A stretch of 64,000 bases of DNA from Motilibacter rhizosphaerae (lineage in GTDB: Bacteria; Actinomycetota; Actinomycetes; Motilibacterales; Motilibacteraceae): positions 868,001-932,000 of the forward strand of contig NZ_SGXD01000002.1 in assembly GCF_004216915.1 (NCBI RefSeq), in the 5' to 3' direction. The notes beneath the pieces were generated by a model. It ran no database searches and had not been told where the DNA came from. It saw nothing but the letters and a program-made list of their open reading frames with translations. The position numbers were made by a program, and so were the translations under genes. This document shows, piece by piece, positions 1 to 64,000 of the stretch (its first letter is position 1; each line of letters starts with the position of its first letter).

Positions 1-1082
1 GTCGCGAGCGCGAGGTACGTGCTGGCGAAGTCCCCGAGGGCGACGAGCGAGGCGAGCTGCTGGACCGGGCTCGCGCCGGTCGCGCGCAGGACGGTCGTGG
101 CGATCCCGCGCTGCTCGGCGACGGCCTGCAGCGCGCCGGCGCGCACCGCGACCCGCGGGTGCTCGTCGTCGGCGCGGAGGAGGACGGGGCGCAGGGAGAT
201 CCCGGCCGGGTCGTCGAAGGGGTCGCGGAAGACGTCGTCGACCGCGCCGCCGGCGTACGGGCCGTCGAAGGCGACGACCTGGTTGTGGCCGACCTCCGGC
301 ACGTCGCCGAGGACGGCCGGCAGCTTCGCGTTCTCGGCCAGCTGCCCGACCAGCCGGTACGCGGCGGCGGACGCCACGCTCGACGCGCCCCAGACCAGCG
401 GCAGCCGGCCGGCCAGCGCGAGCGCGAGGTCCTTGGCCGGGTTCTCCCCCAGCGGCACCGACGGCGCGAGCGCCGTGGCGGTGGCGTCCAGCGCGTCGGC
501 CGTGGCGAGCAGGTCGGCCTCGGGGACCGTCGCGAGCCCGAGCGCGTCGGCCAGCACCAGCAGCGGGACCGACAGCGCCCACAGGTTGGCCCGGGGCAGC
601 CGCCCACCGGCGTCGACCGGGACGTGGCGGGCGCGGGCCTGCTCGCCGTAGCGGTGCAGCGGCGAGCCGGCGGCGCCGACGGTCACGAGCCGGCAGCCCC
701 GCCGGGCGGCCTCCTCCACGACCAGCAGGGTCTCCTCGGTGCGCCCGCTGCACGAGACGGCCACCACGAGGTCGAGCGGCCCGACCCAGCCGGGGAGCAC
801 GACGTCGCGCACGCCCACGACGGGGACGGGGCAGCGCGTGCCGGTGGCGGCCGCGAGCACGGACCCCGCCGTCCCGGACCCGCCCACGCCGGCGACGACG
901 AGGCTGCGCGGGCGGCCCTCCGCCGCGACCGCGGCGAGCCCGGCCTCTGCGCTGGTGCGGAGCGCCGCGCGGACCTGCGCCCCGGCCGAGGCGCAGGCCA
1001 GCAGCATCCCGCCGTGGTCCGCCGCGGCGAGCGCGGAGGGGTCGTCGAGCAGCGCGTCGTCGGCGACGAGCGTGCCGGTCAC
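1..1082 (-). CDS. SIS-domain phosphosugar isomerase-like protein (3' end cut by window edge)
   Basis: About 360 residues are visible; the C-terminus lies beyond the left edge. The product resembles the SIS-fold family called TobH or bifunctional phosphoglucose/phosphomannose isomerase C-terminal in Actinobacteria. The SIS core shows VAGVGGSGTAGS near residues 65-76 and VAVSCSGRTEET near 95-106, the usual phosphosugar-binding serine loops. A GTG start is chosen because its GTGA overlaps the stop of the Trm112-like gene by 4 bases, which implies translational coupling. It follows manB and the Trm112-like gene, the conserved actinobacterial order. A role in interconverting hexose phosphates for mannose metabolism is inferred from context; the isomerase activity of this subgroup is uncertain. 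Confidence 0.8.
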   Translation of the reverse strand, partial: MTGTLVADDALLDDPSALAAADHGGMLLACASAGAQVRAALRTSAEAGLAAVAAEGRPRSLVVAGVGGSGTAGSVLAAATGTRCPVPVVGVRDVVLPGWVGPLDLVVAVSCSGRTEETLLVVEEAARRGCRLVTVGAAGSPLHRYGEQARARHVPVDAGGRLPRANLWALSVPLLVLADALGLATVPEADLLATADALDATATALAPSVPLGENPAKDLALALAGRLPLVWGASSVASAAAYRLVGQLAENAKLPAVLGDVPEVGHNQVVAFDGPYAGGAVDDVFRDPFDDPAGISLRPVLLRADDEHPRVAVRAGALQAVAEQRGIATTVLRATGASPVQQLASLVALGDFASTYLALA

Positions 1083-1261
1083 GGCCGGCGCGCCTCGTCG
1101 AGGAGCAGGACGGGGATGCCGTCGCGGACGGGGTAGGCGAGCCCGCAGCGCGTGCAGACGAGCTCACCGGCGGCCTCGTCGGCCCGCAGCGGCGCGGTGT
1201 CCTGGGGGCAGGCGAGGATCTCGAGGACCCAGGGCGCCACGCCGAGCGGGCCCGCCGTCAC
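1079..1261 (-). CDS. Trm112-like zinc-ribbon protein
   Basis: A 60-residue protein of the Trm112/YcaR family. It starts with WVLEILACPQD and carries VCTRCGLAYPVRDGIPVLL, the typical CP..C..C ribbon; C18, C36 and C39 are the visible metal-type cysteines. In other organisms Trm112 proteins act as small activating partners of methyltransferases; the partner here is unknown. The GTG start overlaps the stop of manB (GTGA, 4 bases) and its own stop overlaps the next start, so the three genes form a tightly coupled operon. Its size and sequence are normal for the family. Confidence 0.85.
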   Translation of the reverse strand: MTAGPLGVAPWVLEILACPQDTAPLRADEAAGELVCTRCGLAYPVRDGIPVLLLDEARRP

Positions 1262-2640
1262 GACTGCGCCCGCACGATCGCGAGCACCTCGTCGCGCAGC
1301 GCCTCCATCGCGGGGACGTCGGCCGCCTCGGCGTTGAGCCGGAGGAACGGCTCGGTGTTGGAGGGCCGCAGGTTGAACCACCAGTCGGGGTGCGTGACGG
1401 TCAGCCCGTCGAGGTGGTCGACGACGACGCCGTCGCGGCTGCCGAAGGCCTCCTCGACCGCCGCGCTGCGCTCCCGCGGGTCGGCCACGCGGCTGTTGAT
1501 CTCGCCCGACGCGACGTAGCGGGTGTACGCGGAGAGCAGCCCGCTGAGCGGCGTCCCCGCCGGCGCCTCGGCGAGCGCGGCGAGCGTGTGCAGCGCCGCG
1601 AGCATGCCGGAGTCGGCCTTCCAGAAGTCCCGGAAGTAGAAGTGGCCGGAGTGCTCGCCGCCGAAGATCGCGCCGTGCTCGGCCATGTCGCCCTTGATGA
1701 ACGAGTGGCCGACGCGCGAGCGCACGGGGCGCCCGCCGTGCTCGGTGATGATCTCGGGGACGGCGCGCGAGGTGATGAGGTTGTGGATCACGGCCGCGCC
1801 CGGCTCGCGGCGCAGCTCGCGCACCGCGACCAGCCCCGTGATGGCCGAGGGCGAGACGATCTCGCCGCGCTCGTCGACGACGAAGCAGCGGTCGGCGTCG
1901 CCGTCGAAGGCGAGGCCGATGTCGGCGCCGTGCTCGAGCACGGCCTTCTGCAGGTCGGCGACGTTGGCCGGCTCGAGGGGGTTGGCCTCGTGGTTGGGGA
2001 AGTTGCCGTCGAGCTCGAAGTAGAGCGGGACGACCTCGAAGGGCAGCGAGCCGAACACCACCGGCACGGTGTGGCCGGCCATGCCGTTGCCGGCGTCGAC
2101 GACGACCTTGAGCGGGCGCGCGGCCGCGAGCGGCACGAGCTGGTGCATGTAGGCCGCGTAGTCCTGGAGGAGGTCGCGCTCCTCGATGGTCCCGGGGGTC
2201 GCGACGGCGGGCGGGAGGCCCTCGTCGAGGTACTGGCTGGTCAGCTCGGAGACGCGGCGCAGCCCGGTGTCCTGCCCCACGGGCGCGGCGCCCGGGCGGC
2301 AGAGCTTGATGCCGTTGTAGGCCGCCGGGTTGTGCGACGCGGTGAACATCGCGCCGGGCCGGTCGAGGGAGCCCGACGCGAAGTAGAGCTGGTCCGTCGA
2401 CGCGAGACCGATGTCCGTGACCGACACGCCCTGGCTGGCGACCCCTTCGGAGAAGGCCCGCGACAGCGAGGGCGAGGAGGGGCGCATGTCCTTGCCGACC
2501 ACGATCGCGTCGGCGCCGGTCTCGGCGCACACGACCTGGACGAAGGCCACACCCACGGCGCGGGCCAGGTCTTCGGTCATCTGCTCGCCCACGAGTCCGC
2601 GGACGTCGTAGGCCTTGATGATCTGGGAGAGGTCCGCCAT
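1258..2640 (-). CDS. manB: Phosphomannomutase/phosphoglucomutase ManB
   Basis: A 460-residue alpha-D-phosphohexomutase that converts mannose-6-P to mannose-1-P (and possibly glucose phosphates), feeding GDP-mannose for glycan and lipoglycan synthesis in the cytoplasm. All four active-site elements are present: the phosphoserine loop TASHNP with S102, the magnesium loop DGDADR at 246-251, the sugar loop GGEHSGH at 328-333 and the phosphate loop RPSNTE at 425-430. The length is typical. The start codon lies 7 bases after a TAGGCT -10 box, so the mRNA is probably leaderless. Downstream genes overlap it by 4 bases each. Confidence 0.95.
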   Translation of the reverse strand: MADLSQIIKAYDVRGLVGEQMTEDLARAVGVAFVQVVCAETGADAIVVGKDMRPSSPSLSRAFSEGVASQGVSVTDIGLASTDQLYFASGSLDRPGAMFTASHNPAAYNGIKLCRPGAAPVGQDTGLRRVSELTSQYLDEGLPPAVATPGTIEERDLLQDYAAYMHQLVPLAAARPLKVVVDAGNGMAGHTVPVVFGSLPFEVVPLYFELDGNFPNHEANPLEPANVADLQKAVLEHGADIGLAFDGDADRCFVVDERGEIVSPSAITGLVAVRELRREPGAAVIHNLITSRAVPEIITEHGGRPVRSRVGHSFIKGDMAEHGAIFGGEHSGHFYFRDFWKADSGMLAALHTLAALAEAPAGTPLSGLLSAYTRYVASGEINSRVADPRERSAAVEEAFGSRDGVVVDHLDGLTVTHPDWWFNLRPSNTEPFLRLNAEAADVPAMEALRDEVLAIVRAQS

Positions 2641-2647
2641 GCCGGGC

Positions 2648-2653
2648 AGCCTA
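2648..2653 (-). promoter_or_regulatory. -10 box of a leaderless manB promoter
   Basis: TAGGCT on the minus strand, followed by 7 bases and then the manB ATG. No clear -35 is visible. The position puts the transcription start at or next to the start codon. Confidence 0.6.
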
Positions 2654-2697
2654 TCGAGGCGCGGGGGTGCCGCGGGAGGCCCCTCGCGGCGCGGGTC

Positions 2698-3051
2698 TCA
2701 GCGCTCCGGCGGCGGCAGGACGCGCAGGTGGCCCCTGCGGCCGGGCCCGACGGGGGTGGGGGCGACGCCGTCGGCCGCGGGGCGAGCGGCCTCGCGCACG
2801 GCGTCGGCCAGCGCCTCGAGGTCGTCGACGGAGGGCTGCGGGGCCGCGGTCCCGAGCGCCAGCCGCACGACCTCCCAGCCGCGCGGCGCGGTCAGCCGCT
2901 CCGCGTGCTCGGCGCACAGGTCGTAGCAGTGCGGCTCGGCGTAGGTCGCGAGCGGGCCCAGGACGGCCGTGGAGTCGGCGTAGACGTAGGTCAGCGTCGC
3001 GACGGCAGGCCGCCCGCACGCGGTGCGGGTGCAGCGGCGCATCGGGCTCAC
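2698..3051 (-). CDS. DUF3499 family protein
   Basis: A 117-residue member of the actinobacterial DUF3499 family, whose function is unknown. It has a compact N-terminal region with CTRTACGRPAVATLTYVYAD, then HCYDLCAEHAERLTAPRGWE, giving two C-x(2-4)-C pairs that could bind zinc, followed by a variable tail. I chose the GTG at 3051 (MSPMRRC...) over the ATG three codons later because a TATCGT -10 box ends 8 bases upstream of the GTG, which suits a leaderless mRNA. It is divergent from the Zincin-like gene, the order seen in many actinobacteria. Confidence 0.85.
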   Translation of the reverse strand: MSPMRRCTRTACGRPAVATLTYVYADSTAVLGPLATYAEPHCYDLCAEHAERLTAPRGWEVVRLALGTAAPQPSVDDLEALADAVREAARPAADGVAPTPVGPGRRGHLRVLPPPER

Positions 3052-3059
3052 GAGGGGCA

Positions 3060-3155
3060 ACGATAGGACCCGCGCGGGGTGTGCGCAGGGACCTGCCGCC
3101 GCGCCGCCCGTGTCGCGCTCGCCCTCCGCTGCTCCCGGAGCCGGCCGCGTACGCT
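3060..3155. promoter_or_regulatory. Divergent leaderless promoter region (DUF3499 / Zincin-like)
   Basis: The minus-strand -10 TATCGT (3065-3060) lies 8 bases from the DUF3499 GTG, and the plus-strand -10 TACGCT (3150-3155) lies 7 bases from the ATG at 3163. Both spacings fit leaderless transcription. Confidence 0.5.
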
Positions 3156-3162
3156 GCGGCGC

Positions 3163-3597
3163 ATGCCCCCGCTGCCCCGCCGACGCCGGCGCGACCGGCA
3201 CGGGCGCGGGCTGCGCGGCCCCCTCAGCCCGCCCGGGACGCCGCTCGCGCGGACCCGCGCGCAGGTCTTCGACGACCTCGTCCTCGACGCAGTGGAGAGC
3301 CTGGAGCAGCGCTGGGCCGACCAGCTGCGCGGGCTCGAGGTGGCGGTCGAGGACGTGCCGCCGACCGACGCGCCGAGCCCCGGGCCGGACCCCGTCCCGC
3401 TCGGGCGCGCCTTCCCGGCGACGCCCGGGCTGGCGCCGCGCATCGTGATCTACCGCCGGCCGGTCGAGACGCGGGCGGTCGGCCCGGACGACCTCGCCGA
3501 CCTCGTGCAGGACGTCGTCACCGAGCAAGTGGCCGAGCTGCTCGGCCTGCCGCCCGAGTCCGTCGACCCGGACTACGACCTGCGCGACGACGACTGA
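3163..3597 (+). CDS. Zincin-like metallopeptidase family protein, probably catalytically inactive
   Basis: A 144-residue protein in the position where actinobacteria carry the small 'metallopeptidase family' (MMP-like/Zincin_1) protein next to DUF3499 and whiB2. It has an Arg-rich N-terminus, then [17 protein letters not shown] and a C-terminal DYDLRDDD. The place where a peptidase would have HExxH reads [13 protein letters not shown], so both histidines are missing and proteolysis is unlikely. The ATG at 3163 is chosen because a TACGCT -10 sits 7 bases upstream; a longer frame starting at 3079 would begin inside the promoter region. The biological role is unknown. Confidence 0.75.
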
Positions 3598-3740
3598 GGA
3601 GCGCGCGCCAGCGCCACCTCGGCCAGCTCGAGCGCCTCGCGCACGAGACCCGAGACCTGCGCGGTCTCCAGCAGGAAGGCGTCGTGCCCGTACGCCGAGC
3701 GCACCACGCGCAGGCCGGTCGACGTCCCACGCACGTGGAG
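3573..3740 (-). pseudogene. metX: Relic of homoserine O-acetyltransferase (metX) C-terminus
   Basis: A 55-codon open frame, bounded by in-frame stops at 3741-3743 and 3573-3575, includes [18 protein letters not shown] followed by [14 protein letters not shown]. This matches the end of MetX/homoserine acetyltransferase, including the catalytic His of the YGHDAF motif. No N-terminal part or start codon is present; the relic runs into the 3' end of the Zincin-like gene on the other strand. It looks like debris from a deletion or rearrangement that left about 40 recognisable codons. Confidence 0.7.
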
Positions 3741-3776
3741 TCAGGTGGACCGGAGCGGACGGAGCTCGTACGGCGG

Positions 3777-5315
3777 TCAGCCGCGGGCCAGCCCCGGGTC
3801 CTCCTGCACGGCGGGCACCCGGACCGACGACGCGACCGCGCGCAGCGGCAGCGCCGCCAGCAGCGGGCCGTCGGCGCCGGCCTCGCGCAGGGTCACCCCG
3901 GCGCTGACCGGGCCGGAGCCGGCGAGCACCTGGACGCGCACGGCGTACGGGTAGGTGCCGACCGCGGTCGGCAGCGCGACACGGACGGTCCGGTCGGAGG
4001 GCACGTCCACCTCGCTGGCCGCGGGCGCCGGGCGCCCCGGACGCCCGAGGGGGGTGAGGCGCACGCGGGCGGCGGTCGTGGTGGCCGACAGGGTGAGCTC
4101 GGCGAAGCGGCCGGTCCCGGTCGGCACCCAGGGGACGACGGCGACCTCGCCGGCGCGCAGCGGGGGGACGGCGGCGGTGTACGCGAGCTCCCCCGGTCGC
4201 GTGCTCGCGCCGGGGGCGGCGCCCTGGCGCTCGAGCACGGAGGCGGTGACCGGGACGTCGGAGCTCACGACGAGGGCCGAGGGGGTCGCCGAGACCGCGC
4301 TGGTGACGTCGACGTCGGTCACGGTCCCGGCGCGCACGCGCACCGCGGCGAGCGCGTCGGGCGCCACGTCACCGTCGGGCCCGACGACGCGCACGGCGAC
4401 GACGGCCGAGCGCCTCCCCGGTGCGACGACGCGCAGCGTGCGGGTGCCCGAGCCGGGCAGCACGGCGGGGACCACGAGCCGCTCGGCGGGTGCCTCGGCG
4501 GCGGGGACCCAGTCCCAGCCGAGCGGCTGCAGCCCCGACGCCTCGCTCGTGCGCAGCGCCGCGGCGACGCGGCCCTGGCTCGGGACGACGTGCACGGCGT
4601 AGCGGTCGGCGGGCACCACCGCGTCGAGCCGGAGGACCCGCTGCCCGCCCGGGGCCAGCGCCACGTCGTGCAGCGCGGGCGCGTCGAGCGGGCCGGAGGG
4701 TCCCCAGACCTCGACGTCGACCACCGCGGGGGCGGGGTCCGGGTCGGACAGGTAGAGCGCGGCGGTCCGGCCGGTGCCGCCGCTCCCCCCGACGAACCAC
4801 GTCGAGGTCGTGGCGGAGGAGCACGCGGCCAGTCCGGTGCCGCGCGAGGACCCGGTCGCGCTGCCCTGCGGCTCCAGCCCGCTGGTCGAGCGCGTCCACT
4901 GCCCCGCCGCGAGGTCGGGCGCGAGCAGCCCGGAGGCCCGGGCGACGACCGGGCCGGTGCCGGCGGGGACGAGGGCGTGGAGCAGCTCGCCGCGGCGGCG
5001 CTCGAGCAGCGCCGTGCCCCCGCCGGGCAGCGCGTCGCCCTGCAGGCGGCCGCGCCCCTGCAGCCGGTCCAGCGCGAGCTGCCCGCGCACCTCGCCCCCG
5101 TCGAGGGCGCCTGCGGAGACCGCGGTGACCTCCGACGTCGTCGCGCCTCCCACCACCGGGTCGGGGCAGGCGAGCACCGCGGCGGCGAGCGGCACGGTGC
5201 TGGCAGCGGGCGGAGCCGCCGGCGCGGGGGCTGCCGGCTGCGCGCGGGTCGCCGCGCCCGCCCCCGCGGCGAGCAGGACCGCCGCCAGCACGACGCGCAC
5301 GGGCCCGCCCCTCAC
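3777..5315 (-). CDS. DUF5719 family secreted protein
   Basis: A 512-residue protein with an N-terminal signal or anchor segment (VVLAAVLLAAGAGAATRA, residues 8-25) and an Ala/Pro-rich stretch, then a long beta-rich region with WGPSGPLDAP, VVAPGRRS and similar elements. It matches the actinobacterial DUF5719 family in length, composition and location behind the membrane glycosyltransferase and whiB. The GTG start overlaps the glycosyltransferase stop by 4 bases (GTGA), so the two are co-translated and probably act together outside the membrane. The molecular function is unknown. Confidence 0.8.
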   Translation of the reverse strand: MRGGPVRVVLAAVLLAAGAGAATRAQPAAPAPAAPPAASTVPLAAAVLACPDPVVGGATTSEVTAVSAGALDGGEVRGQLALDRLQGRGRLQGDALPGGGTALLERRRGELLHALVPAGTGPVVARASGLLAPDLAAGQWTRSTSGLEPQGSATGSSRGTGLAACSSATTSTWFVGGSGGTGRTAALYLSDPDPAPAVVDVEVWGPSGPLDAPALHDVALAPGGQRVLRLDAVVPADRYAVHVVPSQGRVAAALRTSEASGLQPLGWDWVPAAEAPAERLVVPAVLPGSGTRTLRVVAPGRRSAVVAVRVVGPDGDVAPDALAAVRVRAGTVTDVDVTSAVSATPSALVVSSDVPVTASVLERQGAAPGASTRPGELAYTAAVPPLRAGEVAVVPWVPTGTGRFAELTLSATTTAARVRLTPLGRPGRPAPAASEVDVPSDRTVRVALPTAVGTYPYAVRVQVLAGSGPVSAGVTLREAGADGPLLAALPLRAVASSVRVPAVQEDPGLARG

Positions 5316-8302
5316 GACGCGCTCCGGCGGCGCGGCCACGGCAGCGGCAGGGCGAGGAGGAGGAGCAGGGCCGCCCCGGCCAGTCGCAGCTCCTGCTCGG
5401 GGCGCACGGCCGGCGCGGAGTGCCGCAGGACGAGGCGCCCGCCGGACGCGGGGAGGGCGAAGGCCTGGGCCCAGCGGGCGACCGGGTCGCTGGCCGCGGC
5501 GAGCGGGCGCCCGTCCAGCGCGGCGTGCCAGCCGGGGCCGGCCGGCTCCGCGAGCACGAGCAGCCGCCCGGCGCCGCCGGCGGCGAGACGGGCCACGGCC
5601 CCGACGGGACGGGCCGGGACGGCGGCGAGGTCCGCGCCGCGGGCGTCGGTCACGCGCAGCCGCGCGGACAGCCCGCCCGTGCGGCCCGACGCGACCTCCC
5701 ACACCCCGTCCGGCTCCTGGCGCCCTGAGCGCGTGAGGCCCGGCACCCCGTCGAGGGTCCGGCGCAGCGCCTCGTCGACCGGCGCGCGCAGCACGACGTA
5801 GCGCACGCCGAGCGCCGCGAGGCCGCGCGCGGCGCCGCCGCCCTGCCCGGACGCGACCGCCTGGACCGCTGCGGCCGCAGCCCGCCGGGCCGCAGCGGGC
5901 TCCCGCGAGGGGTCCCCGCCGAGCGGGCTGCCGCCGCCGCGCTCCACCGCCCAGCGCAGCCGCGTCCCCGTGCCCGCGAGCACGAGCACGCGCGGGCGGT
6001 CGGGGGTCGCGAGGTCCGCCAGGACGTACGCCGGCAGCGACGGCTCCGCGGCCCGCAGGGGCGAGCGGCTCGTGCCGGCGACGGGCAGCGCCCCGACCCA
6101 GAGCAGCGCGACGACCAGCGGGACGGGCAGGGCGAGCGCCGCGACCAGCGCGGTCGCGGGGTGGCGCCAGCCGAAGGCGCGCGCCCGCAGCCGGACGACC
6201 GCCGCCTCGGCGCCGGTGGCCGCCGCGAGCAGCACGCCCGCCCCGGCCACCGCCAGCGCCGGGCCGGTCCACGGCCCGCGCCCCGCGGAGTGCGCTCCGG
6301 CGGCGGTGAGCGCGGCGGCCCAGCCGGACAGGGCGAGCAGCCAGGCCGTGCGCACGGCGGCGGCGCGCCGCCCCTCGACGAGCAGGGCGGCGAGCGCGCC
6401 CAGGACCAGCGGCGCGGCGAGGAGGACCGGCGCCATGCCCGGCCCTCCGGGGTGGAGCAGGAGCAGCTCCCAGGGGGCCGACCGGCCCGTACCCCCGTCG
6501 GCGACGGCGAGCGCCGCGCGCGGCTCGTCGAGCGCCGCGCGCAGCAGGGGCAGCTCCAGGGCCAGCGGGAGGACGAGGACGAGCGCGACGCGCAGGGCGG
6601 CGGCAGCACCCGCGCGGGTCCGCTGCGCGAGCGCGAGGAGGGCGAGGAGCACCCCCGCGGGCGCGAGGGCCGTCCAGAGCTGCGGCGCGGCCGCGGCGAG
6701 CACGCCGAGCAGCAGGGCGGCTCCCCAGGCAGCGTGCCAGCTGCGGCGCCGGCCCGGCTGCGCGGCTGCGCCGGCCAGCCGCAGCAGGACGGGGAGGGCG
6801 ACGACGACGAGGGCGCTCAGCGACCTCCCGCCGGCGGTCGCGCCGGTCGCCGCGGGCAGCAGGGCGTAGGCCCCCGCCGCCCAGAGCCGCACCGCGCGGC
6901 GCTCGAGCACCCCGCGCAGCGCGAGCGACGCGGTCAGCCCGGCGAGCGGCACGCCCAGCGCGACGAGCAGCCCGGCGCCCAGCACGGGCGAGCCCCCGGC
7001 GGCGAGGGCGGCCAGGCAGAGCGGGACGAGCGGCTCGGCGGCGGCGGACACCCCGGCCCAGCCGAGGCCGACCGGGTGCCAGCCGTCGACGAGCAGGCCG
7101 CGCAGCGCGCCGAGGCTGCCGGGCACGCGCCCCACGGGCCCCCCGGCCAGCGCCCCGCCGAGCAGGTCGCGCAGCGGCCAGAGGGCGACCACCGCGAGGA
7201 CGGCGACGAGCAGCCCCGTGCCGCGCACCTCGGCGGCCAGCCCGCGCTCCTCGCCGCGCTCGGCCGGCGCGACGGCGGCCGCGGCGGCGTCGCGGACGAG
7301 GCGCACGACGCCCGTGCGGCGGGCGAGCAACGGGCGCAGCTCGCGGGAGGGGACGCGCGCCGTCCGGCGCCGCCGCCAGCGCCCGCGCACGACCCGGTCG
7401 GGGCGGACGAGGACGGCGGCGACGGCGAGCAGCTCGCGGGCGGCGGAGCCCGGTGCCGCGGCGAGCAGCAGGCCGAGCGCGCGGCCGACGGCCCCCACCA
7501 CGGCGCGGACCAGCACCTGGGGCAGCGCCAGCGCGCCGCAGTCGAGCAGCAGCGCGAGCAGGGCGGCGCGCCGCTCGGCGACGAGCGGCGCACCGCCCGG
7601 GGAGGGGTGGGGGCGCAGGCCGTGCCGGGCGGCCTCGGCGTGCCAGGCGGAGGTGCGGGCGTCGCAGAGCGCGCGCCAGCCGGCCCGGCGGGCGCGCCAG
7701 CCGAGGTCGAGGTCGTCGCGGAACAGCGGCAGCAGCGGCTCCAGCCCGCCGAGCCGCTCCCACGCGGAGGCCCGGACGAGCAGGGCGGCGGTGCTCAGCG
7801 CCAGCACGTCGCGCACGCCCTCGTGCTGGCCCTGGTCGACCTCCCCCGGCTCGACGCCGGTGCTGCGCCGCCCGCCGAGGGTGGTCGAGGTGCCGAGCTC
7901 GAGCAGCCGGCGCCCGTCGGGGCCGCCCACGAGGCGGGGGCCGACGAGGGCGACGCCCGGGTCGGCCTCCCCGGTGCCGAGCAGCCGCCCGAGCGCGTCG
8001 GGGGCCGGGGCGCAGTCGTCGTGGAGGAGCCAGTACCAGCCCGACGCGGGCGCCGCGCGCACGCCCTCCGCGACGGCGGCGCCGAAGCCGGTGCGGCGCC
8101 CGAGCTCGACGACGTGGGTGACGAGCCCCTCCTGCCGCGCGGCGGCGAGCAGCTCGAGCGTCGCGTCAGTGCTGCCGGCGTCCACCGCCACGACCGCGTC
8201 CGGGCGCCGGTCCTGCGCCCGCAGGGCGCGGAGCAGCCGGGGCAGCCAGCGCGCGCCGTCGGAGCAGACGACCACCGCGGTGACGCCCGCCGCTCCCTCC
8301 AC
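5312..8302 (-). CDS. Large membrane GT2 glycosyltransferase
   Basis: A 996-residue protein with an N-terminal GT-A domain and a long polytopic C-terminal half. The GT2 part shows VVAVDAGSTDATLE (38-50), the catalytic-type HDD at 94-96 and FRDDLDLGWRARRAG (194-208). From about residue 300 there are many hydrophobic segments, roughly a dozen, plus a C-terminal extracellular stretch. Actinobacteria carry such a protein between whiB2 and DUF5719; transfer of a sugar to an envelope glycan across the membrane is inferred. The GTG at 8302 (14 bases after the whiB stop) precedes the first strand TAVVVC; there is no strong ribosome site, so the exact start is uncertain. Confidence 0.8.
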   Translation of the reverse strand: MEGAAGVTAVVVCSDGARWLPRLLRALRAQDRRPDAVVAVDAGSTDATLELLAAARQEGLVTHVVELGRRTGFGAAVAEGVRAAPASGWYWLLHDDCAPAPDALGRLLGTGEADPGVALVGPRLVGGPDGRRLLELGTSTTLGGRRSTGVEPGEVDQGQHEGVRDVLALSTAALLVRASAWERLGGLEPLLPLFRDDLDLGWRARRAGWRALCDARTSAWHAEAARHGLRPHPSPGGAPLVAERRAALLALLLDCGALALPQVLVRAVVGAVGRALGLLLAAAPGSAARELLAVAAVLVRPDRVVRGRWRRRRTARVPSRELRPLLARRTGVVRLVRDAAAAAVAPAERGEERGLAAEVRGTGLLVAVLAVVALWPLRDLLGGALAGGPVGRVPGSLGALRGLLVDGWHPVGLGWAGVSAAAEPLVPLCLAALAAGGSPVLGAGLLVALGVPLAGLTASLALRGVLERRAVRLWAAGAYALLPAATGATAGGRSLSALVVVALPVLLRLAGAAAQPGRRRSWHAAWGAALLLGVLAAAAPQLWTALAPAGVLLALLALAQRTRAGAAAALRVALVLVLPLALELPLLRAALDEPRAALAVADGGTGRSAPWELLLLHPGGPGMAPVLLAAPLVLGALAALLVEGRRAAAVRTAWLLALSGWAAALTAAGAHSAGRGPWTGPALAVAGAGVLLAAATGAEAAVVRLRARAFGWRHPATALVAALALPVPLVVALLWVGALPVAGTSRSPLRAAEPSLPAYVLADLATPDRPRVLVLAGTGTRLRWAVERGGGSPLGGDPSREPAAARRAAAAAVQAVASGQGGGAARGLAALGVRYVVLRAPVDEALRRTLDGVPGLTRSGRQEPDGVWEVASGRTGGLSARLRVTDARGADLAAVPARPVGAVARLAAGGAGRLLVLAEPAGPGWHAALDGRPLAAASDPVARWAQAFALPASGGRLVLRHSAPAVRPEQELRLAGAALLLLLALPLPWPRRRSAS

Positions 8303-8316
8303 CCGCTCGGAGGGGC

Positions 8317-8676
8317 TCAGACCGCGCGCTTGCGCAGCTTGCGCCGCTCGCGCTCGGACAGCCCGCCCCAGATGCCGAAGCGCTCGTCGTTGGCCAGGGC
8401 GTACTCCAGGCACTCGGCGCGCACGTCGCAGCCGAGGCACACGCGCTTGGCCTCGCGGGTGCTGCCGCCCTTCTCCGGGAAGAAGGCCTCGGGGTCGGTC
8501 TGGGCGCACAGCGCGCGCTCCTGCCACCCCGCCTCGTCGCCGCCGTCGCCCTCGACCACGTCGAGGACGTCCTCGAGGGTGGCCGGCGCGAGCGCCCCGC
8601 CCCCGATGAGGGCCACCGGGGCGACCCCGGCCGCAGCGGTGACGCCGTCGTCGCCGTGCATGCGCACCTCCAGCAT
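8317..8676 (-). CDS. whiB: WhiB-family iron-sulfur transcription factor (WhiB2/WhmD type)
   Basis: A 119-residue WhiB-like protein. The four cluster cysteines are C57, C80, C83 and C89 in the arrangement C-x22-C-x2-C-x5-C, followed by the turn motif GIWGG and a basic tail RERRKLRKRAV. The core ALCAQTDPEAFFPEKGGSTRE is that of Streptomyces WhiB and mycobacterial WhmD/WhiB2, essential for septation or sporulation. An ATG at 8751 is in frame, but the ATG at 8676 has an ideal AGGAGG 6 bases upstream and is preferred; it leaves a leader of about 75 bases from the promoter. The gene heads an operon with the GT2 enzyme and DUF5719. Confidence 0.9.
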   Translation of the reverse strand: MLEVRMHGDDGVTAAAGVAPVALIGGGALAPATLEDVLDVVEGDGGDEAGWQERALCAQTDPEAFFPEKGGSTREAKRVCLGCDVRAECLEYALANDERFGIWGGLSERERRKLRKRAV

Positions 8677-8758
8677 CTGTGCCTCCTGGACCCTGGTCGT
8701 GGCCGACCCGTGCGGACCCTCGTCCGCATCCCCCGGTTGCCGGAACGACATGCCTGGA

Positions 8759-8788
8759 ATTACACGCGCGTCGGTACCGGGAAGTCAA
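8759..8788 (-). promoter_or_regulatory. Housekeeping-type promoter of whiB
   Basis: TTGACT (8788-8783), an 18-base spacer and TGTAAT (8764-8759) on the minus strand. The start would fall near 8752, giving a leader of about 75 bases to the preferred ATG at 8676. The 314-base gap from 8677 to 8990 holds this promoter, the whiB leader and the FliA-type promoter, and nothing else recognisable. Confidence 0.65.
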
Positions 8789-8881
8789 GGTGGCGGGTGC
8801 TACGAGCCGCTGACCTGCGGGGCTTCCGGCGCTCCCGCGGCGGTGACGCGCCGTGCCCGCTCGTGCGCGTCCCGGAAACCC

Positions 8882-8907
8882 CTCAAGATCCTGCCGCCGT
8901 GCCGATA
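8882..8907 (+). promoter_or_regulatory. FliA/WhiG-type (sigma-28) promoter
   Basis: CTCA at 8882-8885, 15 bases, then GCCGATA at 8901-8907. This matches the motility/sporulation sigma consensus CTCA-N15-GCCGAWA known from FliA-type sigma factors in motile actinobacteria. It lies about 85 bases before the GGDEF gene and points at it. Confidence 0.55.
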
Positions 8908-8990
8908 GGAGCGGCACGCCTACGGTGGCCTCGTGCCCGGGCGCAGCGGTCCGTGCAGTCCGTGCACCCGGTCGGAGGAGGTGGCGCAGC

Positions 8991-9896
8991 GTGGCGCAGG
9001 TCCCGGTCCACACCGGCTCCCTCGACGCCGCCGCGCTCGAGCACGCCGGGGCGCTCGTCGTCGTGCTCGACGACACCGGCCGGGTCCTCCGCATGAACGC
9101 CACCGCGCGCGCCGCGCAGGGCTGGACCGAGGGCGACGTGCTCGGGCGCTACGCCTGGGAGGTCTACGCCAGCGAGGACGACCGCGCCGAGGCCGAGCGC
9201 AGCATCCGCGCCGCGCTCGAGGCCGCCAGCGGCGGCATGCGCGAGTCCGCGTTCCTCACGGTCGAGGGCGACCGCCAGCGCGTCTCCTGGATCGACAGCG
9301 TGCTGCGCTCCCCTGAGGGCGAGCCGCGGTTCCTCGTCTGCGTCGGCATCGACGTCACCGAGCAGCGCCAGCGCGAGGCGCAGCTGCGCCAGCTCGCCGA
9401 GACCGACGCCCTCACCGGCCTGCTCAACCGCGTCTCCTTCGACGCCGCCCTGAGCGACGCGCTCGACGCGGGGACCGGTCTGGGCGCCGGCCTGCTCTTC
9501 TGCGACCTCGACGGCTTCAAGGCCATCAACGACACCCACGGCCACGCGGCCGGCGACGCGCTGCTGGCCGAGGTCGCCCGCCGCCTGCGCACGCTCGTGC
9601 GCGCCTCCGACGTCGTGGCCCGGCTCGGCGGCGACGAGTTCGTCGTGCTCTGCCTGGGCGCCGGCCGTCCCGAGGTCAAGGCGCTCGCGACCCGCGTCGA
9701 GGCCGCCGTCCGCCGCCCGTTCGCCGTGTCCGGCCTGCTCCTGAGGGTCGGCGTCAGCGTCGGTGCGACGGTCGGCACGCCCGGCGAGACGCCCGAGGAG
9801 GTGCTCGGCACCGCCGACAAGCAGATGTACGCCGTCAAGGCCGCCCGCCGCGCGCGCGGCGAGTCGGGCGTCCGCCACGGGTCGCTCTCCGCCTGA
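8991..9896 (+). CDS. PAS-GGDEF diguanylate cyclase
   Basis: A 301-residue cytoplasmic protein with one PAS domain (about 10-125) and a complete GGDEF domain (about 130-290). The A-site GGDEF is at 213-217, and the inhibitory RxxD site is intact at 204-207 (RASD, five residues before it), so an active, product-inhibited c-di-GMP synthase is expected. The substrate loop CDLDGFKAINDTHGH is canonical. The GTG at 8991 is chosen because GGAGGAG lies 11 bases upstream and the PAS begins soon after; upstream in-frame sequence overlaps the promoter region. A FliA-type promoter precedes it, which suggests expression with the motility regulon. Confidence 0.85.
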   Translation: MAQVPVHTGSLDAAALEHAGALVVVLDDTGRVLRMNATARAAQGWTEGDVLGRYAWEVYASEDDRAEAERSIRAALEAASGGMRESAFLTVEGDRQRVSWIDSVLRSPEGEPRFLVCVGIDVTEQRQREAQLRQLAETDALTGLLNRVSFDAALSDALDAGTGLGAGLLFCDLDGFKAINDTHGHAAGDALLAEVARRLRTLVRASDVVARLGGDEFVVLCLGAGRPEVKALATRVEAAVRRPFAVSGLLLRVGVSVGATVGTPGETPEEVLGTADKQMYAVKAARRARGESGVRHGSLSA

Positions 9897-9953
9897 GCCC
9901 ATTCGCCCGAGCCCTCCCCGCCCGGGCTGCGGCCCGTCGGCGAGGATGGCGGC

Positions 9954-10925
9954 ATGCACCTCGTCGTCCCGGCCGGCGGGACGGGCGGCGCCCGCTTCGT
10001 GCGCGGCCTGCTCTCCGCCCTCGAGGCCCTCCCCGGCCCCCACCGCGTCACCGTCGTCGCCAACACCGGCGACGACGTCACCATGTGGGGGCTGCGCGTG
10101 TGCCCCGACCTCGACACGCTGACCTACACCCTCGGCGGGGCCGTCTCCGAGGAGCAGGGGTGGGGCCGGCAGGGCGAGACCTACGTCGTGCGCGACGAGC
10201 TCGCGGCGTACGGCGTGCTGCCGACCTGGTTCGCGCTGGGCGACCACGACCTCGGGACGCACCTCACCCGGACGAGCATGCTGGCCGGCGGCGCCACGCT
10301 CAGCGAGGCGACCGCGCTGGTCGCCGGCCGCTGGGGCCTCCCCGCGCGCGGCGTCGAGCTGCTGCCCATGACCGACGAGCCGGTCGAGACCCACGTGCGG
10401 GTGCGCGACGCCGACGGCGAGCGCCTCGTGCACTTCCAGGAGTACTGGGTCGGCCTGCGCGCGGCTCCCGAGGTCGTCGAGGTCGTGGCCGTGGGTGCCG
10501 AGGCGTCCCGGCCGGCGCCCGGGGTCCTCGAGGCCGTCGCCTCCGCCGACGCCGTCCTCCTGCCGCCGAGCAACCCGGTCGTCTCGATCGGCACCGTGCT
10601 GCAGGTCCCCGGGGTCCGCGCGGCGCTGGAGGCCACGGCCGCTCCCGTGGTCGGCATCAGCCCGCTCGTCGGCGGCGCCGTGGTGCGGGGCATGGCCGAC
10701 AAGCTGCTGCCCTCGCTCGGGGTCGCGGTCGACGCCGGGTCGGTGGCCAGGCACTACGGCCCCGCGCTCCTCGACGGCTGGCTCGTCGACACGGTCGACG
10801 CCGACCTCGTGCCCGGGGTCGTGGAGGCGGGGATCCCCTGCCGCGCCGTCCCCCTCCTCATGACCGACGTCCCGGCGACGGCCGCGATCGCCCGTGAGGC
10901 GCTCGAGCTGGCCGGGGTGCTGTGA
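9954..10925 (+). CDS. fbiA: 2-phospho-L-lactate/phosphoenolpyruvate transferase FbiA (CofD)
   Basis: A 323-residue enzyme that joins the Fo deazaflavin to the phosphorylated three-carbon unit in coenzyme F420 synthesis. The N-terminal nucleotide-type motif [15 protein letters not shown] (5-19), the VANTGDD segment (about 36-42) and the distal [16 protein letters not shown] (about 203-218) are typical of CofD/FbiA. The start is ATG; a GAGGAT hexamer 6 bases upstream suggests a leaderless transcript. The stop overlaps fbiB by 4 bases (GTGA), and the two enzymes act consecutively. Confidence 0.95.
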
Positions 10926-12244
10926 GCGCAGGTCCGCCGGTGCTGCAGGTCCTCCCGGTCCCCGGCCTTCCCGAGGTCGCCGCGGGCGACGACCTGGTCG
11001 CGCTCCTCGCGGCCACCGCCCCCCTGCAGGACGGCGACGTCCTCGTCGTCGCGAGCAAGGTCGTGGCGAAGGCCGAGGGGCAGGCCCGCCCCGGGATGGA
11101 CCGGGCGGCGGCGATCGAGGCGGAGACCGTGCGCGTGGTCGCGGCGCGCGGCGACACCCGCATCGTCGAGACCCGCCACGGGCTCGTCATCGCCGCGGCG
11201 GGCGTCGACGCGAGCAACGTCGGCCCCGGGGGCGGCGTGCTGCTGCTGCCCGAGGACCCCGACGCGTCCGCCCGTCAGCTGCGTACGGGCCTGCTGGCCG
11301 CGCTCGGCCTGACCCGGCTGGGGGTCGTCGTCAGCGACACGGCCGGCCGCGCCTGGCGCGAGGGGCAGACCGACATCGCCGTGGGCGCGGCCGGGGTGGC
11401 GGTGCTCCAGGACCTGCGCGGCGGCACGGACGCCGACGGCCGCCCCCTCGAGGTGACCGTCCCGGCGGTCGGCGACGAGCTCGCGGCGGCGGCGGACCTC
11501 GTGAAGGGCAAGGCCGCGGGCGTCCCCGCGGCCGTCGTCCGCGGGGCCGACGCGCTGCTCCTCGACGAGGACGGACCGGGGGCGCGCGCGCTGGTCCGAC
11601 CCGCGGCCGGCGACATGTTCCGGCTGGGGACCCGCGAGGCGCTCGCCGAGGGCGCGCGGGCGGCGGTGCCGGCGCGGCGTACGGTCCGCTCCTTCGCGCC
11701 CGGCGCCCCGGACCCCGCGGCCGTGCGCCGCGCCCTGGCCTCCGCGGCCACGGCCCCCGCTCCGCACCACACGGTCCCCTGGCGCTTCGTCGTCCTCGAG
11801 ACGGCCGAGGCGCGGACCCGACTGCTCGACGCGATGGAGGCGGCGTGGGCGGCCGACCTGCGGGCGGACGGCTTCGACGAGGCGGCGGTCGGGCGCCGGC
11901 TGCGGCGCGGCGGCGTGCTGCGCGGCGCCCCGCTCCTCGTCGTGCCCTGCCTCGTGACCGAGGGCGCCCACGCGTACCCCGACGAGCGGCGCTCCCGCGC
12001 CGAGCGCGAGATGTTCCTGCTCTCGGCCGGTGCCGCCGTGCAGGGGCTGCTGGTGGCGCTGGCCGCCGAGGGGCTCGGGTCGGCGTGGGTGTCCTCGACG
12101 CTGTTCTGCCCGGAGGTCGCCCGCGAGGCCCTCGGGGTGAGCGATCATTGGGACCCGATGGGCGCCGTCGCCGTGGGCACCCCCGCAGGGGAGCCGGCGG
12201 CGCGGGGCCCGCGCGACATGGACGGGCTCGTGCTCGTCCGCTAG
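10922..12244 (+). CDS. fbiB: Bifunctional F420-0:gamma-glutamyl ligase/nitroreductase FbiB (CofE fusion)
   Basis: A 440-residue fusion. Residues 1 to about 245 are the CofE ligase that adds gamma-linked glutamates to F420 ([32 protein letters not shown]). Residues about 250-440 are the FMN-type nitroreductase fold ([24 protein letters not shown]) that in actinobacteria reduces dehydro-F420-0. This two-domain form is the actinobacterial one. It is coupled to fbiA through a GTGA overlap. The 3' end lies in a 29-bp tandem repeat that includes the stop codon. Confidence 0.95.
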
Positions 12245-12304
12245 GGATGGACGGGCTCGTGCTCGTCCGCTAGGGATGGACGGGCTCGTGCTCGTCCGCT
12301 AGGG
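12218..12304 (+). repeat. 29-bp direct repeat, three tandem copies across the fbiB stop
   Basis: Exact copies at 12218-12246, 12247-12275 and 12276-12304. The first includes the last codons and stop of fbiB (MDGLVLVR then TAG); each later copy again contains that ATG-to-TAG mini-frame. The unit is not a multiple of three, so expansion does not alter FbiB. Confidence 0.9.
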
Positions 12305-12322
12305 ACCGCAGGAGACGACGGC

Positions 12323-13339
12323 ATGATGCCCGCGCAGCAGCAGCGCCCCACGCTGGAGGAGGTGGCGGCGTCCGCGGGGGTGTCCCGCGCCACGGTGTCC
12401 CGCGTCGTCAACAACTCCCCCACGGTGGCACCGCACCTGCGCGAGCGGGTCGAGCAGGCGATCCGGGAGCTGGGCTACCGGCCTAACCTCGCGGCCCGCA
12501 GCCTCGTGACCCGGCGCACCGGCGCCGTGGGTGTCGTCGTCGCCGAGTCGGCGGAGTTCGTCTTCGCGGACCCGTTCTTCGGGCCCATCGTGCGTGCGGC
12601 GTCGCGCGAGCTCGCCCGCACCGGCCGGCAGATGGTCCTCCTCCTCGCCCAGGACGAGCAGGACCACGAGCGGATCGCGCAGTACCTCGAGGGCGGCCAC
12701 GTCGACGGCGCCCTGCTGTTCTCGCTGCACCGCAACGACCCGCTGCCCGAGGTGGCGGCCCGGCTGGGGCTGCCCGTCGTGCTGCAGGGCCGCCCCTGGG
12801 ACGCCGGCCCGCTGCGCCACTGGGTCGACAACGACAACCGCGGCGGGGGCCGCACCGCGACGCGCTACCTGCTGGAGCAGGGGCGCAGCCGCATCGCGAC
12901 CATCACCGGCCCGCTCGACATGCCGGCCGCGGTCGACCGGCTCTCCGGCTACCGCGAGGCCCTCGGGAACCAGTTCGACGACCGGCTCGTGGTCGCCGGC
13001 GACTTCCGCCAGGAGAGCGGCGAGGCGGGGATGCGCGAGCTGCTCGAGCGCGCCCCCGACATCGACGGCGTGTTCGCGGCGAGCGACCTCATGGCGGTCG
13101 GCGCCCTGCGCGCGCTGCGCCGCAGCGGCCGCAAGGTGCCGGAGGACGTCGCCGTGGTCGGCTTCGACGACCACGCCGCGCTCGACGAGTGGACCGACCC
13201 GCCGCTGACGAGCGTGCACCAGGACATCGACGGTGCGGTCGTGCAGATGGTCAGCCTGCTCGGGCTGATGCTCGACGGCGAGGAGGCCCCGCAGCACGTC
13301 GTGCTGCCCACGCGGCTCGTCGTGCGCGCCTCGGCCTAG
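12323..13339 (+). CDS. LacI-family transcriptional repressor
   Basis: A 338-residue LacI/GalR protein. The helix-turn-helix and hinge are TLEEVAASAGVSRATVSRVV (10-29) and NLAARSLVTRR (55-65), followed by a periplasmic-binding-type sugar domain to the C-terminus. GGAG lies ahead of the ATG pair. It is separated from the sugar ABC/beta-glucosidase operon only by a GGDEF-EAL gene, and that operon has two LacI-type palindromes with a GAGCGCTC core in its promoter. Streptomyces and Thermobifida CebR bind the related core TGGGAGCGCTCCCA, so a CebR-like cellobiose/beta-glucoside repressor is the best guess; the effector is inferred. Confidence 0.85.
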   Translation: MMPAQQQRPTLEEVAASAGVSRATVSRVVNNSPTVAPHLRERVEQAIRELGYRPNLAARSLVTRRTGAVGVVVAESAEFVFADPFFGPIVRAASRELARTGRQMVLLLAQDEQDHERIAQYLEGGHVDGALLFSLHRNDPLPEVAARLGLPVVLQGRPWDAGPLRHWVDNDNRGGGRTATRYLLEQGRSRIATITGPLDMPAAVDRLSGYREALGNQFDDRLVVAGDFRQESGEAGMRELLERAPDIDGVFAASDLMAVGALRALRRSGRKVPEDVAVVGFDDHAALDEWTDPPLTSVHQDIDGAVVQMVSLLGLMLDGEEAPQHVVLPTRLVVRASA

Positions 13340-13373
13340 CGCCGTACGCGGCAGGCAGCCCGTCCGCGCGCGC

Positions 13374-15845
13374 TCAGCGCCGGGGGCGGGGCACCTGCAG
13401 CCGCGGCTCGCTGCGCAGCCACGGCCCGAGCGCGACGGGGTCCAGCGCCGTCGACCACAGGTGGCCCTGCGCGCGGGTGATGCCCCCGGCCAGCAGCGCG
13501 TCGAGCTCCTGCTGCTGCTCGACGCCCTCGGCGACCACCTCCAGCCCCATCTCGCGGGCGAGGGCGAGGGTGCCGCTGAGCAGCCGGGCGCCGCGCGGCG
13601 TGGCGACCCCGCGGACGAGCTGGCGCGGGATCTTCAGCAGCGAGACCGGCAGGTCGACGAGGCGGTCGAGGGCGGCGTACCCCGTCCCGAAGTCGTCGAG
13701 CGCCCAGGTCACGCCGAGCTCGCCGACGGCCCGCATGAGCTCGGCGGCCTCCTCCGGCCGGGAGAGCGCCAGCCCCTCGGTCACCTCGAGCACCAGCCGG
13801 TCGGGGGCCAGGCCCGACTCGTGCAGGGCGAGCGCCACGAGGTGCGGGAGCCCCGCGTCCATCTGGGCGGGGCTGATGTTGACGTGGAGCCGGTGGTCCC
13901 GGCCGTCCTGCGCCTGCAGGCGCACGACCTCGCGGCAGGCGGCGCGCAGGACCTGCTCGCCGATCTGCCGGATGAGCCCGCTGTCCTCGGCGGCACCGAG
14001 GAAGGCGGCCGGCAGCAAGAGGCCCTGCTGCGGGTGCTGCCAGCGGACGAGGGCCTCCAGGCCGAACGACGCGCCCGTCTCCAGGTCGACCAGCGGCTGG
14101 TAGTGGCAGACGAACTCGCCGTCGGCCACCGCCGCCGGCAGCACCGAGGACAGCAGCGCCGGGCCCTCGCCCGCCATGCGGAGCCCGGGCCGCCACGACT
14201 GGTGGCCCGCCTTGCCGTTGCGCTTCACCTGGTAGAGCGCGACGTCCGCGCGGCGCACGAGCTCGTCCAGGTCGAGCGGCTCGCCGTCGCGGGCGGCGGT
14301 GCCGATGCTCGCGCGCGGCGCCACCCGCGTCGCTCCCAGCTGGACCGGGGCGGCGAGGGCCTCGACGAGCCGCGCGGCGACCTCGGCGCTGCGCGCGGCG
14401 GAGCAGTCCGGGAGCACGACGGCGAACTCGTCCCCGCCCAGCCGGGCGGGGGTGTCCTCGGCCCGGACCACCTCGCGGAGCCGGTCGGCGACGGCCCGGA
14501 GCAGCTCGTCGCCGGCGGCGTGGCCGAGCTGGTCGTTGACGGCCTTGAAGTCGTCGAGGTCGACGAGCACGACGGCGGCCGGTCCGGGGCCCGCGAGCGC
14601 CTCCTCGAGCGCGGTGGTGAAGCGCGTGCGGTTGGCGAGGCCGGTCAGCCCGTCGTGGGTGGCCTCGTGCGCCATGCGCTGCTGCAGGGCGGTGATCTGC
14701 GCCAGCGCCTGCTCCAGCCGGCCCGTCTCGAGCGCGCCCCCGACCTGGTTGGCGAGCGCCTCGACGAGCGTGCGGTCGCTCTCCGCGTAGCGCGGCTGCG
14801 GACCGAGCCGGGGGCCCACGAGCAGGTGCCCGAGCAGCCGGTCCTCGTCCCGGATCGCGGCGACCAGCGCGCTCGCGCCCGGCACCAGCAGCGCCTCCAC
14901 CTCGGCCGCGCTCGCGCCCCTGAAGCGCGGCCGAGCCTCCGCGTCCGTCGCCACGTCGAGGCGCAGCCAGGTGCCCTCCCCCGCGCTGCCTCCCGTCGCC
15001 GCGGGCGCGACGAGCAGGGTCGCGCGCTCGGCGTGGACGCGCTCCTGGAGGGCCGCGAGGACCGTGGACCAGCCGCCGCTGGTGTCGCCGTCGTCACCGC
15101 CGCGCTGCAGCGTCTGCGTCGCCGCCAGGAGCAGCGCGAGGTGCTCGCGCCGCTGCCGCGCGTGCACGTAGGCCCGGTACGACGCGAGCGCCGCCGCGAC
15201 GGCCGGGGCGGCACAGAGCAGCGCGAGCGGACCCTCGGAGGCGAGCAGGAGCAGCGAGAGCCCGAGCCCGGCGTTGGCGGCCGCGCCGGCGTACCCGATG
15301 ACGAGGACGTCGAGGTTCTCCCGCAGCGGGGGCACCCGGTCGACGAGCCCGATCGCCGCGGTGATGAGGACGAAGCCGACGCTGGACGCGACGAGCAGGC
15401 CGGCGAGCACGGCGAGCGCGGTGGCGGCGTCGAGCAGGCGCGGCGCGGGTGCCAGGGCGTGCACGACCGGCACCGCGCAGGCGACGGAGAGGGCGTACTG
15501 CGCGACGTTGAAGGCGAGCTTCACCAGCGTCTGGCGCCGCCAGAGCAGGGCGAGCAGGACGCCGACGGCCTCGGCGGTGACGAGCTCGCGGCCGCCGGCG
15601 GCGAGCAGGCCCACGGCGAGGGCGAGCTCGCCGGCGCCGAAGGTGTGGGCCTCGCGGCGGATCTCCACGTGGACGACGATGACCTCGGCCAGCGCGAGCG
15701 CCACGACCAGCGCCGGCCACGGCAGGTGCGGGACGCCCGCCGCGGCGGGGACGTCCAGCAGCGGGGAGACGAGCAGCGCGCCGAGGGCGCCGAGCATGGC
15801 GACGACGAGGGCCGGGACGGCGAGGCGGGTCCGCACGCCGCTCAC
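13374..15845 (-). CDS. Membrane-anchored GGDEF-EAL c-di-GMP protein with GAF-like region
   Basis: An 823-residue protein. The N-terminal ~230 residues hold about seven membrane segments, then a GAF-like region (about 255-370), a GGDEF domain and an EAL domain. GGDEF is intact (470-474) with an RxxD inhibitory site at 461-464. The EAL residues are present: E597, N656, E687, D717-D718, K738, E773 and Q793. The motif usually reading KIDxxFV is KIPRQLV, so the Asp after the catalytic Lys is Pro (740). Both synthesis and hydrolysis are therefore possible, with the phosphodiesterase less certain. The GTG at 15845 has GGGGAGG just upstream; an earlier ATG would add 19 unlikely residues. Confidence 0.85.
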   Translation of the reverse strand: MSGVRTRLAVPALVVAMLGALGALLVSPLLDVPAAAGVPHLPWPALVVALALAEVIVVHVEIRREAHTFGAGELALAVGLLAAGGRELVTAEAVGVLLALLWRRQTLVKLAFNVAQYALSVACAVPVVHALAPAPRLLDAATALAVLAGLLVASSVGFVLITAAIGLVDRVPPLRENLDVLVIGYAGAAANAGLGLSLLLLASEGPLALLCAAPAVAAALASYRAYVHARQRREHLALLLAATQTLQRGGDDGDTSGGWSTVLAALQERVHAERATLLVAPAATGGSAGEGTWLRLDVATDAEARPRFRGASAAEVEALLVPGASALVAAIRDEDRLLGHLLVGPRLGPQPRYAESDRTLVEALANQVGGALETGRLEQALAQITALQQRMAHEATHDGLTGLANRTRFTTALEEALAGPGPAAVVLVDLDDFKAVNDQLGHAAGDELLRAVADRLREVVRAEDTPARLGGDEFAVVLPDCSAARSAEVAARLVEALAAPVQLGATRVAPRASIGTAARDGEPLDLDELVRRADVALYQVKRNGKAGHQSWRPGLRMAGEGPALLSSVLPAAVADGEFVCHYQPLVDLETGASFGLEALVRWQHPQQGLLLPAAFLGAAEDSGLIRQIGEQVLRAACREVVRLQAQDGRDHRLHVNISPAQMDAGLPHLVALALHESGLAPDRLVLEVTEGLALSRPEEAAELMRAVGELGVTWALDDFGTGYAALDRLVDLPVSLLKIPRQLVRGVATPRGARLLSGTLALAREMGLEVVAEGVEQQQELDALLAGGITRAQGHLWSTALDPVALGPWLRSEPRLQVPRPRR

Positions 15846-15955
15846 GAGCACCTCCCCAGCCGACTGGGGGCGGACCCGTCCCCCGCCCCTTCGGAGCAGC
15901 ATCGGCAGGGCACGCCGACCTGCTGATGCACCCGCTCCCCGCCTCCCCCGTACGG

Positions 15956-15992
15956 CGCAGCGGGTGGCCGTCGACGACGGCCACCCGCTGCG
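15956..15992 (-). terminator. Strong hairpin after the sugar operon
   Basis: A 17-bp perfect stem (arms 15956-15972 and 15976-15992) with a 3-base loop, 13 bases past the beta-glucosidase stop in its reading direction. There is no T-run, as is common for high-GC actinobacterial terminators. Confidence 0.7.
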
Positions 15993-16005
15993 GGTCGAGC
16001 AGGAC

Positions 16006-17436
16006 CTAGAGGACGAGCGCGTTGTCCGCGATCACCTGGCGGTAGGCCCTGCCGCTGTCCTTGAGGATGCGGCGCTGCGTGTCGTAGTCGACGTGCACGA
16101 TGCCGAACCGCTTGCTGTAGCCGTAGGCCCACTCGAAGTTGTCGAGCAGCGACCACAGCATGTAGCCGCGCAGGTCGACGCCGTCGCTCAGCGCCTCGTG
16201 CGCCGCCCGCAGGTGGCGCTGGAGGTAGTCGACGCGCTGGGGGTCGTGCACCTCGCCGTCGGCCGAGACCTCGTCCTCCCAGGCGGAGCCGTTCTCCGTG
16301 ATCATGAGCGGCAGGCCGGGGTAGTCCTTGGACACCCGCTGGAGCAGGTCGTAGAGCCCGCTCTCGTCCACCGGCCAGCCCATCGCGGTGTACGGCCCCG
16401 GCTGCTGGAGGAACTCCACGCCGCTGCAGCCCGGCCACGGGGTGCCGGTCCCGTTGCCGTGCCCGTCGAAGGCGTCCGCCGCCCGCTCCCCCTGCGCCGC
16501 ACGCACGAGGGTCGGGTTGTAGTAGTTGATGCCGAGCGTCGTGACCGGCGTCTCGCGGATGAGCCCGAGGTCGCCGTCCTGCACGAAGCCCCAGTCGGTG
16601 ATCGCCTCGGTGTCGGCGTAGAGGTCCGCGGGGTACTCGCCGGCCAGCATCGGGCCGAGGAAGACGCGGTTGGCCACGGCGTCGACCCGGCGGGCGGCGT
16701 CGGTGTCAGCCGGGTCCTCCGTCGCCGCGCGCACGTGGTGGAGGTTGAGCGTCACGCTGCGCTCGGCGTCACCGATGTACGGCTTGATCGCCGTCAGCGC
16801 GAGGCCGTGGGCGAGGTTGAGGTGGTGGGCCGCGCGCAGCGAGGTCTCCTCCTCGGTGCGGCCCGGGGCGTGGACGCCCGAGCCGTAGCCGAGGAACGCC
16901 GAGCACCACGGCTCGTTGAGCGTCGTCCACGTGTGCACGCGGTCGCCGAGGACCTTGGCGACCTCGACGGCGTACTCGGCGAAGCGGTACGCGGTGGCGC
17001 GGTTGCCCCAGCCGTCCGCGTCCTCGAGGCCCTGCGGGAGGTCCCAGTGGTACAGCGTGGCGATCGGCTGGATGCCCTTGCCGAGCAGCTCGTCGACGAG
17101 GCGGCTGTAGAAGTCCAGGCCGCGGCGCTCGACCGCGCCGGAGCCGGTCGGGACGATGCGGGGCCACGCCACCGAGAAGCGGTACGCGCCGACGCCGAGG
17201 TCGGCGAGGATCGCGACGTCCTCGGGGTAGCGGTGGTAGTGGTCGTCGGCGACGTCGCCGTTGTCGCCACCGAGGACCTTGCCCGGGGTGCGGCTGAAGG
17301 TGTCCCAGATGGACGGACCGCGGCCGTCCTCGTCGACGGCGCCCTCGATCTGGTAGGACGCGGTCGCCGTCCCCCACAGGAAGCCCTGCGGGAACTCGAG
17401 GCGGGTGCCCGCAGCGGGCGTGGACGGAGTGCTCAT
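16006..17436 (-). CDS. GH1 beta-glucosidase
   Basis: A 476-residue cytoplasmic family GH1 enzyme that hydrolyses beta-glucosides such as cellobiose or aryl-glucosides imported by the transporter genes just upstream. The acid/base is E175 in TTLNEPW and the nucleophile is E381 in [24 protein letters not shown] (20-34) is the usual GH1 N-terminus. No signal peptide is seen. The ATG at 17436 has GAAGGA 8 bases upstream; an alternative ATG at 17463 overlaps the permease stop (ATGA) and would add 9 residues. The gene is last in the SBP-permease-permease-bgl operon. Confidence 0.92.
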
Positions 17437-17459
17437 AGCGGGTTCCTTCGTCAGGGCCG

Positions 17460-18359
17460 TCATCCCTTGAGGGACCCCTGCATGATGCCACCAACGATCT
17501 GGCGGCCGAGCAGGGCGAAGACGACGATCACAGGGATGGTGCCGGCGACGACTCCCGCGAAGACGATCGAGTAGTCCGTGAAGTAGCCGACGCCGATGTT
17601 GTTGAGCGCGACCTGCACCGTCGGGTTGTCCGAGCTGAGGGTCACGACGGGCCAGAAGAAGTCGTTCCACGCGGCGAGGAACGTGATCATGCCGAGCACG
17701 GTCATCGCGGGTCGGACGATCGGGATGACGATCGAGAAGAAGATGCGCGAGGTGCTGGCCCCGTCGATCCAGCCGGCCTCGAGCAGCTCGGTGGGGACGG
17801 CCTGGGTGACGTACTGGCGCATGAAGAACACGCCGAAGGCCGTCACGAGCGTGGGCAGGATGACCGAGATGATGTGGTTGTTGAAGTGCAGCTTGGACAT
17901 CAGCAGGTACAGCGGGATGATCCCGAGCTGCGGCGGCACCATCATCGTCGCGACCGTGAACCCGAACAGCGCGTTGTTGCCCTTGAAGCGCAGCTTCGCG
18001 AACGCGAACCCGGCCATCGTGCAGAAGAGCACGGTGCCCAGTGCGATGGAACCGCTGACGACGAGGGAGTTGAGCAGGGCCTTGCCCATGTGCCCGTCGT
18101 CCCAGGCGGTCTTGAGGTTGGTCCAGAGGTTGCCGCCGGGCACGAAGGGCGGCGGGTCCGAGCTGATGTCGGCGGAGGTGCGCGAGCCACCGACGAGCGC
18201 CCAGTAGAGCGGGTAGACCGAGACGAGCGAGACGACCGTCAGGACGACGTACGTCGGCCAGCTCGCCCGTTGGACGTCGCCCGCGCCGCTGCGGCGGTTC
18301 CGGCGGCGCGGGGACTGCGCGGCTGCGGGAGTGGTCGGCTTCTCGAGGACCGCGCTCAT
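17460..18359 (-). CDS. Sugar ABC transporter permease (MalG-like)
   Basis: A 299-residue inner-membrane permease with about six transmembrane segments. The EAA-type loop reads [20 protein letters not shown], the site that contacts the ATPase. The N-terminus is hydrophilic (about 40 residues), as in CebG/MalG proteins. The ATG overlaps the preceding permease stop (ATGA), so the pair is coupled. No ATP-binding subunit gene is present in the operon; actinobacterial CUT1 importers often share one ATPase (MsiK-type) encoded elsewhere. Confidence 0.9.
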
Positions 18360-19336
18360 GCGCGTGCTCCCTTCCGGCGCAGGCCGGGGATGCGGATCCG
18401 GCCGCTGACGAGCAGCGTGTTGAGCAGGGTGACGAGGATGATGATGACGAACATCGTCCAGGCGGTCGCGGCCGCGCGGCCGAGCGAGCCGTCGGTGAAG
18501 GCCTGCTGGTACATGAGCAGGCCCATGGTCTGGTACTGGTGGCTGCTGCCGCCGAGCGGGTTCGCGTTGCCGGCGCCGGCCGAGAAGAGCAGCGGCTCGC
18601 CGAACAACTGCGTCGCGCCGATCGAGGAGACCACGACGGTGAACAGGATCGTGGGCTTCAGGCTCGGCAGCGTGACGTTGCGGAACTGCTGCCACTTGCT
18701 CGCGCCGTCGATGGCCGCGGCCTCGTAGAGGTCACCGGGGACGGCCTGCATGGCAGCGAGGTAGATGAGGGCGTTGTAGCCGGTCCAGCGCCAGATCACG
18801 ATGGTGGACACCGCGATCTGCGAGGTCCAGTGCCCGGGCTCCCAGGCGACCGGGGAGATCCCGACCGTGCCGAGCAGCCAGTTGAGCAGACCGCTGTCCG
18901 TCCCGAAGATCTGCGCGAACACCAGCGCCGCGGCGGCCACCGACGTGGCGTACGGCATCAGCATGATGACGCGGAAGAACGTGCGACCACGCATCTTCAT
19001 GTTGAGCAGGTGCGCGAGCCCGAGGGCGACGAGCAGCTGCGGCACCGTCGACAGGATGCCGATGGTGACGGTGTTGAGCAGGGACTTGCGGAAGTACTCG
19101 TTGCCGAAAAGCCAGGTGAAGTTGTCGAAGCCGACCCACGAGCTCCCGGACGCGGTGAGGCTCTCCCTGTGCAGGGCCACCCACGCCGTGTCGAGCAGCG
19201 GGTACAGCCCGAACGCGAAGAACAGCACGAAGAACGGCGCGATGAAGCCGTACGCCGTGATGGAGCGGTCCCAGAGGGAGAGACGCTGCCGCAGGGTGAT
19301 CCGCGGGCGTCCCGGTAGTGCAGCGGAGCTCGCCAT
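18356..19336 (-). CDS. Sugar ABC transporter permease (MalF-like)
   Basis: A 326-residue inner-membrane permease of the CUT1 family, about six transmembrane segments with a cytoplasmic N-terminus. The EAA loop reads [20 protein letters not shown]. It pairs with the MalG-like permease encoded after it. An 87-base spacer separates it from the binding-protein gene and holds a 16-bp hairpin. Confidence 0.9.
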
Positions 19337-19367
19337 GTGCTCTCTCGATTCTGTGGTTCGCGACGAG

Positions 19368-19407
19368 ACCTGTGGCGCTCCGGCAAGGGGTCCGGAGCGC
19401 CACAGGT
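19368..19407 (-). terminator. Intercistronic hairpin between binding-protein and permease genes
   Basis: A perfect 16-bp stem (19368-19383 and 19392-19407) with an 8-base loop. It sits 16 bases after the binding-protein stop and about 30 bases before the permease start. Such hairpins in sugar ABC operons usually cause partial termination or protect the upstream mRNA, so the binding protein is made in excess. Confidence 0.65.
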
Positions 19408-19423
19408 CACTGGTGGTGCAGGA

Positions 19424-20812
19424 TCAGCCGCTCAGGGCGTCCTTCGTCGTCTTCACGGCCTCGTCCCAGGCCTTCTTCGGGTCCTTGCCCTGCTGCTCGA
19501 CCGACTGGATGCCGTTGTTCAGGTCGACCTGGATCACGCCGTCCTTCGCGCCGTTCGGCTGGACCGGGATGTTCGCGGCGGCGTCGGCGAAGATCTTGCC
19601 GACGGGAGCGCCACGGAAGTACGGGTCCACGACAGCGGCGACCTTCGGGTCGCTCGCGGCCTTCGCGTTGCTCGGGAAGTGGCGGCCCGGGTCGGTGAAG
19701 AGCTTCACCTGCTGCTCAGCACCGGTGACCCACTTGATGAAGTCGTAGGCCTCCTTCTGGTGCTTGCTCGCCGTCGGGATGCCGAGGAACGAGCCGCCCC
19801 AGTTGCCGCTGCCGTTGGGCTCGGGGACGATGTCCCACTTGCCGCTGGCGGCCTGCTTGCCCTGCGCCTCGATGAAGGAGACCATCCACGCGGGGCAGGC
19901 GACGGTCGCGAAGCCGCCCTTGGCGATGGCGGTCATCCACGGCGGCGAGAACTGCGCGAGCTTCGCGCTCAGCCCGGCCTCGTGGGCCTGCATCGCGTAG
20001 TCCCAGGCCTTCGCCACGGCGGGGTTCGTGTCGAACACCGGCTTGCCGCTGGCGTCGTAGAACTTCGTCGAGCCCTGGTTCGTGATGGCGTTGAACAGGC
20101 TGGAGGCGCTGTCGACGAACGGGGCCTTGGGCTTGGCGGCCTCGTACTTCTTGCCCAGCGCGATGTAGCCGTCCCAGGTGGACATCGCCTTGGCGACCGA
20201 CTCGCGGTCGTCGGGGATGCCGGCGGCCTTGAACAGGTCGGCGCGGTAGCAGACCGCCTGCGGGCCGATGTCGGTGCCGAGGGCGAGCAGCTTGCCGTCG
20301 GTCGTGCTGGCCTGCTTGATCTTCCACGGGAAGTAGTCGCCCGCGACGTCCTTGGCCCCGAGCGAGTCGAGGTCCACCCACTTGTCGGCCTGGTTCTGCG
20401 TGACGTCGGCGATGCGGCCGACCTCGATGCCCTGGACGTCGGCGAGGCCCGAGCCCGAGCGGAGGTGCGTCTGCAGCGCCGGCCAGTAGTTCTGCTCCTG
20501 CGCGACCGAGCTGGCCTTGATGGTGATGTTCGGGTGCAGCTTCATGTACGCGTCGTACAGACCGCTGGTGTCGAAGTCGAAGCCGCCGAAGGTCTGCACC
20601 GTGAGCGTGACCTTCTCGCCCGAGTCGGCGGCGGCGCCGCCGCTGCTCGCCGCGGGAGCCGCGCTGGCCGCGGCGCCGCCGCTGCTGGCGGGCTGGGTGT
20701 CCGAGCTCGCGGTGCTCTTGCTGCTGCCGCCGCACGCGGCGAGCATCGAGACGGCCGCGATGGCCGTCACCGCCTGTGCCGGCCACCGGCGCAGGGTCGG
20801 GTTGAGCTGCAT
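19424..20812 (-). CDS. Sugar ABC transporter substrate-binding lipoprotein
   Basis: A 462-residue extracytoplasmic solute-binding protein, first gene of the operon. A lipoprotein signal (AVTAIAAVSMLAACGG, lipobox LAAC) ends with the acylated Cys, then a low-complexity Ser/Ala/Gly linker of about 40 residues precedes the folded domain (KVTLTVQTFGGFDFDTSGLY). The family is the extracellular solute-binding protein 1 group that captures oligosaccharides. ATG 20812 has AGGAGG 6 bases upstream; longer in-frame starts lie in the promoter. The ligand is inferred to be a beta-glucoside from the neighbouring beta-glucosidase. Confidence 0.9.
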   Translation of the reverse strand: MQLNPTLRRWPAQAVTAIAAVSMLAACGGSSKSTASSDTQPASSGGAAASAAPAASSGGAAADSGEKVTLTVQTFGGFDFDTSGLYDAYMKLHPNITIKASSVAQEQNYWPALQTHLRSGSGLADVQGIEVGRIADVTQNQADKWVDLDSLGAKDVAGDYFPWKIKQASTTDGKLLALGTDIGPQAVCYRADLFKAAGIPDDRESVAKAMSTWDGYIALGKKYEAAKPKAPFVDSASSLFNAITNQGSTKFYDASGKPVFDTNPAVAKAWDYAMQAHEAGLSAKLAQFSPPWMTAIAKGGFATVACPAWMVSFIEAQGKQAASGKWDIVPEPNGSGNWGGSFLGIPTASKHQKEAYDFIKWVTGAEQQVKLFTDPGRHFPSNAKAASDPKVAAVVDPYFRGAPVGKIFADAAANIPVQPNGAKDGVIQVDLNNGIQSVEQQGKDPKKAWDEAVKTTKDALSG

Positions 20813-20872
20813 GTGTCCTCCTGGGAGCGTTGGCGCCTCCGGCAAGCCGTCCTGGGGCCGGGGCACCGCGCG

Positions 20873-20886
20873 AGAGAGCGCTCTCT
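20873..20886 (-). promoter_or_regulatory. LacI-type operator O1
   Basis: A 14-bp perfect palindrome AGAGAGCGCTCTCT centred at 20879.5. It spans the probable transcription start of the sugar operon, just after the -10 box. Confidence 0.7.
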
Positions 20887-20887
20887 G

Positions 20888-20916
20888 ACTCTGCGGGGAG
20901 AGCGCTCTCCCGTCAA
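20888..20916 (-). promoter_or_regulatory. Promoter of the sugar ABC/beta-glucosidase operon
   Basis: TTGACG (20916-20911), a 17-base spacer and CAGAGT (20893-20888). The leader to the ATG is about 70 bases. The spacer is almost filled by operator O2, which should block RNA polymerase when the repressor is bound. Confidence 0.65.
20896..20911 (-). promoter_or_regulatory. LacI-type operator O2
   Basis: A 16-bp perfect palindrome GGGAGAGCGCTCTCCC centred at 20903.5, 24 bp from the centre of O1. It lies between the -35 and -10 elements. Its GAGCGCTC core is that of CebR-type operators. Confidence 0.75.
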
Positions 20917-20964
20917 GGCTCAGAACGATAACGAATTCACTACGGTCTCGCTGAACCGGTTAGC

Positions 20965-20984
20965 CCGTGCGACCGGTCGCACGG
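20965..20984. other. 20-bp perfect palindrome
   Basis: Half-site CCGTGCGACC and its exact inverse. It lies 14 bases past the stop of the DNA glycosylase gene and about 50 bases upstream of the sugar-operon -35. It could be a terminator stem for the glycosylase or a separate operator. Confidence 0.45.
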
Positions 20985-20997
20985 TCCGCGCCGCGGA

Positions 20998-21996
20998 TCA
21001 GATGCGGCGGAAGTCGCGTACGGCGTAGCGCGGGGCGCGTCGCGGCCGCGGCGGGACGAGCCCGCCACCGAGGGCCAGCTCGACCATCCGCACCGCGCGG
21101 TAGCGGGCGCCGCGGTACGGCTCGAGCAGCTCGAGCATGCGCGCGTCGTCCGCCCACGGCTCCGCGGCCAGGGCCCAGCCGACGAGCCCCGGCAGGTGCA
21201 GGTCGCCGACCGAGACGTGGTCGGCGGAGCCGTGGGCGCGCTGCAGCACCTCGGCCGCGGTCCACGGGCCGATGCCGGGGAGGCTGCACAGGACGGCCGC
21301 CGCCTCGTCGGCCGGGAGCGCCAGCGTGCGCTCCAGGGCCGGCGCCACCGCGCAGGAGCGGACGATCGTCGCGGCCCGCTTGTCATCGACGCCCGCCTGG
21401 TGCCAGGTCCACGAGGGCACGCGGCACCAGTCGCGGGCCGCGGGCGGCGCCCACATGGGCACGGGGGTGGGGCCGGGAGCCGGGACGCCGTACGCGCGGA
21501 CGAGGTCGCGCCAGGCGCGCCGCGCCTCGGTCGAGGTGACCTTCTGCTCGAGCACCGCCGGCACGAGCGCCTCCACCACGCACCCGGTGCGCGGCACCCG
21601 CCACCCCCGGTGCCGGCGCACCGACTCGGCGAGCACCGGGTGGGACGGCGCGAACCCCGCCGAGGCGTCGCTGGCGCCGAGCAGGTCGGGCACGCGGGCG
21701 ACCGCCTCCTCCGCGCCCGGCCCCCACGCCTGCGCGGTCACGACGGTGCCGCTGGCCAGGTGCTCCGCGGCCAGCCGGAGGGAGGCGACGCCCGAGGGGA
21801 GCAGGGAGGCGCGCCAGACCGCCGGGAGCCCGCCGCCGACGGCGGGCTCCACCGCGTACGCCGGGTCACCGCCGCCGCGCCGCAGCGGCCCGAGCACCGC
21901 GCGCAGGTCGAGCAGGTGACCGGGGTCGTGCACGCCCGTCGCGTCCGGCCGCGCGCCCGACGTCGCCAGGGGCGCGGTGCGGGGCTGTGGGGTCAC
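20998..21996 (-). CDS. AlkA-like DNA-3-methyladenine glycosylase (HhH-GPD)
   Basis: A 332-residue base-excision repair enzyme of the HhH-GPD superfamily. The helix-hairpin-helix is LCSLPGIGPWTA (236-247) and the catalytic Asp is D265 in VSVGDLHL, the expected distance after it. There is no iron-sulfur cluster motif, which fits the AlkA group that removes alkylated bases. GTG at 21996 has GGAGG adjacent. Gene neighbours are unrelated. Confidence 0.85.
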   Translation of the reverse strand: MTPQPRTAPLATSGARPDATGVHDPGHLLDLRAVLGPLRRGGGDPAYAVEPAVGGGLPAVWRASLLPSGVASLRLAAEHLASGTVVTAQAWGPGAEEAVARVPDLLGASDASAGFAPSHPVLAESVRRHRGWRVPRTGCVVEALVPAVLEQKVTSTEARRAWRDLVRAYGVPAPGPTPVPMWAPPAARDWCRVPSWTWHQAGVDDKRAATIVRSCAVAPALERTLALPADEAAAVLCSLPGIGPWTAAEVLQRAHGSADHVSVGDLHLPGLVGWALAAEPWADDARMLELLEPYRGARYRAVRMVELALGGGLVPPRPRRAPRYAVRDFRRI

Positions 21997-22044
21997 GCCT
22001 CCATGGTGACCGACGCACGGCCCGGGTGCGGCCAGCGGCTCGGT

Positions 22045-23295
22045 TCAGCCCCGCCGCCCCCGGAAGACCCAGACCCGGAGCAGGACGAACCGCAGGACCG
22101 TCGCAGCGAGGTTCGCGAGCACGAGCACGGCGACCTCGACCCCCCGGCTCGTCGTGCCCGCAGCGGCGAGGGCGGCGAGCGAGCCGCTGGTGAGCGCGAG
22201 CCCGAGGGCGAAGACCACCAGCCCCTGCGCCTGCTGGCGCAGCGCGCCCTCGCTGCTGACGACGCCGAAGGTGAGCCGGCGGTTCGCGGCGGTGTTCGCC
22301 ACCGCCGTCACGAGCAGCGCGAGCAGGTTGGCGGCCTGGGCGCCGAGTCTGCCGCGCAGCCCGGCGTACAGCAGCACGTAGGCCAGCGTGCTCAGCACGC
22401 CGATCCCGCCGAAGCGGATCAGCTGCGCCGCCATGCCGCGGGGGACGCCGGGGACGCTGGAGGGGCCCGCGTCGAGCGGCCCCCGCCCGAGCTCGGAGCG
22501 CAGCCGTGCCAGCGGCAGCGACCCAGTCGCGAGCGCCCGCGACAGCCGCGCCACTCCCTTGAGGTCGGCGACGGCGGTGGCGACGATGTCGACCCGGCTG
22601 TCGGGGTCGTCGACCCAGTCGACCGGCACCTCGTGGATCCGCAGGCCCGCCCGCTGGGCGAGCACGAGCAGCTCGGTGTCGAAGAACCAGCCCGGGTCCT
22701 CGACGAGCGGCAGCAGGCGCTGTGCGACGTCGCGGCGCACGGCCTTGAACCCGCACTGGGCGTCACTGAAGCGCACGGCGAGCGTGCGGCGCAGGATCGT
22801 GTTGTAGCAGCGCGAGACCACCTCCCGCTTCGCTCCCCGCACCACCCGCGACGAGCGCGACAGCCGCGTGCCGATCGCCACGTCGCTGTGGCCGCTGACG
22901 AGCGGGGCGACGAGCGGGAGCAGGGCCCGCAGGTCGGTCGAGAGGTCGACGTCCATGTAGGCCAGGACCTGGGCCTCGGACTCCGACCAGACGGCCTTGA
23001 GCGCCCGCCCCCGGCCCTTCTCCTCCAGCCGCTGCACCCGGACCTCGGGGTACGCCGCGGCGAGCGCCGCCGCCACGAGCGGCGTCCCGTCCGTGCTGGC
23101 GTTGTCCGCGACCGTGATGCGGAAGCTGAACGGCAGCTCGGCGCGGAGGTACGCGTGGAGCCGCTCGATGCACGGCCCCAGGTCGCGCTCCTCGTCGAAG
23201 ACGGGGATGACGACGTCGAGGACGAGGAGGGACTGCCGCGGCGCGGGGGGCGCGTCGCGCAGCGAGGTGGCGGGGAGCTCGAGGGCGGTGTCCAT
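22045..23295 (-). CDS. GT2 glycosyltransferase fused to a GtrA-like membrane domain
   Basis: A 416-residue two-domain protein. Residues 25-250 form a dolichyl-phosphate-glucose-type GT2 domain (VVIPVFDEERDLG; VADNASTDG; DVD at 115-117; GFKAVRRD) that should load a sugar onto a polyprenyl phosphate. Residues about 285-416 are a GtrA-like domain with four membrane segments, which in other systems flips the lipid-linked sugar. Putting both activities in one chain suggests coupled synthesis and flipping. The 65-base upstream gap carries an array of CTGTGA-like repeats at an 11-bp period. Confidence 0.88.
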   Translation of the reverse strand: MDTALELPATSLRDAPPAPRQSLLVLDVVIPVFDEERDLGPCIERLHAYLRAELPFSFRITVADNASTDGTPLVAAALAAAYPEVRVQRLEEKGRGRALKAVWSESEAQVLAYMDVDLSTDLRALLPLVAPLVSGHSDVAIGTRLSRSSRVVRGAKREVVSRCYNTILRRTLAVRFSDAQCGFKAVRRDVAQRLLPLVEDPGWFFDTELLVLAQRAGLRIHEVPVDWVDDPDSRVDIVATAVADLKGVARLSRALATGSLPLARLRSELGRGPLDAGPSSVPGVPRGMAAQLIRFGGIGVLSTLAYVLLYAGLRGRLGAQAANLLALLVTAVANTAANRRLTFGVVSSEGALRQQAQGLVVFALGLALTSGSLAALAAAGTTSRGVEVAVLVLANLAATVLRFVLLRVWVFRGRRG

Positions 23296-23317
23296 GGCTC
23301 GAGGTTCGGGCCCGGTG

Positions 23318-23356
23318 CTGTCGCACCCGTGTGCCGGCGCTGTGCCGTCCCTGTGA
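23318..23356 (-). promoter_or_regulatory. PhoP-box-like repeat array upstream of GT2-GtrA
   Basis: On the plus strand CTGTCG (23318), GTGTGC (23329), CTGTGC (23340) and CTGTGA (23351) recur every 11 bp. On the coding strand this reads TCACAG-N5-GCACAG, close to the mycobacterial PhoP box TCACAG-N5-TCACAG. The last pair starts 45 bases upstream of the start codon, the same as at the response regulator gene. Confidence 0.55.
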
Positions 23357-23359
23357 GCG

Positions 23360-24883
23360 TCAGGAGGCGGTGCGCTGGGGCTGCTCGGAGGCCCGGCGGG
23401 CCGGCTCGAGCAGCGCGTCGACCGGGCGGTCCGCCGACGGCGTCAGCGGCAGCCGCACGGTGAAGCGCGTACGTCCGGGCACCGAGCCCACCCCGACCGC
23501 TCCCCCGTGCGCGGTGACGATCGCGGCGACGATGGCGAGCCCGAGCCCCGTGCTGCCGGCGCCCCGCGAGCGGGAGGAGTCCCCGCGGGCGAAGCGCTCG
23601 AAGACGTCGGGCAGCAGGTCGGGCGGGATGCCCGGCCCGTCGTCGCTGACGGTGACGACGCACGTCCCGTCCTCCCGGCGCAGCGCCACCTCCACCGCCG
23701 TGCCGGGAGGCGTGTGCGTCCGGGCGTTGCTCAGCAGGTTGGCGACCACCTGGTGCAGCCGACCCGCGTCGCCGACGACCTCGACCGGCTCGTCGGGCAG
23801 GTCGAGCTCCCAGCGGTGGTCCTGCGAGACCGCGTGCGCGTCGCTGACCGCGTCCACGACCACCGAGGTGAGGTCCACGGGCTCGGCCGCCAGCGGGCGC
23901 CCCGAGTCGAGGCGCGCCAGCAGCAGGAGGTCCTCGACGAGCGAGGTCATCCGGGCCGCCTCCGACTCCACCCGCGTCATCGCGTACGCCGTGTCCTCCG
24001 GCAGCGTCGCCCGGTGCCGGCGGGTCAGCTCGGCGTAGCCCCGGATCGCGGCGAGCGGCGTGCGCAGCTCGTGGCTGGCGTCGGCGACGAACTGCCGCAC
24101 CCGCATCTCGCTGGCGTGCCGGGCGTTGAGCGCGCTGTCCATCGAGACCAGCAGGCGGTTCAGCGCGGAGCCCACCTGCCCGGCCTCCGTGCGCGGGTCG
24201 GCGTCGCGCGCCGGGACGAGCTCGCCCAGCGCCACCTCGCCGCGCTCGAGGGGCATCTCGCTGACGCGCGCGGCCACGCCGGCGACGCGCTGCAGCGGGG
24301 CGAGGGCGCGGCGCAGCAGGGCGGCGCCCCCGAGGACGACGAGCAGCACGGTGCCGAGCGAGACCAGCAGGATGTCCAGGGCGACCTGGTGCACCTGGCG
24401 GGTCACCTCGGCCAGCGGGTAGCCGATCACGCGGACGACGCCCGTCGAGGGGGTGCCGAACGCGACCAGCCGGTAGTCACCGAGGCCGGGCACCGAGCGG
24501 GTGACCGGCCGGCGCTCGTCGGTCGCGGGGACGCTGAGGAAGACCGAGGTGCGCGTCAGCGCTGTCCCCGAGGAGCCGAACGACGACCCTGCCGGGAACA
24601 CCCGCGCGTCCTCGACGGTGCCGTCGGAGATGCAGGCGAACACGGAGTTCGGGCGCGACGGGACCCGGACCGTGCCGCACCCCGGGTCGGCGCCCGGCGG
24701 TGGCACCTCGTGGCGCTGCCCTCCGCCGCCGGGCTGGGCGGTGAGCTGGCGGTCGAGGTTGCCGCGCAGCGAGTGGTCGATGGCGACCAGCGCGAGGCTG
24801 CCGACGAGCAGGCACGCGAGCGACGTGACGACCGCCAGCAGGAGCAGCAGGCGGGTGCGCAGCGAGCGCCCGGGCAGCCTCAC
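23360..24883 (-). CDS. Sensor histidine kinase (PhoR-like)
   Basis: A 507-residue membrane sensor. There is a first transmembrane helix (about 12-35), an extracytoplasmic loop with two cysteines and a proline-rich stretch (40-165), a second helix (about 168-190), then HAMP, HisKA and HATPase_c domains. The phosphorylated residue is H271 in DASHELRTPLAAI; the N box, DDGPGIPPD (G1) and GSTGLGLAIV (G2) are all seen. It lies 8 bases after the response regulator, so the two are one operon and form the cognate pair. The signal is unknown. Confidence 0.9.
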   Translation of the reverse strand: MRLPGRSLRTRLLLLLAVVTSLACLLVGSLALVAIDHSLRGNLDRQLTAQPGGGGQRHEVPPPGADPGCGTVRVPSRPNSVFACISDGTVEDARVFPAGSSFGSSGTALTRTSVFLSVPATDERRPVTRSVPGLGDYRLVAFGTPSTGVVRVIGYPLAEVTRQVHQVALDILLVSLGTVLLVVLGGAALLRRALAPLQRVAGVAARVSEMPLERGEVALGELVPARDADPRTEAGQVGSALNRLLVSMDSALNARHASEMRVRQFVADASHELRTPLAAIRGYAELTRRHRATLPEDTAYAMTRVESEAARMTSLVEDLLLLARLDSGRPLAAEPVDLTSVVVDAVSDAHAVSQDHRWELDLPDEPVEVVGDAGRLHQVVANLLSNARTHTPPGTAVEVALRREDGTCVVTVSDDGPGIPPDLLPDVFERFARGDSSRSRGAGSTGLGLAIVAAIVTAHGGAVGVGSVPGRTRFTVRLPLTPSADRPVDALLEPARRASEQPQRTAS

Positions 24884-24891
24884 GAGCAGCC

Positions 24892-25665
24892 TCAGGCGCC
24901 GGCGTCGACGGCGGGCTTGAGCACGTACCCCGCGCCGCGCACGGTGTGGATCATGGGCTCGCGGCCAGCGTCGATCTTCTTGCGCAGGTAGGAGATGTAG
25001 AGCTCAACCACGTTGGCCTGGCCACCGAAGTCGTAGTTCCAGACGCGGTCGAGGATCTGGGCCTTGCTCAGCACCCGGCGGGGGTTGCGCATGAGGTAGC
25101 GCAGCAGCTCGAACTCCGTCGCGGTCAGCGCCACGGAGTCGCCGCCGCGCCGCACCTCGCGGCTGTCCTCGTCCATGGTGAGGTCGCCGACCACCAGCAG
25201 CGGGCTCTCGGCCGCCACGCTCACCCCCGAGCGGCGCATGAGGCCGCGCAGCCGGGCGACGACCTCCTCGATGCTGAACGGCTTGGTGACGTAGTCGTCC
25301 CCGCCCGCGGTCAGCCCGGCGACCCGGTCCTCGACGGCGTCCTTGGCGGTGAGGAAGAGCACCGGCAGGCGCGGCGCCTCGGCGCGCAGCCGGCGCAGCA
25401 CCTCGAGCCCGTCGATGTCGGGCAGCATCCAGTCGAGCACGACCGCGTCGGGCTGCTCGGCGCGGGCCACGCGCACCGCCGTCAGCCCGTCCGGCGCCGA
25501 GCGCACGTCCCAGCCCTCGTAGCGCAAGGCCATGGAGAGCAGCTCGGACAGGGTCGGCTCGTCGTCGACGACGAGGACGCGCACCGGGGAGCCGTCCGGC
25601 CGGCGGAGGTCCTCGGTGGCGGAGGGGTCGTTGGCACCGCTGCGCAGCCCGGTCGCGATCGTCAT
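24892..25665 (-). CDS. OmpR-family response regulator (PhoP-like)
   Basis: A 257-residue regulator. The receiver holds the acidic pocket VVDDE, phospho-acceptor D78 in VVLDWMLPD, LFLTAKD and DDYVTKPF; the winged-helix domain ends with ILDRVWNYDFGG and YISYLRKKID, which closely resemble mycobacterial PhoP. Three 11-bp-spaced CTGTGA-like repeats just upstream are the type of box PhoP binds, implying autoregulation. In mycobacteria PhoP governs envelope lipids and secretion; here the neighbours are envelope-sugar genes, so envelope control is inferred. Confidence 0.9.
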   Translation of the reverse strand: MTIATGLRSGANDPSATEDLRRPDGSPVRVLVVDDEPTLSELLSMALRYEGWDVRSAPDGLTAVRVARAEQPDAVVLDWMLPDIDGLEVLRRLRAEAPRLPVLFLTAKDAVEDRVAGLTAGGDDYVTKPFSIEEVVARLRGLMRRSGVSVAAESPLLVVGDLTMDEDSREVRRGGDSVALTATEFELLRYLMRNPRRVLSKAQILDRVWNYDFGGQANVVELYISYLRKKIDAGREPMIHTVRGAGYVLKPAVDAGA

Positions 25666-25698
25666 GCCACCACCCTCGGCCGTCCACGTGGGGACCCG

Positions 25699-25726
25699 CT
25701 GTCAGCCGGCTGTGAGGAGCCTGTGA
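25699..25726 (-). promoter_or_regulatory. PhoP-box-like repeat array upstream of the response regulator
   Basis: On the plus strand CTGTCA (25699), CTGTGA (25710) and CTGTGA (25721), exactly 11 bp apart. On the coding strand this reads TCACAG-N5-TCACAG-N5-TGACAG. The proximal edge of the best pair is 45 bases from the start codon. Confidence 0.6.
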
Positions 25727-25753
25727 CTGCTGCCGGGCCGCCGGGCCGGCGGC

Positions 25754-26830
25754 TCAGCCCGCGTCGCTGCTGAAGCGCACCGAGCCCTCGGCCAGCTCGG
25801 CGCCGGCCCAGACGCGCACGCCGGTGAGCAGCTCGTTGCGGGCGCCGATGCGCGCCGCCTCGCCGACGACGACGCCCTCGAGCACGGCCCCGGCGCCGAT
25901 GGAGGCACCTGCCCCGACGACCGAGTCGCGGACGACGGCGCCCTCCTCGACGACCGCGCCGTCGAGCAGGACGCTGCCCTCGACGACGGCCCCGCGGCCG
26001 ACCACCGCGCCGGCGCCCACGGTCGTGCCGCCGCTCACCTTGGCGTCGATCGCCACCTCGCCGCCGGGGAGCACGAGCTTCTCCCCGGTCGGCCCGGGCA
26101 CGGCCGTCGAGGCGATGCGGCCCGTCACGAGGTCGCGCGAGCCCTGGACGAACGCCGCGGGCGTGCCCAGGTCGAGCCAGTACGCGCTGTCGACGTGCCC
26201 GAGCACGAGCGCGCCGCTCGAGAGCAGCCCGGGGAACGTCTCCCGCTCCACCGAGACGGGGCGGCCCTCCGGGATCCCGTCGATGACGGAGCGCTTGAAC
26301 ACGTAGCAGCCGGCGTTGATCCGGTTGGTGGGCGGGTCGGGCGTCTTCTCGAGGAACGCCTCGACCCGGCCGCTCTCGTCGGTCACCACGCAGCCGAAGG
26401 CGCGGGGGTCGTCCACCTCGACCAGGTGGAGGGTGACGTCGGCGCCGCGCTCCTGGTGGGCGGCGACCTGGGCGGCGATGTCGTGCCCGGAGAGCACGTC
26501 GCCGTTGAAGATGACGACCGGCTCGTCAGGGGCGCTGCGCAGCTTGTCGGCGACGTTGCGGATGCCACCGCCGGTGCCGAGCGGCTCGGTCTCCGTGACG
26601 TAGTCGATCTCCAGGCCGAGCTCGGCGCCGTCGCCGAAGTGCGCGGAGAACGTCTCCGCGCGGTACGACGTCGCGAGCACGACGTGCGTCACCCCGGCGT
26701 CGCGCAGCCGCGCGAGCTGGTGGGTGAGGAACGGCACGCCCGCCGTCGGGATCATGGGCTTGGCGCAGTTCAGCGTCAGGGGGCGCAGCCGCGTCCCCTT
26801 GCCGCCGACGAGCAGGATGGCCTCGGACAT
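25754..26830 (-). CDS. NDP-sugar pyrophosphorylase (mannose-1-P guanylyltransferase-like)
   Basis: A 358-residue nucleotidyltransferase. The signature GGKGTRLRPLT (9-19) and TNRINAGCYVFKR are typical, followed by a left-handed beta-helix of hexapeptide repeats (about 245-330). The closest known relatives by layout are mycobacterial GDP-mannose synthases of the ManC/Rv3264c type. With manB it would make GDP-mannose, though glucose-1-P thymidylyl/uridylyl specificity cannot be excluded. ATG is 6 bases after a TAGGGT -10 box, so a leaderless mRNA is likely. Confidence 0.85.
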   Translation of the reverse strand: MSEAILLVGGKGTRLRPLTLNCAKPMIPTAGVPFLTHQLARLRDAGVTHVVLATSYRAETFSAHFGDGAELGLEIDYVTETEPLGTGGGIRNVADKLRSAPDEPVVIFNGDVLSGHDIAAQVAAHQERGADVTLHLVEVDDPRAFGCVVTDESGRVEAFLEKTPDPPTNRINAGCYVFKRSVIDGIPEGRPVSVERETFPGLLSSGALVLGHVDSAYWLDLGTPAAFVQGSRDLVTGRIASTAVPGPTGEKLVLPGGEVAIDAKVSGGTTVGAGAVVGRGAVVEGSVLLDGAVVEEGAVVRDSVVGAGASIGAGAVLEGVVVGEAARIGARNELLTGVRVWAGAELAEGSVRFSSDAG

Positions 26831-26836
26831 GGAGGA

Positions 26837-26842
26837 ACCCTA
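26837..26842 (-). promoter_or_regulatory. -10 box of a leaderless promoter (NDP-sugar synthase)
   Basis: TAGGGT, 6 bases, then ATG. It lies in the 23-base gap after the flippase-like gene. Confidence 0.6.
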
Positions 26843-26853
26843 GCGGGTGATCG

Positions 26854-27789
26854 TTACCGCTCCGTGACCGAACGGCGGCGCCCGGCCTGCCACGCGGCGA
26901 CGGCCGCCCCCGCGGTGAGCACGTCCCCGAGGGTCATGAGCAGCCGTGCCACGACCGAGACGGCGAGCGCCTCGGAGCGCTGCAGGACCGGTGCGAGCAC
27001 GGCGACCAGCACGACCTCGCGGGGCCCGGCGCCAGCGGGGGCGAGGACGACGAGGAACCCCACCGACCAGGCTGCGGCGAAGCCGCCGACCGCGAGGGGC
27101 AGCGCGCGCCCGGGGGGCGCCCCCAGCGAGGAGGCGAGCAGCTCGACCATGACGCCGAAGGCCACCCAGGAGACGAGCGACCAGAGGGCCGCGGCGAGGA
27201 CCCCGCGCCCGGAGAGGTCGTGCTCGGGGGCGGGCCGGCGCGCGAGCGCGACCACTCGGCGCACGAGCGGGTTGAGCAGGCGGGGGTGCAGCAGGGCGAG
27301 GAGCAGGGGCGCGGCGAGCACGAGCCAGCGGTAGGCCACGGGCACCCCGCTGGCGAACAGCAGCGCGACCCCGCCCACGAGCAGCCCGATGCCGAGGTAT
27401 ATGAGGATCGTCAGCGTGATGGCGGTGGCGCTGCGCTGGCGGGGCACGCCGGCGTCGCGGCCCATCTCCATCTGCGCGACGACCGGCCACAGCGAGCCCG
27501 GGATGTACTTGCCGAGCTGCCCGACGAAGAAGATGCGGGCGGCGACCACGACGGGCAGGGGCGAGCCGAGGTCGGCGAGCAGCGCGCGGTACGCCAACAT
27601 GCTGGCGACGAGCCCGACGAGGACCGCGGCCAGCCCCCCGCCGAGGGCACCCGCGGAGAGCTCGCGCAGGGCGCGGGAGAGGTCGTGCCGGCTCTTCCAC
27701 AGCGCGGTGGCGAAGCCGACGAGCACGGCGACGACGAACGCCCACCGCACCTGCGGCGAGCCGAGCGCGCGCAGGAGCCTCCGGACCAC
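26854..27789 (-). CDS. LPG-synthase/flippase-like integral membrane protein
   Basis: A 311-residue polytopic protein with about eight hydrophobic segments. Motifs such as FFVGQLGKYIPGSLWPVVAQ and VVLAPAGAGPREVVLVAVL are those of the AglD/MprF-type 'lysylphosphatidylglycerol synthase transmembrane' family, whose members move or modify lipid-linked substrates. The GTG start lies 6 bases after a TACTCT -10 box. No catalytic domain is attached. Location next to the sugar nucleotide synthase suggests a role in lipid-linked sugar transport. Confidence 0.75.
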   Translation of the reverse strand: MVRRLLRALGSPQVRWAFVVAVLVGFATALWKSRHDLSRALRELSAGALGGGLAAVLVGLVASMLAYRALLADLGSPLPVVVAARIFFVGQLGKYIPGSLWPVVAQMEMGRDAGVPRQRSATAITLTILIYLGIGLLVGGVALLFASGVPVAYRWLVLAAPLLLALLHPRLLNPLVRRVVALARRPAPEHDLSGRGVLAAALWSLVSWVAFGVMVELLASSLGAPPGRALPLAVGGFAAAWSVGFLVVLAPAGAGPREVVLVAVLAPVLQRSEALAVSVVARLLMTLGDVLTAGAAVAAWQAGRRRSVTER

Positions 27790-27795
27790 CGGGGC

Positions 27796-27801
27796 AGAGT
27801 A
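27796..27801 (-). promoter_or_regulatory. -10 box of a leaderless promoter (flippase-like gene)
   Basis: TACTCT on the minus strand, 6 bases before the GTG start. Confidence 0.5.
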
Positions 27802-27805
27802 GCGG

Positions 27806-28416
27806 TCAGGTCAGCGCGCCCGGCGCGGCGTCGAGCGCGGCCTCGTCGAGCGGGACGTGGGCGTGCTGCGCACGGGCGGCGAGGGGCAGGGCGTACCAGA
27901 GCGCGGCGAACAGCAGACCCAGCCCGCCGGCCAGCGCCGCCGCCCACCCGCCCAGCACGAGGCTCGCGGCGAGGCCGACCGAGCCGACCAGCGCGAGCAG
28001 CAGCAGGGCGAGCCCGACGATCGCGCAGCGGTGCGCCGTCCGCACCAGCTGTGCCGTGAGCCGGCGGCGGAAGACGAGCCGGTGGTAGCTCACCGGGGCC
28101 ACGAGGAAGGCCGCGCTCGCCGCCGTGAGCGTCAGCACCACGACGTACGTCGCCTGCTGGGCGCCGCTCAGGCTGGTGAAGCGCGCGGTGAACGAGAGGC
28201 CGAGCAGGAACGCGAAGAGGATCTGCACCCCTGTCTGCGCGACGCGCAGCTCCTGGAGCAGCTCGACGAGGTGCGGTCGGTGCGCTGCGCCTCCGTCTCA
28301 CCGCGCGCCAGCAGGTTCCACTCGGCGTCGTCCAGGTGCGCCTGCCAGGCGCAGTCGACGCACCCCGCGCCGCCCGGACCTGGGGCATGGTCGTGCCCCG
28401 GGCCGAGGTGGAGCAT
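27806..28416 (-). pseudogene. DUF6328 family membrane protein, single-base frameshift
   Basis: The real gene is split. The first part (from ATG 28416) encodes MLHLGPGHDH...GETEAQRTDR; the frame is lost near 28273, and the rest (HLVELLQELRVAQTGVQILF...) continues in the next frame with about four membrane segments and ends at 27806. Inserting one G near 28273 restores one frame of 203 residues that matches DUF6328 proteins end to end. The start overlaps the stop of the upstream gene (TGATG). This is either a sequencing error or a recent knock-out; the function is unknown. Confidence 0.75.
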
Positions 28417-29045
28417 CAGCCGTCCTCGCGGTCCGGGTTCTCCAGGCGGAAGAACGTGCTCGGCCGGCCGTCCGTGTGGTCCTCCTGGTAGATGAAGTTG
28501 AGCCCGCGCTCGTCGAACGTCGCGAACCACTCGTCCCAGGAGACGTGCGTCAGCCGGTCGCCGTCGTCGCCGCCGAAGTCGAGGCGCAGCACCCCGAGCG
28601 TGTCGCCGGGACCGGTGCCCTCGACGGTGGACGGGACGCCGTCGCGCGACTCCGCCCACTGCCGGATCACCTCGTGGCTCGTGGTGACGAGGCTGCGGCC
28701 CTCGCGCTCGGGGTCGTCGTCGGGCGAGGTGATCTCCTGGGAGTACTTGAGCGACTTCGAGGAGTCGGGGCCGGTGCGCACGCGGCCGTCGTCGGGACCG
28801 CCGTCGCCGGGCTCGCCGGCGCTCCCGCCGCCCTCCCGGGCGCTCTCCTGGGCGCCGCCGTGTCCCTCGCGGACGTCGACGATCGCGTCGACGAGCTCGT
28901 CCTTGTGGAGGTCGCCGGCGCCCGGCACGCCCTCCTGCTCCGCGATCACGCGGAGGTCGGCGACCTTCTGCTTGCGCAGCTCGGTCTCGCTGACGTCCGG
29001 TGTGTCCGGCGTCTGGTTGCCGGGCTGGTCGGTCTTCGTGGCCAC
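28416..29045 (-). CDS. SAP/Rho_N-like domain protein
   Basis: A 209-residue hydrophilic protein. Near residues 19-58 (TELRKQKVADLRVIAEQEGV) is a small helical fold of the SAP/Rho_N nucleic-acid-binding type. The C-terminal half (HEVIRQWAESRDGVPSTVEG, then SWDEWFATFDE and YQEDHTDGRPS) resembles the small stress-type domain found in many bacterial proteins that begins HDxIRxWAE. GTG at 29045 is chosen for the GGGAG 7 bases upstream; a longer frame would start at 29147. It is coupled to the frameshifted DUF6328 gene by a TGATG overlap. Confidence 0.65.
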   Translation of the reverse strand: MATKTDQPGNQTPDTPDVSETELRKQKVADLRVIAEQEGVPGAGDLHKDELVDAIVDVREGHGGAQESAREGGGSAGEPGDGGPDDGRVRTGPDSSKSLKYSQEITSPDDDPEREGRSLVTTSHEVIRQWAESRDGVPSTVEGTGPGDTLGVLRLDFGGDDGDRLTHVSWDEWFATFDERGLNFIYQEDHTDGRPSTFFRLENPDREDG

Positions 29046-29154
29046 GTGCGCTCCCAGTGGTGTGGTGGTGTCGGTCGTCCGCTCCGTCTCCTGGGACCGC
29101 TGCCCGCTCGAACCGGGCGATAACCGCCCATACAGGGCGCCGCGCACGGGCCCC

Positions 29155-29160
29155 TAGGCT
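29155..29160 (+). promoter_or_regulatory. -10 box of a leaderless promoter (secreted glycosidase-like gene)
   Basis: TAGGCT, 6 bases, then GTG at 29167. Confidence 0.6.
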
Positions 29161-29166
29161 GGGACG

Positions 29167-30198
29167 GTGACCCCGCCGCTCCGTACGCTCCCCCGGCTCC
29201 TGCTGCCGCTGCTCGCCGCCGGCCTCTCGCTCGTCCCCGGCGCCGCCTCCGCGGCCGCCCCTGGTCCAGCCGCTCCCGGGGCCACCGGCGTCGACGTCAA
29301 CGCCGCGCAGGCCGGGCGCGCGCTGCCGGCCAGGACGTACGGCGTGGTGTCGGTGACGGGGCTGAACTTCGGCACCCCCAACCCCGACCTCGCCCGCCAG
29401 CTGTCGTGGGCCGCGGCACGCCCGAGCGCGCTCCAGCTCTCGGTCAACGTCGCGCTGGTCGTCGGGGGGGCGTACTGGGGCAAGGGCGGCCCGCGCCGCT
29501 GCGCGGCCGGTGCGTCCTCCCCGGCGAGCACGGCCTGCGCGTACGACTACGGCTGGACGGGCGCGCAGGCAGCCGTCGCGTGGACCCGCGCGGCGGGCCT
29601 GCCGCGCACGCGCGAGGTCCAGTGGTGGATCGACGTGGAGAGCGCGTCGTCGTGGGTCGACGAGTCGCCGGCGCTCAACCGCGCGGCCGTCCAGGGCGTC
29701 CGCGACGCGCTGCGCCACAGCGGCGCCGCCTCCAGCGTCGGGATCTACACGCTCGGCAGCGAGTGGAGCACCATCGTCGGCGCGGCTCCCGACCTCGCGA
29801 CGCTCCCCGTCTGGGCCAACGGCGGCGCGGGGAGCTCGCTCGCGAAGGCCCGCGCCGTCTGCAGCCGCACCTCGCCCACCGGCGGCCCGATCGTCCAGGG
29901 GCAGTCCGGCGGCCGGGACGGCAGCACCGCGCTCGACGTGGACGCGGTGTGCCCCGTCGCGGTCGCGGCTCCCGGCCGGCTCAGCCGCGCGGGGGCGCTC
30001 GCCCTCCACGGGACCGTGCTGCCCGGGACGCGGGTCACGCTGACGGTCGCGCAGCACGGCCGGCGGACCAGGGCGTACGCGACGACGGCGAGCGCCCTCG
30101 GCACCTGGCGGGTCACCGCGCGCGGGCTCTCCCCTCGGCTCGCCGCGACCGTGACCATCGCCCACGGGCGCCGCGTCGTCGCCGCCGCGGCGGGCTGA
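29167..30198 (+). CDS. Secreted GH25-like/glycosidase-fold protein
   Basis: A 343-residue exported protein with a signal peptide (LPRLLLPLLAAGLSLVPGAASAA, before about residue 30). The mature part has VDVNAAQAGRALP, VQWWIDVESASSWVDES and VGIYTLGSEWSTIVG, an arrangement like GH25/DUF1906-type TIM-barrel domains that cleave or bind cell-wall glycans; D and E of WWIDVE could be catalytic. A C-terminal beta domain follows. Catalytic assignment is tentative. It is the first of a leaderless three-gene unit with a glycosyltransferase and a methyltransferase. Confidence 0.65.
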   Translation: MTPPLRTLPRLLLPLLAAGLSLVPGAASAAAPGPAAPGATGVDVNAAQAGRALPARTYGVVSVTGLNFGTPNPDLARQLSWAAARPSALQLSVNVALVVGGAYWGKGGPRRCAAGASSPASTACAYDYGWTGAQAAVAWTRAAGLPRTREVQWWIDVESASSWVDESPALNRAAVQGVRDALRHSGAASSVGIYTLGSEWSTIVGAAPDLATLPVWANGGAGSSLAKARAVCSRTSPTGGPIVQGQSGGRDGSTALDVDAVCPVAVAAPGRLSRAGALALHGTVLPGTRVTLTVAQHGRRTRAYATTASALGTWRVTARGLSPRLAATVTIAHGRRVVAAAAG

Positions 30199-31308
30199 GT
30201 GCGCGTCCTGCTGTTCGGCACGTACGACGTTCGCTCGCACCCGCGGGTCGCGGTGCTCGGCCAGGGGCTGCGCCGGCACGGCCTCGACGTGCGCTCGCTC
30301 AACGCCCCGCTGGGCATCGGCACCGCGGGCCGTGTCGCCGCGCTGCAGGACGTGCGCCGGCTCCCGGCGTTCGCGGCCACCCTGCTCGCGCGCTGGCGGA
30401 CCCTCGCCGCCGGCGCGCTGCGCCTCCGGCTGCGGCGGCAGGTGCCGGACGTGGTCCTCGTCGGCTACCTCGGCCACTTCGACGTGCTGCTGGCCCGGGC
30501 GCTGTTCCCCCGCACGCCGATCGTGCTGGACCACCTCATCAGCGCGGCCGGCACCGCGGTCGACCGCGGCGAGCGGGGTGCGGTGAAGCAGCGGCTGCTG
30601 CGCTCGCTCGACGCTGCGGCGCTCGCCGCCGCCGACCTCGTCGTCGTCGACACCGAGGAGCACCTGGCCGCGCTCCCCGCGCGGGCCCGCGGCAAGGGCC
30701 TCGTCGTCCTCGTGGGCGCGCCCGACGCGTGGTACGCCGAGCCGCGCCCCCGCGCCGACGGCCCGCTCCGCGTCGTCTTCTTCGGGCTGTTCACACCGCT
30801 GCAGGGAGCGCCGGTGGTCGGGGCGGCGCTCGCCCTGCTCGCCGGCGACGAGGTCGAGGCGACGCTGGTCGGCAGCGGTCAGGACCTCGAGGCGACCCGG
30901 CGCGCGGCCACAGGGGCGCGGGTCGCGTGGCGCGACTGGGTCGACGCGGACGAGCTGCCCGCCCTCGTCGCCGACCACGACGTCTGCCTCGGGATCTTCG
31001 GCACCGGCGAGAAGGCCCTGCGCGTCGTCCCCAACAAGGTGTTCCAGGGCGCGGCGGCCGGCTGCGCGGTCGTCACCTCCGCGACGCCGCCGCAGCAGCG
31101 GGTGCTCGGCGAGGCCGCGCTGCTCGTCCCGCCGGGCGACCCGGGGGCGCTGGCCGAGGCGCTGCGCGCGCTGCACCTCGACCGCGAGCGGCTCGCGGCG
31201 TACCAGGAGGCGGGGCGGCGGCTCGCCGAGACCGCGTTCCGCCCGGAGGCCGTCGTGGCCCCGCTGGCACGCGCGCTGCAGGAGCGTTGGCAGGATGGGC
31301 GCCGATGA
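30199..31308 (+). CDS. GT4-family glycosyltransferase
   Basis: A 369-residue GT-B enzyme. The C-terminal nucleotide-sugar site reads VVPNKVFQGAAAGCAVVTS and GEAALLVPPGDPGALAEAL; the N-terminal half starts RVLLFGTYDVRSHPR. GTG follows the previous stop directly (TGA then GTG), and its stop overlaps the next ATG (ATGA). Donor and acceptor are unknown; the context is envelope or surface polysaccharide synthesis. Confidence 0.8.
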   Translation: MRVLLFGTYDVRSHPRVAVLGQGLRRHGLDVRSLNAPLGIGTAGRVAALQDVRRLPAFAATLLARWRTLAAGALRLRLRRQVPDVVLVGYLGHFDVLLARALFPRTPIVLDHLISAAGTAVDRGERGAVKQRLLRSLDAAALAAADLVVVDTEEHLAALPARARGKGLVVLVGAPDAWYAEPRPRADGPLRVVFFGLFTPLQGAPVVGAALALLAGDEVEATLVGSGQDLEATRRAATGARVAWRDWVDADELPALVADHDVCLGIFGTGEKALRVVPNKVFQGAAAGCAVVTSATPPQQRVLGEAALLVPPGDPGALAEALRALHLDRERLAAYQEAGRRLAETAFRPEAVVAPLARALQERWQDGRR

Positions 31309-32042
31309 GCGCTCCCCTGCCTCCGCTGACCGCCAACGCCTGGCTGCGCTGGGACGTCGTGTCCCGGCTGCTGCCCGACCCCCCGCTCGACGTGCTCGAG
31401 GTCGGGTGCGGGCAGGGCGCCGCGGGCGCGCGCCTCGCCGGGCTCGGCCGCTACGTCGGGCTCGAGCCGGACGCCGCGTCGTACGCCGTGGCCGTCGAGC
31501 GCGTCGGCGCTGCCGGCGGCGAGGTCCGGCACGGCTCGGTCGAGCAGCTGCGGGAGGGCGAGGAGTTCGACCTCGTCTGCGCGTTCGAGGTGCTCGAGCA
31601 CATCGAGGACGACGCGGTCGCCCTCGCCTCGTGGGTGGAGCGCATCCGGCCCGGCGGCTCGCTGCTGCTCTCGGTGCCGGCGCACGCGGCGCGCTTCGCT
31701 GCGGCCGACCAGCTCGTCGGCCACTTCCGCCGCTACGACCCGCCCGCCCTGCGGCTGCTGCTGCGGCGGGCCGGTCTCGACGAGGTCGACCTCCGGCTGT
31801 ACGGCGCTCCGGTCGGCTACGCGCTGGAGGCCGCGCGCAACGCCATCTCGGCCCGCAAGCTCGCCTCCGCCGGGTCGATGGAGGAGCGCTCGGGCCACAG
31901 CGGGCGCTACCTCCAGCCGCAGGAGGACTGGCAGAGCACGGCGATCCGCCTCGGGACCGTGCCGTTCCGCCTGCTGCAGCGCGCGTTCCCGGGCACGGGC
32001 CCGGGCATCGTCGTCCGCGCCCGCAAGCCCCTCGCCCCCTGA
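31305..32042 (+). CDS. SAM-dependent methyltransferase (class I)
   Basis: A 245-residue methyltransferase. Motif I is LDVLEVGCGQGAAG (28-40), followed by AFEVLEHIED, the acidic motif of small-molecule methyltransferases. The ATG overlaps the preceding glycosyltransferase stop, so it likely methylates the glycan or lipid made by it. Target unknown. It ends just before an inverted repeat array. Confidence 0.85.
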   Translation: MSAPLPPLTANAWLRWDVVSRLLPDPPLDVLEVGCGQGAAGARLAGLGRYVGLEPDAASYAVAVERVGAAGGEVRHGSVEQLREGEEFDLVCAFEVLEHIEDDAVALASWVERIRPGGSLLLSVPAHAARFAAADQLVGHFRRYDPPALRLLLRRAGLDEVDLRLYGAPVGYALEAARNAISARKLASAGSMEERSGHSGRYLQPQEDWQSTAIRLGTVPFRLLQRAFPGTGPGIVVRARKPLAP

Positions 32043-32054
32043 CCCCGCTCCCCC

Positions 32055-32161
32055 GTGATCATGCAGATCCTGGGGCGCCCCACCCCCGTGATCATGCAGA
32101 TCCTGGGGCGCTCCTTCCCCCGTGATCATGCACGTCGTGGGCCCAGGATCTGCATGATCAC
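32055..32161. repeat. REP-like inverted repeats, cluster A (4 copies)
   Basis: A 20-21 bp element that begins GTGATCATGCA and ends TGGG. Copies at 32055-32075 and 32088-32108 (plus), 32122-32141 (plus) and 32142-32161 (minus). The last two abut head to head and form a near-perfect hairpin. They fill the region between the methyltransferase stop and the small ORF. Confidence 0.85.
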
Positions 32162-32176
32162 CGCGGAGGGGGAGGC

Positions 32177-32401
32177 GTGCGGTTCCGCCCCAGCGGGCAC
32201 CCTCCTGTCACGGTGGACCCTCAGCAGCCCGAGCTCGGTCGCAACCGCAAGGGCGGGACGAGCGACAAGGCGGAGAAGATCCGCAACTCCTCCCCCAGCG
32301 CGTCCCAGGGCGGCCAGGCGCACGGGACGGACAAGGGCAACAAGGGTGGCGGCGAGGGCGGCAGCGTGCCGCCGGACCAGCAGTCGCCGTACCCCGCCTG
32401 A
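32177..32401 (+). CDS. Small hydrophilic protein, unknown
   Basis: A 74-residue ORF with strong coding third-position GC bias. It is rich in Gln, Gly, Lys, Asp, Ser and Pro and has no membrane segment (QQPELGRNRKGGTSDKAEKI; the tail reads VPPDQQSPYPA). GTG at 32177 has GGGGGAGG nearby; an alternative GTG at 32213 gives 62 residues. It is framed on both sides by the inverted repeats. I do not recognise the family. Confidence 0.55.
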   Translation: MRFRPSGHPPVTVDPQQPELGRNRKGGTSDKAEKIRNSSPSASQGGQAHGTDKGNKGGGEGGSVPPDQQSPYPA

Positions 32402-32412
32402 CGACCATCTCC

Positions 32413-32542
32413 GTGATCATGCACGTCCTGGGGCCTCCAGGACGTGCATGATCACGAGGGTGAGGGGGCCGAGCATCTCGAGGCGACCAACCCAGGACGT
32501 GCATGATCACGGGGAGGGTGTCCCCAGGACCTGCATGATCAC
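32413..32542. repeat. REP-like inverted repeats, cluster B (4 copies)
   Basis: Copies at 32413-32431 (plus) and 32437-32455 (minus) form a perfect 19-bp stem with a 5-base loop; further minus copies are at 32491-32510 and 32522-32542. Together with cluster A the order is + + + - (gene) + - - -. They end 21 bases before the GT2 stop. Confidence 0.85.
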
Positions 32543-32563
32543 AGGAAGGGGTGGGCCTGGGCC

Positions 32564-33478
32564 TCAGTAGTCGTCGCGGCTGCGCACGATGAGGTCGGCG
32601 AGCAGGCCCATCACCGCGATGATGAGCCCGGTCACGAACAGCAGCACGGTGTTGCTGGCGAAGCGCACCGGGTGGACCACCATGTCGAACACGCCCTTGG
32701 CGACGGCCAGCCCGAGCAGGGTCAGCGCGATCGGCATGAGCACCTTGAGCGGGTTGAAGTACATCACCATCCGCAGCACCTGCAGCAGGTAGCGGTACGC
32801 GTCGCGGACGAAGCGGAACTTCGACTTCCCGGCGCGCTTGGCGTAGTCGATCGGCACGTAGCGGATGTCGTGCTGGTTGGACAGGAACGCCAGCGTGATC
32901 GTCGTGACGCAGGAGAAGCCGGGCGGCAGCAGCCGGAGGTAGGGCAGCGCCACCGAGCGGCGGAAGGCGCGCAGCCCCGAGTTGAGGTCGGGGATCCGCG
33001 AGTTGCTCAGCATCTCGGCGAACTTGCGGATGAACCACTTCGCCGGCACCCGCAGCGCCTTGTGCGAGCCCTCCTCGCTCGTGCGCGCACCGACGACCTG
33101 GTCGATCGAGGGGTCCTCGTCGAGGATCCGGACGAGCTCGGGGATCCGCTCGTTCGGGTAGGACATGTCGGCGTCGGTCCACACGACGATCTCGCCGCGC
33201 GCCTGCTGCGTCCCGATGCGGCGCACCGTGCCCGACCCGCCGTTGCGGCGGAACGGCAGCAGCCGCACCTGCGGGTAGAGCAGCAGCGCCTCCTGAAGCA
33301 CGCGCAGCGTGCCGTCGGTCGAGGCGTCGTCCACGCAGAGCAGCTCGTAGGTGTAGCCGCTCGCGTCGAGGGACTTCACGATCCGCTCGATCTCGTCCAT
33401 GACGTGGTCCTGCTCGTTGTAGCAGGGCAGCACGACGGTGACGTGCGGAGCGGAGACGGCGGCGGCGGGGGTGCTCAT
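32564..33478 (-). CDS. Polyprenyl-phosphate glycosyltransferase (GT2, DPM1/ArnC-like)
   Basis: A 304-residue GT2 enzyme. It starts HVTVVLPCYNEQDHVMDEI, has VDDASTDGT at 49-57 and DAD at 102-104, and ends with two membrane helices (about 232-300). This layout is that of polyprenyl-phosphate mannose/glucose synthases such as ArnC and DPM1. It should supply the lipid-linked sugar used by the GT-C type enzymes encoded immediately upstream in the same operon. The gap to the preceding stop is 12 bases. Confidence 0.87.
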   Translation of the reverse strand: MSTPAAAVSAPHVTVVLPCYNEQDHVMDEIERIVKSLDASGYTYELLCVDDASTDGTLRVLQEALLLYPQVRLLPFRRNGGSGTVRRIGTQQARGEIVVWTDADMSYPNERIPELVRILDEDPSIDQVVGARTSEEGSHKALRVPAKWFIRKFAEMLSNSRIPDLNSGLRAFRRSVALPYLRLLPPGFSCVTTITLAFLSNQHDIRYVPIDYAKRAGKSKFRFVRDAYRYLLQVLRMVMYFNPLKVLMPIALTLLGLAVAKGVFDMVVHPVRFASNTVLLFVTGLIIAVMGLLADLIVRSRDDY

Positions 33479-33490
33479 CGGACGACGAGG

Positions 33491-35440
33491 CTACCGTCCC
33501 AGCCAGAGGTCGACGTACAGCCGCACGGTGCCGGACGGGCGCGAGGACAGCACGCGAGCGTCCTCGCTGGTGACGAGGTGGACGACGTGCACGGGGTCGA
33601 GCCCGGCCGCGCCCACCCGGTCGGGGTACGTCGCGGCGACGAGCACCGGCGTCGACCCGGCCCGCCGGGCCGCGGCCATGAGCTCGGGCAGCCGCGTACG
33701 GTCCAGCACCCCGACCGACGGGACCCCACAGGTCCCGCGCAGCGGCTGGGACCACTCGCGCCGCGCGCGCAGGTCGAGGAGGAACGCGACGTCGCCGGGG
33801 CGCAGCGCGGCGCACGCCTGCGCGACCGCTTCGGGCTCGCCGACCTCCGTCCGCTTGCCGAGCAGCGGCCACGTCGCGTGGGCTGCGGGGACGAGCAGGG
33901 CCAGCACCCCGGCGGCCGCCACCACCCGGCGCCACCACGACCGCCCGGCGACGCGGCCCACCACCGCGGCCGAGCACAGCGCGACGACGGGCAGCGCGGA
34001 CGGGACCAGCCGCCGGTCGGCCCACGGGTGGTCGGGCGTGATCCCGACCCGCAGCGCGACGAGCACGGCGGAGCCCCCGAGGACGAGCACGACCGCTGGT
34101 GCACGCCGCACGAGCAGGAGCGCGCCGAGGACGGCGAGCACCACCGCAGGCCAGCCGACCCACCACGCGACCCAGTGCGGTACCTGCTCGGTGTAGGTCC
34201 GCGAGCCGTCGAGCGGGAGGTGCTCGACCGCCTGCATGGCGCGTACGGCGCGGCCGCCGCCGCTCGCCGGGTCCTGCCGGCCGGGCGACACCCACGGGCG
34301 GACGGCGAGCCCGGCGGCCACGAGCAGCACCAGCAGCGGGCCGAGCGGCGACCCCCGGCGCAGCACCCGCAGCCGGGGCAGCGGGCGGTGCGCGTCGAGC
34401 GCGACGAGGGCGACCCCCGCCACCGCCAGCGCCACGAGCAGCGCGACGAGCGGGCGGACGGAGTCGCGGATCTCGTCGAGGTACGGGTAGGCCTCGGCGT
34501 ACCCGTCGAGCAGGCCCAGCCCCGTGCCCAGCGCGAGCCCGACCGCGAGCGCCCCGCCGCGCAGTCGCGAGCGCAGCCCGACGGCCACCGCGACCGGCAG
34601 GAGCAGGGCGACCTCGCGCAGCGCCTCGATGCGCGCGAGCGTGGCGACCCCGAGCACGCCGCCGGCGGCGAGCGCGAGCCAGGCTGAGTCCCTGCGGACC
34701 GCGGACTCGTCCGCGTCCAGCAGCAGCGCGAGCCCCGCGGCGAGCGCGAGCAGGGCCAGCGGCTCGCTGTAGGTCGACCGCGCCACGTGCAGCACCGGGT
34801 ACGCCGTCCCCAGCAGCGCCGTCGCCAGCACCGCCGGCCACGCGCCGACGAGCCGCCACGCCAGCCCGGCGAACGCGAGCAGCCCGAGCGCGCCCAGCAC
34901 CGCGGGCGTCGCGAGCAGCGCACTGGTGCCGCCGATCCACCTGCCCGCGGCGAACGCCATGGGCGCACCGGAGAGGAACTGCGGCACGAGCGAGTCCCCG
35001 CCCGGGTAGTACGCCGGCGACGCCGCCGACAGCGCCGGGTCGCGGCCACCGAAGCGGTCCCACTGCACCGGGACGTCGCGCGAGCCGTGGTCCGCGACCC
35101 ACGAGGAGAGCAGCGCGTAGGAGCCGGGGTCGCGGCGCAGCACGACGTTCTGCGAGTCCCAGCCGGCCGCGAGCACGCCGAACGCCACCGTGAGCAGCAG
35201 CAGGGCAGCGACCGCGACGGGCGGTGCTGCCACCGCGCGGCGCGCGGCGCCGAGCCCCACCGGCACCGCGGCGAGCAGCGCCGCGGGGACGCCGGTGAGC
35301 AGGGCGGCCAGCGGGGTGAGCCGGCCGGCGACGAGCAGCGGCTCCCACACGGCGAGCGCGGCGAGCACCGCGGCGGCGGGCGCGGTCGACCCCACCGCGA
35401 GCACCCGCCCGGCGAGCAGCCTCGTCGATCCAGCCGTCAT
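33491..35440 (-). CDS. Polytopic GT-C/GT39-type membrane protein
   Basis: A 649-residue membrane protein with about a dozen hydrophobic segments. An N-terminal acidic loop reads RRDPGSYALLSSWVADHGS, the kind of extracytoplasmic D-x-x-x-Y loop found in GT-C transferases that use polyprenyl-phosphate sugars; a C-terminal soluble part follows. ATG overlaps the stop of DUF2079 (ATGA). The donor is plausibly the polyprenyl-phosphate sugar made by the next gene. Acceptor unknown. Confidence 0.7.
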   Translation of the reverse strand: MTAGSTRLLAGRVLAVGSTAPAAAVLAALAVWEPLLVAGRLTPLAALLTGVPAALLAAVPVGLGAARRAVAAPPVAVAALLLLTVAFGVLAAGWDSQNVVLRRDPGSYALLSSWVADHGSRDVPVQWDRFGGRDPALSAASPAYYPGGDSLVPQFLSGAPMAFAAGRWIGGTSALLATPAVLGALGLLAFAGLAWRLVGAWPAVLATALLGTAYPVLHVARSTYSEPLALLALAAGLALLLDADESAVRRDSAWLALAAGGVLGVATLARIEALREVALLLPVAVAVGLRSRLRGGALAVGLALGTGLGLLDGYAEAYPYLDEIRDSVRPLVALLVALAVAGVALVALDAHRPLPRLRVLRRGSPLGPLLVLLVAAGLAVRPWVSPGRQDPASGGGRAVRAMQAVEHLPLDGSRTYTEQVPHWVAWWVGWPAVVLAVLGALLLVRRAPAVVLVLGGSAVLVALRVGITPDHPWADRRLVPSALPVVALCSAAVVGRVAGRSWWRRVVAAAGVLALLVPAAHATWPLLGKRTEVGEPEAVAQACAALRPGDVAFLLDLRARREWSQPLRGTCGVPSVGVLDRTRLPELMAAARRAGSTPVLVAATYPDRVGAAGLDPVHVVHLVTSEDARVLSSRPSGTVRLYVDLWLGR

Positions 35441-36792
35441 CGGGCCAGCACGGCGTACTGCCCGTTGTCCAGGACGAGCCGGTAGCCCATGGCCTGCAGC
35501 TCGCCGACCCGGTCGCGCTGCATCTGCAGCGAGTCGATGGGGAACGACGGGACCCCCACGTCGACGAGCACCCACGGCGCGAGGCGGGGTGTCGTGTCCA
35601 GCAGCAGCACGGTGTCCCGCGCCGCGAGGTGCGGACCCACCTCGTTGTCGGCCTCGACCCGCACGCCGTGCGGCACGGCGGCGACGGCCTGGTCGGCCGC
35701 GGCGATCCGCGGGGACGTGCGCCAGGAGTCGCCGTGCCAGAGCAGCGCCCCGGGGTGGCGCCCGGTGATCCAGAGCGCGGCGACGACGGTCCACGCGACC
35801 CAGCCCAGCCGGAGGGGGCGCGGGAGCCGCTGCGCGACCCAGACGGCTGCGGCGTACATCACCGGCACCTGCACGGCGTTGTAGTGCTGCTGCAGCCCCC
35901 AGAAGTTGGGCTGGCTCGAGATCGCCCGGACCCCCAGCTGCGGCAGGCCGACGAGGGTGAGCGGCGAGACGAGCGGCAGGAAACCCCACGGCGCCAGCAG
36001 CCAGCCGAGCGTCCGCCACTTCTGCGCCGGCTCGACCGCGACGCGCAGGGCCGCGACGGGATCGGGCAGCGCGTCCAGGAACTCCTGGTAGTACGCCGTC
36101 TTCGGCACACCGATGTCGCTCAGCGCCGGGATGATGACGGCCGTCTCGACGTACGCCCCCGCCACCCCCGCGACGATGACCGCGAGACCCAGCCGGCGGT
36201 GGCGCAGCAGGACGAGCAGCACGCCGAAGCCCGCCGCGACCGCGCAGAGGTCCTCCTTGACGCCCAGCAGGCAGAGCGCTGCGGCCGCAGCCTGCCCGGG
36301 CTCCCCCGCCTGCAGCCGCTCGAACGCGAGCAGGAGCAGCGGCACCGCGATCAGCGTCTCGTGGAAGCCGACGACCGAGGCCTCCTGGAAGGGCCAGGCG
36401 AGGCCGAACGCCAGCGCGAGGGGGTACGCCGCGGCCGTCCCGAGCGCCCGGCGCGCGAGCACCCACGCGAGCAGCGTCGAGACCGCGACGAGCAGGGCCT
36501 GCGCGACGAGCAGCATGCGCGGGTCGGCCCAGACCCAGTAGAACGGCGAGAGCAGCGCGAGCACCGGGCTGAAGTGGTCGCCCAGCGCGAGCATCCGCGG
36601 GCCGCCGCCGATGTGGGTGCCGAGCGCCTCCTCGACCGGCGCCTGGAAGCGGGAGTAGTGCCGCACGGTCGCGTCGAACAGCGTGAGGTCCCACGACCCG
36701 ATGCGGTACGTCCGCCAGGCGACGAGGCCGATCGCCAGCTGGAAGGCGCCGACCAGGGCTGCGAGGAGCAGGGGCGCAGCGCGGCGGGGCAC
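35437..36792 (-). CDS. DUF2079 family membrane protein (GT-C-like)
   Basis: A 451-residue polytopic protein. VAWRTYRIGSWDLTLFDAT, then HFSPVLALLSPFYWVW, VVGFHETLIAVPLLLLAFE and VKEDLCAVAAG are the family's conserved stretches; there are about ten membrane segments and a C-terminal extracytoplasmic domain. DUF2079 proteins resemble GT-C transferases, but their role is unproven. The GTG at 36792 lies 7 bases after a TACGGT -10 box and is preferred to a GTG at 36801. It heads the three-gene operon with the GT-C protein and the DPM1/ArnC-like GT2. Confidence 0.75.
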   Translation of the reverse strand: MPRRAAPLLLAALVGAFQLAIGLVAWRTYRIGSWDLTLFDATVRHYSRFQAPVEEALGTHIGGGPRMLALGDHFSPVLALLSPFYWVWADPRMLLVAQALLVAVSTLLAWVLARRALGTAAAYPLALAFGLAWPFQEASVVGFHETLIAVPLLLLAFERLQAGEPGQAAAAALCLLGVKEDLCAVAAGFGVLLVLLRHRRLGLAVIVAGVAGAYVETAVIIPALSDIGVPKTAYYQEFLDALPDPVAALRVAVEPAQKWRTLGWLLAPWGFLPLVSPLTLVGLPQLGVRAISSQPNFWGLQQHYNAVQVPVMYAAAVWVAQRLPRPLRLGWVAWTVVAALWITGRHPGALLWHGDSWRTSPRIAAADQAVAAVPHGVRVEADNEVGPHLAARDTVLLLDTTPRLAPWVLVDVGVPSFPIDSLQMQRDRVGELQAMGYRLVLDNGQYAVLAR

Positions 36793-36799
36793 GCGCGGC

Positions 36800-36809
36800 A
36801 CCGTACCGT
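36800..36809. promoter_or_regulatory. Overlapping divergent -10 boxes of two leaderless genes
   Basis: Plus strand TACCGT (36804-36809), 7 bases to GTG 36817; minus strand TACGGT (36805-36800), 7 bases to GTG 36792. The two hexamers share the base pairs at 36804-36805. Only 24 bases separate the start codons. Confidence 0.6.
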
Positions 36810-36816
36810 GAGCCGC

Positions 36817-37494
36817 GTGGCGACCCCGACCGACCTGCTGCGGACCGCGCTGACCGACGACCCGGCCCGCCCGTTCCTCACGTTCTACGACGACGGCAGC
36901 GACGAGCGCATCGAGCTGTCGGTGCGGACCTTCGACAACTGGGTCGCGAAGACCGCGAACCACCTGCAGGACGAGCTCGCCCTCTCGGCCGGCTCGACGC
37001 TGGCGCTCGCCCTCCCGACGCACTGGCAAGCAGCGGTCTGGCTCCAGGCCTGCTGGGCGCTGGGCGTCGTGGTGCACCCGGTGCCCGAGGACGCGCCGCT
37101 GCCGGCGGCCGACGCCACGGTCGTGGCCGAGCCCGCGAGCGGCGACGTCGCGCTCACGCTGCGCCCCGCCCTGCTCGCCGGCCGCGAGGTGCTCGGCTCC
37201 GCCGACGTCTTCGTCCCGTACGCGCCGGTGGGGCCCGACGAGGCTGCGCTCGTGCTCGACGGCCGGACCTGGAGCCGGGAGGAGCTCGGGGAGCTCGGCG
37301 CGCAGCAGGCGCAGCAGGCCGGGATCGGGCGCGGGGCCCGGACGCTGTCCACCCTGCCGCTGCACGACGTCGCGGGCATCGGCGCCGCGCTGCTCGTCCC
37401 GCTCGCGGTCGGCGGGTCGGTCGTGCTCTGCCGCGACGCCGACCCCGCCCGGCTCGACGCCCGCCGCGTCACCGAGCGGGTGGACGCGCCCTAG
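36817..37494 (+). CDS. TIGR03089 family protein (AMP-binding-like)
   Basis: A 225-residue protein matching the actinobacterial TIGR03089 group, a truncated relative of acyl-adenylate enzymes (TFYDDGSDERIELSV, LALALPTHWQAAVWLQACW). It lacks the C-terminal adenylation domain, so catalysis is unproven. In mycobacteria the homologue lies near the LCP/rml/manC cluster, as here. Leaderless GTG start. Confidence 0.75.
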   Translation: MATPTDLLRTALTDDPARPFLTFYDDGSDERIELSVRTFDNWVAKTANHLQDELALSAGSTLALALPTHWQAAVWLQACWALGVVVHPVPEDAPLPAADATVVAEPASGDVALTLRPALLAGREVLGSADVFVPYAPVGPDEAALVLDGRTWSREELGELGAQQAQQAGIGRGARTLSTLPLHDVAGIGAALLVPLAVGGSVVLCRDADPARLDARRVTERVDAP

Positions 37495-37497
37495 CCG

Positions 37498-40400
37498 TCA
37501 GGTGGCGAGCGCGAGCCGGAGCTCGGCGTCGCTCGCCACGCCGTACGCCGCCCGCACGGCCTCGAGGGTGACCTCGACCGAGCGCGGGGTGAGGAACAGC
37601 GACGCGGCGATCTGCCGCGCGTCCGCCCCGTCCGCCGCCATGCCGGCAACCCGCCGCTGCGTGGTCGTGAGCCGGCGCCGCCCGGCCCGCTCGTCGGGGG
37701 CGCGCCCGCCGCACTCGGTCAGCTGGGCCGCGGCGGAGCGGCGCAGCCCCTCGGCACCGCACTCCTCGGCCAGCTCGAGCACGGAGACGAGCAGAGCCTC
37801 GCGCTCGGCGTCCGGCACGGCCCCGACCAGCGCGTGCTGGGCGTGCGCGAGCTCGAGCCGCCAGGGCGTGCTGCTCAGCACGGCGACGGCCTCCGCCGGC
37901 CGGCCGAGCAGCCGGAGGGCGCGGCCGACGGCGCGGGAGGCGCCCCACTGCCGGCCGATGTCGAGCTCCTGCTCGAGCAGTGCGCGGGCCTCGGGCTCGC
38001 GTCCGAGCTGGCGCAGCGCGAGCGCGCGCAGCGAGCGCCACGGCGACCAGGCGGGGTTGCGGACGCCGAGCACGACCTCGCCCGAGCCGTCGACGCACGC
38101 GAGTGCCCGCGCGGGGTCGCCCTCGGTGAGCAGCAGCCGGGCCTCGGCCTCGACCCACAGCCGCTCGCCGTCGCCCATGCGCCCGTGGTCGTCGTGCGCG
38201 TCGAAGAAGGCGCGCGCAGCGGCGGTGTCCCCGCGGTCCAGCAGCACGCCGACGATGAAGGCCTCGCCGTAGGACGCGGCGACCGGTGGTGCCGCCCAGC
38301 GCTGGCTCTGCTCGATCGCCGTGCGCAGCGCGAGCTCCGCCTCGCGCAGGTCCCCGCGCCGCCAGAGCGCGTGACCGCGCCACATGTGCGTCGCCAACGC
38401 CGAGAACAGCGACCCCTGCTGGTGCGCGCGGCGCAGCATGTCGTCCCAGAAGCTGCCGAGCTCGATGTCGGCGAGCTCCTGCACGAACGCCCCGACGACC
38501 CAGAACAGCCCCGGGTCGGACTGCTGCAGCACGCCGCCGGCCAGCGCGTCGCGGCACAGTGCCACGCAGCGGTCGCGGTCCTCGGCGGCGCGGAGCAGCT
38601 CCCACGCGCGGGTGACCGCGAGCATGCGGGCGCCCGGGCCGTCGCCCTCCAGGGGCTGCACGGGGGCGTCGAACCACTCGCGCAGCGGCAGCCCGTGCAT
38701 GTGCGCGCCGACCCGCTCGAGCGCGACGAGCGCCTGCCGCGCGTCGACCATGTCGAGCGGCAGCTCGGCGGCGGCGCGGCGGGAGAAGGCGGTGACCCGG
38801 CCCCGCTCGCCCGCGAACACCAGCGAGTGCCCGAGGACCTGGGCGACCGTCGCGCGCAGCCGCGGCTCCCCGGCCAGCGCGTACGCCTGCTCGAGGTGGC
38901 CGATCGCCGCGTCGCCGTCGCCGAGCGTCTCGACCCTGCCGAGCTCGAGCAGCAGCGCCGCCCGCGCGGCCGGCTCCGGCGGCTCCTCCAGCGCCCGGCG
39001 CAGGTACGCGACCGCGCCCTCCGGCGCGCCGCGGTCGACCGCGGTCGCGGCAGCGGCGGTGAGCACCTCGACGACCCACGCGCTGCCCCTGGCCGGCACC
39101 TGCAGCAGGTGCGCGGCGACGCGCTCGGCCGCCTCGCCCCGCGCGGCGAGGACCGTCGCCGCCCGCTCGTGCGCCAGCTCCCGGTGCCCGGGCGGCAGGC
39201 TGCGGTAGACCGCGTCACCGACGAGCGGGTGGACGAAGCCGACCGGCGGCTCGGGACGCAGCACCTCGGCCGCGGCGAGCTCGGCCACGGCGTCGGCGGC
39301 GGCCGGCTCGGCGAGCCCGGTGAAGGCCGCGAGGGCGGGCAGGCTCGCACCGTCGCCGAGCACGGCCACGGCGCGGGCCACCTCGCGCACCTGCTCGGAG
39401 GTCCGCGCCAGCCGCATGCCCACCAGGCTGGTCACAGCGCGCGAGCCGATGGCCTCCACCGTCCCGGCGGCGTCCGCGTCGGGGCGCACGCCCTCGGACT
39501 CGAGCGCGCGGAGCAGCTGGCGGACGAGCAGCGGGTTGCCCCCGGTCGCGCGGTGGCACGCCGAGACGAAGGCGGGCGCCGCTGGCGAGCCGAGCCCCGC
39601 CGCGACCAGGGTGGCGACGCCCTCGCGCGAGATCGGGCCGGGCTCGACCGACACCGTCGAGGGGTCGTGCGCCACCTCCGCGACGAGCGCGGCGTCGGTG
39701 GGCACCTCCCCCGTGCGCAGCCCGCTCGCGACGAGGGCGCGCAGCCCCTCGACGCGCCGCAGGAGGTACGCGAGGAACCGCAGCGACGCCGGGTCGCACC
39801 ACTGCAGGTCGTCGACGACGAGCACGACCGGGCGCTCTGCGGCCAGGTTGACCACGAGCCAGTACAGCCCGTGGAGCGCCGCGAACGACCCCTCGGCGCG
39901 CTGCTCGGCGGTGTCGAACACGCCCGCCGCGGCCGCCGCCGGGCCGGTGAGGAGCCTCTCGCGCGCCGCGGGGTCGAGCAGGACCGGCTCGAACAGCTGG
40001 CGCACGACACCGAACGCGTACTCCCGCTCGAGCCCGCTGCCCCGGGCGCCGAGGACGAGCGCGCCGGCGGCAGTGCCCTGCCGGCGCACCTCGCCGAGCA
40101 GGCGGCTCTTGCCGATGCCGGCCGGCCCGGCGATGACGAGCGCTCCGCCGCGCCCGGCCGTCGCCGCGCCCACCTGCTCGGCGAGGCGGGCCAGCTCGGG
40201 CTCGCGGTCGACGATGGCCCCGGCCTCGCCCGCGGGGACGGGACGGTGCGGCGCGGCAGCGGCAGGCTGCCCGGTGGGAGCCGGCTCGGCGGCTCGGGCG
40301 GTGGGCACGGCGGGCGGCAGGGCGAGGGCGAGCCCCTCGTCCTGGGCGAGGATGCGCGCCTCGATCTCGCGCAGCGCCGGGCCCGGGTCCACCCCGAGCT

Positions 40401-41142
40401 CGTCGGCGAGCAGCGTCCGTGCCCGGCGGAGCGCGCCCAGCGCGTCGGACTGCCGGTGCGCGCGGTAGAGGGCCAGCGCCAGGAGCCGCCAGCGCTCCTC
40501 GCGCAGCGGCTCCTCCGCGGTCAGCTTCTCGATCTCCGGCACGAGCACCGCGGCCCCGCCCGTGTCGAGGCGCGCCGCCAGCAGCCGCTCGCGGGCGACG
40601 GCCGCGAGCTCGCGCAGCCTCCCCGCCTCGCCCGTGGCCCAGCTGCGCCCGGCCCACTCGGCGTACGGGTCGCCGCGGTACAGCTCGAGCGCCTCCTCGA
40701 GCAGCGGGACGGCGGCGGCGCCGGCCAGGGCGGCGCCGCGGGAGACCAGCCGCTCGAAGCGCCAGGCGTCGACCGCCCCGGGCGGCAGGCGCAGCACGTA
40801 GCCTGCCGGGTCGCGGCGCAGGACCCCCTCGCGGCTGCGCGCGTCGCGGGCGGGCTCGAGCGCACGGCGCAGGTGCGAGACCACCGGGTGGAGCGCGGCC
40901 GGGGTGGCGCTGCCGCTCTCGTCGCCCCAGAGCAGGTCGATGATCCGCTCGGCCGGCACCGGCGCGCCACGGGCGAGGACGAGCAGCGCGAGCAGGCTGC
41001 GGCGGCGCGGGCCGCCGAGGTCCACCTCGACGGCGCTCCCGGGAGCCGAGGGCTCGTCGCGGTGCACGGCGAGGCGGCCGAGCACCTGCACCCGCAGCGC
41101 ACCGACCTCGTCGACGTCCTGCCCGGACCCGCGGACCTGCAC
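37498..41142 (-). CDS. SARP-AAA-TPR-LuxR regulator (AfsR-like)
   Basis: A 1214-residue transcription regulator with a SARP-type winged helix (about 15-115), a BTAD region (about 125-265), an AAA/NB-ARC-like ATPase (Walker A GPAGIGKS, 339-346; Walker B LVVDDLQWCD), a long helical TPR-like middle, and a C-terminal LuxR HTH (TTTQRRVAGMAADG, then QIAASLFLTPRSVEVTL, last ~65 residues). Having DNA-binding domains at both ends is unusual; most SARPs end with TPRs. Targets and signal are unknown. It is separated from the wall-enzyme genes by 104 bases. Confidence 0.88.
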   Translation of the reverse strand: MQVRGSGQDVDEVGALRVQVLGRLAVHRDEPSAPGSAVEVDLGGPRRRSLLALLVLARGAPVPAERIIDLLWGDESGSATPAALHPVVSHLRRALEPARDARSREGVLRRDPAGYVLRLPPGAVDAWRFERLVSRGAALAGAAAVPLLEEALELYRGDPYAEWAGRSWATGEAGRLRELAAVARERLLAARLDTGGAAVLVPEIEKLTAEEPLREERWRLLALALYRAHRQSDALGALRRARTLLADELGVDPGPALREIEARILAQDEGLALALPPAVPTARAAEPAPTGQPAAAAPHRPVPAGEAGAIVDREPELARLAEQVGAATAGRGGALVIAGPAGIGKSRLLGEVRRQGTAAGALVLGARGSGLEREYAFGVVRQLFEPVLLDPAARERLLTGPAAAAAGVFDTAEQRAEGSFAALHGLYWLVVNLAAERPVVLVVDDLQWCDPASLRFLAYLLRRVEGLRALVASGLRTGEVPTDAALVAEVAHDPSTVSVEPGPISREGVATLVAAGLGSPAAPAFVSACHRATGGNPLLVRQLLRALESEGVRPDADAAGTVEAIGSRAVTSLVGMRLARTSEQVREVARAVAVLGDGASLPALAAFTGLAEPAAADAVAELAAAEVLRPEPPVGFVHPLVGDAVYRSLPPGHRELAHERAATVLAARGEAAERVAAHLLQVPARGSAWVVEVLTAAAATAVDRGAPEGAVAYLRRALEEPPEPAARAALLLELGRVETLGDGDAAIGHLEQAYALAGEPRLRATVAQVLGHSLVFAGERGRVTAFSRRAAAELPLDMVDARQALVALERVGAHMHGLPLREWFDAPVQPLEGDGPGARMLAVTRAWELLRAAEDRDRCVALCRDALAGGVLQQSDPGLFWVVGAFVQELADIELGSFWDDMLRRAHQQGSLFSALATHMWRGHALWRRGDLREAELALRTAIEQSQRWAAPPVAASYGEAFIVGVLLDRGDTAAARAFFDAHDDHGRMGDGERLWVEAEARLLLTEGDPARALACVDGSGEVVLGVRNPAWSPWRSLRALALRQLGREPEARALLEQELDIGRQWGASRAVGRALRLLGRPAEAVAVLSSTPWRLELAHAQHALVGAVPDAEREALLVSVLELAEECGAEGLRRSAAAQLTECGGRAPDERAGRRRLTTTQRRVAGMAADGADARQIAASLFLTPRSVEVTLEAVRAAYGVASDAELRLALAT

Positions 41143-41246
41143 AGGTGCGACCGTAGAGGACGCGGCCCCGTCACGGGGGCCGCTCGCGCCAACGCGCGGG
41201 ACGCGCGTGGACCAGCGGGTCAGCGGGCGAGCAGGTCAGCGAGCGG

Positions 41247-42470
41247 TCAGCGGTGCCGGGAGCTGCTCGTCGCCCTGCTGCTCGGGCTGGGGCTCGGGCT
41301 GGGGCTCGCGCTGGGCGGCACCGTCACCGGCGGCACGGGGGCCGAGAGGCGCAGCTCGCTGTTGAGCACGAACTGCTGCTGGCGCTTCCACGACGTGCGC
41401 TGCGCGCGCGCCCCCTTGGCGGCCGGGGCGGCGACGGGCACGACGACGCTCGACCAGATGAAGGTCTGGCAGGTGCGCTGCGCGGGCGGCTCGGCGTTGC
41501 AGGTGACCTTCCACTGCCGGCCGTTGGCGGCGGTGAAGGTCCCCGTGCGCGCGAGCGGGCTCGCGTCCCAGCGCGGGCTCACCGCGTCGAGCTCGGTCAC
41601 CCGGTTGCGCACCCACGCGGTCTGCGCGACGTAGCGCTTGGCCACCTTGTCGTACACCGCGGTCGACGTCTTCACCGCGTCCGTGCAGCGCGCGCGGGGC
41701 GGCGCGCCGTACGTGCAGGAGACGTCCCACCAGGTGCCGTCGATGAGGTGGATGCCCGGGGTCGTCATCGGGTCGAGCGACCACCACGTGGTCCGCTTCA
41801 GCGCGCCGGCCCAGCTCAGGCTGATGTGGATGTGGTCGGTGTGCGCCTCGGCGCCGGTGTAGGGCAGCCAGCCGGCCTCCGGCTCGTACGCCCGCCACAT
41901 CTGCCGGTTCCAGATGAGGTACATGACACCGAGCCGGCGGGCCATCGCCGCCTGGTTGCCGTACTGGTCGGGGGCGGTGAGCCAGCCGAGGAAGGCCGCG
42001 GCGATGGCCCGGCCCTGGACCGTCGTGCCGTCGAGCATGACGTCGAGGGCGCGGCCCTCCTTGTGCTCGCTGGTCCCGCCGACCGAGCACCCGCGGGTGA
42101 TCCCGATGGTCGTGATCGAGGGGTACGTCGCGCGGATGAGGTCCGCGAGCCCGAGCGCGCCCGGCTGCGGGGCGGCGCTGCACCCGGTCTGCCCGTCGTA
42201 GGAGGCGAGGTCGTCGATCCACGCGGGGAACTGCGGGGTCGCGGGGGTCGGCTCGGGCGGGAGCACCTCGGTGGGGCTGGGGCTCGGGCTGGGGATGGGC
42301 GCAGGGGTGGAGCCCGGAGACGACGGAGCGGGAGCACCGGCGGGCGCGCTCGCGGCGGGCGCACCGCTGGGGCCGGGGGCGGGCGCAGCGGCGGAGGCCG
42401 CGCCGGCTCCCGCCAGCGCGAACGGGAGGGCCAGCGCGGCGGTCAGCAGGGCGAGGGCAGGACGGCGCAC
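41247..42470 (-). CDS. Secreted M15-like (ARB_07466-type) peptidase with shared C-terminal module
   Basis: A 407-residue exported protein: signal peptide, a Pro/Ser/Ala-rich linker to about residue 80, a catalytic domain (about 82-230) and a C-terminal module. The domain has SEHKEGRALDVML with H136 and D143 and HTDHIHIS with H213, the metal-binding pattern of D-Ala-D-Ala carboxypeptidase-like/ARB_07466 proteins, so it probably cuts peptide cross-links or other wall peptides. Cysteines at 252, 262, 324 and 334 belong to the module shared with the next two genes. GTG at 42470 has AAGGAGG just upstream. Ends with a Ser/Pro tail. Confidence 0.8.
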   Translation of the reverse strand: MRRPALALLTAALALPFALAGAGAASAAAPAPGPSGAPAASAPAGAPAPSSPGSTPAPIPSPSPSPTEVLPPEPTPATPQFPAWIDDLASYDGQTGCSAAPQPGALGLADLIRATYPSITTIGITRGCSVGGTSEHKEGRALDVMLDGTTVQGRAIAAAFLGWLTAPDQYGNQAAMARRLGVMYLIWNRQMWRAYEPEAGWLPYTGAEAHTDHIHISLSWAGALKRTTWWSLDPMTTPGIHLIDGTWWDVSCTYGAPPRARCTDAVKTSTAVYDKVAKRYVAQTAWVRNRVTELDAVSPRWDASPLARTGTFTAANGRQWKVTCNAEPPAQRTCQTFIWSSVVVPVAAPAAKGARAQRTSWKRQQQFVLNSELRLSAPVPPVTVPPSASPSPSPSPSSRATSSSRHR

Positions 42471-42574
42471 ACGCCCTCCTTCGGCGTGTCGCACCCGTCC
42501 CTGAAGCACCACGGGTCACATGATGCACGGTGGCACCATCTGCCACCAGCCCCACGAGCCCCCGGGGCGCGCAC

Positions 42575-44395
42575 TCAGCTGCCCTGGAGCAGCCTCGTCC
42601 AGCGCCGCACGACCATCACGGTGGTGCGCTTCCAGACCGTCTTCCCGCTCACCGTCGCGCGCGCGAGCACGGAGGTCGCCGCCTTCGCCGAGCAGAGCCG
42701 CGGCCCGGTCTCGACATCGCACGCGACCGTCCAGGTGCGGCCGGTCGCGTCCTCGAACGCCCCCGAGTGCGCGTACGCGTTGGCCGCCCACGCCGCCCAG
42801 CCGGAGGTCGACGAGACCGTCACGGTGTCCGCGACCGCGGAGAGCGCGAAGCCCGTCCGGCGCACGACGCGCCCGCGGTGGTGGGGGTCCGCGGCGTACC
42901 AGCTGGTGCGGCTCTGCGCCGTGCACCGCTTGGTGGTGCGGAAGGTCGAGCAGGTCGTGCGCCAGGCGCGCCCGCGGTAGGTGCGCTCCCCCGCGCTCGT
43001 GTACGGCACGGCGAGCGTCGGCGGGACGACGACCGGGGCGGGCGGCGGCGAGACGACCGGCGGGGGCGTCGAGCCGGCGGCCGGCGCGAGGGCGATCCCG
43101 GTGATCCAGCTCGCCTTGAGGCCGAGCGCGGAGCGGAACGCCTCGCCGCCGAGGGTGCGGGTGGCTCCCGCGTCGTCCCTGGCCGTGAGCTGCGTCGCGG
43201 CCCCCGAGCCGTCCTTCGCGGTCACCGCGAGCGCGGACAGCGAGCCCAGCCCGAACGCGCTCGCGACCCGGCCCGCGTCGAGCTGCACCGTCCACGAGGA
43301 GTTCGGGTTCTTCGGGGACAGGCTCCAGTGGTCGTCCACGGACTTCGCGTACGCCAGCGGCGTCGACCAGACCCACTCGGAGTTGCGCGTCGCGCCGCCC
43401 GAGGACGAGAAGTAGTAGGTCTTCACCGGGCTGCCGCCGGCGTCGAGCACGGCCAGCGCGGAGCCGGGGTCGGTGTCGGTCGCGTCGACCGCCGCGACCC
43501 ACTTCGCCCCCCACGAGACGCCGCCCGAGGCCTCCGCCTCCTTGCGCCAGCCGCGGAAGACCTGGCTCGCGTCGGTGTCGTAGACGTCGCAGGCGCAGGC
43601 GCGCGTGCCGCCGGGCTTCGCGAGGATCGTCGAGAGGGCGTACGAGCGGGCGGCGACCGCCTGCGCCCGCAGCGCCTCGGCGGGCCACGAGGAGGGCACC
43701 TCCGCGAGTCCGTAGAGGTACTCGTCGTGCAGCGAGAGCGTGGTCACGGCCTCGAGCCGTCCGCGGGAGCCGCCGACGGAGGCCGAGGGCACGACGGTGA
43801 GCAGGCCGTGGCGCAGCTGGTCGCCGGCGACCTGGAGGACGGTGGCCGGCTGGTCGGCGAGCGCGCCGCGTCCGCCGCCCCACTCGACCTGCAGTGACGC
43901 CCCCGTGAGGTCGGCCGAGGTGCCGTCGGCGTGCGCGACGTGGACGGTCAGCGTGCTGCTCGCGACGGCCACGGTGACGGTGTCGGTCGGGCCGAGGTCG
44001 AGCGGTGTGCCGTCGAGCGTGAGCCGCCAGGCGCCGCCCTGCCCGGGGATGACCTGGAGGACCGAGAGGGCGAGCCCGGAGATCTCGTGGGCGACGTTGA
44101 CCCGCACGTCGCGGGCGTCGGCGACCGGCGCGACCTGCACCCCGGTGTAGTAGTGCGTGAGGATCTGCTCGGCGGTGGCGCCCTCGCTCGCCATGCCGTA
44201 CGCGCCGTACTGGCTGAGCCCGACGCCGTGCCCGAAGCCCGCCCCGGTGACGGTGACCGAGGAGGCCCCCTGGAGCCGGACGCCCGCGGCGCCGGCTGGA
44301 GTCGCGGGGACGAGCACCCCGGCCAGCAGGGCGGCGAGCGCGCCGCCCAGCAGGGCCGGGCGCAGGAGGAACGGGACGGACGGGCGACGGGCCAC
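42575..44395 (-). CDS. SpoIID/LytB-like peptidoglycan lytic protein with shared C-terminal module
   Basis: A 606-residue exported protein with a signal peptide (residues 1 to about 37). The SpoIID core shows EYLYGLAEVPSSWPAEALRA continuing to AVAARSY (225-252). The glycine-rich GHGVGLSQYGAYGMA motif is at 55-69, i.e. before the core rather than after it as in Bacillus SpoIID. SpoIID enzymes are lytic transglycosylase-type and act on peptidoglycan. The last ~150 residues carry C482, C491, C559 and C568, the same layout as the neighbours. GTG has GAGGAG upstream. Confidence 0.82.
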   Translation of the reverse strand: MARRPSVPFLLRPALLGGALAALLAGVLVPATPAGAAGVRLQGASSVTVTGAGFGHGVGLSQYGAYGMASEGATAEQILTHYYTGVQVAPVADARDVRVNVAHEISGLALSVLQVIPGQGGAWRLTLDGTPLDLGPTDTVTVAVASSTLTVHVAHADGTSADLTGASLQVEWGGGRGALADQPATVLQVAGDQLRHGLLTVVPSASVGGSRGRLEAVTTLSLHDEYLYGLAEVPSSWPAEALRAQAVAARSYALSTILAKPGGTRACACDVYDTDASQVFRGWRKEAEASGGVSWGAKWVAAVDATDTDPGSALAVLDAGGSPVKTYYFSSSGGATRNSEWVWSTPLAYAKSVDDHWSLSPKNPNSSWTVQLDAGRVASAFGLGSLSALAVTAKDGSGAATQLTARDDAGATRTLGGEAFRSALGLKASWITGIALAPAAGSTPPPVVSPPPAPVVVPPTLAVPYTSAGERTYRGRAWRTTCSTFRTTKRCTAQSRTSWYAADPHHRGRVVRRTGFALSAVADTVTVSSTSGWAAWAANAYAHSGAFEDATGRTWTVACDVETGPRLCSAKAATSVLARATVSGKTVWKRTTVMVVRRWTRLLQGS

Positions 44396-44421
44396 GGGGC
44401 TCGCTCCTCGCAGGTGGTGCT

Positions 44422-46389
44422 TCAGCGGACGTTCACGTAGAGCCGGTAGACGCGGGAGAGCTTCCAGACCGGGACGGCGCGGAACCCGACCTTGCCGCCC
44501 TTCACCACGCGTGCCCACACCGTGGTCCGGACCGAGGCGTTGCAGATGCGCGGGCCGGTGGGCTGGTTGCAGGTGACCTGCCACTGGCGGGAGCCGATGG
44601 TCCGCGTCCCGGGCGTGGTGTACGGGTCGCCGTCGAGGCTCGCGGCCCAGCGGACCGAGTAGCCGAAGGCCCCCGGCACCCAGCCGCCGATGACGTGGAC
44701 GATCTTCCCGTAGCTGGTCCGGGTGTAGTAGCTGCTGGTCGTCGAGGTCGAGCAGCGGTGCGTGGTGCGGTAGTCGATGCAGGTCGTGCGCCACTGCCGG
44801 CCGCTGCGCTGGCGCTCGCCGTCGGAGGTGTAGACGACGCTGATCGTCGGCGGCTCCGGCAGGCTCACGGGCGCCGGTGCGGGGCTCGCCGACGCGGCCG
44901 GGGGCGGCGGCGCCACGGTCCCGACGCTGATGCTCCGGGTCCACGAGCGGACCGGCCCGAGCGGGCTGGTCGCCGCCAGGGTGAGGACGTACGTGCCCGC
45001 GGGCGCCGGCTGCCCGGCCACCGTGCGGTCCCACGCCGTGGCGATGCCGAGCGCCCCGGGCACGGTCGCGCCGCTGGTCGTGGCGACGACGGTGCCGTCG
45101 GGCGCGGCGACGGTGAAGAGCCACTGCTGCGGGTCGGAGGTGCGGGCGGTGACGGCGACGGTCCCGGGCGCCGCGCGCCCGTCGGCAGCCCCCGGCACGG
45201 TCGTCGGCGATGCCGCCGGCTCGTAGACCGACGGGCCCATCAGCCCGGCGACGGCGTTCCGGATCTCCGGCAGCCGCGCGTACAGGTCGTCCCCGGGGCA
45301 GTCGGTCGCGCCGACGTCGCGGTGGCCGGAGATGTCGTCGACCGTGACCTTCGCGCCGGACCTGTAGCGCGAGGTGCCGCCGCCCTCGCTCGTCAGCGTG
45401 GTCGTCGCGAGCGGGTCGCGGTGGGCGAGGCTCAGCCGCCAGGCCATCAGCCGCTCGATGGAGGCGACCATGGCGTCGGGAGCGGGGGCGGTCTGGAAGT
45501 TGCCGAGCGCCGAGACCGCGAACGTGCCGGTGTTGAAGCCGCCGGTGTGCGCGCCGAGCACGTCCTTGTCGATGCCGCCGGCGCGCCCCTCGTAGAGCGT
45601 GCCGTACTGGTCGACGAGGTAGTTGTAGCCGATGTCGGACCAGTGGCGGACCTTGGTGTGGTACGCGTAGATCGCCCGCACCTGCGCCGCCGCGTCGGCC
45701 GGGGAGTAGGTGTTGACCGAGTCGGTGTGGTGGACGAAGCCGACCTGCACCGGGGCGGTGTAGCGGGGGGTCGAGCCGCCGCGCAGGGACTCGTCAGCGC
45801 CCCACTGCGCCCGGGTGACGATGGTCGGCTGCGCCGCGTCGGCAGCGGCGGTGGACGCCGCGTGCTGCGGGGCCAGGTCCGTGTCGGCGCGCGAGCGGCC
45901 GCCGTCGACGAGCTCGGCGCGCAGGTGCCCGGGGACCCGGGTCCCGTCGACCCGGACCTGCAGCCCGTCGGAGCCGCCGGTGAGCAGCGAGCCCGAGGAC
46001 TCCCGGGGCGCGGCCTGCGCGGCGCGGTCGTCGGCGCTGCCGGCGTCCGGGCCCGCGTCCTCGTCGTCGAGCGCCTGCCACGAGGTCCAGCGGCCGGCCT
46101 CGCGGACGCGGACGGAGATCCGGGTGCCGGCCGCGCGGGTGCCGGCGTCCCAGCTCAGCGCGAGGAGGTCGAAGCGGCTCGTGCGCTCCTGCGGGGTCAG
46201 CACGACGGGCGCCCGGCCGGCACGGCCGGGGGGGAGCGCCTGGAGCGCGCCGCGGTCGACGCCGGCGAGCGGCAGGGAGGCGAGGTGCGGGGCGACGGCG
46301 TGGGCACGGGCAGCCGGCGCGGTGACGGTGGGCAGCGCGAGCGCGGCCGGCACGAGGGCGACGGCGAGCAGCGCGGAGGTCGGGCGCAA
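44422..46389 (-). CDS. N-acetylmuramoyl-L-alanine amidase (amidase_2/PGRP) with shared C-terminal module
   Basis: A 655-residue exported protein. After a signal peptide and a ~160-residue N-terminal domain there is an amidase_2 (PGRP-type) domain (about 190-370) with zinc ligands H220/H221, H356 and C364 (VHHTDSVN; GHRDVGATDCPGDD) and IGYNYLVDQYGTLYEGRAGG. It should cleave the amide between muramic acid and the stem peptide. A beta-rich spacer and a C-terminal module with C537, C546, C607 and C616 follow. The start is TTG with AGGGAAGG upstream. Its promoter region holds TAGAGT at 46453-46448. Confidence 0.88.
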   Translation of the reverse strand: MRPTSALLAVALVPAALALPTVTAPAARAHAVAPHLASLPLAGVDRGALQALPPGRAGRAPVVLTPQERTSRFDLLALSWDAGTRAAGTRISVRVREAGRWTSWQALDDEDAGPDAGSADDRAAQAAPRESSGSLLTGGSDGLQVRVDGTRVPGHLRAELVDGGRSRADTDLAPQHAASTAAADAAQPTIVTRAQWGADESLRGGSTPRYTAPVQVGFVHHTDSVNTYSPADAAAQVRAIYAYHTKVRHWSDIGYNYLVDQYGTLYEGRAGGIDKDVLGAHTGGFNTGTFAVSALGNFQTAPAPDAMVASIERLMAWRLSLAHRDPLATTTLTSEGGGTSRYRSGAKVTVDDISGHRDVGATDCPGDDLYARLPEIRNAVAGLMGPSVYEPAASPTTVPGAADGRAAPGTVAVTARTSDPQQWLFTVAAPDGTVVATTSGATVPGALGIATAWDRTVAGQPAPAGTYVLTLAATSPLGPVRSWTRSISVGTVAPPPPAASASPAPAPVSLPEPPTISVVYTSDGERQRSGRQWRTTCIDYRTTHRCSTSTTSSYYTRTSYGKIVHVIGGWVPGAFGYSVRWAASLDGDPYTTPGTRTIGSRQWQVTCNQPTGPRICNASVRTTVWARVVKGGKVGFRAVPVWKLSRVYRLYVNVR

Positions 46390-46637
46390 CGGTCAACCTT
46401 CCCTCAGCAGGACGAGACGGGCACGCGTGACGACACGGCCAGCCGTCACTCTAGTAACAGGAGCACCGCGGGCCCCGCATTCGTTGGTCGGCGCCCGCAT
46501 GTCGTCTCGGCCCGCTCCGCCCGCGACCGGAGCGGGAACGCCGTGGCGCTCCCGGGCGTCGGTACGCTGGACAGGGGCCGCCGTGCACTGCGCCGCCGCG
46601 CTGCGCGTCCCCGGCCCGAAGACCTGGAGGACGACGC

Positions 46638-48206
46638 TTGCCCCGCTCGAGGACCGCCCGCCCGCGTGCCCGCCACGCCCGCCCCCTGGCGATCTGGAAG
46701 CGCGCGCTGATCGTGCTCGTCAGCTGCGTGGCGCTCGTCGTGGCCGGCACGAGCAGCGCGTTCGCCTTCGCCGTCTGGAAGCTCGACCACAACATCCACC
46801 ACGTCAACATCACCGCGGACCTCGGGACCGACCGGCCGGTGAAGCACGTGCCTGCCGCGTCGCGGGGCGGCAGCACGAGCAGCAAGCCCTCCGAGCCCGT
46901 GGACATCCTCATCATGGGCTCGGACACCCGGGCCGGGGACAACGGCTTCGTCGGCGGCGACGAGCAGGACGCGCGCTCCGACACGACGATCCTGCTGCAC
47001 ATCTCGGGCGACCGGAGCGCGGCGTACGGCATCAGCATCCCGCGCGACTCGATGGTCCACATCCCCGTCTGCAAGAGCACGGCGACGAAGAAGGACTACT
47101 TCACGGGCAACGCGCCGCACATGTTCAACGAGGCGTTCACGATCGGCGGCGCCGCCTGCACGGTGAAGACCGTCGAGCAGACCACCGGCGTGCGGATCGA
47201 CCACTACGTCGTCGTCGACTTCCACGGCTTCAACGCCATGGTGAGCGCGCTCGGCGGTGTCGAGGTCTGCGTGCCGCAGGCCCTGGACGACAACACCCAC
47301 GACATCCACCTCAAGGCCGGCCGCAACACGATCAAGGGCAAGGCCGCGCTGGACTACGTGCGGGCCCGCTACCGCCTCGGCGACGGCACCGACGTCGGGC
47401 GCACCGAGCGGCAGCAGTACTTCATCGGCGCGATGATCCGCAAGGCGCTGGGCCAGGGGCTCACCCGGCCCGACAAGCTGCTCCGCTTCCTCGACGCCGC
47501 CACCCAGTCGCTGCAGACCGACATGGACATCAACGACCTCCGCACGCTGGCGCAGCAGGTCGAGGGCATCGGGCTGAAGAACATCAACTTCGCGACCGTG
47601 CCGACCATGCCGTACCCCCAGGACGTCAACCGCCTGCTCTGGACCGCCCAGGCCGACCAGATCTGGAAGGCCCTGCAGGACGACACCGTGCTGCCGGGCA
47701 TGAAGCGGCGGTCGTCCAGCAGCGCGAGCCCCAGCCCCAGCGCGACCCCGCTCCCGAGCGTGCCCGTGGCACCGTCGAGCGTGCGGGTCCGGGTCGTCAG
47801 CGGCACCGGCGACCTGACGGCGGCGCAGGCGCTGGCCGACGAGCTGCGGACGCAGGGCTACGTCGTCACCGAGGTGCAGCAGGGCACCCGGACCGACGTC
47901 GCCACCACGACGGTGCGCTACGACCCGGCCTACGACCGCTCGGCCACCACGCTGACGACGAGCATCCCCGGCTCCGTCGAGCAGAGCGCCCCCGAGCTCT
48001 CGCGCACGCTCGAGGTGCTCGTCGGGTCCGACGGCCCCACCGTGGTCAAGGTGCGCGTCAAGCCGACCGCGACACCGTCGCCGAGCAGCAGCCCGCTGGC
48101 GATCCGCAGCGCCCTGTCCGACGGGTGCGGGACCGTGAGCGGCGGCAGCGCGAGCGCCAGCCCCTCCGCGAGCGCGACGCCGACGGCCTCCGCGCTCGCG
48201 GGCTGA
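46638..48206 (+). CDS. LytR-CpsA-Psr (LCP) ligase with LytR_C domain
   Basis: A 522-residue membrane-anchored enzyme that transfers polymers from a polyprenyl carrier to peptidoglycan. A single N-terminal helix (about 22-45) is followed by the LCP domain with D96/R98, R113-D115, R136 (IPRDS) and R255/R258 as the phosphate-binding residues, and by a LytR_C domain (about 385-470) and a Ser/Pro tail. TTG start with GGAGG 6-7 bases upstream. A TACGCT hexamer at 46563-46568 gives a leader of about 63 bases. Divergent from the amidase, convergent with the dehydrogenase. Confidence 0.9.
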   Translation: MPRSRTARPRARHARPLAIWKRALIVLVSCVALVVAGTSSAFAFAVWKLDHNIHHVNITADLGTDRPVKHVPAASRGGSTSSKPSEPVDILIMGSDTRAGDNGFVGGDEQDARSDTTILLHISGDRSAAYGISIPRDSMVHIPVCKSTATKKDYFTGNAPHMFNEAFTIGGAACTVKTVEQTTGVRIDHYVVVDFHGFNAMVSALGGVEVCVPQALDDNTHDIHLKAGRNTIKGKAALDYVRARYRLGDGTDVGRTERQQYFIGAMIRKALGQGLTRPDKLLRFLDAATQSLQTDMDINDLRTLAQQVEGIGLKNINFATVPTMPYPQDVNRLLWTAQADQIWKALQDDTVLPGMKRRSSSSASPSPSATPLPSVPVAPSSVRVRVVSGTGDLTAAQALADELRTQGYVVTEVQQGTRTDVATTTVRYDPAYDRSATTLTTSIPGSVEQSAPELSRTLEVLVGSDGPTVVKVRVKPTATPSPSSSPLAIRSALSDGCGTVSGGSASASPSASATPTASALAG

Positions 48207-48216
48207 GCCGGGACGC

Positions 48217-49515
48217 TCAGGCGGCGCCGATGACCCGGCGCACGACGCCCGGGAAGCGCTCGGCGTCGGTGACGCGGCGCCCGTCGACGAGGGCCTTGAG
48301 GCCCGGGAGGTCGTCCGCACCCAGGCCGCGGTAGTCCGCGTGGTCGGCCTGCACGACGGCGGCGTCGACCGGTTCGCCGAAGTGGTACGCCGCGAAGCCC
48401 AGCCGCTCGAGCTCCTCGTCGGTGTAGAGCGGGTCATGGACGAGCACCTCGGCGCCGCGCTCGCGCAGGGCGGTGACGGTCGGGAAGACGCCGCTGAACG
48501 CCGTCTCCTTGACCCCGCCGCGGTACGCCGCCCCCAGCACCGCGACCCGCGCGCCGCTGAGGTCGCCGTAGGCCCCCTCGAGCAGCGCCACGGCGTACTC
48601 CGGCATGCCGGCGTTGGCTTCGCGGGCCGAGCGGACGACCGTCGCGGCCGGGTCGTTCCACAGGTACATGCGCGGGTAGATCGGGATGCAGTGCCCGCCG
48701 ACCGCGATGCCCGGCGAGTGGATGTGGCTGTAGGGCTGGGAGTTCGACGCCTCGATGACCTTCATGACGTCGATGCCGTTCTCGCCGGCGAAGCGGGCGA
48801 ACTGGTTGGCGAGCCCGATGTTGACGTCGCGGTAGGTCGTCTCCGCGAGCTTGGCGAGCTCGGAGGCCTCCGACGTCCCGAGGTCCCACACGCCGTTGGC
48901 CCGGGGCAGGTCGGGGCGCTCGTCGAAGTCGAGCACCGCCTCGTAGAACGCGACGCCGCGCACGCTGCTCGCCTCGTCGATGCCGCCGACGAGCTTGGGG
49001 TAGCGGCGCAGGTCCTGGAAGACGCGGCCGGTCAGCACGCGCTCCGGGCTGAAGACCAGCGCGAAGCCCTGCTCGGAGGCGTCGGCGGCGAGCCCCGAGC
49101 CCTCCTCGAGCATCGGGCGGAAGCGGGTGCGGGTCGTGCCCACGGGCAGCGTCGTCTCGTACGACACCAGCGTCCCGGGCTTGAGCCCCCGGGCGATCGC
49201 GCGGGTCGCGTCGTCCATCCAGCCGAAGTCCGGCACGCCCTCGGCGTCGACGAACAGCGGGACGACGACGACGACCGCGTCGCTCTCGGCGACGGCCGCG
49301 GCCGTGTCGGTCGTCGCGCGCAGGCGGCCGGCCGGGACGAGCTCGCTGAGCCGCTCCTGCAGGTGCGCCTCGCCCGGGAAGGGCTCCTGACCTGCGTTGA
49401 CGAGCTCGACCACCCGCTCGCTCACGTCGGCGCCGATGACCTCGTGGCCCTTGCTGGCGAACTGCACGGCGAGCGGGAGACCGATCTTGCCGAGCGCGAC
49501 GACGGTGATCCTCAT
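48217..49515 (-). CDS. UDP-N-acetylmannosamine/UDP-glucose dehydrogenase family
   Basis: A 432-residue NAD-dependent nucleotide-sugar dehydrogenase. The Rossmann motif is ALGKIGLPLA (7-16), and the catalytic thiol is C276 in GIAVGGHCIPIYP. That sequence resembles UDP-ManNAc dehydrogenases more than UDP-glucose ones, and the neighbouring wecB-like epimerase would supply UDP-ManNAc; the product would be UDP-ManNAcA. The ATG at 49515 follows a TAGGCT -10 box by 7 bases, favouring a leaderless start over the longer frame beginning at 49551. Confidence 0.85.
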   Translation of the reverse strand: MRITVVALGKIGLPLAVQFASKGHEVIGADVSERVVELVNAGQEPFPGEAHLQERLSELVPAGRLRATTDTAAAVAESDAVVVVVPLFVDAEGVPDFGWMDDATRAIARGLKPGTLVSYETTLPVGTTRTRFRPMLEEGSGLAADASEQGFALVFSPERVLTGRVFQDLRRYPKLVGGIDEASSVRGVAFYEAVLDFDERPDLPRANGVWDLGTSEASELAKLAETTYRDVNIGLANQFARFAGENGIDVMKVIEASNSQPYSHIHSPGIAVGGHCIPIYPRMYLWNDPAATVVRSAREANAGMPEYAVALLEGAYGDLSGARVAVLGAAYRGGVKETAFSGVFPTVTALRERGAEVLVHDPLYTDEELERLGFAAYHFGEPVDAAVVQADHADYRGLGADDLPGLKALVDGRRVTDAERFPGVVRRVIGAA

Positions 49516-49522
49516 GGCCGAC

Positions 49523-49598
49523 AGCCTATTCCGCGGCTGCCCGTCTCCCATCTCACACCCGCCCAGCGCTCAGGGCACGCCCCCGTTGCGCCGACAAT
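49523..49598. promoter_or_regulatory. Divergent leaderless promoters (dehydrogenase / heparinase-like 1)
   Basis: Minus -10 TAGGCT (49528-49523), 7 bases to ATG 49515. Plus -10 GACAAT (49593-49598), 6 bases to GTG 49605. The second is weaker. Confidence 0.5.
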
Positions 49599-49604
49599 CG
49601 GGAG

Positions 49605-51566
49605 GTGAAGCTGCTCCGCCGCGCCGCCCTCGTCCTGCCCGTCCTCGCCGCGACCGTCCTGGCGGCCCCCGGCGTGACCCCCGCGTCCGCTGCGCAGTAC
49701 GCCCCCATGGAGATGCGCTCGCGGCTCGGGAGCTTCGAGTGCACGGGCTACGCCGGCCTCGACAACCACAACATCCTGGGCAAGGACGCGGACATCGTGG
49801 CCTTCGTCATGGGCGACCACTTCAAGGCGCCCGGGCTGCCCGCTCGCAAGGTCGGCAACGGGTCGGGGAACATCACCTGGCGCCAGCCCTCGCTCGGGGT
49901 GTCCGGCCAGACCTGGCTCGACTCGCTCAAGTGGCTCGGCGCGCTGCTGGACAACACGACGGACAACGACAGCGCGGAGGTGTGGCCGCACGGCCGGACC
50001 TACAGCGACGCCGAGATGCAGCAGCACTACGCGCGCGCGGTCACGGTCACCAAGGACTGGATCAAGGACAACCCCCGCTGGGAGCAGACCGACCCGCGCG
50101 GCTCCGGCCAGGCGCCGGTCGCTTCCGCGGGCCACCGCCTGCAGTTCCTCCTCTGCCTGCGCGAGGCGACGGGCGACCAGGCGTGGCTGGACCAGGCGAT
50201 CGCCCGGCACGTGAAGTTCTTCATCGGCAAGTCGACCTCGTCGTCGGCCGATGGCCAGACGTACTCGCTGCCGTCCTGGAAGCCGCCGGCGCCCTGGCCG
50301 GTGTGGAAGGGGACCAACAACATCGGGCTCGACCAGAGCCTCGGCGTGCTCGGCGCGGCTTGCGCGCTCGGCCGGCAGGACTGGTACGACGTCGCGATCC
50401 GGCGGATCGGCAAGCACGCGAACGTGGTCTACGACAGCCAGGGCGTCGACAACGAGGAGGCGCCGGCCTACAGCAGCTACAACTTCTCGCTCTGGAGCAA
50501 GACCCTCGAGCGCCTCCAGGAGTGCGGCGGCAGCAAGGAGAACAAGGTCGCCGAGCGGCTCTCCAAGGCGATCGAGTTCATCACCGACGCGCACAACCCC
50601 TCGGGCATGCTCGAGGAGCTCGGGGACACCCACGGCGGCGACCAGGGGATCATCTACGGCACCACCGCGGAGTACGCCGCGACGCAGGGCACCGTCGGGC
50701 CGGTGCCCGCCCAGCGCGTCGGCGTCTTCGACGGGGCCAACGGGGGCTACGTCTTCGGCCGCAGCGGCTGGGGCACGGACCGGCCGTTCGCGAAGGAGTC
50801 GTTCTACTCCCTGCGCTTCGGCAACCCGCGCCTGCTGCACGGCCACGACGACCACACCTCGGTGACCTACTGGGCGCGCGGCAAGCAGATCCTCACCGAG
50901 GGCGGCCACGGGGGCTACACCAAGAGCGCGTACCGCGACTACCTGCTCTCCCCCGCGGCGCACAACGTCGTGACGGCCACGGCGCCCTTCGACTGGCAGC
51001 ACGGGGCGACGAAGCTCGTCTCCGCCGCGCCGACGGCGGCGGGCGACGCGTACGTCGTCAAGGACACGCAGTACGCCGGCGTGACCCGCCAGCGCAGCGT
51101 CCTCGCCGTCGTCGCGCCGCAGCCGGACGTCATGCTGGTGGCCGACACCCTGACCTCGAAGGCGCGCCACCGCTACGACCAGCTCTGGCACCTGGGCACG
51201 GACTTCGTTGCGGGCGTCACCGGCGGGACCGTCAGCGCCACCTCGGGCGACACGACGGCCACGGTCGTCCCGGTGGTGCTGCCGGGCAAGGCGGCGCCGA
51301 GCGTGGAGGTGGAGCGCGGGCAGACCTCGCCGTACCAGGGCTGGACCTCGCCCGCGCTCTACCAGCGGGTGCCGGTCTCGACCGCGGTCGTCTCCACGAC
51401 GGCGTCCTCGACCATCCTGCTCACCGCCGTCATCCCCTCGGCGGCCGGCTCGGCGGTCTCGGCCAGCGCGGTCGCGAGCCCGGCGGGCGGCTGGGACGTC
51501 ACCGTCGCGACTGGTGCCGGGAACGTCACCGCCCACCTCTCGGCCTCGGGCATCCTGTCCCGGTGA
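49605..51566 (+). CDS. Heparinase II/III-like polysaccharide lyase 1
   Basis: A 653-residue exported protein with a signal peptide (1-30). An alpha-toroid region (about 90-340) precedes the beta-sandwich heparinase II/III domain with HGHDDHTSVTYWARGKQIL (412-430) and AAHNVV (452-457), the conserved histidine pattern of the family. Such enzymes cleave uronic-acid polysaccharides by beta-elimination, which fits a capsule or surface polymer containing ManNAcA made by the neighbouring genes. The stop overlaps the start of a second copy (GTGA). Confidence 0.8.
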   Translation: MKLLRRAALVLPVLAATVLAAPGVTPASAAQYAPMEMRSRLGSFECTGYAGLDNHNILGKDADIVAFVMGDHFKAPGLPARKVGNGSGNITWRQPSLGVSGQTWLDSLKWLGALLDNTTDNDSAEVWPHGRTYSDAEMQQHYARAVTVTKDWIKDNPRWEQTDPRGSGQAPVASAGHRLQFLLCLREATGDQAWLDQAIARHVKFFIGKSTSSSADGQTYSLPSWKPPAPWPVWKGTNNIGLDQSLGVLGAACALGRQDWYDVAIRRIGKHANVVYDSQGVDNEEAPAYSSYNFSLWSKTLERLQECGGSKENKVAERLSKAIEFITDAHNPSGMLEELGDTHGGDQGIIYGTTAEYAATQGTVGPVPAQRVGVFDGANGGYVFGRSGWGTDRPFAKESFYSLRFGNPRLLHGHDDHTSVTYWARGKQILTEGGHGGYTKSAYRDYLLSPAAHNVVTATAPFDWQHGATKLVSAAPTAAGDAYVVKDTQYAGVTRQRSVLAVVAPQPDVMLVADTLTSKARHRYDQLWHLGTDFVAGVTGGTVSATSGDTTATVVPVVLPGKAAPSVEVERGQTSPYQGWTSPALYQRVPVSTAVVSTTASSTILLTAVIPSAAGSAVSASAVASPAGGWDVTVATGAGNVTAHLSASGILSR

Positions 51567-53475
51567 CCTCTCGCGCCGGGCTCCGCCGGCTGGCCCGGAC
51601 CCGTGCGCGCACCCCCGCGCTGCTGCTCGCGCCCGCGCTCCTCGTCGGTGCGCTCGTCGCGCCGGCGCAGGCGTCGGCCGCTCCCCTCGGCGGCTTCGCC
51701 TGCCTCGGCGACGCCGGGCTCGACGGCACGGTCGGCAACTCGGTCGGCACGATCGAGGCGGACGAGTTCGCGGCGCCCGGAAAGGCGCTGCGGCGGGTGG
51801 GCAACGGCTCCGGCGACATCACGTGGAGCCAGCCCTCCCTCGGCCCGTCGGCGAGACGTGGCTCGAGTCGCTCAAGTGGCTGCTGGTCGGGCTCCCCGAC
51901 GACCCGCAGGACCCGGACCGGCGACGTGGGACCGACGACGCCGAGGTCACGGCCCACGCGGTCGCGGTCGTCCGGGACTGGGAGCACGACCACCCGCACT
52001 GGGAGCAGACCGACCCGTACGGGCCGGACCGGGCGCCCGTCGCCGCCGCGGCGCACCGCCTGCAGTTCCTCGACTGCATGCGCAACGCGGTGGGCGGGTC
52101 GGCCTGGCTCGACGCCCTGATCCGGCGCCACGTGGCCTTCCTCGTGGGGACGGACGCGAGCGCGAAGGGCGACTCGGCGACGTACCCGGTGAAGGGCGGG
52201 GGCGGCACCGCGCCCCGCTGGCTCGGCCCCACCAACCGCGGGCTCGACCAGAGCCTCGCGGTGCTCGGCGCGGCCTGCGAGCTCGGCCGCCGCGACTGGT
52301 ACGCCGTGGCCACCCGCCGCATGGGCCGGCACGCCGCGCTGGTCTTCGACCGGCAGGGCGTCAACAACGAGCAGGCGGCGGGCTACGAGTTCTACAACCT
52401 CACGCTCTGGGACCTCACCCTGGACCGGCTGCGCAGCTGCGGAGGCGCGTCGGCCAGCCCCCTCGGCGCCCGGCTGCAGGCGGCGGACGCGTTCCTGGCG
52501 ATGGCGACGCGGCCGGACGGCCACCTCGAGCAGCTCGGTGACACCGAGGACCTCTTCCGCGGGCGGATGGACGGCGGGCAGGAGGAGTACGCCTCGTCGG
52601 GCGGCAGCTCCGGCACCCGGCCGACCAGGCTCGTGGGCGTGTACGACAGCACCAACGGCGGCTACGTCCTCGGCCACAGCGGCTGGGGCAGCGCCGACCG
52701 GCCGCTCGACCAGGAGTCGTTCTGGTCCTTGCGCTTCGGCAAGGGCCGGATCTACCACGGGCACGACGACCACACCTCGCTCACCTACTACGCCCGCGGC
52801 CAGCAGCTGCTCGCCGACGGCGGCCACGCGGGCTACGACAAGGGCGCGTACCGCGACTACCTGCTCTCCCCCGCCGCCCACAACGTCGTGACCGCGGACG
52901 CCGCGTTCGACGAGGGCGCGGCGACGCGGCTGACGGCCTCCGACCCGGCCGACGGCGCGTTCACGGTCCGGGACGCGGCGTACAGCGGCGTCGTGCGGCA
53001 GCGCAGCATGCTCGCGCTCGTGCCGCCGCAGCAGGACGTCCTGCTCGTCGCCGACACGCTGACCTCGCGGACGGCGCACACCTACACCCAGCTGTGGCAC
53101 CTCGGGACGAGCTTCCGCGCCACCGTCGCGGGCGGCCGGGCCGCGGCGACCGCGGACGGCACGACGCTCACCGTGCTCCCCGTCACCGTGCCGGGCGCGC
53201 GCGCAGCGTCGGTGCGGGTCGTACGTGGGCAGAAGAAGCCCTTGCAGGGCTGGGTGTCCAAGCACTTCTACGAGCACACGCCGACGAGCACGGTCCAGGT
53301 GAGCACGAAGGGCACCTCGGCCCTCCTGCTCACCGCCGTCATCCCCTCGGCGGCCGGCTCCGCGGTCTCGGCCAGCGCGGTCGCGAGCCCCGCGGGCGGC
53401 TGGGACGTCACCGTGACCACGGGGGCGGGGGACGTCACCGCGCACCTCTCCGCCGCGGGCGTCCTCTCCCGCTAG
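51563..53475 (+). pseudogene. Heparinase II/III-like polysaccharide lyase 2, single-base frameshift
   Basis: A paralogue of the preceding gene. It begins with a GTG that overlaps the previous stop; the frame is lost at about 51845-51847, where GLPV-type sequence (G-P-V-G-E-T-W) becomes out of frame, and the rest runs to 53475. One inserted base restores 637 residues, close to the 653 of lyase 1, with HGHDDHTSLTYYARGQQLL and AAHNVV intact. The start and end are well formed and the remaining sequence is not decayed, so this may be a sequencing error or a very recent mutation. Its stop shares a CTAG with the convergent gene. Confidence 0.8.
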
Positions 53476-54890
53476 CCGACGAGCAGGCGGGTCAGCGCGG
53501 CCGTCACCCGCGGCAGGTCGAAGCGCTCGAGCGCCTCGGCCTGCGCGGTCGCCGCGAGATCGGCGAAGCGCCCCTCCGCGACCGTCGAGCTGATGCGCTC
53601 GGCCATCGCGTCGGCCGTCGGCGTCACCCATCGCGGGTCGTAGATCGTCTCGACGCCGGGCCAGTCGCGCAGCACGGGGACTCCCCCGGAGGCCATGGTC
53701 TCGGCCGGGGCCAGGTGGAAGCTCTCGTCGTCGCTCGTCGAGAGCATCCACCCGATCTTGCGCAGCCACAGGCCCACGTCCGGCCCGTACGCGTCGAAGA
53801 CGACCCCGTCGACGAGCCGCGGGTCGGTGCGGACCCGGTGCAGCGCCGCGTCGTACGCCGCCCGCTCCTCCTCGTCGCGCCAGGCGTAGGGCACGTCCCA
53901 CACCGGCCGGGACTTCACGAGGAGCGTGAACCGCTCGTCGCGCTCGCGCAGCCGGGCCACGACGTCGAGCGCGAGGTCGAGCCGCTTGCGGCGGGGAACG
54001 GCACCCATGAGGCCGAGGGTGTGCTCCGCGCCGGGGAGCTTGGGGCGCGCCAGCACGGCGGCGTCGACGTAGTTGGGCACCACGACGACCTTCTCCGCGG
54101 GCCACCCGGTGGTCTGGCGGGTGATGCGCGCGTAGTGCTCGCTGACGCAGACGACGACGTCGACGGCCCTGATGTCGATGGACTTCCACCAGTCGCTGAA
54201 GACCTCGGCACGGTGCAGCCGCACGACGAGCCGGGAGCCGGGACGCTTGTGGCGGCTGTAGAACCCGGCGACCGGGCTGGCCCACTCGCAGAACACGACG
54301 TCGGCCCACTCCGCGTGCGCGCGGCTCGCCGCCTCGTCCTGCCGGGCGAAGGACGCGACGTGGTCGGTGCGCAGCTCGATCCCGCTGTCGTTGCGCCAGT
54401 CCTGCAGCACGCCGTCGAGGAAGTGCAGGGCGTGGCCGGCGACGACGACCTTGAGCGGCCTGTCGCGCCCGAGGAGTGCCTGGTGCTGCGGGAAGGTGCG
54501 CGCGAGCAGCTCGGCGAGCGCCGGCCGCAGCGCGTCCGGCTCCCGCCACGGCAGCACGACCGAGCGCTTGGCGACGTCCGCGCATCCGGCGTCCAGCAGA
54601 CCCCGCGTCGTCTCGTCGGGCGCGACGACCCAGCGAGAAGAGCCCGCTGCTGCTGCGATGCTCGGAGGCGTCGACAGCAGGAGGTCGAGCGGCGAGGCAC
54701 TCCCGTCGGCGACGGCCCAGATCCTCCCGTCCCACAGGCCCTCCTGCTGCACCTCGGGGAGCTGCCGCTCCCCCGCGAGGACGATGTCCGCCGGCCCGCT
54801 GTCGACGACGGTGACGCCCGCGGACTCGAGCGCCGCGCGCCAGACCTGCTCACCGTCGAGGCGCAGGACGGCAGTGGTCGTCCGGCTCAC
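53472..54890 (-). CDS. GT4-like glycosyltransferase
   Basis: A 472-residue GT-B fold protein. The C-terminal domain has VLPWREPDALRPALAELL upstream, then VVPNYVDAAVLARPKLPG, GLMGAVPRRKRLDLALDVVA and DDESFHLAPAETMASGGVPV, the usual acceptor/donor elements. Its stop overlaps lyase 2 in a convergent manner (CTAG), and its GTG overlaps the upstream hypothetical gene by 4 bases. Substrate unknown; expected to act on surface polysaccharide. Confidence 0.8.
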   Translation of the reverse strand: MSRTTTAVLRLDGEQVWRAALESAGVTVVDSGPADIVLAGERQLPEVQQEGLWDGRIWAVADGSASPLDLLLSTPPSIAAAAGSSRWVVAPDETTRGLLDAGCADVAKRSVVLPWREPDALRPALAELLARTFPQHQALLGRDRPLKVVVAGHALHFLDGVLQDWRNDSGIELRTDHVASFARQDEAASRAHAEWADVVFCEWASPVAGFYSRHKRPGSRLVVRLHRAEVFSDWWKSIDIRAVDVVVCVSEHYARITRQTTGWPAEKVVVVPNYVDAAVLARPKLPGAEHTLGLMGAVPRRKRLDLALDVVARLRERDERFTLLVKSRPVWDVPYAWRDEEERAAYDAALHRVRTDPRLVDGVVFDAYGPDVGLWLRKIGWMLSTSDDESFHLAPAETMASGGVPVLRDWPGVETIYDPRWVTPTADAMAERISSTVAEGRFADLAATAQAEALERFDLPRVTAALTRLLVG

Positions 54891-55591
54891 GCTGCAGCCC
54901 CCGCGAGCACCGCGGCGGCGTCGGACTCGGCGACGACCGCGTCGAAGAGCTGCTGCAGCGCAGGCCATCCTCCTGCTGCACCACAGAGGACGCGGCGCGC
55001 GCCCAGCTCGCCGGCGGCGCTCAGCAGGGCCAGCAGCGCCCGCTCGCGCTCCGGCGCGGCCCAGCTCCCCAGGTGCGCCCAGGGCCCGCTCGCGCCGGCG
55101 GACGCGTCGACCACGAGCACCTCGGGCGGGGCGAGCGCGAGGACGGCGAGCGCGTCGTCGGGTCGCAGGACCGTGAGGATCGCGGCCTGCTGCCACTCGG
55201 CCACGGCCGAGGGCGGCAGCACGCCCGCGACGACCGGGCGGGTGCGCGGGACGGCCACCACGGCGTACTCCTCGGCGAGGCGGGCGGCGAGACGGTCGGC
55301 CGGGACAGCGGTGGCGGCCGGGGGCCCGGCCGGTGCCGGCGGCGGCGGCGGGTCCAGCGGGAGCGGCGCGCTGCTCCCCCGCGCCCGCCAGCGCTTCGCG
55401 AGCCGCGCCACCTCGCGGGGCACCGTCACGGGCGCGCGGCGCGGGTCGCGCGCGCCGGCGACGAGCGCCTGCGCGAGCTGCACGGCGCTCGAGCTCTCCA
55501 GCCGGCGCAGCCGCGTCCGCACCCGGGCGAGCTCGGCCTCGGTCTCCTGGAGGCGGCGGGCGAGCTCGGCGGTCTGCAGGGGGTCGGCCAC
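54887..55591 (-). CDS. Coiled-coil protein of unknown function
   Basis: A 234-residue protein. Residues 8-33 (RRLQETEAELARVRTRLRRL) form an N-terminal coiled coil, followed by a Pro/Ala-rich linker and a C-terminal globular domain. The GTG start is 6 bases after a TAGCCT -10 box. It is coupled to the GT4 gene by a GTGA overlap, so it probably works with it. No family recognised. Confidence 0.6.
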   Translation of the reverse strand: MADPLQTAELARRLQETEAELARVRTRLRRLESSSAVQLAQALVAGARDPRRAPVTVPREVARLAKRWRARGSSAPLPLDPPPPPAPAGPPAATAVPADRLAARLAEEYAVVAVPRTRPVVAGVLPPSAVAEWQQAAILTVLRPDDALAVLALAPPEVLVVDASAGASGPWAHLGSWAAPERERALLALLSAAGELGARRVLCGAAGGWPALQQLFDAVVAESDAAAVLAGAAA

Positions 55592-55597
55592 GCAGGG

Positions 55598-55628
55598 AGG
55601 CTATCCGGGCGAGCCCTCCCGCTAGGGT
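55598..55628. promoter_or_regulatory. Divergent leaderless promoters (coiled-coil gene / wecB)
   Basis: Minus TAGCCT (55603-55598), 6 bases to GTG 55591. Plus TAGGGT (55623-55628), 8 bases to GTG 55637. Confidence 0.6.
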
Positions 55629-55636
55629 GGCGTCCC

Positions 55637-56698
55637 GTGAAGGTGCTCAGCGTCGTCGGTGCCCGGCCGCAGTTCGTCAAGCTCGCCCCCGTCGCGAAGG
55701 CCTTCGAGGGGACCGGCCACCAGCACGTCATCGTGCACACCGGCCAGCACTACGACGCGGTGATGAGCGACGTCTTCTTCGCCGATCTGCAGATCCCCGC
55801 CCCCGACGTGCACCTCGGCGTCGGCTCCGGCTCCCAGGGCGTGCAGACCGGCGCCATGCTCGGCGCCCTCGACGCCGTGCTCGAGGAGCACCGCCCGGAC
55901 TGGGTGCTGGTCTACGGCGACACCAACTCCACGCTCGCCGGCGCCCTGTCCGCGGTGAAGCTGCACCTGCCCGTCGCCCACCTCGAGGCCGGGCTGCGCT
56001 CGTTCAACCGGCGCATGCCCGAGGAGCACAACCGCGTCCTCACCGACCACGCCGCCGACCTGCTGCTGCCCCCGACCGAGGTCGCCGTGCGCCACCTCGC
56101 CGCGGAGGGGCTGGCGGAGCGGGCGGTGCTCGTCGGTGACGTCATGACCGACGTGCTGCTCCGCGTGCGCGATGCCGTCGCGGGGACCGTCCCGGAGCTG
56201 CCCGACGGCGTCGACCCCGCCGGCCCGTACGCCGTGGCGACGATCCACCGCGCCGAGAACACCGACGACCCCGCCCGCCTGCGCGCGGTCGTCGAGCAGC
56301 TCGCCGGGCTGCCGCTCCCCGTGGTGCTGCTCGCCCACCCGCGGCTCGTGGCCCGCGCGAGCGCGCTCGGGCTTGAGCTGCGCACCGGGTCGCTGCACCC
56401 GACGACGCCGTTCCCCTACCCGCAGATGGTCGCCGCGGTCGCCGGCGCCGCCCACGTCGTCACCGACTCCGGCGGCCTGCAGAAGGAGGCGTTCCTCCTG
56501 CGCGTGCCCTGCACGACGCTGCGGACCGAGACCGAGTGGGTCGAGACGGTCGAGCTCGGCTGGAACGTCCTGCGCGGCGACCTCACCGGCGTGGCCGAGG
56601 CGGTCACGCGCCCGCGCCCGGCGGACACCGGCGCCACGCCGTACGGCGACGGCCGGGCGGCCGAGAAAGTCGTCGCGACGCTGGCGGAGCGCGCCTAG
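55637..56698 (+). CDS. wecB: UDP-N-acetylglucosamine 2-epimerase
   Basis: A 353-residue non-hydrolysing epimerase (GT-B-like) that makes UDP-ManNAc from UDP-GlcNAc. VGARPQFVKLAPV (7-19), YGDTNST with D95, HLEAGLRSFNRRMPEEHNR with E117 and E130-H131, and DSGGLQKEAFLL are all conserved. The substrate then goes to the dehydrogenase at 48217-49515. Its stop codon TAG is at the same time the first half of the -10 box for the next gene. Confidence 0.92.
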   Translation: MKVLSVVGARPQFVKLAPVAKAFEGTGHQHVIVHTGQHYDAVMSDVFFADLQIPAPDVHLGVGSGSQGVQTGAMLGALDAVLEEHRPDWVLVYGDTNSTLAGALSAVKLHLPVAHLEAGLRSFNRRMPEEHNRVLTDHAADLLLPPTEVAVRHLAAEGLAERAVLVGDVMTDVLLRVRDAVAGTVPELPDGVDPAGPYAVATIHRAENTDDPARLRAVVEQLAGLPLPVVLLAHPRLVARASALGLELRTGSLHPTTPFPYPQMVAAVAGAAHVVTDSGGLQKEAFLLRVPCTTLRTETEWVETVELGWNVLRGDLTGVAEAVTRPRPADTGATPYGDGRAAEKVVATLAERA

Positions 56699-56701
56699 CC
56701 T
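56696..56701 (+). promoter_or_regulatory. -10 box of a leaderless promoter overlapping the wecB stop
   Basis: TAGCCT: bases 56696-56698 are the wecB stop. 7 bases follow before the GTG at 56709. Confidence 0.55.
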
Positions 56702-56708
56702 GGTCCGC

Positions 56709-57902
56709 GTGCCGGACCGCAGCGTCGCCGCCCTGGCGGCCCTGTCGGTCGGGACGTTCTCCTTCGTCACCTGCGAGTCGCTGCCCATCGGGCTGCTCCC
56801 GCTCATGGCGGACGACCTGCACCGCTCGGTCTCCGCGGTCGGCCTGCTCGTCACGGGCTACGGCACCGTGGTCGTGCTCGCGTCGGTGCCGCTGACGCTG
56901 CTGACCCGGCGGGCGCCCCGCCGCCCGCTGCTCGCGGGGCTGCTCGCCGTCTTCGTCGTCTCCTCCGCCGCGACCGCCCTCGCCCCGACGTACGCGACGG
57001 TGCTCGGCGCCCGCCTGCTCACCGCGCTGTCGCAGGCGCTGTTCTGGAGCATCGTGGCGGCCACCGCTGCGGGGCTGTTCCCGCCGGAGCGCCGGGGGCG
57101 GGTGATGGCGACGCTGTTCAGCGGCAGCGCGCTCGGCCCGGTCCTCGGCGTGCCCGCCGGGACCTGGCTCGGCCAGCACGCGGGCTGGCGGGCGGCGTTC
57201 GGCGTGCTCACCGCGCTGAGCCTCGCGCTCTGCGTGCTCGTCACGGCCCTGCTCCCCGGCACCACGCCGTACGCTGCCGCCGCCGACCGCGGGGACGCGC
57301 CCGACCTGCGCCGCTACGTCGTGCTGCTCGGGGTGACCGCGCTGGCGGTGACCGGGATGTTCACGGCCTACACGTACGCCGCGCCGTTCCTCCTCGACGT
57401 GACCGGCTTCCCGCGCAGTGCCCTCAGCGTGCTGTTCCTCGCCTCCGGCGCGGCGGGCATCCTCGGCGCGTCGGTGACCGGAGGGCTGTACGACCGCCGG
57501 CCGCGGCTCGCGCTCCTCCTCCCCGTCGCGCTCGAGTGCGGGGTGCTCGCCGCGCTGTGGGCGCTCGGCACCTCACGCCTGGTCACCGTCGCGGCGCTCG
57601 TGCTGAGCGGGGCGGCGGGGTCGTCGCTCGCCGCGGCGACCTCGACCCGCGCGCTTCAGGTGGCGCCCGGGCGCACGGACACCGCCTCGTCGGGAGGCTC
57701 GACGGCGTTCAACGTCGGGATCACGCTCGGCTCGCTGCTCGGTGGCGCCCTGGTCGCCGGTCCGGGCGTCCGCGCCACGCCGCTCGCGGGCAGCGTGCTC
57801 TGCCTGGCCGCGCTCGCGCTGCTGCTGCTGGAGCCGCGGCTCGTCGGGAGCCCGGAGCCGGCCGGGCGGGCTGCAGAGCCTGTGGAGGAGCGGGCCGGCT
57901 AG
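56709..57902 (+). CDS. MFS transporter (DHA1-like drug/sugar efflux)
   Basis: A 397-residue major facilitator protein with about twelve transmembrane segments. TGYGTVVVLASVPLTLLTRR and RLLTALSQALFWSIVAAT resemble the AraJ/CmlA-type DHA1 group (arabinose/chloramphenicol exporters). GTG start with an adjacent leaderless promoter. The convergent nnrD gene shares its stop in a CTAG. Confidence 0.82.
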   Translation: MPDRSVAALAALSVGTFSFVTCESLPIGLLPLMADDLHRSVSAVGLLVTGYGTVVVLASVPLTLLTRRAPRRPLLAGLLAVFVVSSAATALAPTYATVLGARLLTALSQALFWSIVAATAAGLFPPERRGRVMATLFSGSALGPVLGVPAGTWLGQHAGWRAAFGVLTALSLALCVLVTALLPGTTPYAAAADRGDAPDLRRYVVLLGVTALAVTGMFTAYTYAAPFLLDVTGFPRSALSVLFLASGAAGILGASVTGGLYDRRPRLALLLPVALECGVLAALWALGTSRLVTVAALVLSGAAGSSLAAATSTRALQVAPGRTDTASSGGSTAFNVGITLGSLLGGALVAGPGVRATPLAGSVLCLAALALLLLEPRLVGSPEPAGRAAEPVEERAG

Positions 57903-58789
57903 CCCTGCAGCTCGAGCAGGACCTTCGGCAGCTCGGGCGGCAGCTCGCGCGCGAGGAACCCGACGGTCCCCACGGCGGCGGCCAGCCGCTCGCCGGCCCG
58001 CTTGTGCAGGTGCGTCGCCCAGACCGCGGCCTGCGCGGGCTCGGCGCCGCGGGCGAGCAGTCCCGCGACCGCCCCCGCCTGCACGTCGCCGGAGCCGGAG
58101 ACGCCGAGCCCGGGTCCCCCGCTGCCGTCGTGCCAGGTCCGCCCGTCCGGCGCCACGGTCCACGACTCGGCGCCGCCCCCCGTGACGACGGCGCCGGTGC
58201 GCCGGACGACCTGCCTGACCGCGGTCCGCGCGTCGTCCACGGCGTCAGGGTCCTGCGCGAGCAGGTAGCCGAGCTCGGGGAGGTTCGGCGTGAGCACCGC
58301 GCGGCCCGCGGTCGCGCCCAGCACGCCGGCGTCGGCGCTCACGGGGGCGAGGGCCAGCGCGTCGAGCACGACGGCGGCCTCGTCCCCGAGGGCGTCGAGC
58401 AGGGCGCGGACGACCGCGGCCGTCTCGTCCTCGCCGGTCATGCCGGGCCCGAGCAGGACCGCGTCGGCCTGGGGGGCGATCTCCAGCACCTCGGCGAGCC
58501 CCGACGGGTCGATGGTGCCGTCGGCGGTCTCCGGCAGCGCGATGACGAGCGCCTCCGGGACCGCCAGCGAGATGCCCGTGGCGACGGAGGCGACGGTGGC
58601 GATCTGCAGCTTGCCGGCCCCCGTGCGCAGGGCCGCCTCGGCCGCCAGCAGCACCGCGCCCGGGGTGCGCGACGAGCCGCCGACGACGAGGGTGCGGCCG
58701 CGCGCCTCCTTCGACCCGCCCGGTGCGGGCAGCGGCCAGGCGCGCAGGACGCCGGAGGTCACCTCGACGACACCGGGCTCAAGCGACAT
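57899..58789 (-). CDS. nnrD: ADP-dependent NAD(P)H-hydrate dehydratase
   Basis: A 296-residue ribokinase-fold enzyme that repairs damaged NADHX/NADPHX, using ADP. The GSGDVQAG loop (232-239) holds the catalytic D235; TPNLPEL (168-174) takes the place of the usual TPHPGE motif, and LLGPGM is also seen. It lacks the N-terminal epimerase domain found in many bacterial fusions. The start overlaps the phosphatase gene by 11 bases. Confidence 0.85.
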   Translation of the reverse strand: MSLEPGVVEVTSGVLRAWPLPAPGGSKEARGRTLVVGGSSRTPGAVLLAAEAALRTGAGKLQIATVASVATGISLAVPEALVIALPETADGTIDPSGLAEVLEIAPQADAVLLGPGMTGEDETAAVVRALLDALGDEAAVVLDALALAPVSADAGVLGATAGRAVLTPNLPELGYLLAQDPDAVDDARTAVRQVVRRTGAVVTGGGAESWTVAPDGRTWHDGSGGPGLGVSGSGDVQAGAVAGLLARGAEPAQAAVWATHLHKRAGERLAAAVGTVGFLARELPPELPKVLLELQG

Positions 58790-59519
58790 CGGCGCTCGCG
58801 TCCCGCTCGGCGGTGACCCGGGCGCCGGCCTCCACCGGCGCCACCTGGTTGTAGGCCTGCAGCTGGAGCCCCCCGTCGCGCTCGACGTAGGTCGTCAGCC
58901 CGCAGTTGGCCAGCGGCTCGTCCGAGGCCAGCTGGAGGACCTGGTGCTCGTCGAGGCCCTCGAGCACGAAGCGGAAGCACATGATGACCGCCTGGTGCGA
59001 GACGAGCAGCACGTCCTCGCCGGCGTGGTCCAGGCGCAGGGACTCCACGACGCTGCGCACCCGCAGGCAGACGTCGGTCCACGCCTCCCCGCCCGGCGGG
59101 CGGTAGTAGAACTTGCCGAGCCGCTCGCGCCGCCGCGCCTCGTCGGGCAGCAGCTCGCGCACGCCCGCGGAGGTCAGCCCGTCGAAGGCCCCGAGGTCGC
59201 GCTCGCGCAGCCGCTCGTCGCGCTCCGCGACGAGCTCGAGACCGGCGGCGCGCACGGCGAGCTCCGCGGTCGAGCGCGCCCGCGCGTACGGCGAGCAGAG
59301 GACGACGTCCGGCGCGGGCTGCTGCTCCCCGAGCCACGCGCCGAGCGCCTGCGCCTGCGCGCGTCCGGCGTCGCTCAGGGGGACGTCGGCGTCGCGCACG
59401 TCCAGGTCGAGCCGGGAGGCACCCGCCTCGTGCGCGGCGCGGTCGGCGAGGTTGCCGGTGCTCTCCCCGTGGCGCGCGAGGCGCAGGCGGCGCGGCCAGC
59501 CGGGAGCGGAGGAGTCCAT
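58779..59519 (-). CDS. Histidine phosphatase family protein
   Basis: A 246-residue phosphoglycerate-mutase-like phosphatase. The phospho-histidine motif is LARHGES with H17 and the second active-site segment is VLLVSHQAVIMC. Substrate unknown; the family includes phosphosugar and nucleotide phosphatases. Starts within 50 bases of the methyltransferase gene stop and overlaps nnrD. Confidence 0.88.
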   Translation of the reverse strand: MDSSAPGWPRRLRLARHGESTGNLADRAAHEAGASRLDLDVRDADVPLSDAGRAQAQALGAWLGEQQPAPDVVLCSPYARARSTAELAVRAAGLELVAERDERLRERDLGAFDGLTSAGVRELLPDEARRRERLGKFYYRPPGGEAWTDVCLRVRSVVESLRLDHAGEDVLLVSHQAVIMCFRFVLEGLDEHQVLQLASDEPLANCGLTTYVERDGGLQLQAYNQVAPVEAGARVTAERDASADVA

Positions 59520-59567
59520 GCGACTCCCGCTACCCGCCGCGGCGGTCCTCTACCTCCAGCGCTCCCG

Positions 59568-61499
59568 TCAGGCCTTGATGCCGATGAGCAGCCAGCTCGG
59601 GCGCAGCCAGTACAGCCCCTTGAGCTGGATGCGCCACCGGTCGTGGTTCTCCACCCAGGCCTGCATGACGCCGCGGCCTGCGGGCGAGACCTCGAGCACC
59701 CCGGGGTCGGGGCAGAAGTCGTGCCAGATCACCGCACCGCCGGAGCGCACGAGGTGCAGGGCCTTGTCCGTGTCCGGCCCCACCACGTCCGGCGTGTGGC
59801 CGCCGTCGACGAGGGCGCTGTCGAAGAAGCCCGGACCGAACTCGCGGACGTCGAGCTCGAGGCTGTCGAGCAGCATCTGGTGCACGCGGTCGCCGTAACC
59901 CGCGGCGCGGTAGCGCCAGCCGATGCGGTCGCCCGCGTCGCCCGCGACGCCGAGGGGCGGCACGTCGGCGTCGTCGGGGAGGTACTGCGCGCCGTAGACC
60001 GTCGAGCCGTTCGCGTCGCGCTCGCCGTCGGGCAGGTTGAGCGTCCACACCTCCGCGTCGCAGGACTCCGCGCAGAGCATCGCGCCGAAGCCCTCCCACG
60101 TGCCGAACTCCAGGTGCCGCTTCGGGCGCAGCTGCGAGTAGAGGTAGCGGAACAGCCCCGCCTCGTCGTGCTCGGACTTGAAGCCCGCGACGTCGTAGTC
60201 GTAGCGCGCCACCTCCGGCACGTACGCCCGCTCGAAGCCGAGCACCTCGGCCATGCGCTGCACCGGCAGGATCTCGATCTCGCGGCCGGGCACGGGCAGC
60301 GCCCGCGGCGTCAGCGCGCAGTCGAGGGCGAAGCGCCGGGTGTCGGCGCGCATCACCGGGGACGGCGTGGTGGCGTGCTCGACGACGCGGGTCGCGCCGA
60401 GGCCGAGCAGGCGCACCCCCGCAGCCGTCCCCGAGGCGGCGTCAGCCGCGACGGCGAAGGCGGCGAGCGCCGCTCCGTCGGCGAGCTGGACGCGCGCGGT
60501 CTGCGGGTACGGCGCGGCGGACAGGGTGACGACGTCGCTCGCCGGCTCGTCCGCCTCGTCGGCGAGGCAGGCGACGCTGACGCGCCCCACCAGCACCTCG
60601 AGCTCGACGTCGACCGCCAGCGGCCCGGACGGCGCGGCCTGGGCGGGGATGGTCAGCGCGCCCGCGGTCGGCACGACCGGCAGGCGCAGCAGGTCGCCCT
60701 CGGCCGCCGCGCCGTTGTGCAGGTTCGCGAAGCCCGCGAACACGCCGGACACAGGCTCCTCGGTACGCCCCGGCGGCAGGATCAGCGGCTCGCGGTCGTA
60801 GCGCACGGCGATCGCGTCGCGCGGACCGCGCGGGTCCTGCTCCGAGCGCTTGAAGGCGAAGTTCTCCTCGTCGAGGCAGAGCGCCTCGGTGTAGCCGCGG
60901 CCGAGCAGCCAGAGCATCGCCTGGCTGACCGACTGCCCGCGCGTGAGCAGCGCGTGGTTGAGCTCGATGACGATCCACGGGTCGAAGCGCTCGATCGTGG
61001 CAGCCGCTCCCCGCAGCGCCTCGAGGTCGAAGCCGTCGACGTCGATCTTCAGCACGTCCAGCCGGTCGAGGCCCTGCGCCGCCACCCACGCGTCGATCGT
61101 GGTGAAGGGGTAGGCCTGCCGCTCGGGGTCCTGGCCCCAGAGGCGGTAGATCGGCTCCTCCTGCACGCCGGTGCTCGCGCCCACGGCCACCTCGTGCACG
61201 GTGACGTTGGTGGCGCCCGCGTGCGCGAGGTTGGCGCGGAGCAGCGCGCTCGTCGCCGTCGGCTCGAAGGCGTGGACGTGCCCCTGCGGCGCCAGCCGGG
61301 AGAACAGCGCGCTGTAGACGCCGACGTTCGCGCCCACGTCGAGCAGCACCCAGTCCGGCTGCACGGTGCGCACGTACCACCGCTTCGTCTGCAGCTCGCA
61401 CTGCCGGTAGTACTCCGCGAAGGAGTCGTAGTACGCCACCAGCTCGACCGGTGCGGACTCCGGCACCAGCGAGCGGACGAGGGGCTGGGGAGCGGTCAT
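59568..61499 (-). CDS. FkbM methyltransferase fused to a second class I methyltransferase
   Basis: A 643-residue fusion. Residues ~20-225 are an FkbM-type domain (VLLDVGANVGVYSALF, 51-66; KIDVDGFD). Residues ~240-440 form a beta-rich domain without a recognised motif. Residues ~450-640 form a second Rossmann methyltransferase (HLEFGTWEGFGAMLCAES, 462-479; SALVDGGHTPD; IWHDF). Two O-methylations of a glycan are inferred. ATG starts inside the 55-base gap that holds a hairpin. Confidence 0.8.
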   Translation of the reverse strand: MTAPQPLVRSLVPESAPVELVAYYDSFAEYYRQCELQTKRWYVRTVQPDWVLLDVGANVGVYSALFSRLAPQGHVHAFEPTATSALLRANLAHAGATNVTVHEVAVGASTGVQEEPIYRLWGQDPERQAYPFTTIDAWVAAQGLDRLDVLKIDVDGFDLEALRGAAATIERFDPWIVIELNHALLTRGQSVSQAMLWLLGRGYTEALCLDEENFAFKRSEQDPRGPRDAIAVRYDREPLILPPGRTEEPVSGVFAGFANLHNGAAAEGDLLRLPVVPTAGALTIPAQAAPSGPLAVDVELEVLVGRVSVACLADEADEPASDVVTLSAAPYPQTARVQLADGAALAAFAVAADAASGTAAGVRLLGLGATRVVEHATTPSPVMRADTRRFALDCALTPRALPVPGREIEILPVQRMAEVLGFERAYVPEVARYDYDVAGFKSEHDEAGLFRYLYSQLRPKRHLEFGTWEGFGAMLCAESCDAEVWTLNLPDGERDANGSTVYGAQYLPDDADVPPLGVAGDAGDRIGWRYRAAGYGDRVHQMLLDSLELDVREFGPGFFDSALVDGGHTPDVVGPDTDKALHLVRSGGAVIWHDFCPDPGVLEVSPAGRGVMQAWVENHDRWRIQLKGLYWLRPSWLLIGIKA

Positions 61500-61512
61500 G
61501 CAGGGGGAGTCG

Positions 61513-61549
61513 GCGCCCGCACTGCTCCACCTGAGTGGAGCGCGGGCGC
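61513..61549 (-). terminator. GC-rich hairpin, likely terminator or attenuator
   Basis: Arms 61513-61530 and 61535-61549 pair over 15 bp with a 3-base bulge and a 4-base loop. It lies 6 bases after the stop of the membrane protein gene, immediately before the FkbM gene start, so it can reduce read-through. Confidence 0.5.
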
Positions 61550-61554
61550 TGGCA

Positions 61555-62331
61555 CTACAGGTGCGGCCGGTGCCGGGGGGCGAGGTCGTGCGCCCCGGCG
61601 AGCAGCGTGACGTAGCGCTGCTTGCGCTGCTCCCACAGCTCGTCGCGCACCTGCGCGGCGGCGAGCAGCTGGGGGCGGTCGGCGTAGCGCCACCGCGCCC
61701 ACGGGCTGCCGGCGCGCGCGAGGCGCAGCGCCCCCACCATGCCCACGACCGTCACCGACAGGCTGAGCAGCGCGAGCCACGGCTTGCCCTTGAGCGCGGT
61801 GACGACGGTGAAGAGCAGGTTGACGACGACGAGCACGACGACGGCCCAGCGGGTGGTGAGCTCGCGGTCGCCGACCGCCGTCACGCCGTACGGGTTGGCC
61901 CCCACGACGAGCATGACGCCGAGGACGACCGCGACGATGACGGCGTCGATCGAGCGGCGGCCCTCGCGCGTCCAGTAGACGTCCTCGAGGTGGAGGATCA
62001 GCGCGAACTCGTCGAGCACGAGCCCCGCCCCCACCCCGAAGGCGAGCGCGAGGATGCCGCGCACGTGCCCCGGCTCCGGGACGGTGAAGCCCAGGGCCCC
62101 CGTGACGAGCAGCAGCACCACGCCGAAGACCGCGTGGTGGACGTGCACGCCCCCCATCCGCACGTTCCCGAACCACCAGCGCGTCCCGGAGCGGATGAGC
62201 CGCGTGCTCGTCCGGATCCCGCCGAAGCCCGCGACCAGCCCGGCGAGCAGGAGGAGGAGCGGCTCCTTGCCGGGGCGGTCGATCTCCCGCTCGTACGCGC
62301 GGGCGAGCCAGTCCCAGACGCTGGCGAGCAC
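61555..62331 (-). CDS. Conserved integral membrane protein
   Basis: A 258-residue protein with about six or seven hydrophobic segments. Characteristic stretches are VHVHHAVFGVVLLLV and GLVLDEFALILHLEDVYW, in which acidic and histidine residues face each other in the membrane, so metal binding or catalysis is possible. I recognise the arrangement from other actinobacterial membrane proteins but not a function. Confidence 0.65.
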   Translation of the reverse strand: MLASVWDWLARAYEREIDRPGKEPLLLLLAGLVAGFGGIRTSTRLIRSGTRWWFGNVRMGGVHVHHAVFGVVLLLVTGALGFTVPEPGHVRGILALAFGVGAGLVLDEFALILHLEDVYWTREGRRSIDAVIVAVVLGVMLVVGANPYGVTAVGDRELTTRWAVVVLVVVNLLFTVVTALKGKPWLALLSLSVTVVGMVGALRLARAGSPWARWRYADRPQLLAAAQVRDELWEQRKQRYVTLLAGAHDLAPRHRPHL

Positions 62332-62334
62332 GGC

Positions 62335-64000
62335 CTAGCCCTGCGCGACGGCGTCGTCCGCCGGCTGCTCCTCCGCGACCGGGCCGTCGGCGCCGGCGGC
62401 CAGGCCGACCTCCGCGTCGTCCCCGAGGAACACGTCGGCACGGGCGTAGTCGCGCAGGGCGACGCGCTGCTCCGGGACCGACTCGTCGACGACCTCGGCG
62501 GTGTCGGCGAGCGGGCGGCCGAGGACCGCGGCGTAGACCTCGGCGAGGTGGCGGCGCTGGCCCTCCCAGGAGAACTCCGCGCGCAGCGCCGGGTCGGACA
62601 CGGCCGCGACGAAGCGCTCCCGCTGGTCCAGCGCCTCGCGGGCGGCGCGGGCGAGGTCGAGCGGGTCCTCAGCGCGGTGCACGGTGCCGAGCCCCCTGGC
62701 GGTGACGAACTCCGCCTGGGTGCGCACGTCGCTGACGCAGAGCGGGAGCCCGGCCAGGACGTACTCGAAGAGCTTGTTCGTCATCGCCATCTCGTGGCTG
62801 GGGTAGTGCAGGATCGGCACCAGCCCGACGTCGGCGCTCGACAGGAACCCCACGACGTCGCCCGGCGGGACCGGGTCGACGAAGTGGACGCGGTCGGCCA
62901 CCCCGAGCTCGGCGGCCTGCTCGCGGAGGCGGTCGACGTAGAGGGTGCGGCTGTGCGGGACGCAGTTGACCGCGAGGTGCACGCCGGGCAGGTGGGGCAG
63001 CGCGGCGATCGCCGTGTCGACGCCCCGGGCCTTCGTGACGCCGCCGCTGTAGACGAGCAGGGGCACCTCGGCGCCGAGCCCGCAGGCGGCGCGCAGCGAG
63101 GGGCCGCCGCGGCGGGCCGCCGCGCTCGCCGACGGGATGTTGAGCACGACGGCGGGGCGCCGCGGGAGCGAGTAGTCCTGCTGCAGCCGGTCGGCGATGG
63201 GCTCGGAGACCGTGATGAGCTGCGCCGCCGAGCGGACGAACTCCGCCTCGAGGTCCGCCCAGGCGGCGACGACCCGTCGGGTGCGCCCGCCGTACTGCGA
63301 CAGGCCGCGGACGTACTCGTGGGCGTCGTAGACCCACGGGACCGTACGCGGCTGCGCGGCCAGCAGCGCCCGGTCGGCCGCGCCCGCGGCGATGCCGACG
63401 ACCTGCACGTCGTGCGCGTGGATGACGTCGGGGGCGAGCAGGTCGAGCACGGGTCCCATGGCGAGCTCGTAGTCGCCGACCTCGGGCAGCGCGCGCCGCC
63501 AGGACGCGGCGACCGGCGTGCGGTGCCAGGCGCCGTCCCAGACCCGCCAGCCCTTGCGCGCGGCGCGGTCGATCTCGCTGCCGGCCTTCGAGCGGGCCTT
63601 CACGACGAACCCGCCGCCGACGACCGCCGCCCGCAGCGCGTAGGCGCGGGCCGCCTCGGGGACGGCCGGTGATCCCGCGGCGCGCGCCGCCTTCAACCGC
63701 CCGGACGCCGCGCGGCCGGAGCGGGCGACCACGCGCACGCGCGACCACGCGGTGAGCCGGGCGTCCCGGTCGGGGTAGCCGACCGGTGGGCGCCAGCGGC
63801 GCAGGGCCTCGCGCCGGGCGCGCCGGGCCTCGCGCAGCCGGTAGTCGACGGGGACGCGGACCACGGTGACGGGTCCGAGCTGCGCGACGCTCGGGCCGGC
63901 GTCGCTGGTGATGCCGAGCACGGTGACCTGAAGGCCGAGCGCGGCCACGGCCAGTGCGGTCTTCTTCACCCGGGTGTCGGTCGCGACGTCGTTGCTGACC
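62335..64000 (-). CDS. GT4 glycosyltransferase (5' end cut by window edge)
   Basis: At least 555 residues are seen; the N-terminus lies beyond the right edge. The edge sequence reads VSNDVATDTRVKKTALAVAA, the typical start of GT4 proteins. Donor-domain motifs are VYSGGVTKARGVDTAIAALP and EMAMTNKLFEYVLAGLPLCV. A ~60-residue C-terminal tail rich in Asp/Ala follows. It lies 3 bases before the membrane protein gene and probably belongs to the same surface-polysaccharide locus. Confidence 0.8.
   Translation of the reverse strand, partial: VSNDVATDTRVKKTALAVAALGLQVTVLGITSDAGPSVAQLGPVTVVRVPVDYRLREARRARREALRRWRPPVGYPDRDARLTAWSRVRVVARSGRAASGRLKAARAAGSPAVPEAARAYALRAAVVGGGFVVKARSKAGSEIDRAARKGWRVWDGAWHRTPVAASWRRALPEVGDYELAMGPVLDLLAPDVIHAHDVQVVGIAAGAADRALLAAQPRTVPWVYDAHEYVRGLSQYGGRTRRVVAAWADLEAEFVRSAAQLITVSEPIADRLQQDYSLPRRPAVVLNIPSASAAARRGGPSLRAACGLGAEVPLLVYSGGVTKARGVDTAIAALPHLPGVHLAVNCVPHSRTLYVDRLREQAAELGVADRVHFVDPVPPGDVVGFLSSADVGLVPILHYPSHEMAMTNKLFEYVLAGLPLCVSDVRTQAEFVTARGLGTVHRAEDPLDLARAAREALDQRERFVAAVSDPALRAEFSWEGQRRHLAEVYAAVLGRPLADTAEVVDESVPEQRVALRDYARADVFLGDDAEVGLAAGADGPVAEEQPADDAVAQG

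Follow-up and report, generated by a model that had tools for sequence, protein, structure and literature searches.

The direct repeats in front of an OmpR/PhoB-family response regulator gene (24892-25665) and of a nearby GT2-GtrA gene are very probably tandem half-sites for this regulator, by which it would activate its own operon as well as the GT2-GtrA gene. Read from sequence, the findings strongly suggest that a PhoP/TrcR-related regulator switches on itself and enzymes loading sugars onto membrane lipids.

Locus and Repeats

The window, i.e., the whole 64-kb stretch of DNA that was analysed, contains the following features of this locus:

22045..23295, minus strand: GT2-GtrA gene, 416 aa (PF00535 and PF04138 over cut-off)
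23318..23356, minus strand: predicted four-unit operator before the GT2-GtrA gene, TCACAG-N5-GCACAG-N5-GCACAC-N5-CGACAG, scoring 14/15
23360..24883, minus strand: sensor histidine kinase, 507 aa, immediately following the regulator gene (PF00512 and PF02518)
24892..25665, minus strand: OmpR/PhoB-family response regulator, 257 aa (PF00072 and PF00486 over cut-off)
25699..25726, minus strand: predicted three-unit operator before the regulator gene, TCACAG-N5-TCACAG-N5-TGACAG, scoring 14/15
25754..26830, minus strand: mannose-1-phosphate guanylyltransferase, upstream of the regulator gene (NF052502, 571 bits, cut-off 440)

The regulator features the receiver and winged-helix Trans_reg_C domains of the OmpR/PhoB family. 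The GT2-GtrA protein is bifunctional, combining a GT2 with a GtrA/DPMS membrane domain, and is a probable polyprenyl-phosphate sugar synthase. In many relatives, GT2 and GT39 genes adjoin.

Read directly on the coding (minus) strand, the regulator promoter is TCACAGgctccTCACAGccggcTGACAG (25726..25699) and the GT2-GtrA promoter TCACAGggacgGCACAGcgccgGCACACgggtgCGACAG (23356..23318). The period claimed in the sequence-only reading was found to be exactly 11 bp between units at both promoters, and the distances of 45 bases upstream of the start codons given there are correct (25710 to 25665; 23340 to 23295). Unit 3, the last one at the regulator gene, is separated by 33 nt from the ATG in both cases (at 25665 and 23295, respectively). 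The regulator box lies inside the 88-bp gap between this gene and the upstream mannose-1-phosphate guanylyltransferase gene; this promoter has a poor fourth unit in the window genome and a weak -10-like element. Both window sites repeat TCACAG(C)-type half-sites two or more times every 11 bp and thus qualify by sequence as direct-repeat operators of the PhoP type. The equation of TCACAG-N5-TCACAG with the mycobacterial PhoP box likewise holds, as Mtb PhoP binds the same half-site with the same period, namely as a tandem dimer on the direct repeat TCACAGC-N4-TCACAGC with a strict 4-bp spacer, while three or four repeats are also bound, and more tightly (PMC4832192). Unlike the window boxes, the autoregulatory repeats of Mtb phoP have been described downstream of the transcription start (PMC3413638).

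Enrichment over Chance Expectation

Sites were scored as three CACAG units at 11-bp spacing (maximum 15), with a window threshold of at least 14/15. Two such sites occur in the 64-kb window, both at the promoters of the regulator and GT2-GtrA genes, vs. a mean of 0.017 in dinucleotide-preserving 64-kb shuffles. The two-unit pattern TCACAG-N5-TCACAG was dropped as sole evidence because it is only mildly enriched, with 7 window matches vs. 2.79 expected at up to two mismatches, and 7 vs. 3 genome-wide. Genome searches, in which the reversed pattern served as control, revealed 23 three-unit sites vs. 4 with up to two mismatches in the whole genome, and 80 vs. 20 (summed) with at most one mismatch in 40 relatives. 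The genome scan proposed along with the sequence-only reading accordingly shows an enrichment which is mild for two units and clear for three. The three-unit pattern is no chance feature.

Conservation at Orthologous Promoters

Regulator orthologs were compared in 80 named loci of Kineococcus, Actinoplanes, Micromonospora, Pseudonocardia, Streptomyces, Nocardioides, Propionibacterium, and others. In 68 of these, the regulator gene is preceded by a box scoring at least 12/15, vs. 0.4% of shuffles, and in relatives of the class the box is present in most genomes. Upstream of the GT2-GtrA orthologs it was found in 31 of 38 named loci (shuffle rate 0.3%), including a same-genus ortholog (L059) located on another contig than its regulator, which has kept the box. 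No box occurs directly upstream of the GT2-GtrA orthologs L062, L064-L067, and L071-L073, nor upstream of any of 76 orthologs of the intervening kinase gene.

The distance to the start codon is nearly fixed. Among regulator boxes scoring at least 11/15, the start codon follows 33 or 34 nt past unit 3 in 54/75, with 17 more of the 75 shifted by one 11-bp register; for the GT2-GtrA boxes, the former distance applies to 29 of 31. Alignment of the GT2 promoters at the start codon places four units at about -62, -51, -40, and -29. A weak nAnnnT-like hexamer follows ~10 bp after the end of the last one and would put the transcription start at the ATG. In different actinobacterial families, the box thus precedes both genes and keeps a nearly constant geometry there, as expected from the earlier proposal of autoregulation and direct GT2-GtrA control. 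Both kinds of control are strongly supported by this conservation and geometry and appear very likely.

Further Sites in the Same Genome

Boxes whose unit 3 is followed by the start codon at the same distance of 33 or 34 nt were also detected upstream of the following genes:

C2:656783: ArnT/PMT-like GT39 gene (PF13231), unlinked
C1:85738: ferric-reductase-like gene (PF01794 and PF00175)
C5:203594: phosphatase-like gene (judged by eye)
C1:1061743: another OmpR-family regulator gene
C1:1157190: serine-protease-like gene (judged by eye)

This recurring precision is unexpected by chance. Some standalone GT39 genes have the box, and GT39 genes directly behind GT2 have none of their own. A class-wide association of the box with ferric-reductase-like genes was rejected, as it is clear in this genome and the same genus only and patchy elsewhere. 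In four relatives (L288, L289, L290, L280), ferric-reductase-like genes adjoin regulators of the same family as the window regulator, which suggests a recurrent pairing of regulator and redox enzyme.

At C1:1061694-1061769 (L039, L100), the regulator RR3 and a divergent serine-protease-like gene feature boxes on both strands of their common intergenic region, an arrangement which recalls MprAB-PepD. Weaker boxes precede a gene for an efflux-adaptor-like protein (C3:467506, L109) and one for a beta-propeller-like protein (C3:161520, L108; judged by eye), comparable to Rv1057, which is reportedly a TrcR target.

Identity of the Regulator

The closest solved structure to the window regulator is that of Mtb PhoP, and its nearest named relative stems from Kineococcus. 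Six of the seven base-contacting residues listed for Mtb PhoP in PMC4832192 (N212, V213, E215, S216, Y217, Y220, and R237) are identical, S216 being replaced by L. With regard to structure and contact residues, the resemblance to PhoP claimed from the sequence therefore stands, but the PhoP label does not. The best match of Mtb PhoP in the genome is a second regulator, RR2, at C1:1154830 (C1:1154827-1155510), with 68% vs. 55% for the window regulator. RR2 has the recognition helix of Mtb PhoP, NVVESYVSYL, whereas that of the window regulator reads NVVELYISYL. Likewise, in nine mycobacterial-type genomes the window regulator matches a separate gene with 68-74%, vs. 54-56% for the PhoP gene there, and a maximum-likelihood tree separates the window-regulator clade from the PhoP clade with a support of 98/99. 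The window regulator as an ortholog of PhoP is thus ruled out by reciprocal best match, which points to RR2 instead, and by the tree.

In a larger tree, a mycobacterial TrcR-like branch nests within the window clade (fork of 28 rows, support 100/97), its rows being named by synteny and protein sizes instead of the Mtb TrcR sequence. The window regulator groups with these TrcR-like proteins, PhoP falling outside, and is accordingly a member of a supported sister clade of PhoP, a clade of TrcR-like regulators. The mycobacterial branch itself looks like TrcR. In one member (G082), a 257-aa regulator and a 509-aa kinase precede KdpA and a P-type ATPase, which matches the arrangement of Mtb TrcR/TrcS. 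As this separate pair adjoins kdpA, an assignment of the direct mycobacterial ortholog of the window regulator as TrcR by ORF length was rejected. The window regulator is not TrcR either, in view of its helix NVVELY and its GT2-GtrA neighbour in place of a kdp locus.

Proposed Mechanism

Phosphorylated regulator molecules would line up head-to-tail on one DNA face, each occupying one 11-bp half-site, in the manner shown for Mtb PhoP. The half-sites would extend right up to the core promoter, since 33 or 34 nt part unit 3 from the start codon and the presumed -10 element follows ~10 bp after the fourth unit. This geometry would imply that the regulator activates a promoter whose -35 element is poor, probably yielding a leaderless mRNA; a half-site row ending near -35 fits activation of the PhoB type. 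The regulator would raise expression of its own operon, resulting in positive feedback, and of the GT2-GtrA gene, and also of the unlinked ArnT/PMT-like GT39 and the ferric-reductase-like genes. The GT2-GtrA protein would generate a lipid-linked sugar whose user would be the GT39 transferase encoded elsewhere in the genome. With these two targets, the circuit would charge polyprenyl phosphate with a sugar that is then passed on to envelope targets.

Units located upstream of a -10 with a poor -35 element are the usual layout of PhoB-type activation, and with such a layout presumed here it is unlikely that the regulator binds the boxes as a repressor. A unit near the core promoter could nevertheless block the polymerase, and TrcR, by synteny a derived member of the clade, is reported to repress Rv1057 (PMC11895460), so that a comparable action in the window would result in negative feedback.

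Assignment of the Box to a Regulator

The same box also occurs, at unchanged spacing, in promoters of the PhoP clade and of HtrA. The box sequence alone therefore cannot name its regulator or distinguish PhoP from sister regulators, which is a warning for motif-based predictions of PhoP regulons. That RR2 reads the box, by itself or jointly with the window regulator, with GT2-GtrA being a PhoP-type target in a network shared by both clades, is improbable, slightly more so than repression. This possibility draws on these shared promoters, on the helix that RR2 has in common with Mtb PhoP, and on three genomes (G017, G019, G024) in which GT2-GtrA is present near a PhoP-clade gene and a close window-clade regulator is lacking. 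RR2 alone, however, leaves unexplained the box at the regulator gene in G003, G022, and G030, where the window-clade regulator was found and no PhoP-clade regulator, as well as the box at GT2-GtrA in G022. From this occurrence, the window clade probably binds the box. Linkage and the co-occurrence of regulator and GT2-GtrA over 40 relatives (Fisher p = 0.001, strict count) also favour the window regulator.

Binding by the window clade is further supported by a joint change of recognition helix and operator in the TrcR-like branch. There, the helix reads SIVDLY (or GIVDLY) where the window regulator has NVVELY, and the promoters show no TCACAG box; two members (L346, L347) feature upstream ACACAT-N5-ACACAT with the same 11-bp period in its place, a candidate TrcR operator. 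An origin of the repeats by chance or base composition, for which only the mild two-unit enrichment would speak, is hardly credible given this joint change, the three-unit statistics, the ortholog conservation, and the spacing.

As regards phoP itself, several mycobacterial promoters of this gene have the canonical box, with the start codon 34 nt further on (L130, L266, L267), and in the genomes closest to Mtb PhoP (97-98%; L260-L262) the box of the phoP promoter has been lost.

Relation to Known Systems

The likeness to Mtb PhoP comprises the half-site core, the 11-bp period, the OmpR/PhoB fold, and most contact residues; the window regulator differs by its clade, the 55% identity, the helix (NVVELY instead of NVVESY), and a separate PhoP ortholog in its genome. 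With TrcR/TrcS it shares the clade and similar protein sizes (257 aa and 507-509 aa), and autoregulation of TrcR is reported according to the title of Haydel 2002 (cited in PMC11895460). The TrcR-like branch differs in its helix, by an identity of 62-65%, in lacking the TCACAG box, and by kdp or carbonic-anhydrase neighbours, whereas the window regulator has GT2-GtrA.

A functional parallel is found in enterobacteria, where PmrAB and PhoPQ control arnC and arnT. In both cases, a two-component system governs, or in the window would govern, a GT2 polyprenyl-phosphate sugar synthase and an ArnT/PMT-like membrane sugar transferase. Nevertheless, the enterobacterial proteins, both regulators and enzymes, are no more than distantly related to their window counterparts, and actinomycetes are not known to have a lipid A target. 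Full-text searches of the open-licence literature yielded nothing on GtrA or GT39 with two-component systems or on a leaderless PhoP regulon.

A reasonable, albeit tentative, proposal is a widespread actinobacterial counterpart of PmrAB/PhoPQ-arn, in which one clade, with a four-half-site operator near-fixed to leaderless starts, controls polyprenyl-phosphate sugar synthesis and transfer, TrcR being a derived copy with jointly changed helix and operator. The observation of two sites extends to a predicted regulon whose conservation reaches from Kineococcus-like bacteria to Streptomyces and mycobacteria; its sharply defined operator can be scanned for in any actinomycete. Envelope sugar transfer would also be a concrete role, open to testing, for a clade including TrcR-like mycobacterial regulators, of which we know hardly any targets.

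Concerning a possible signal, mycobacterial TrcR-like systems adjoin a SulP-carbonic anhydrase fusion in L348 (9115-11340) and L350 (9458-11620), and a window-type system in a mycobacterial genome adjoins a carbonic anhydrase (L334, 9410-9940). Since trcR is moreover induced ~13-fold by CO2 (PMC11895460), the clade of the window regulator and TrcR may sense CO2 or bicarbonate.
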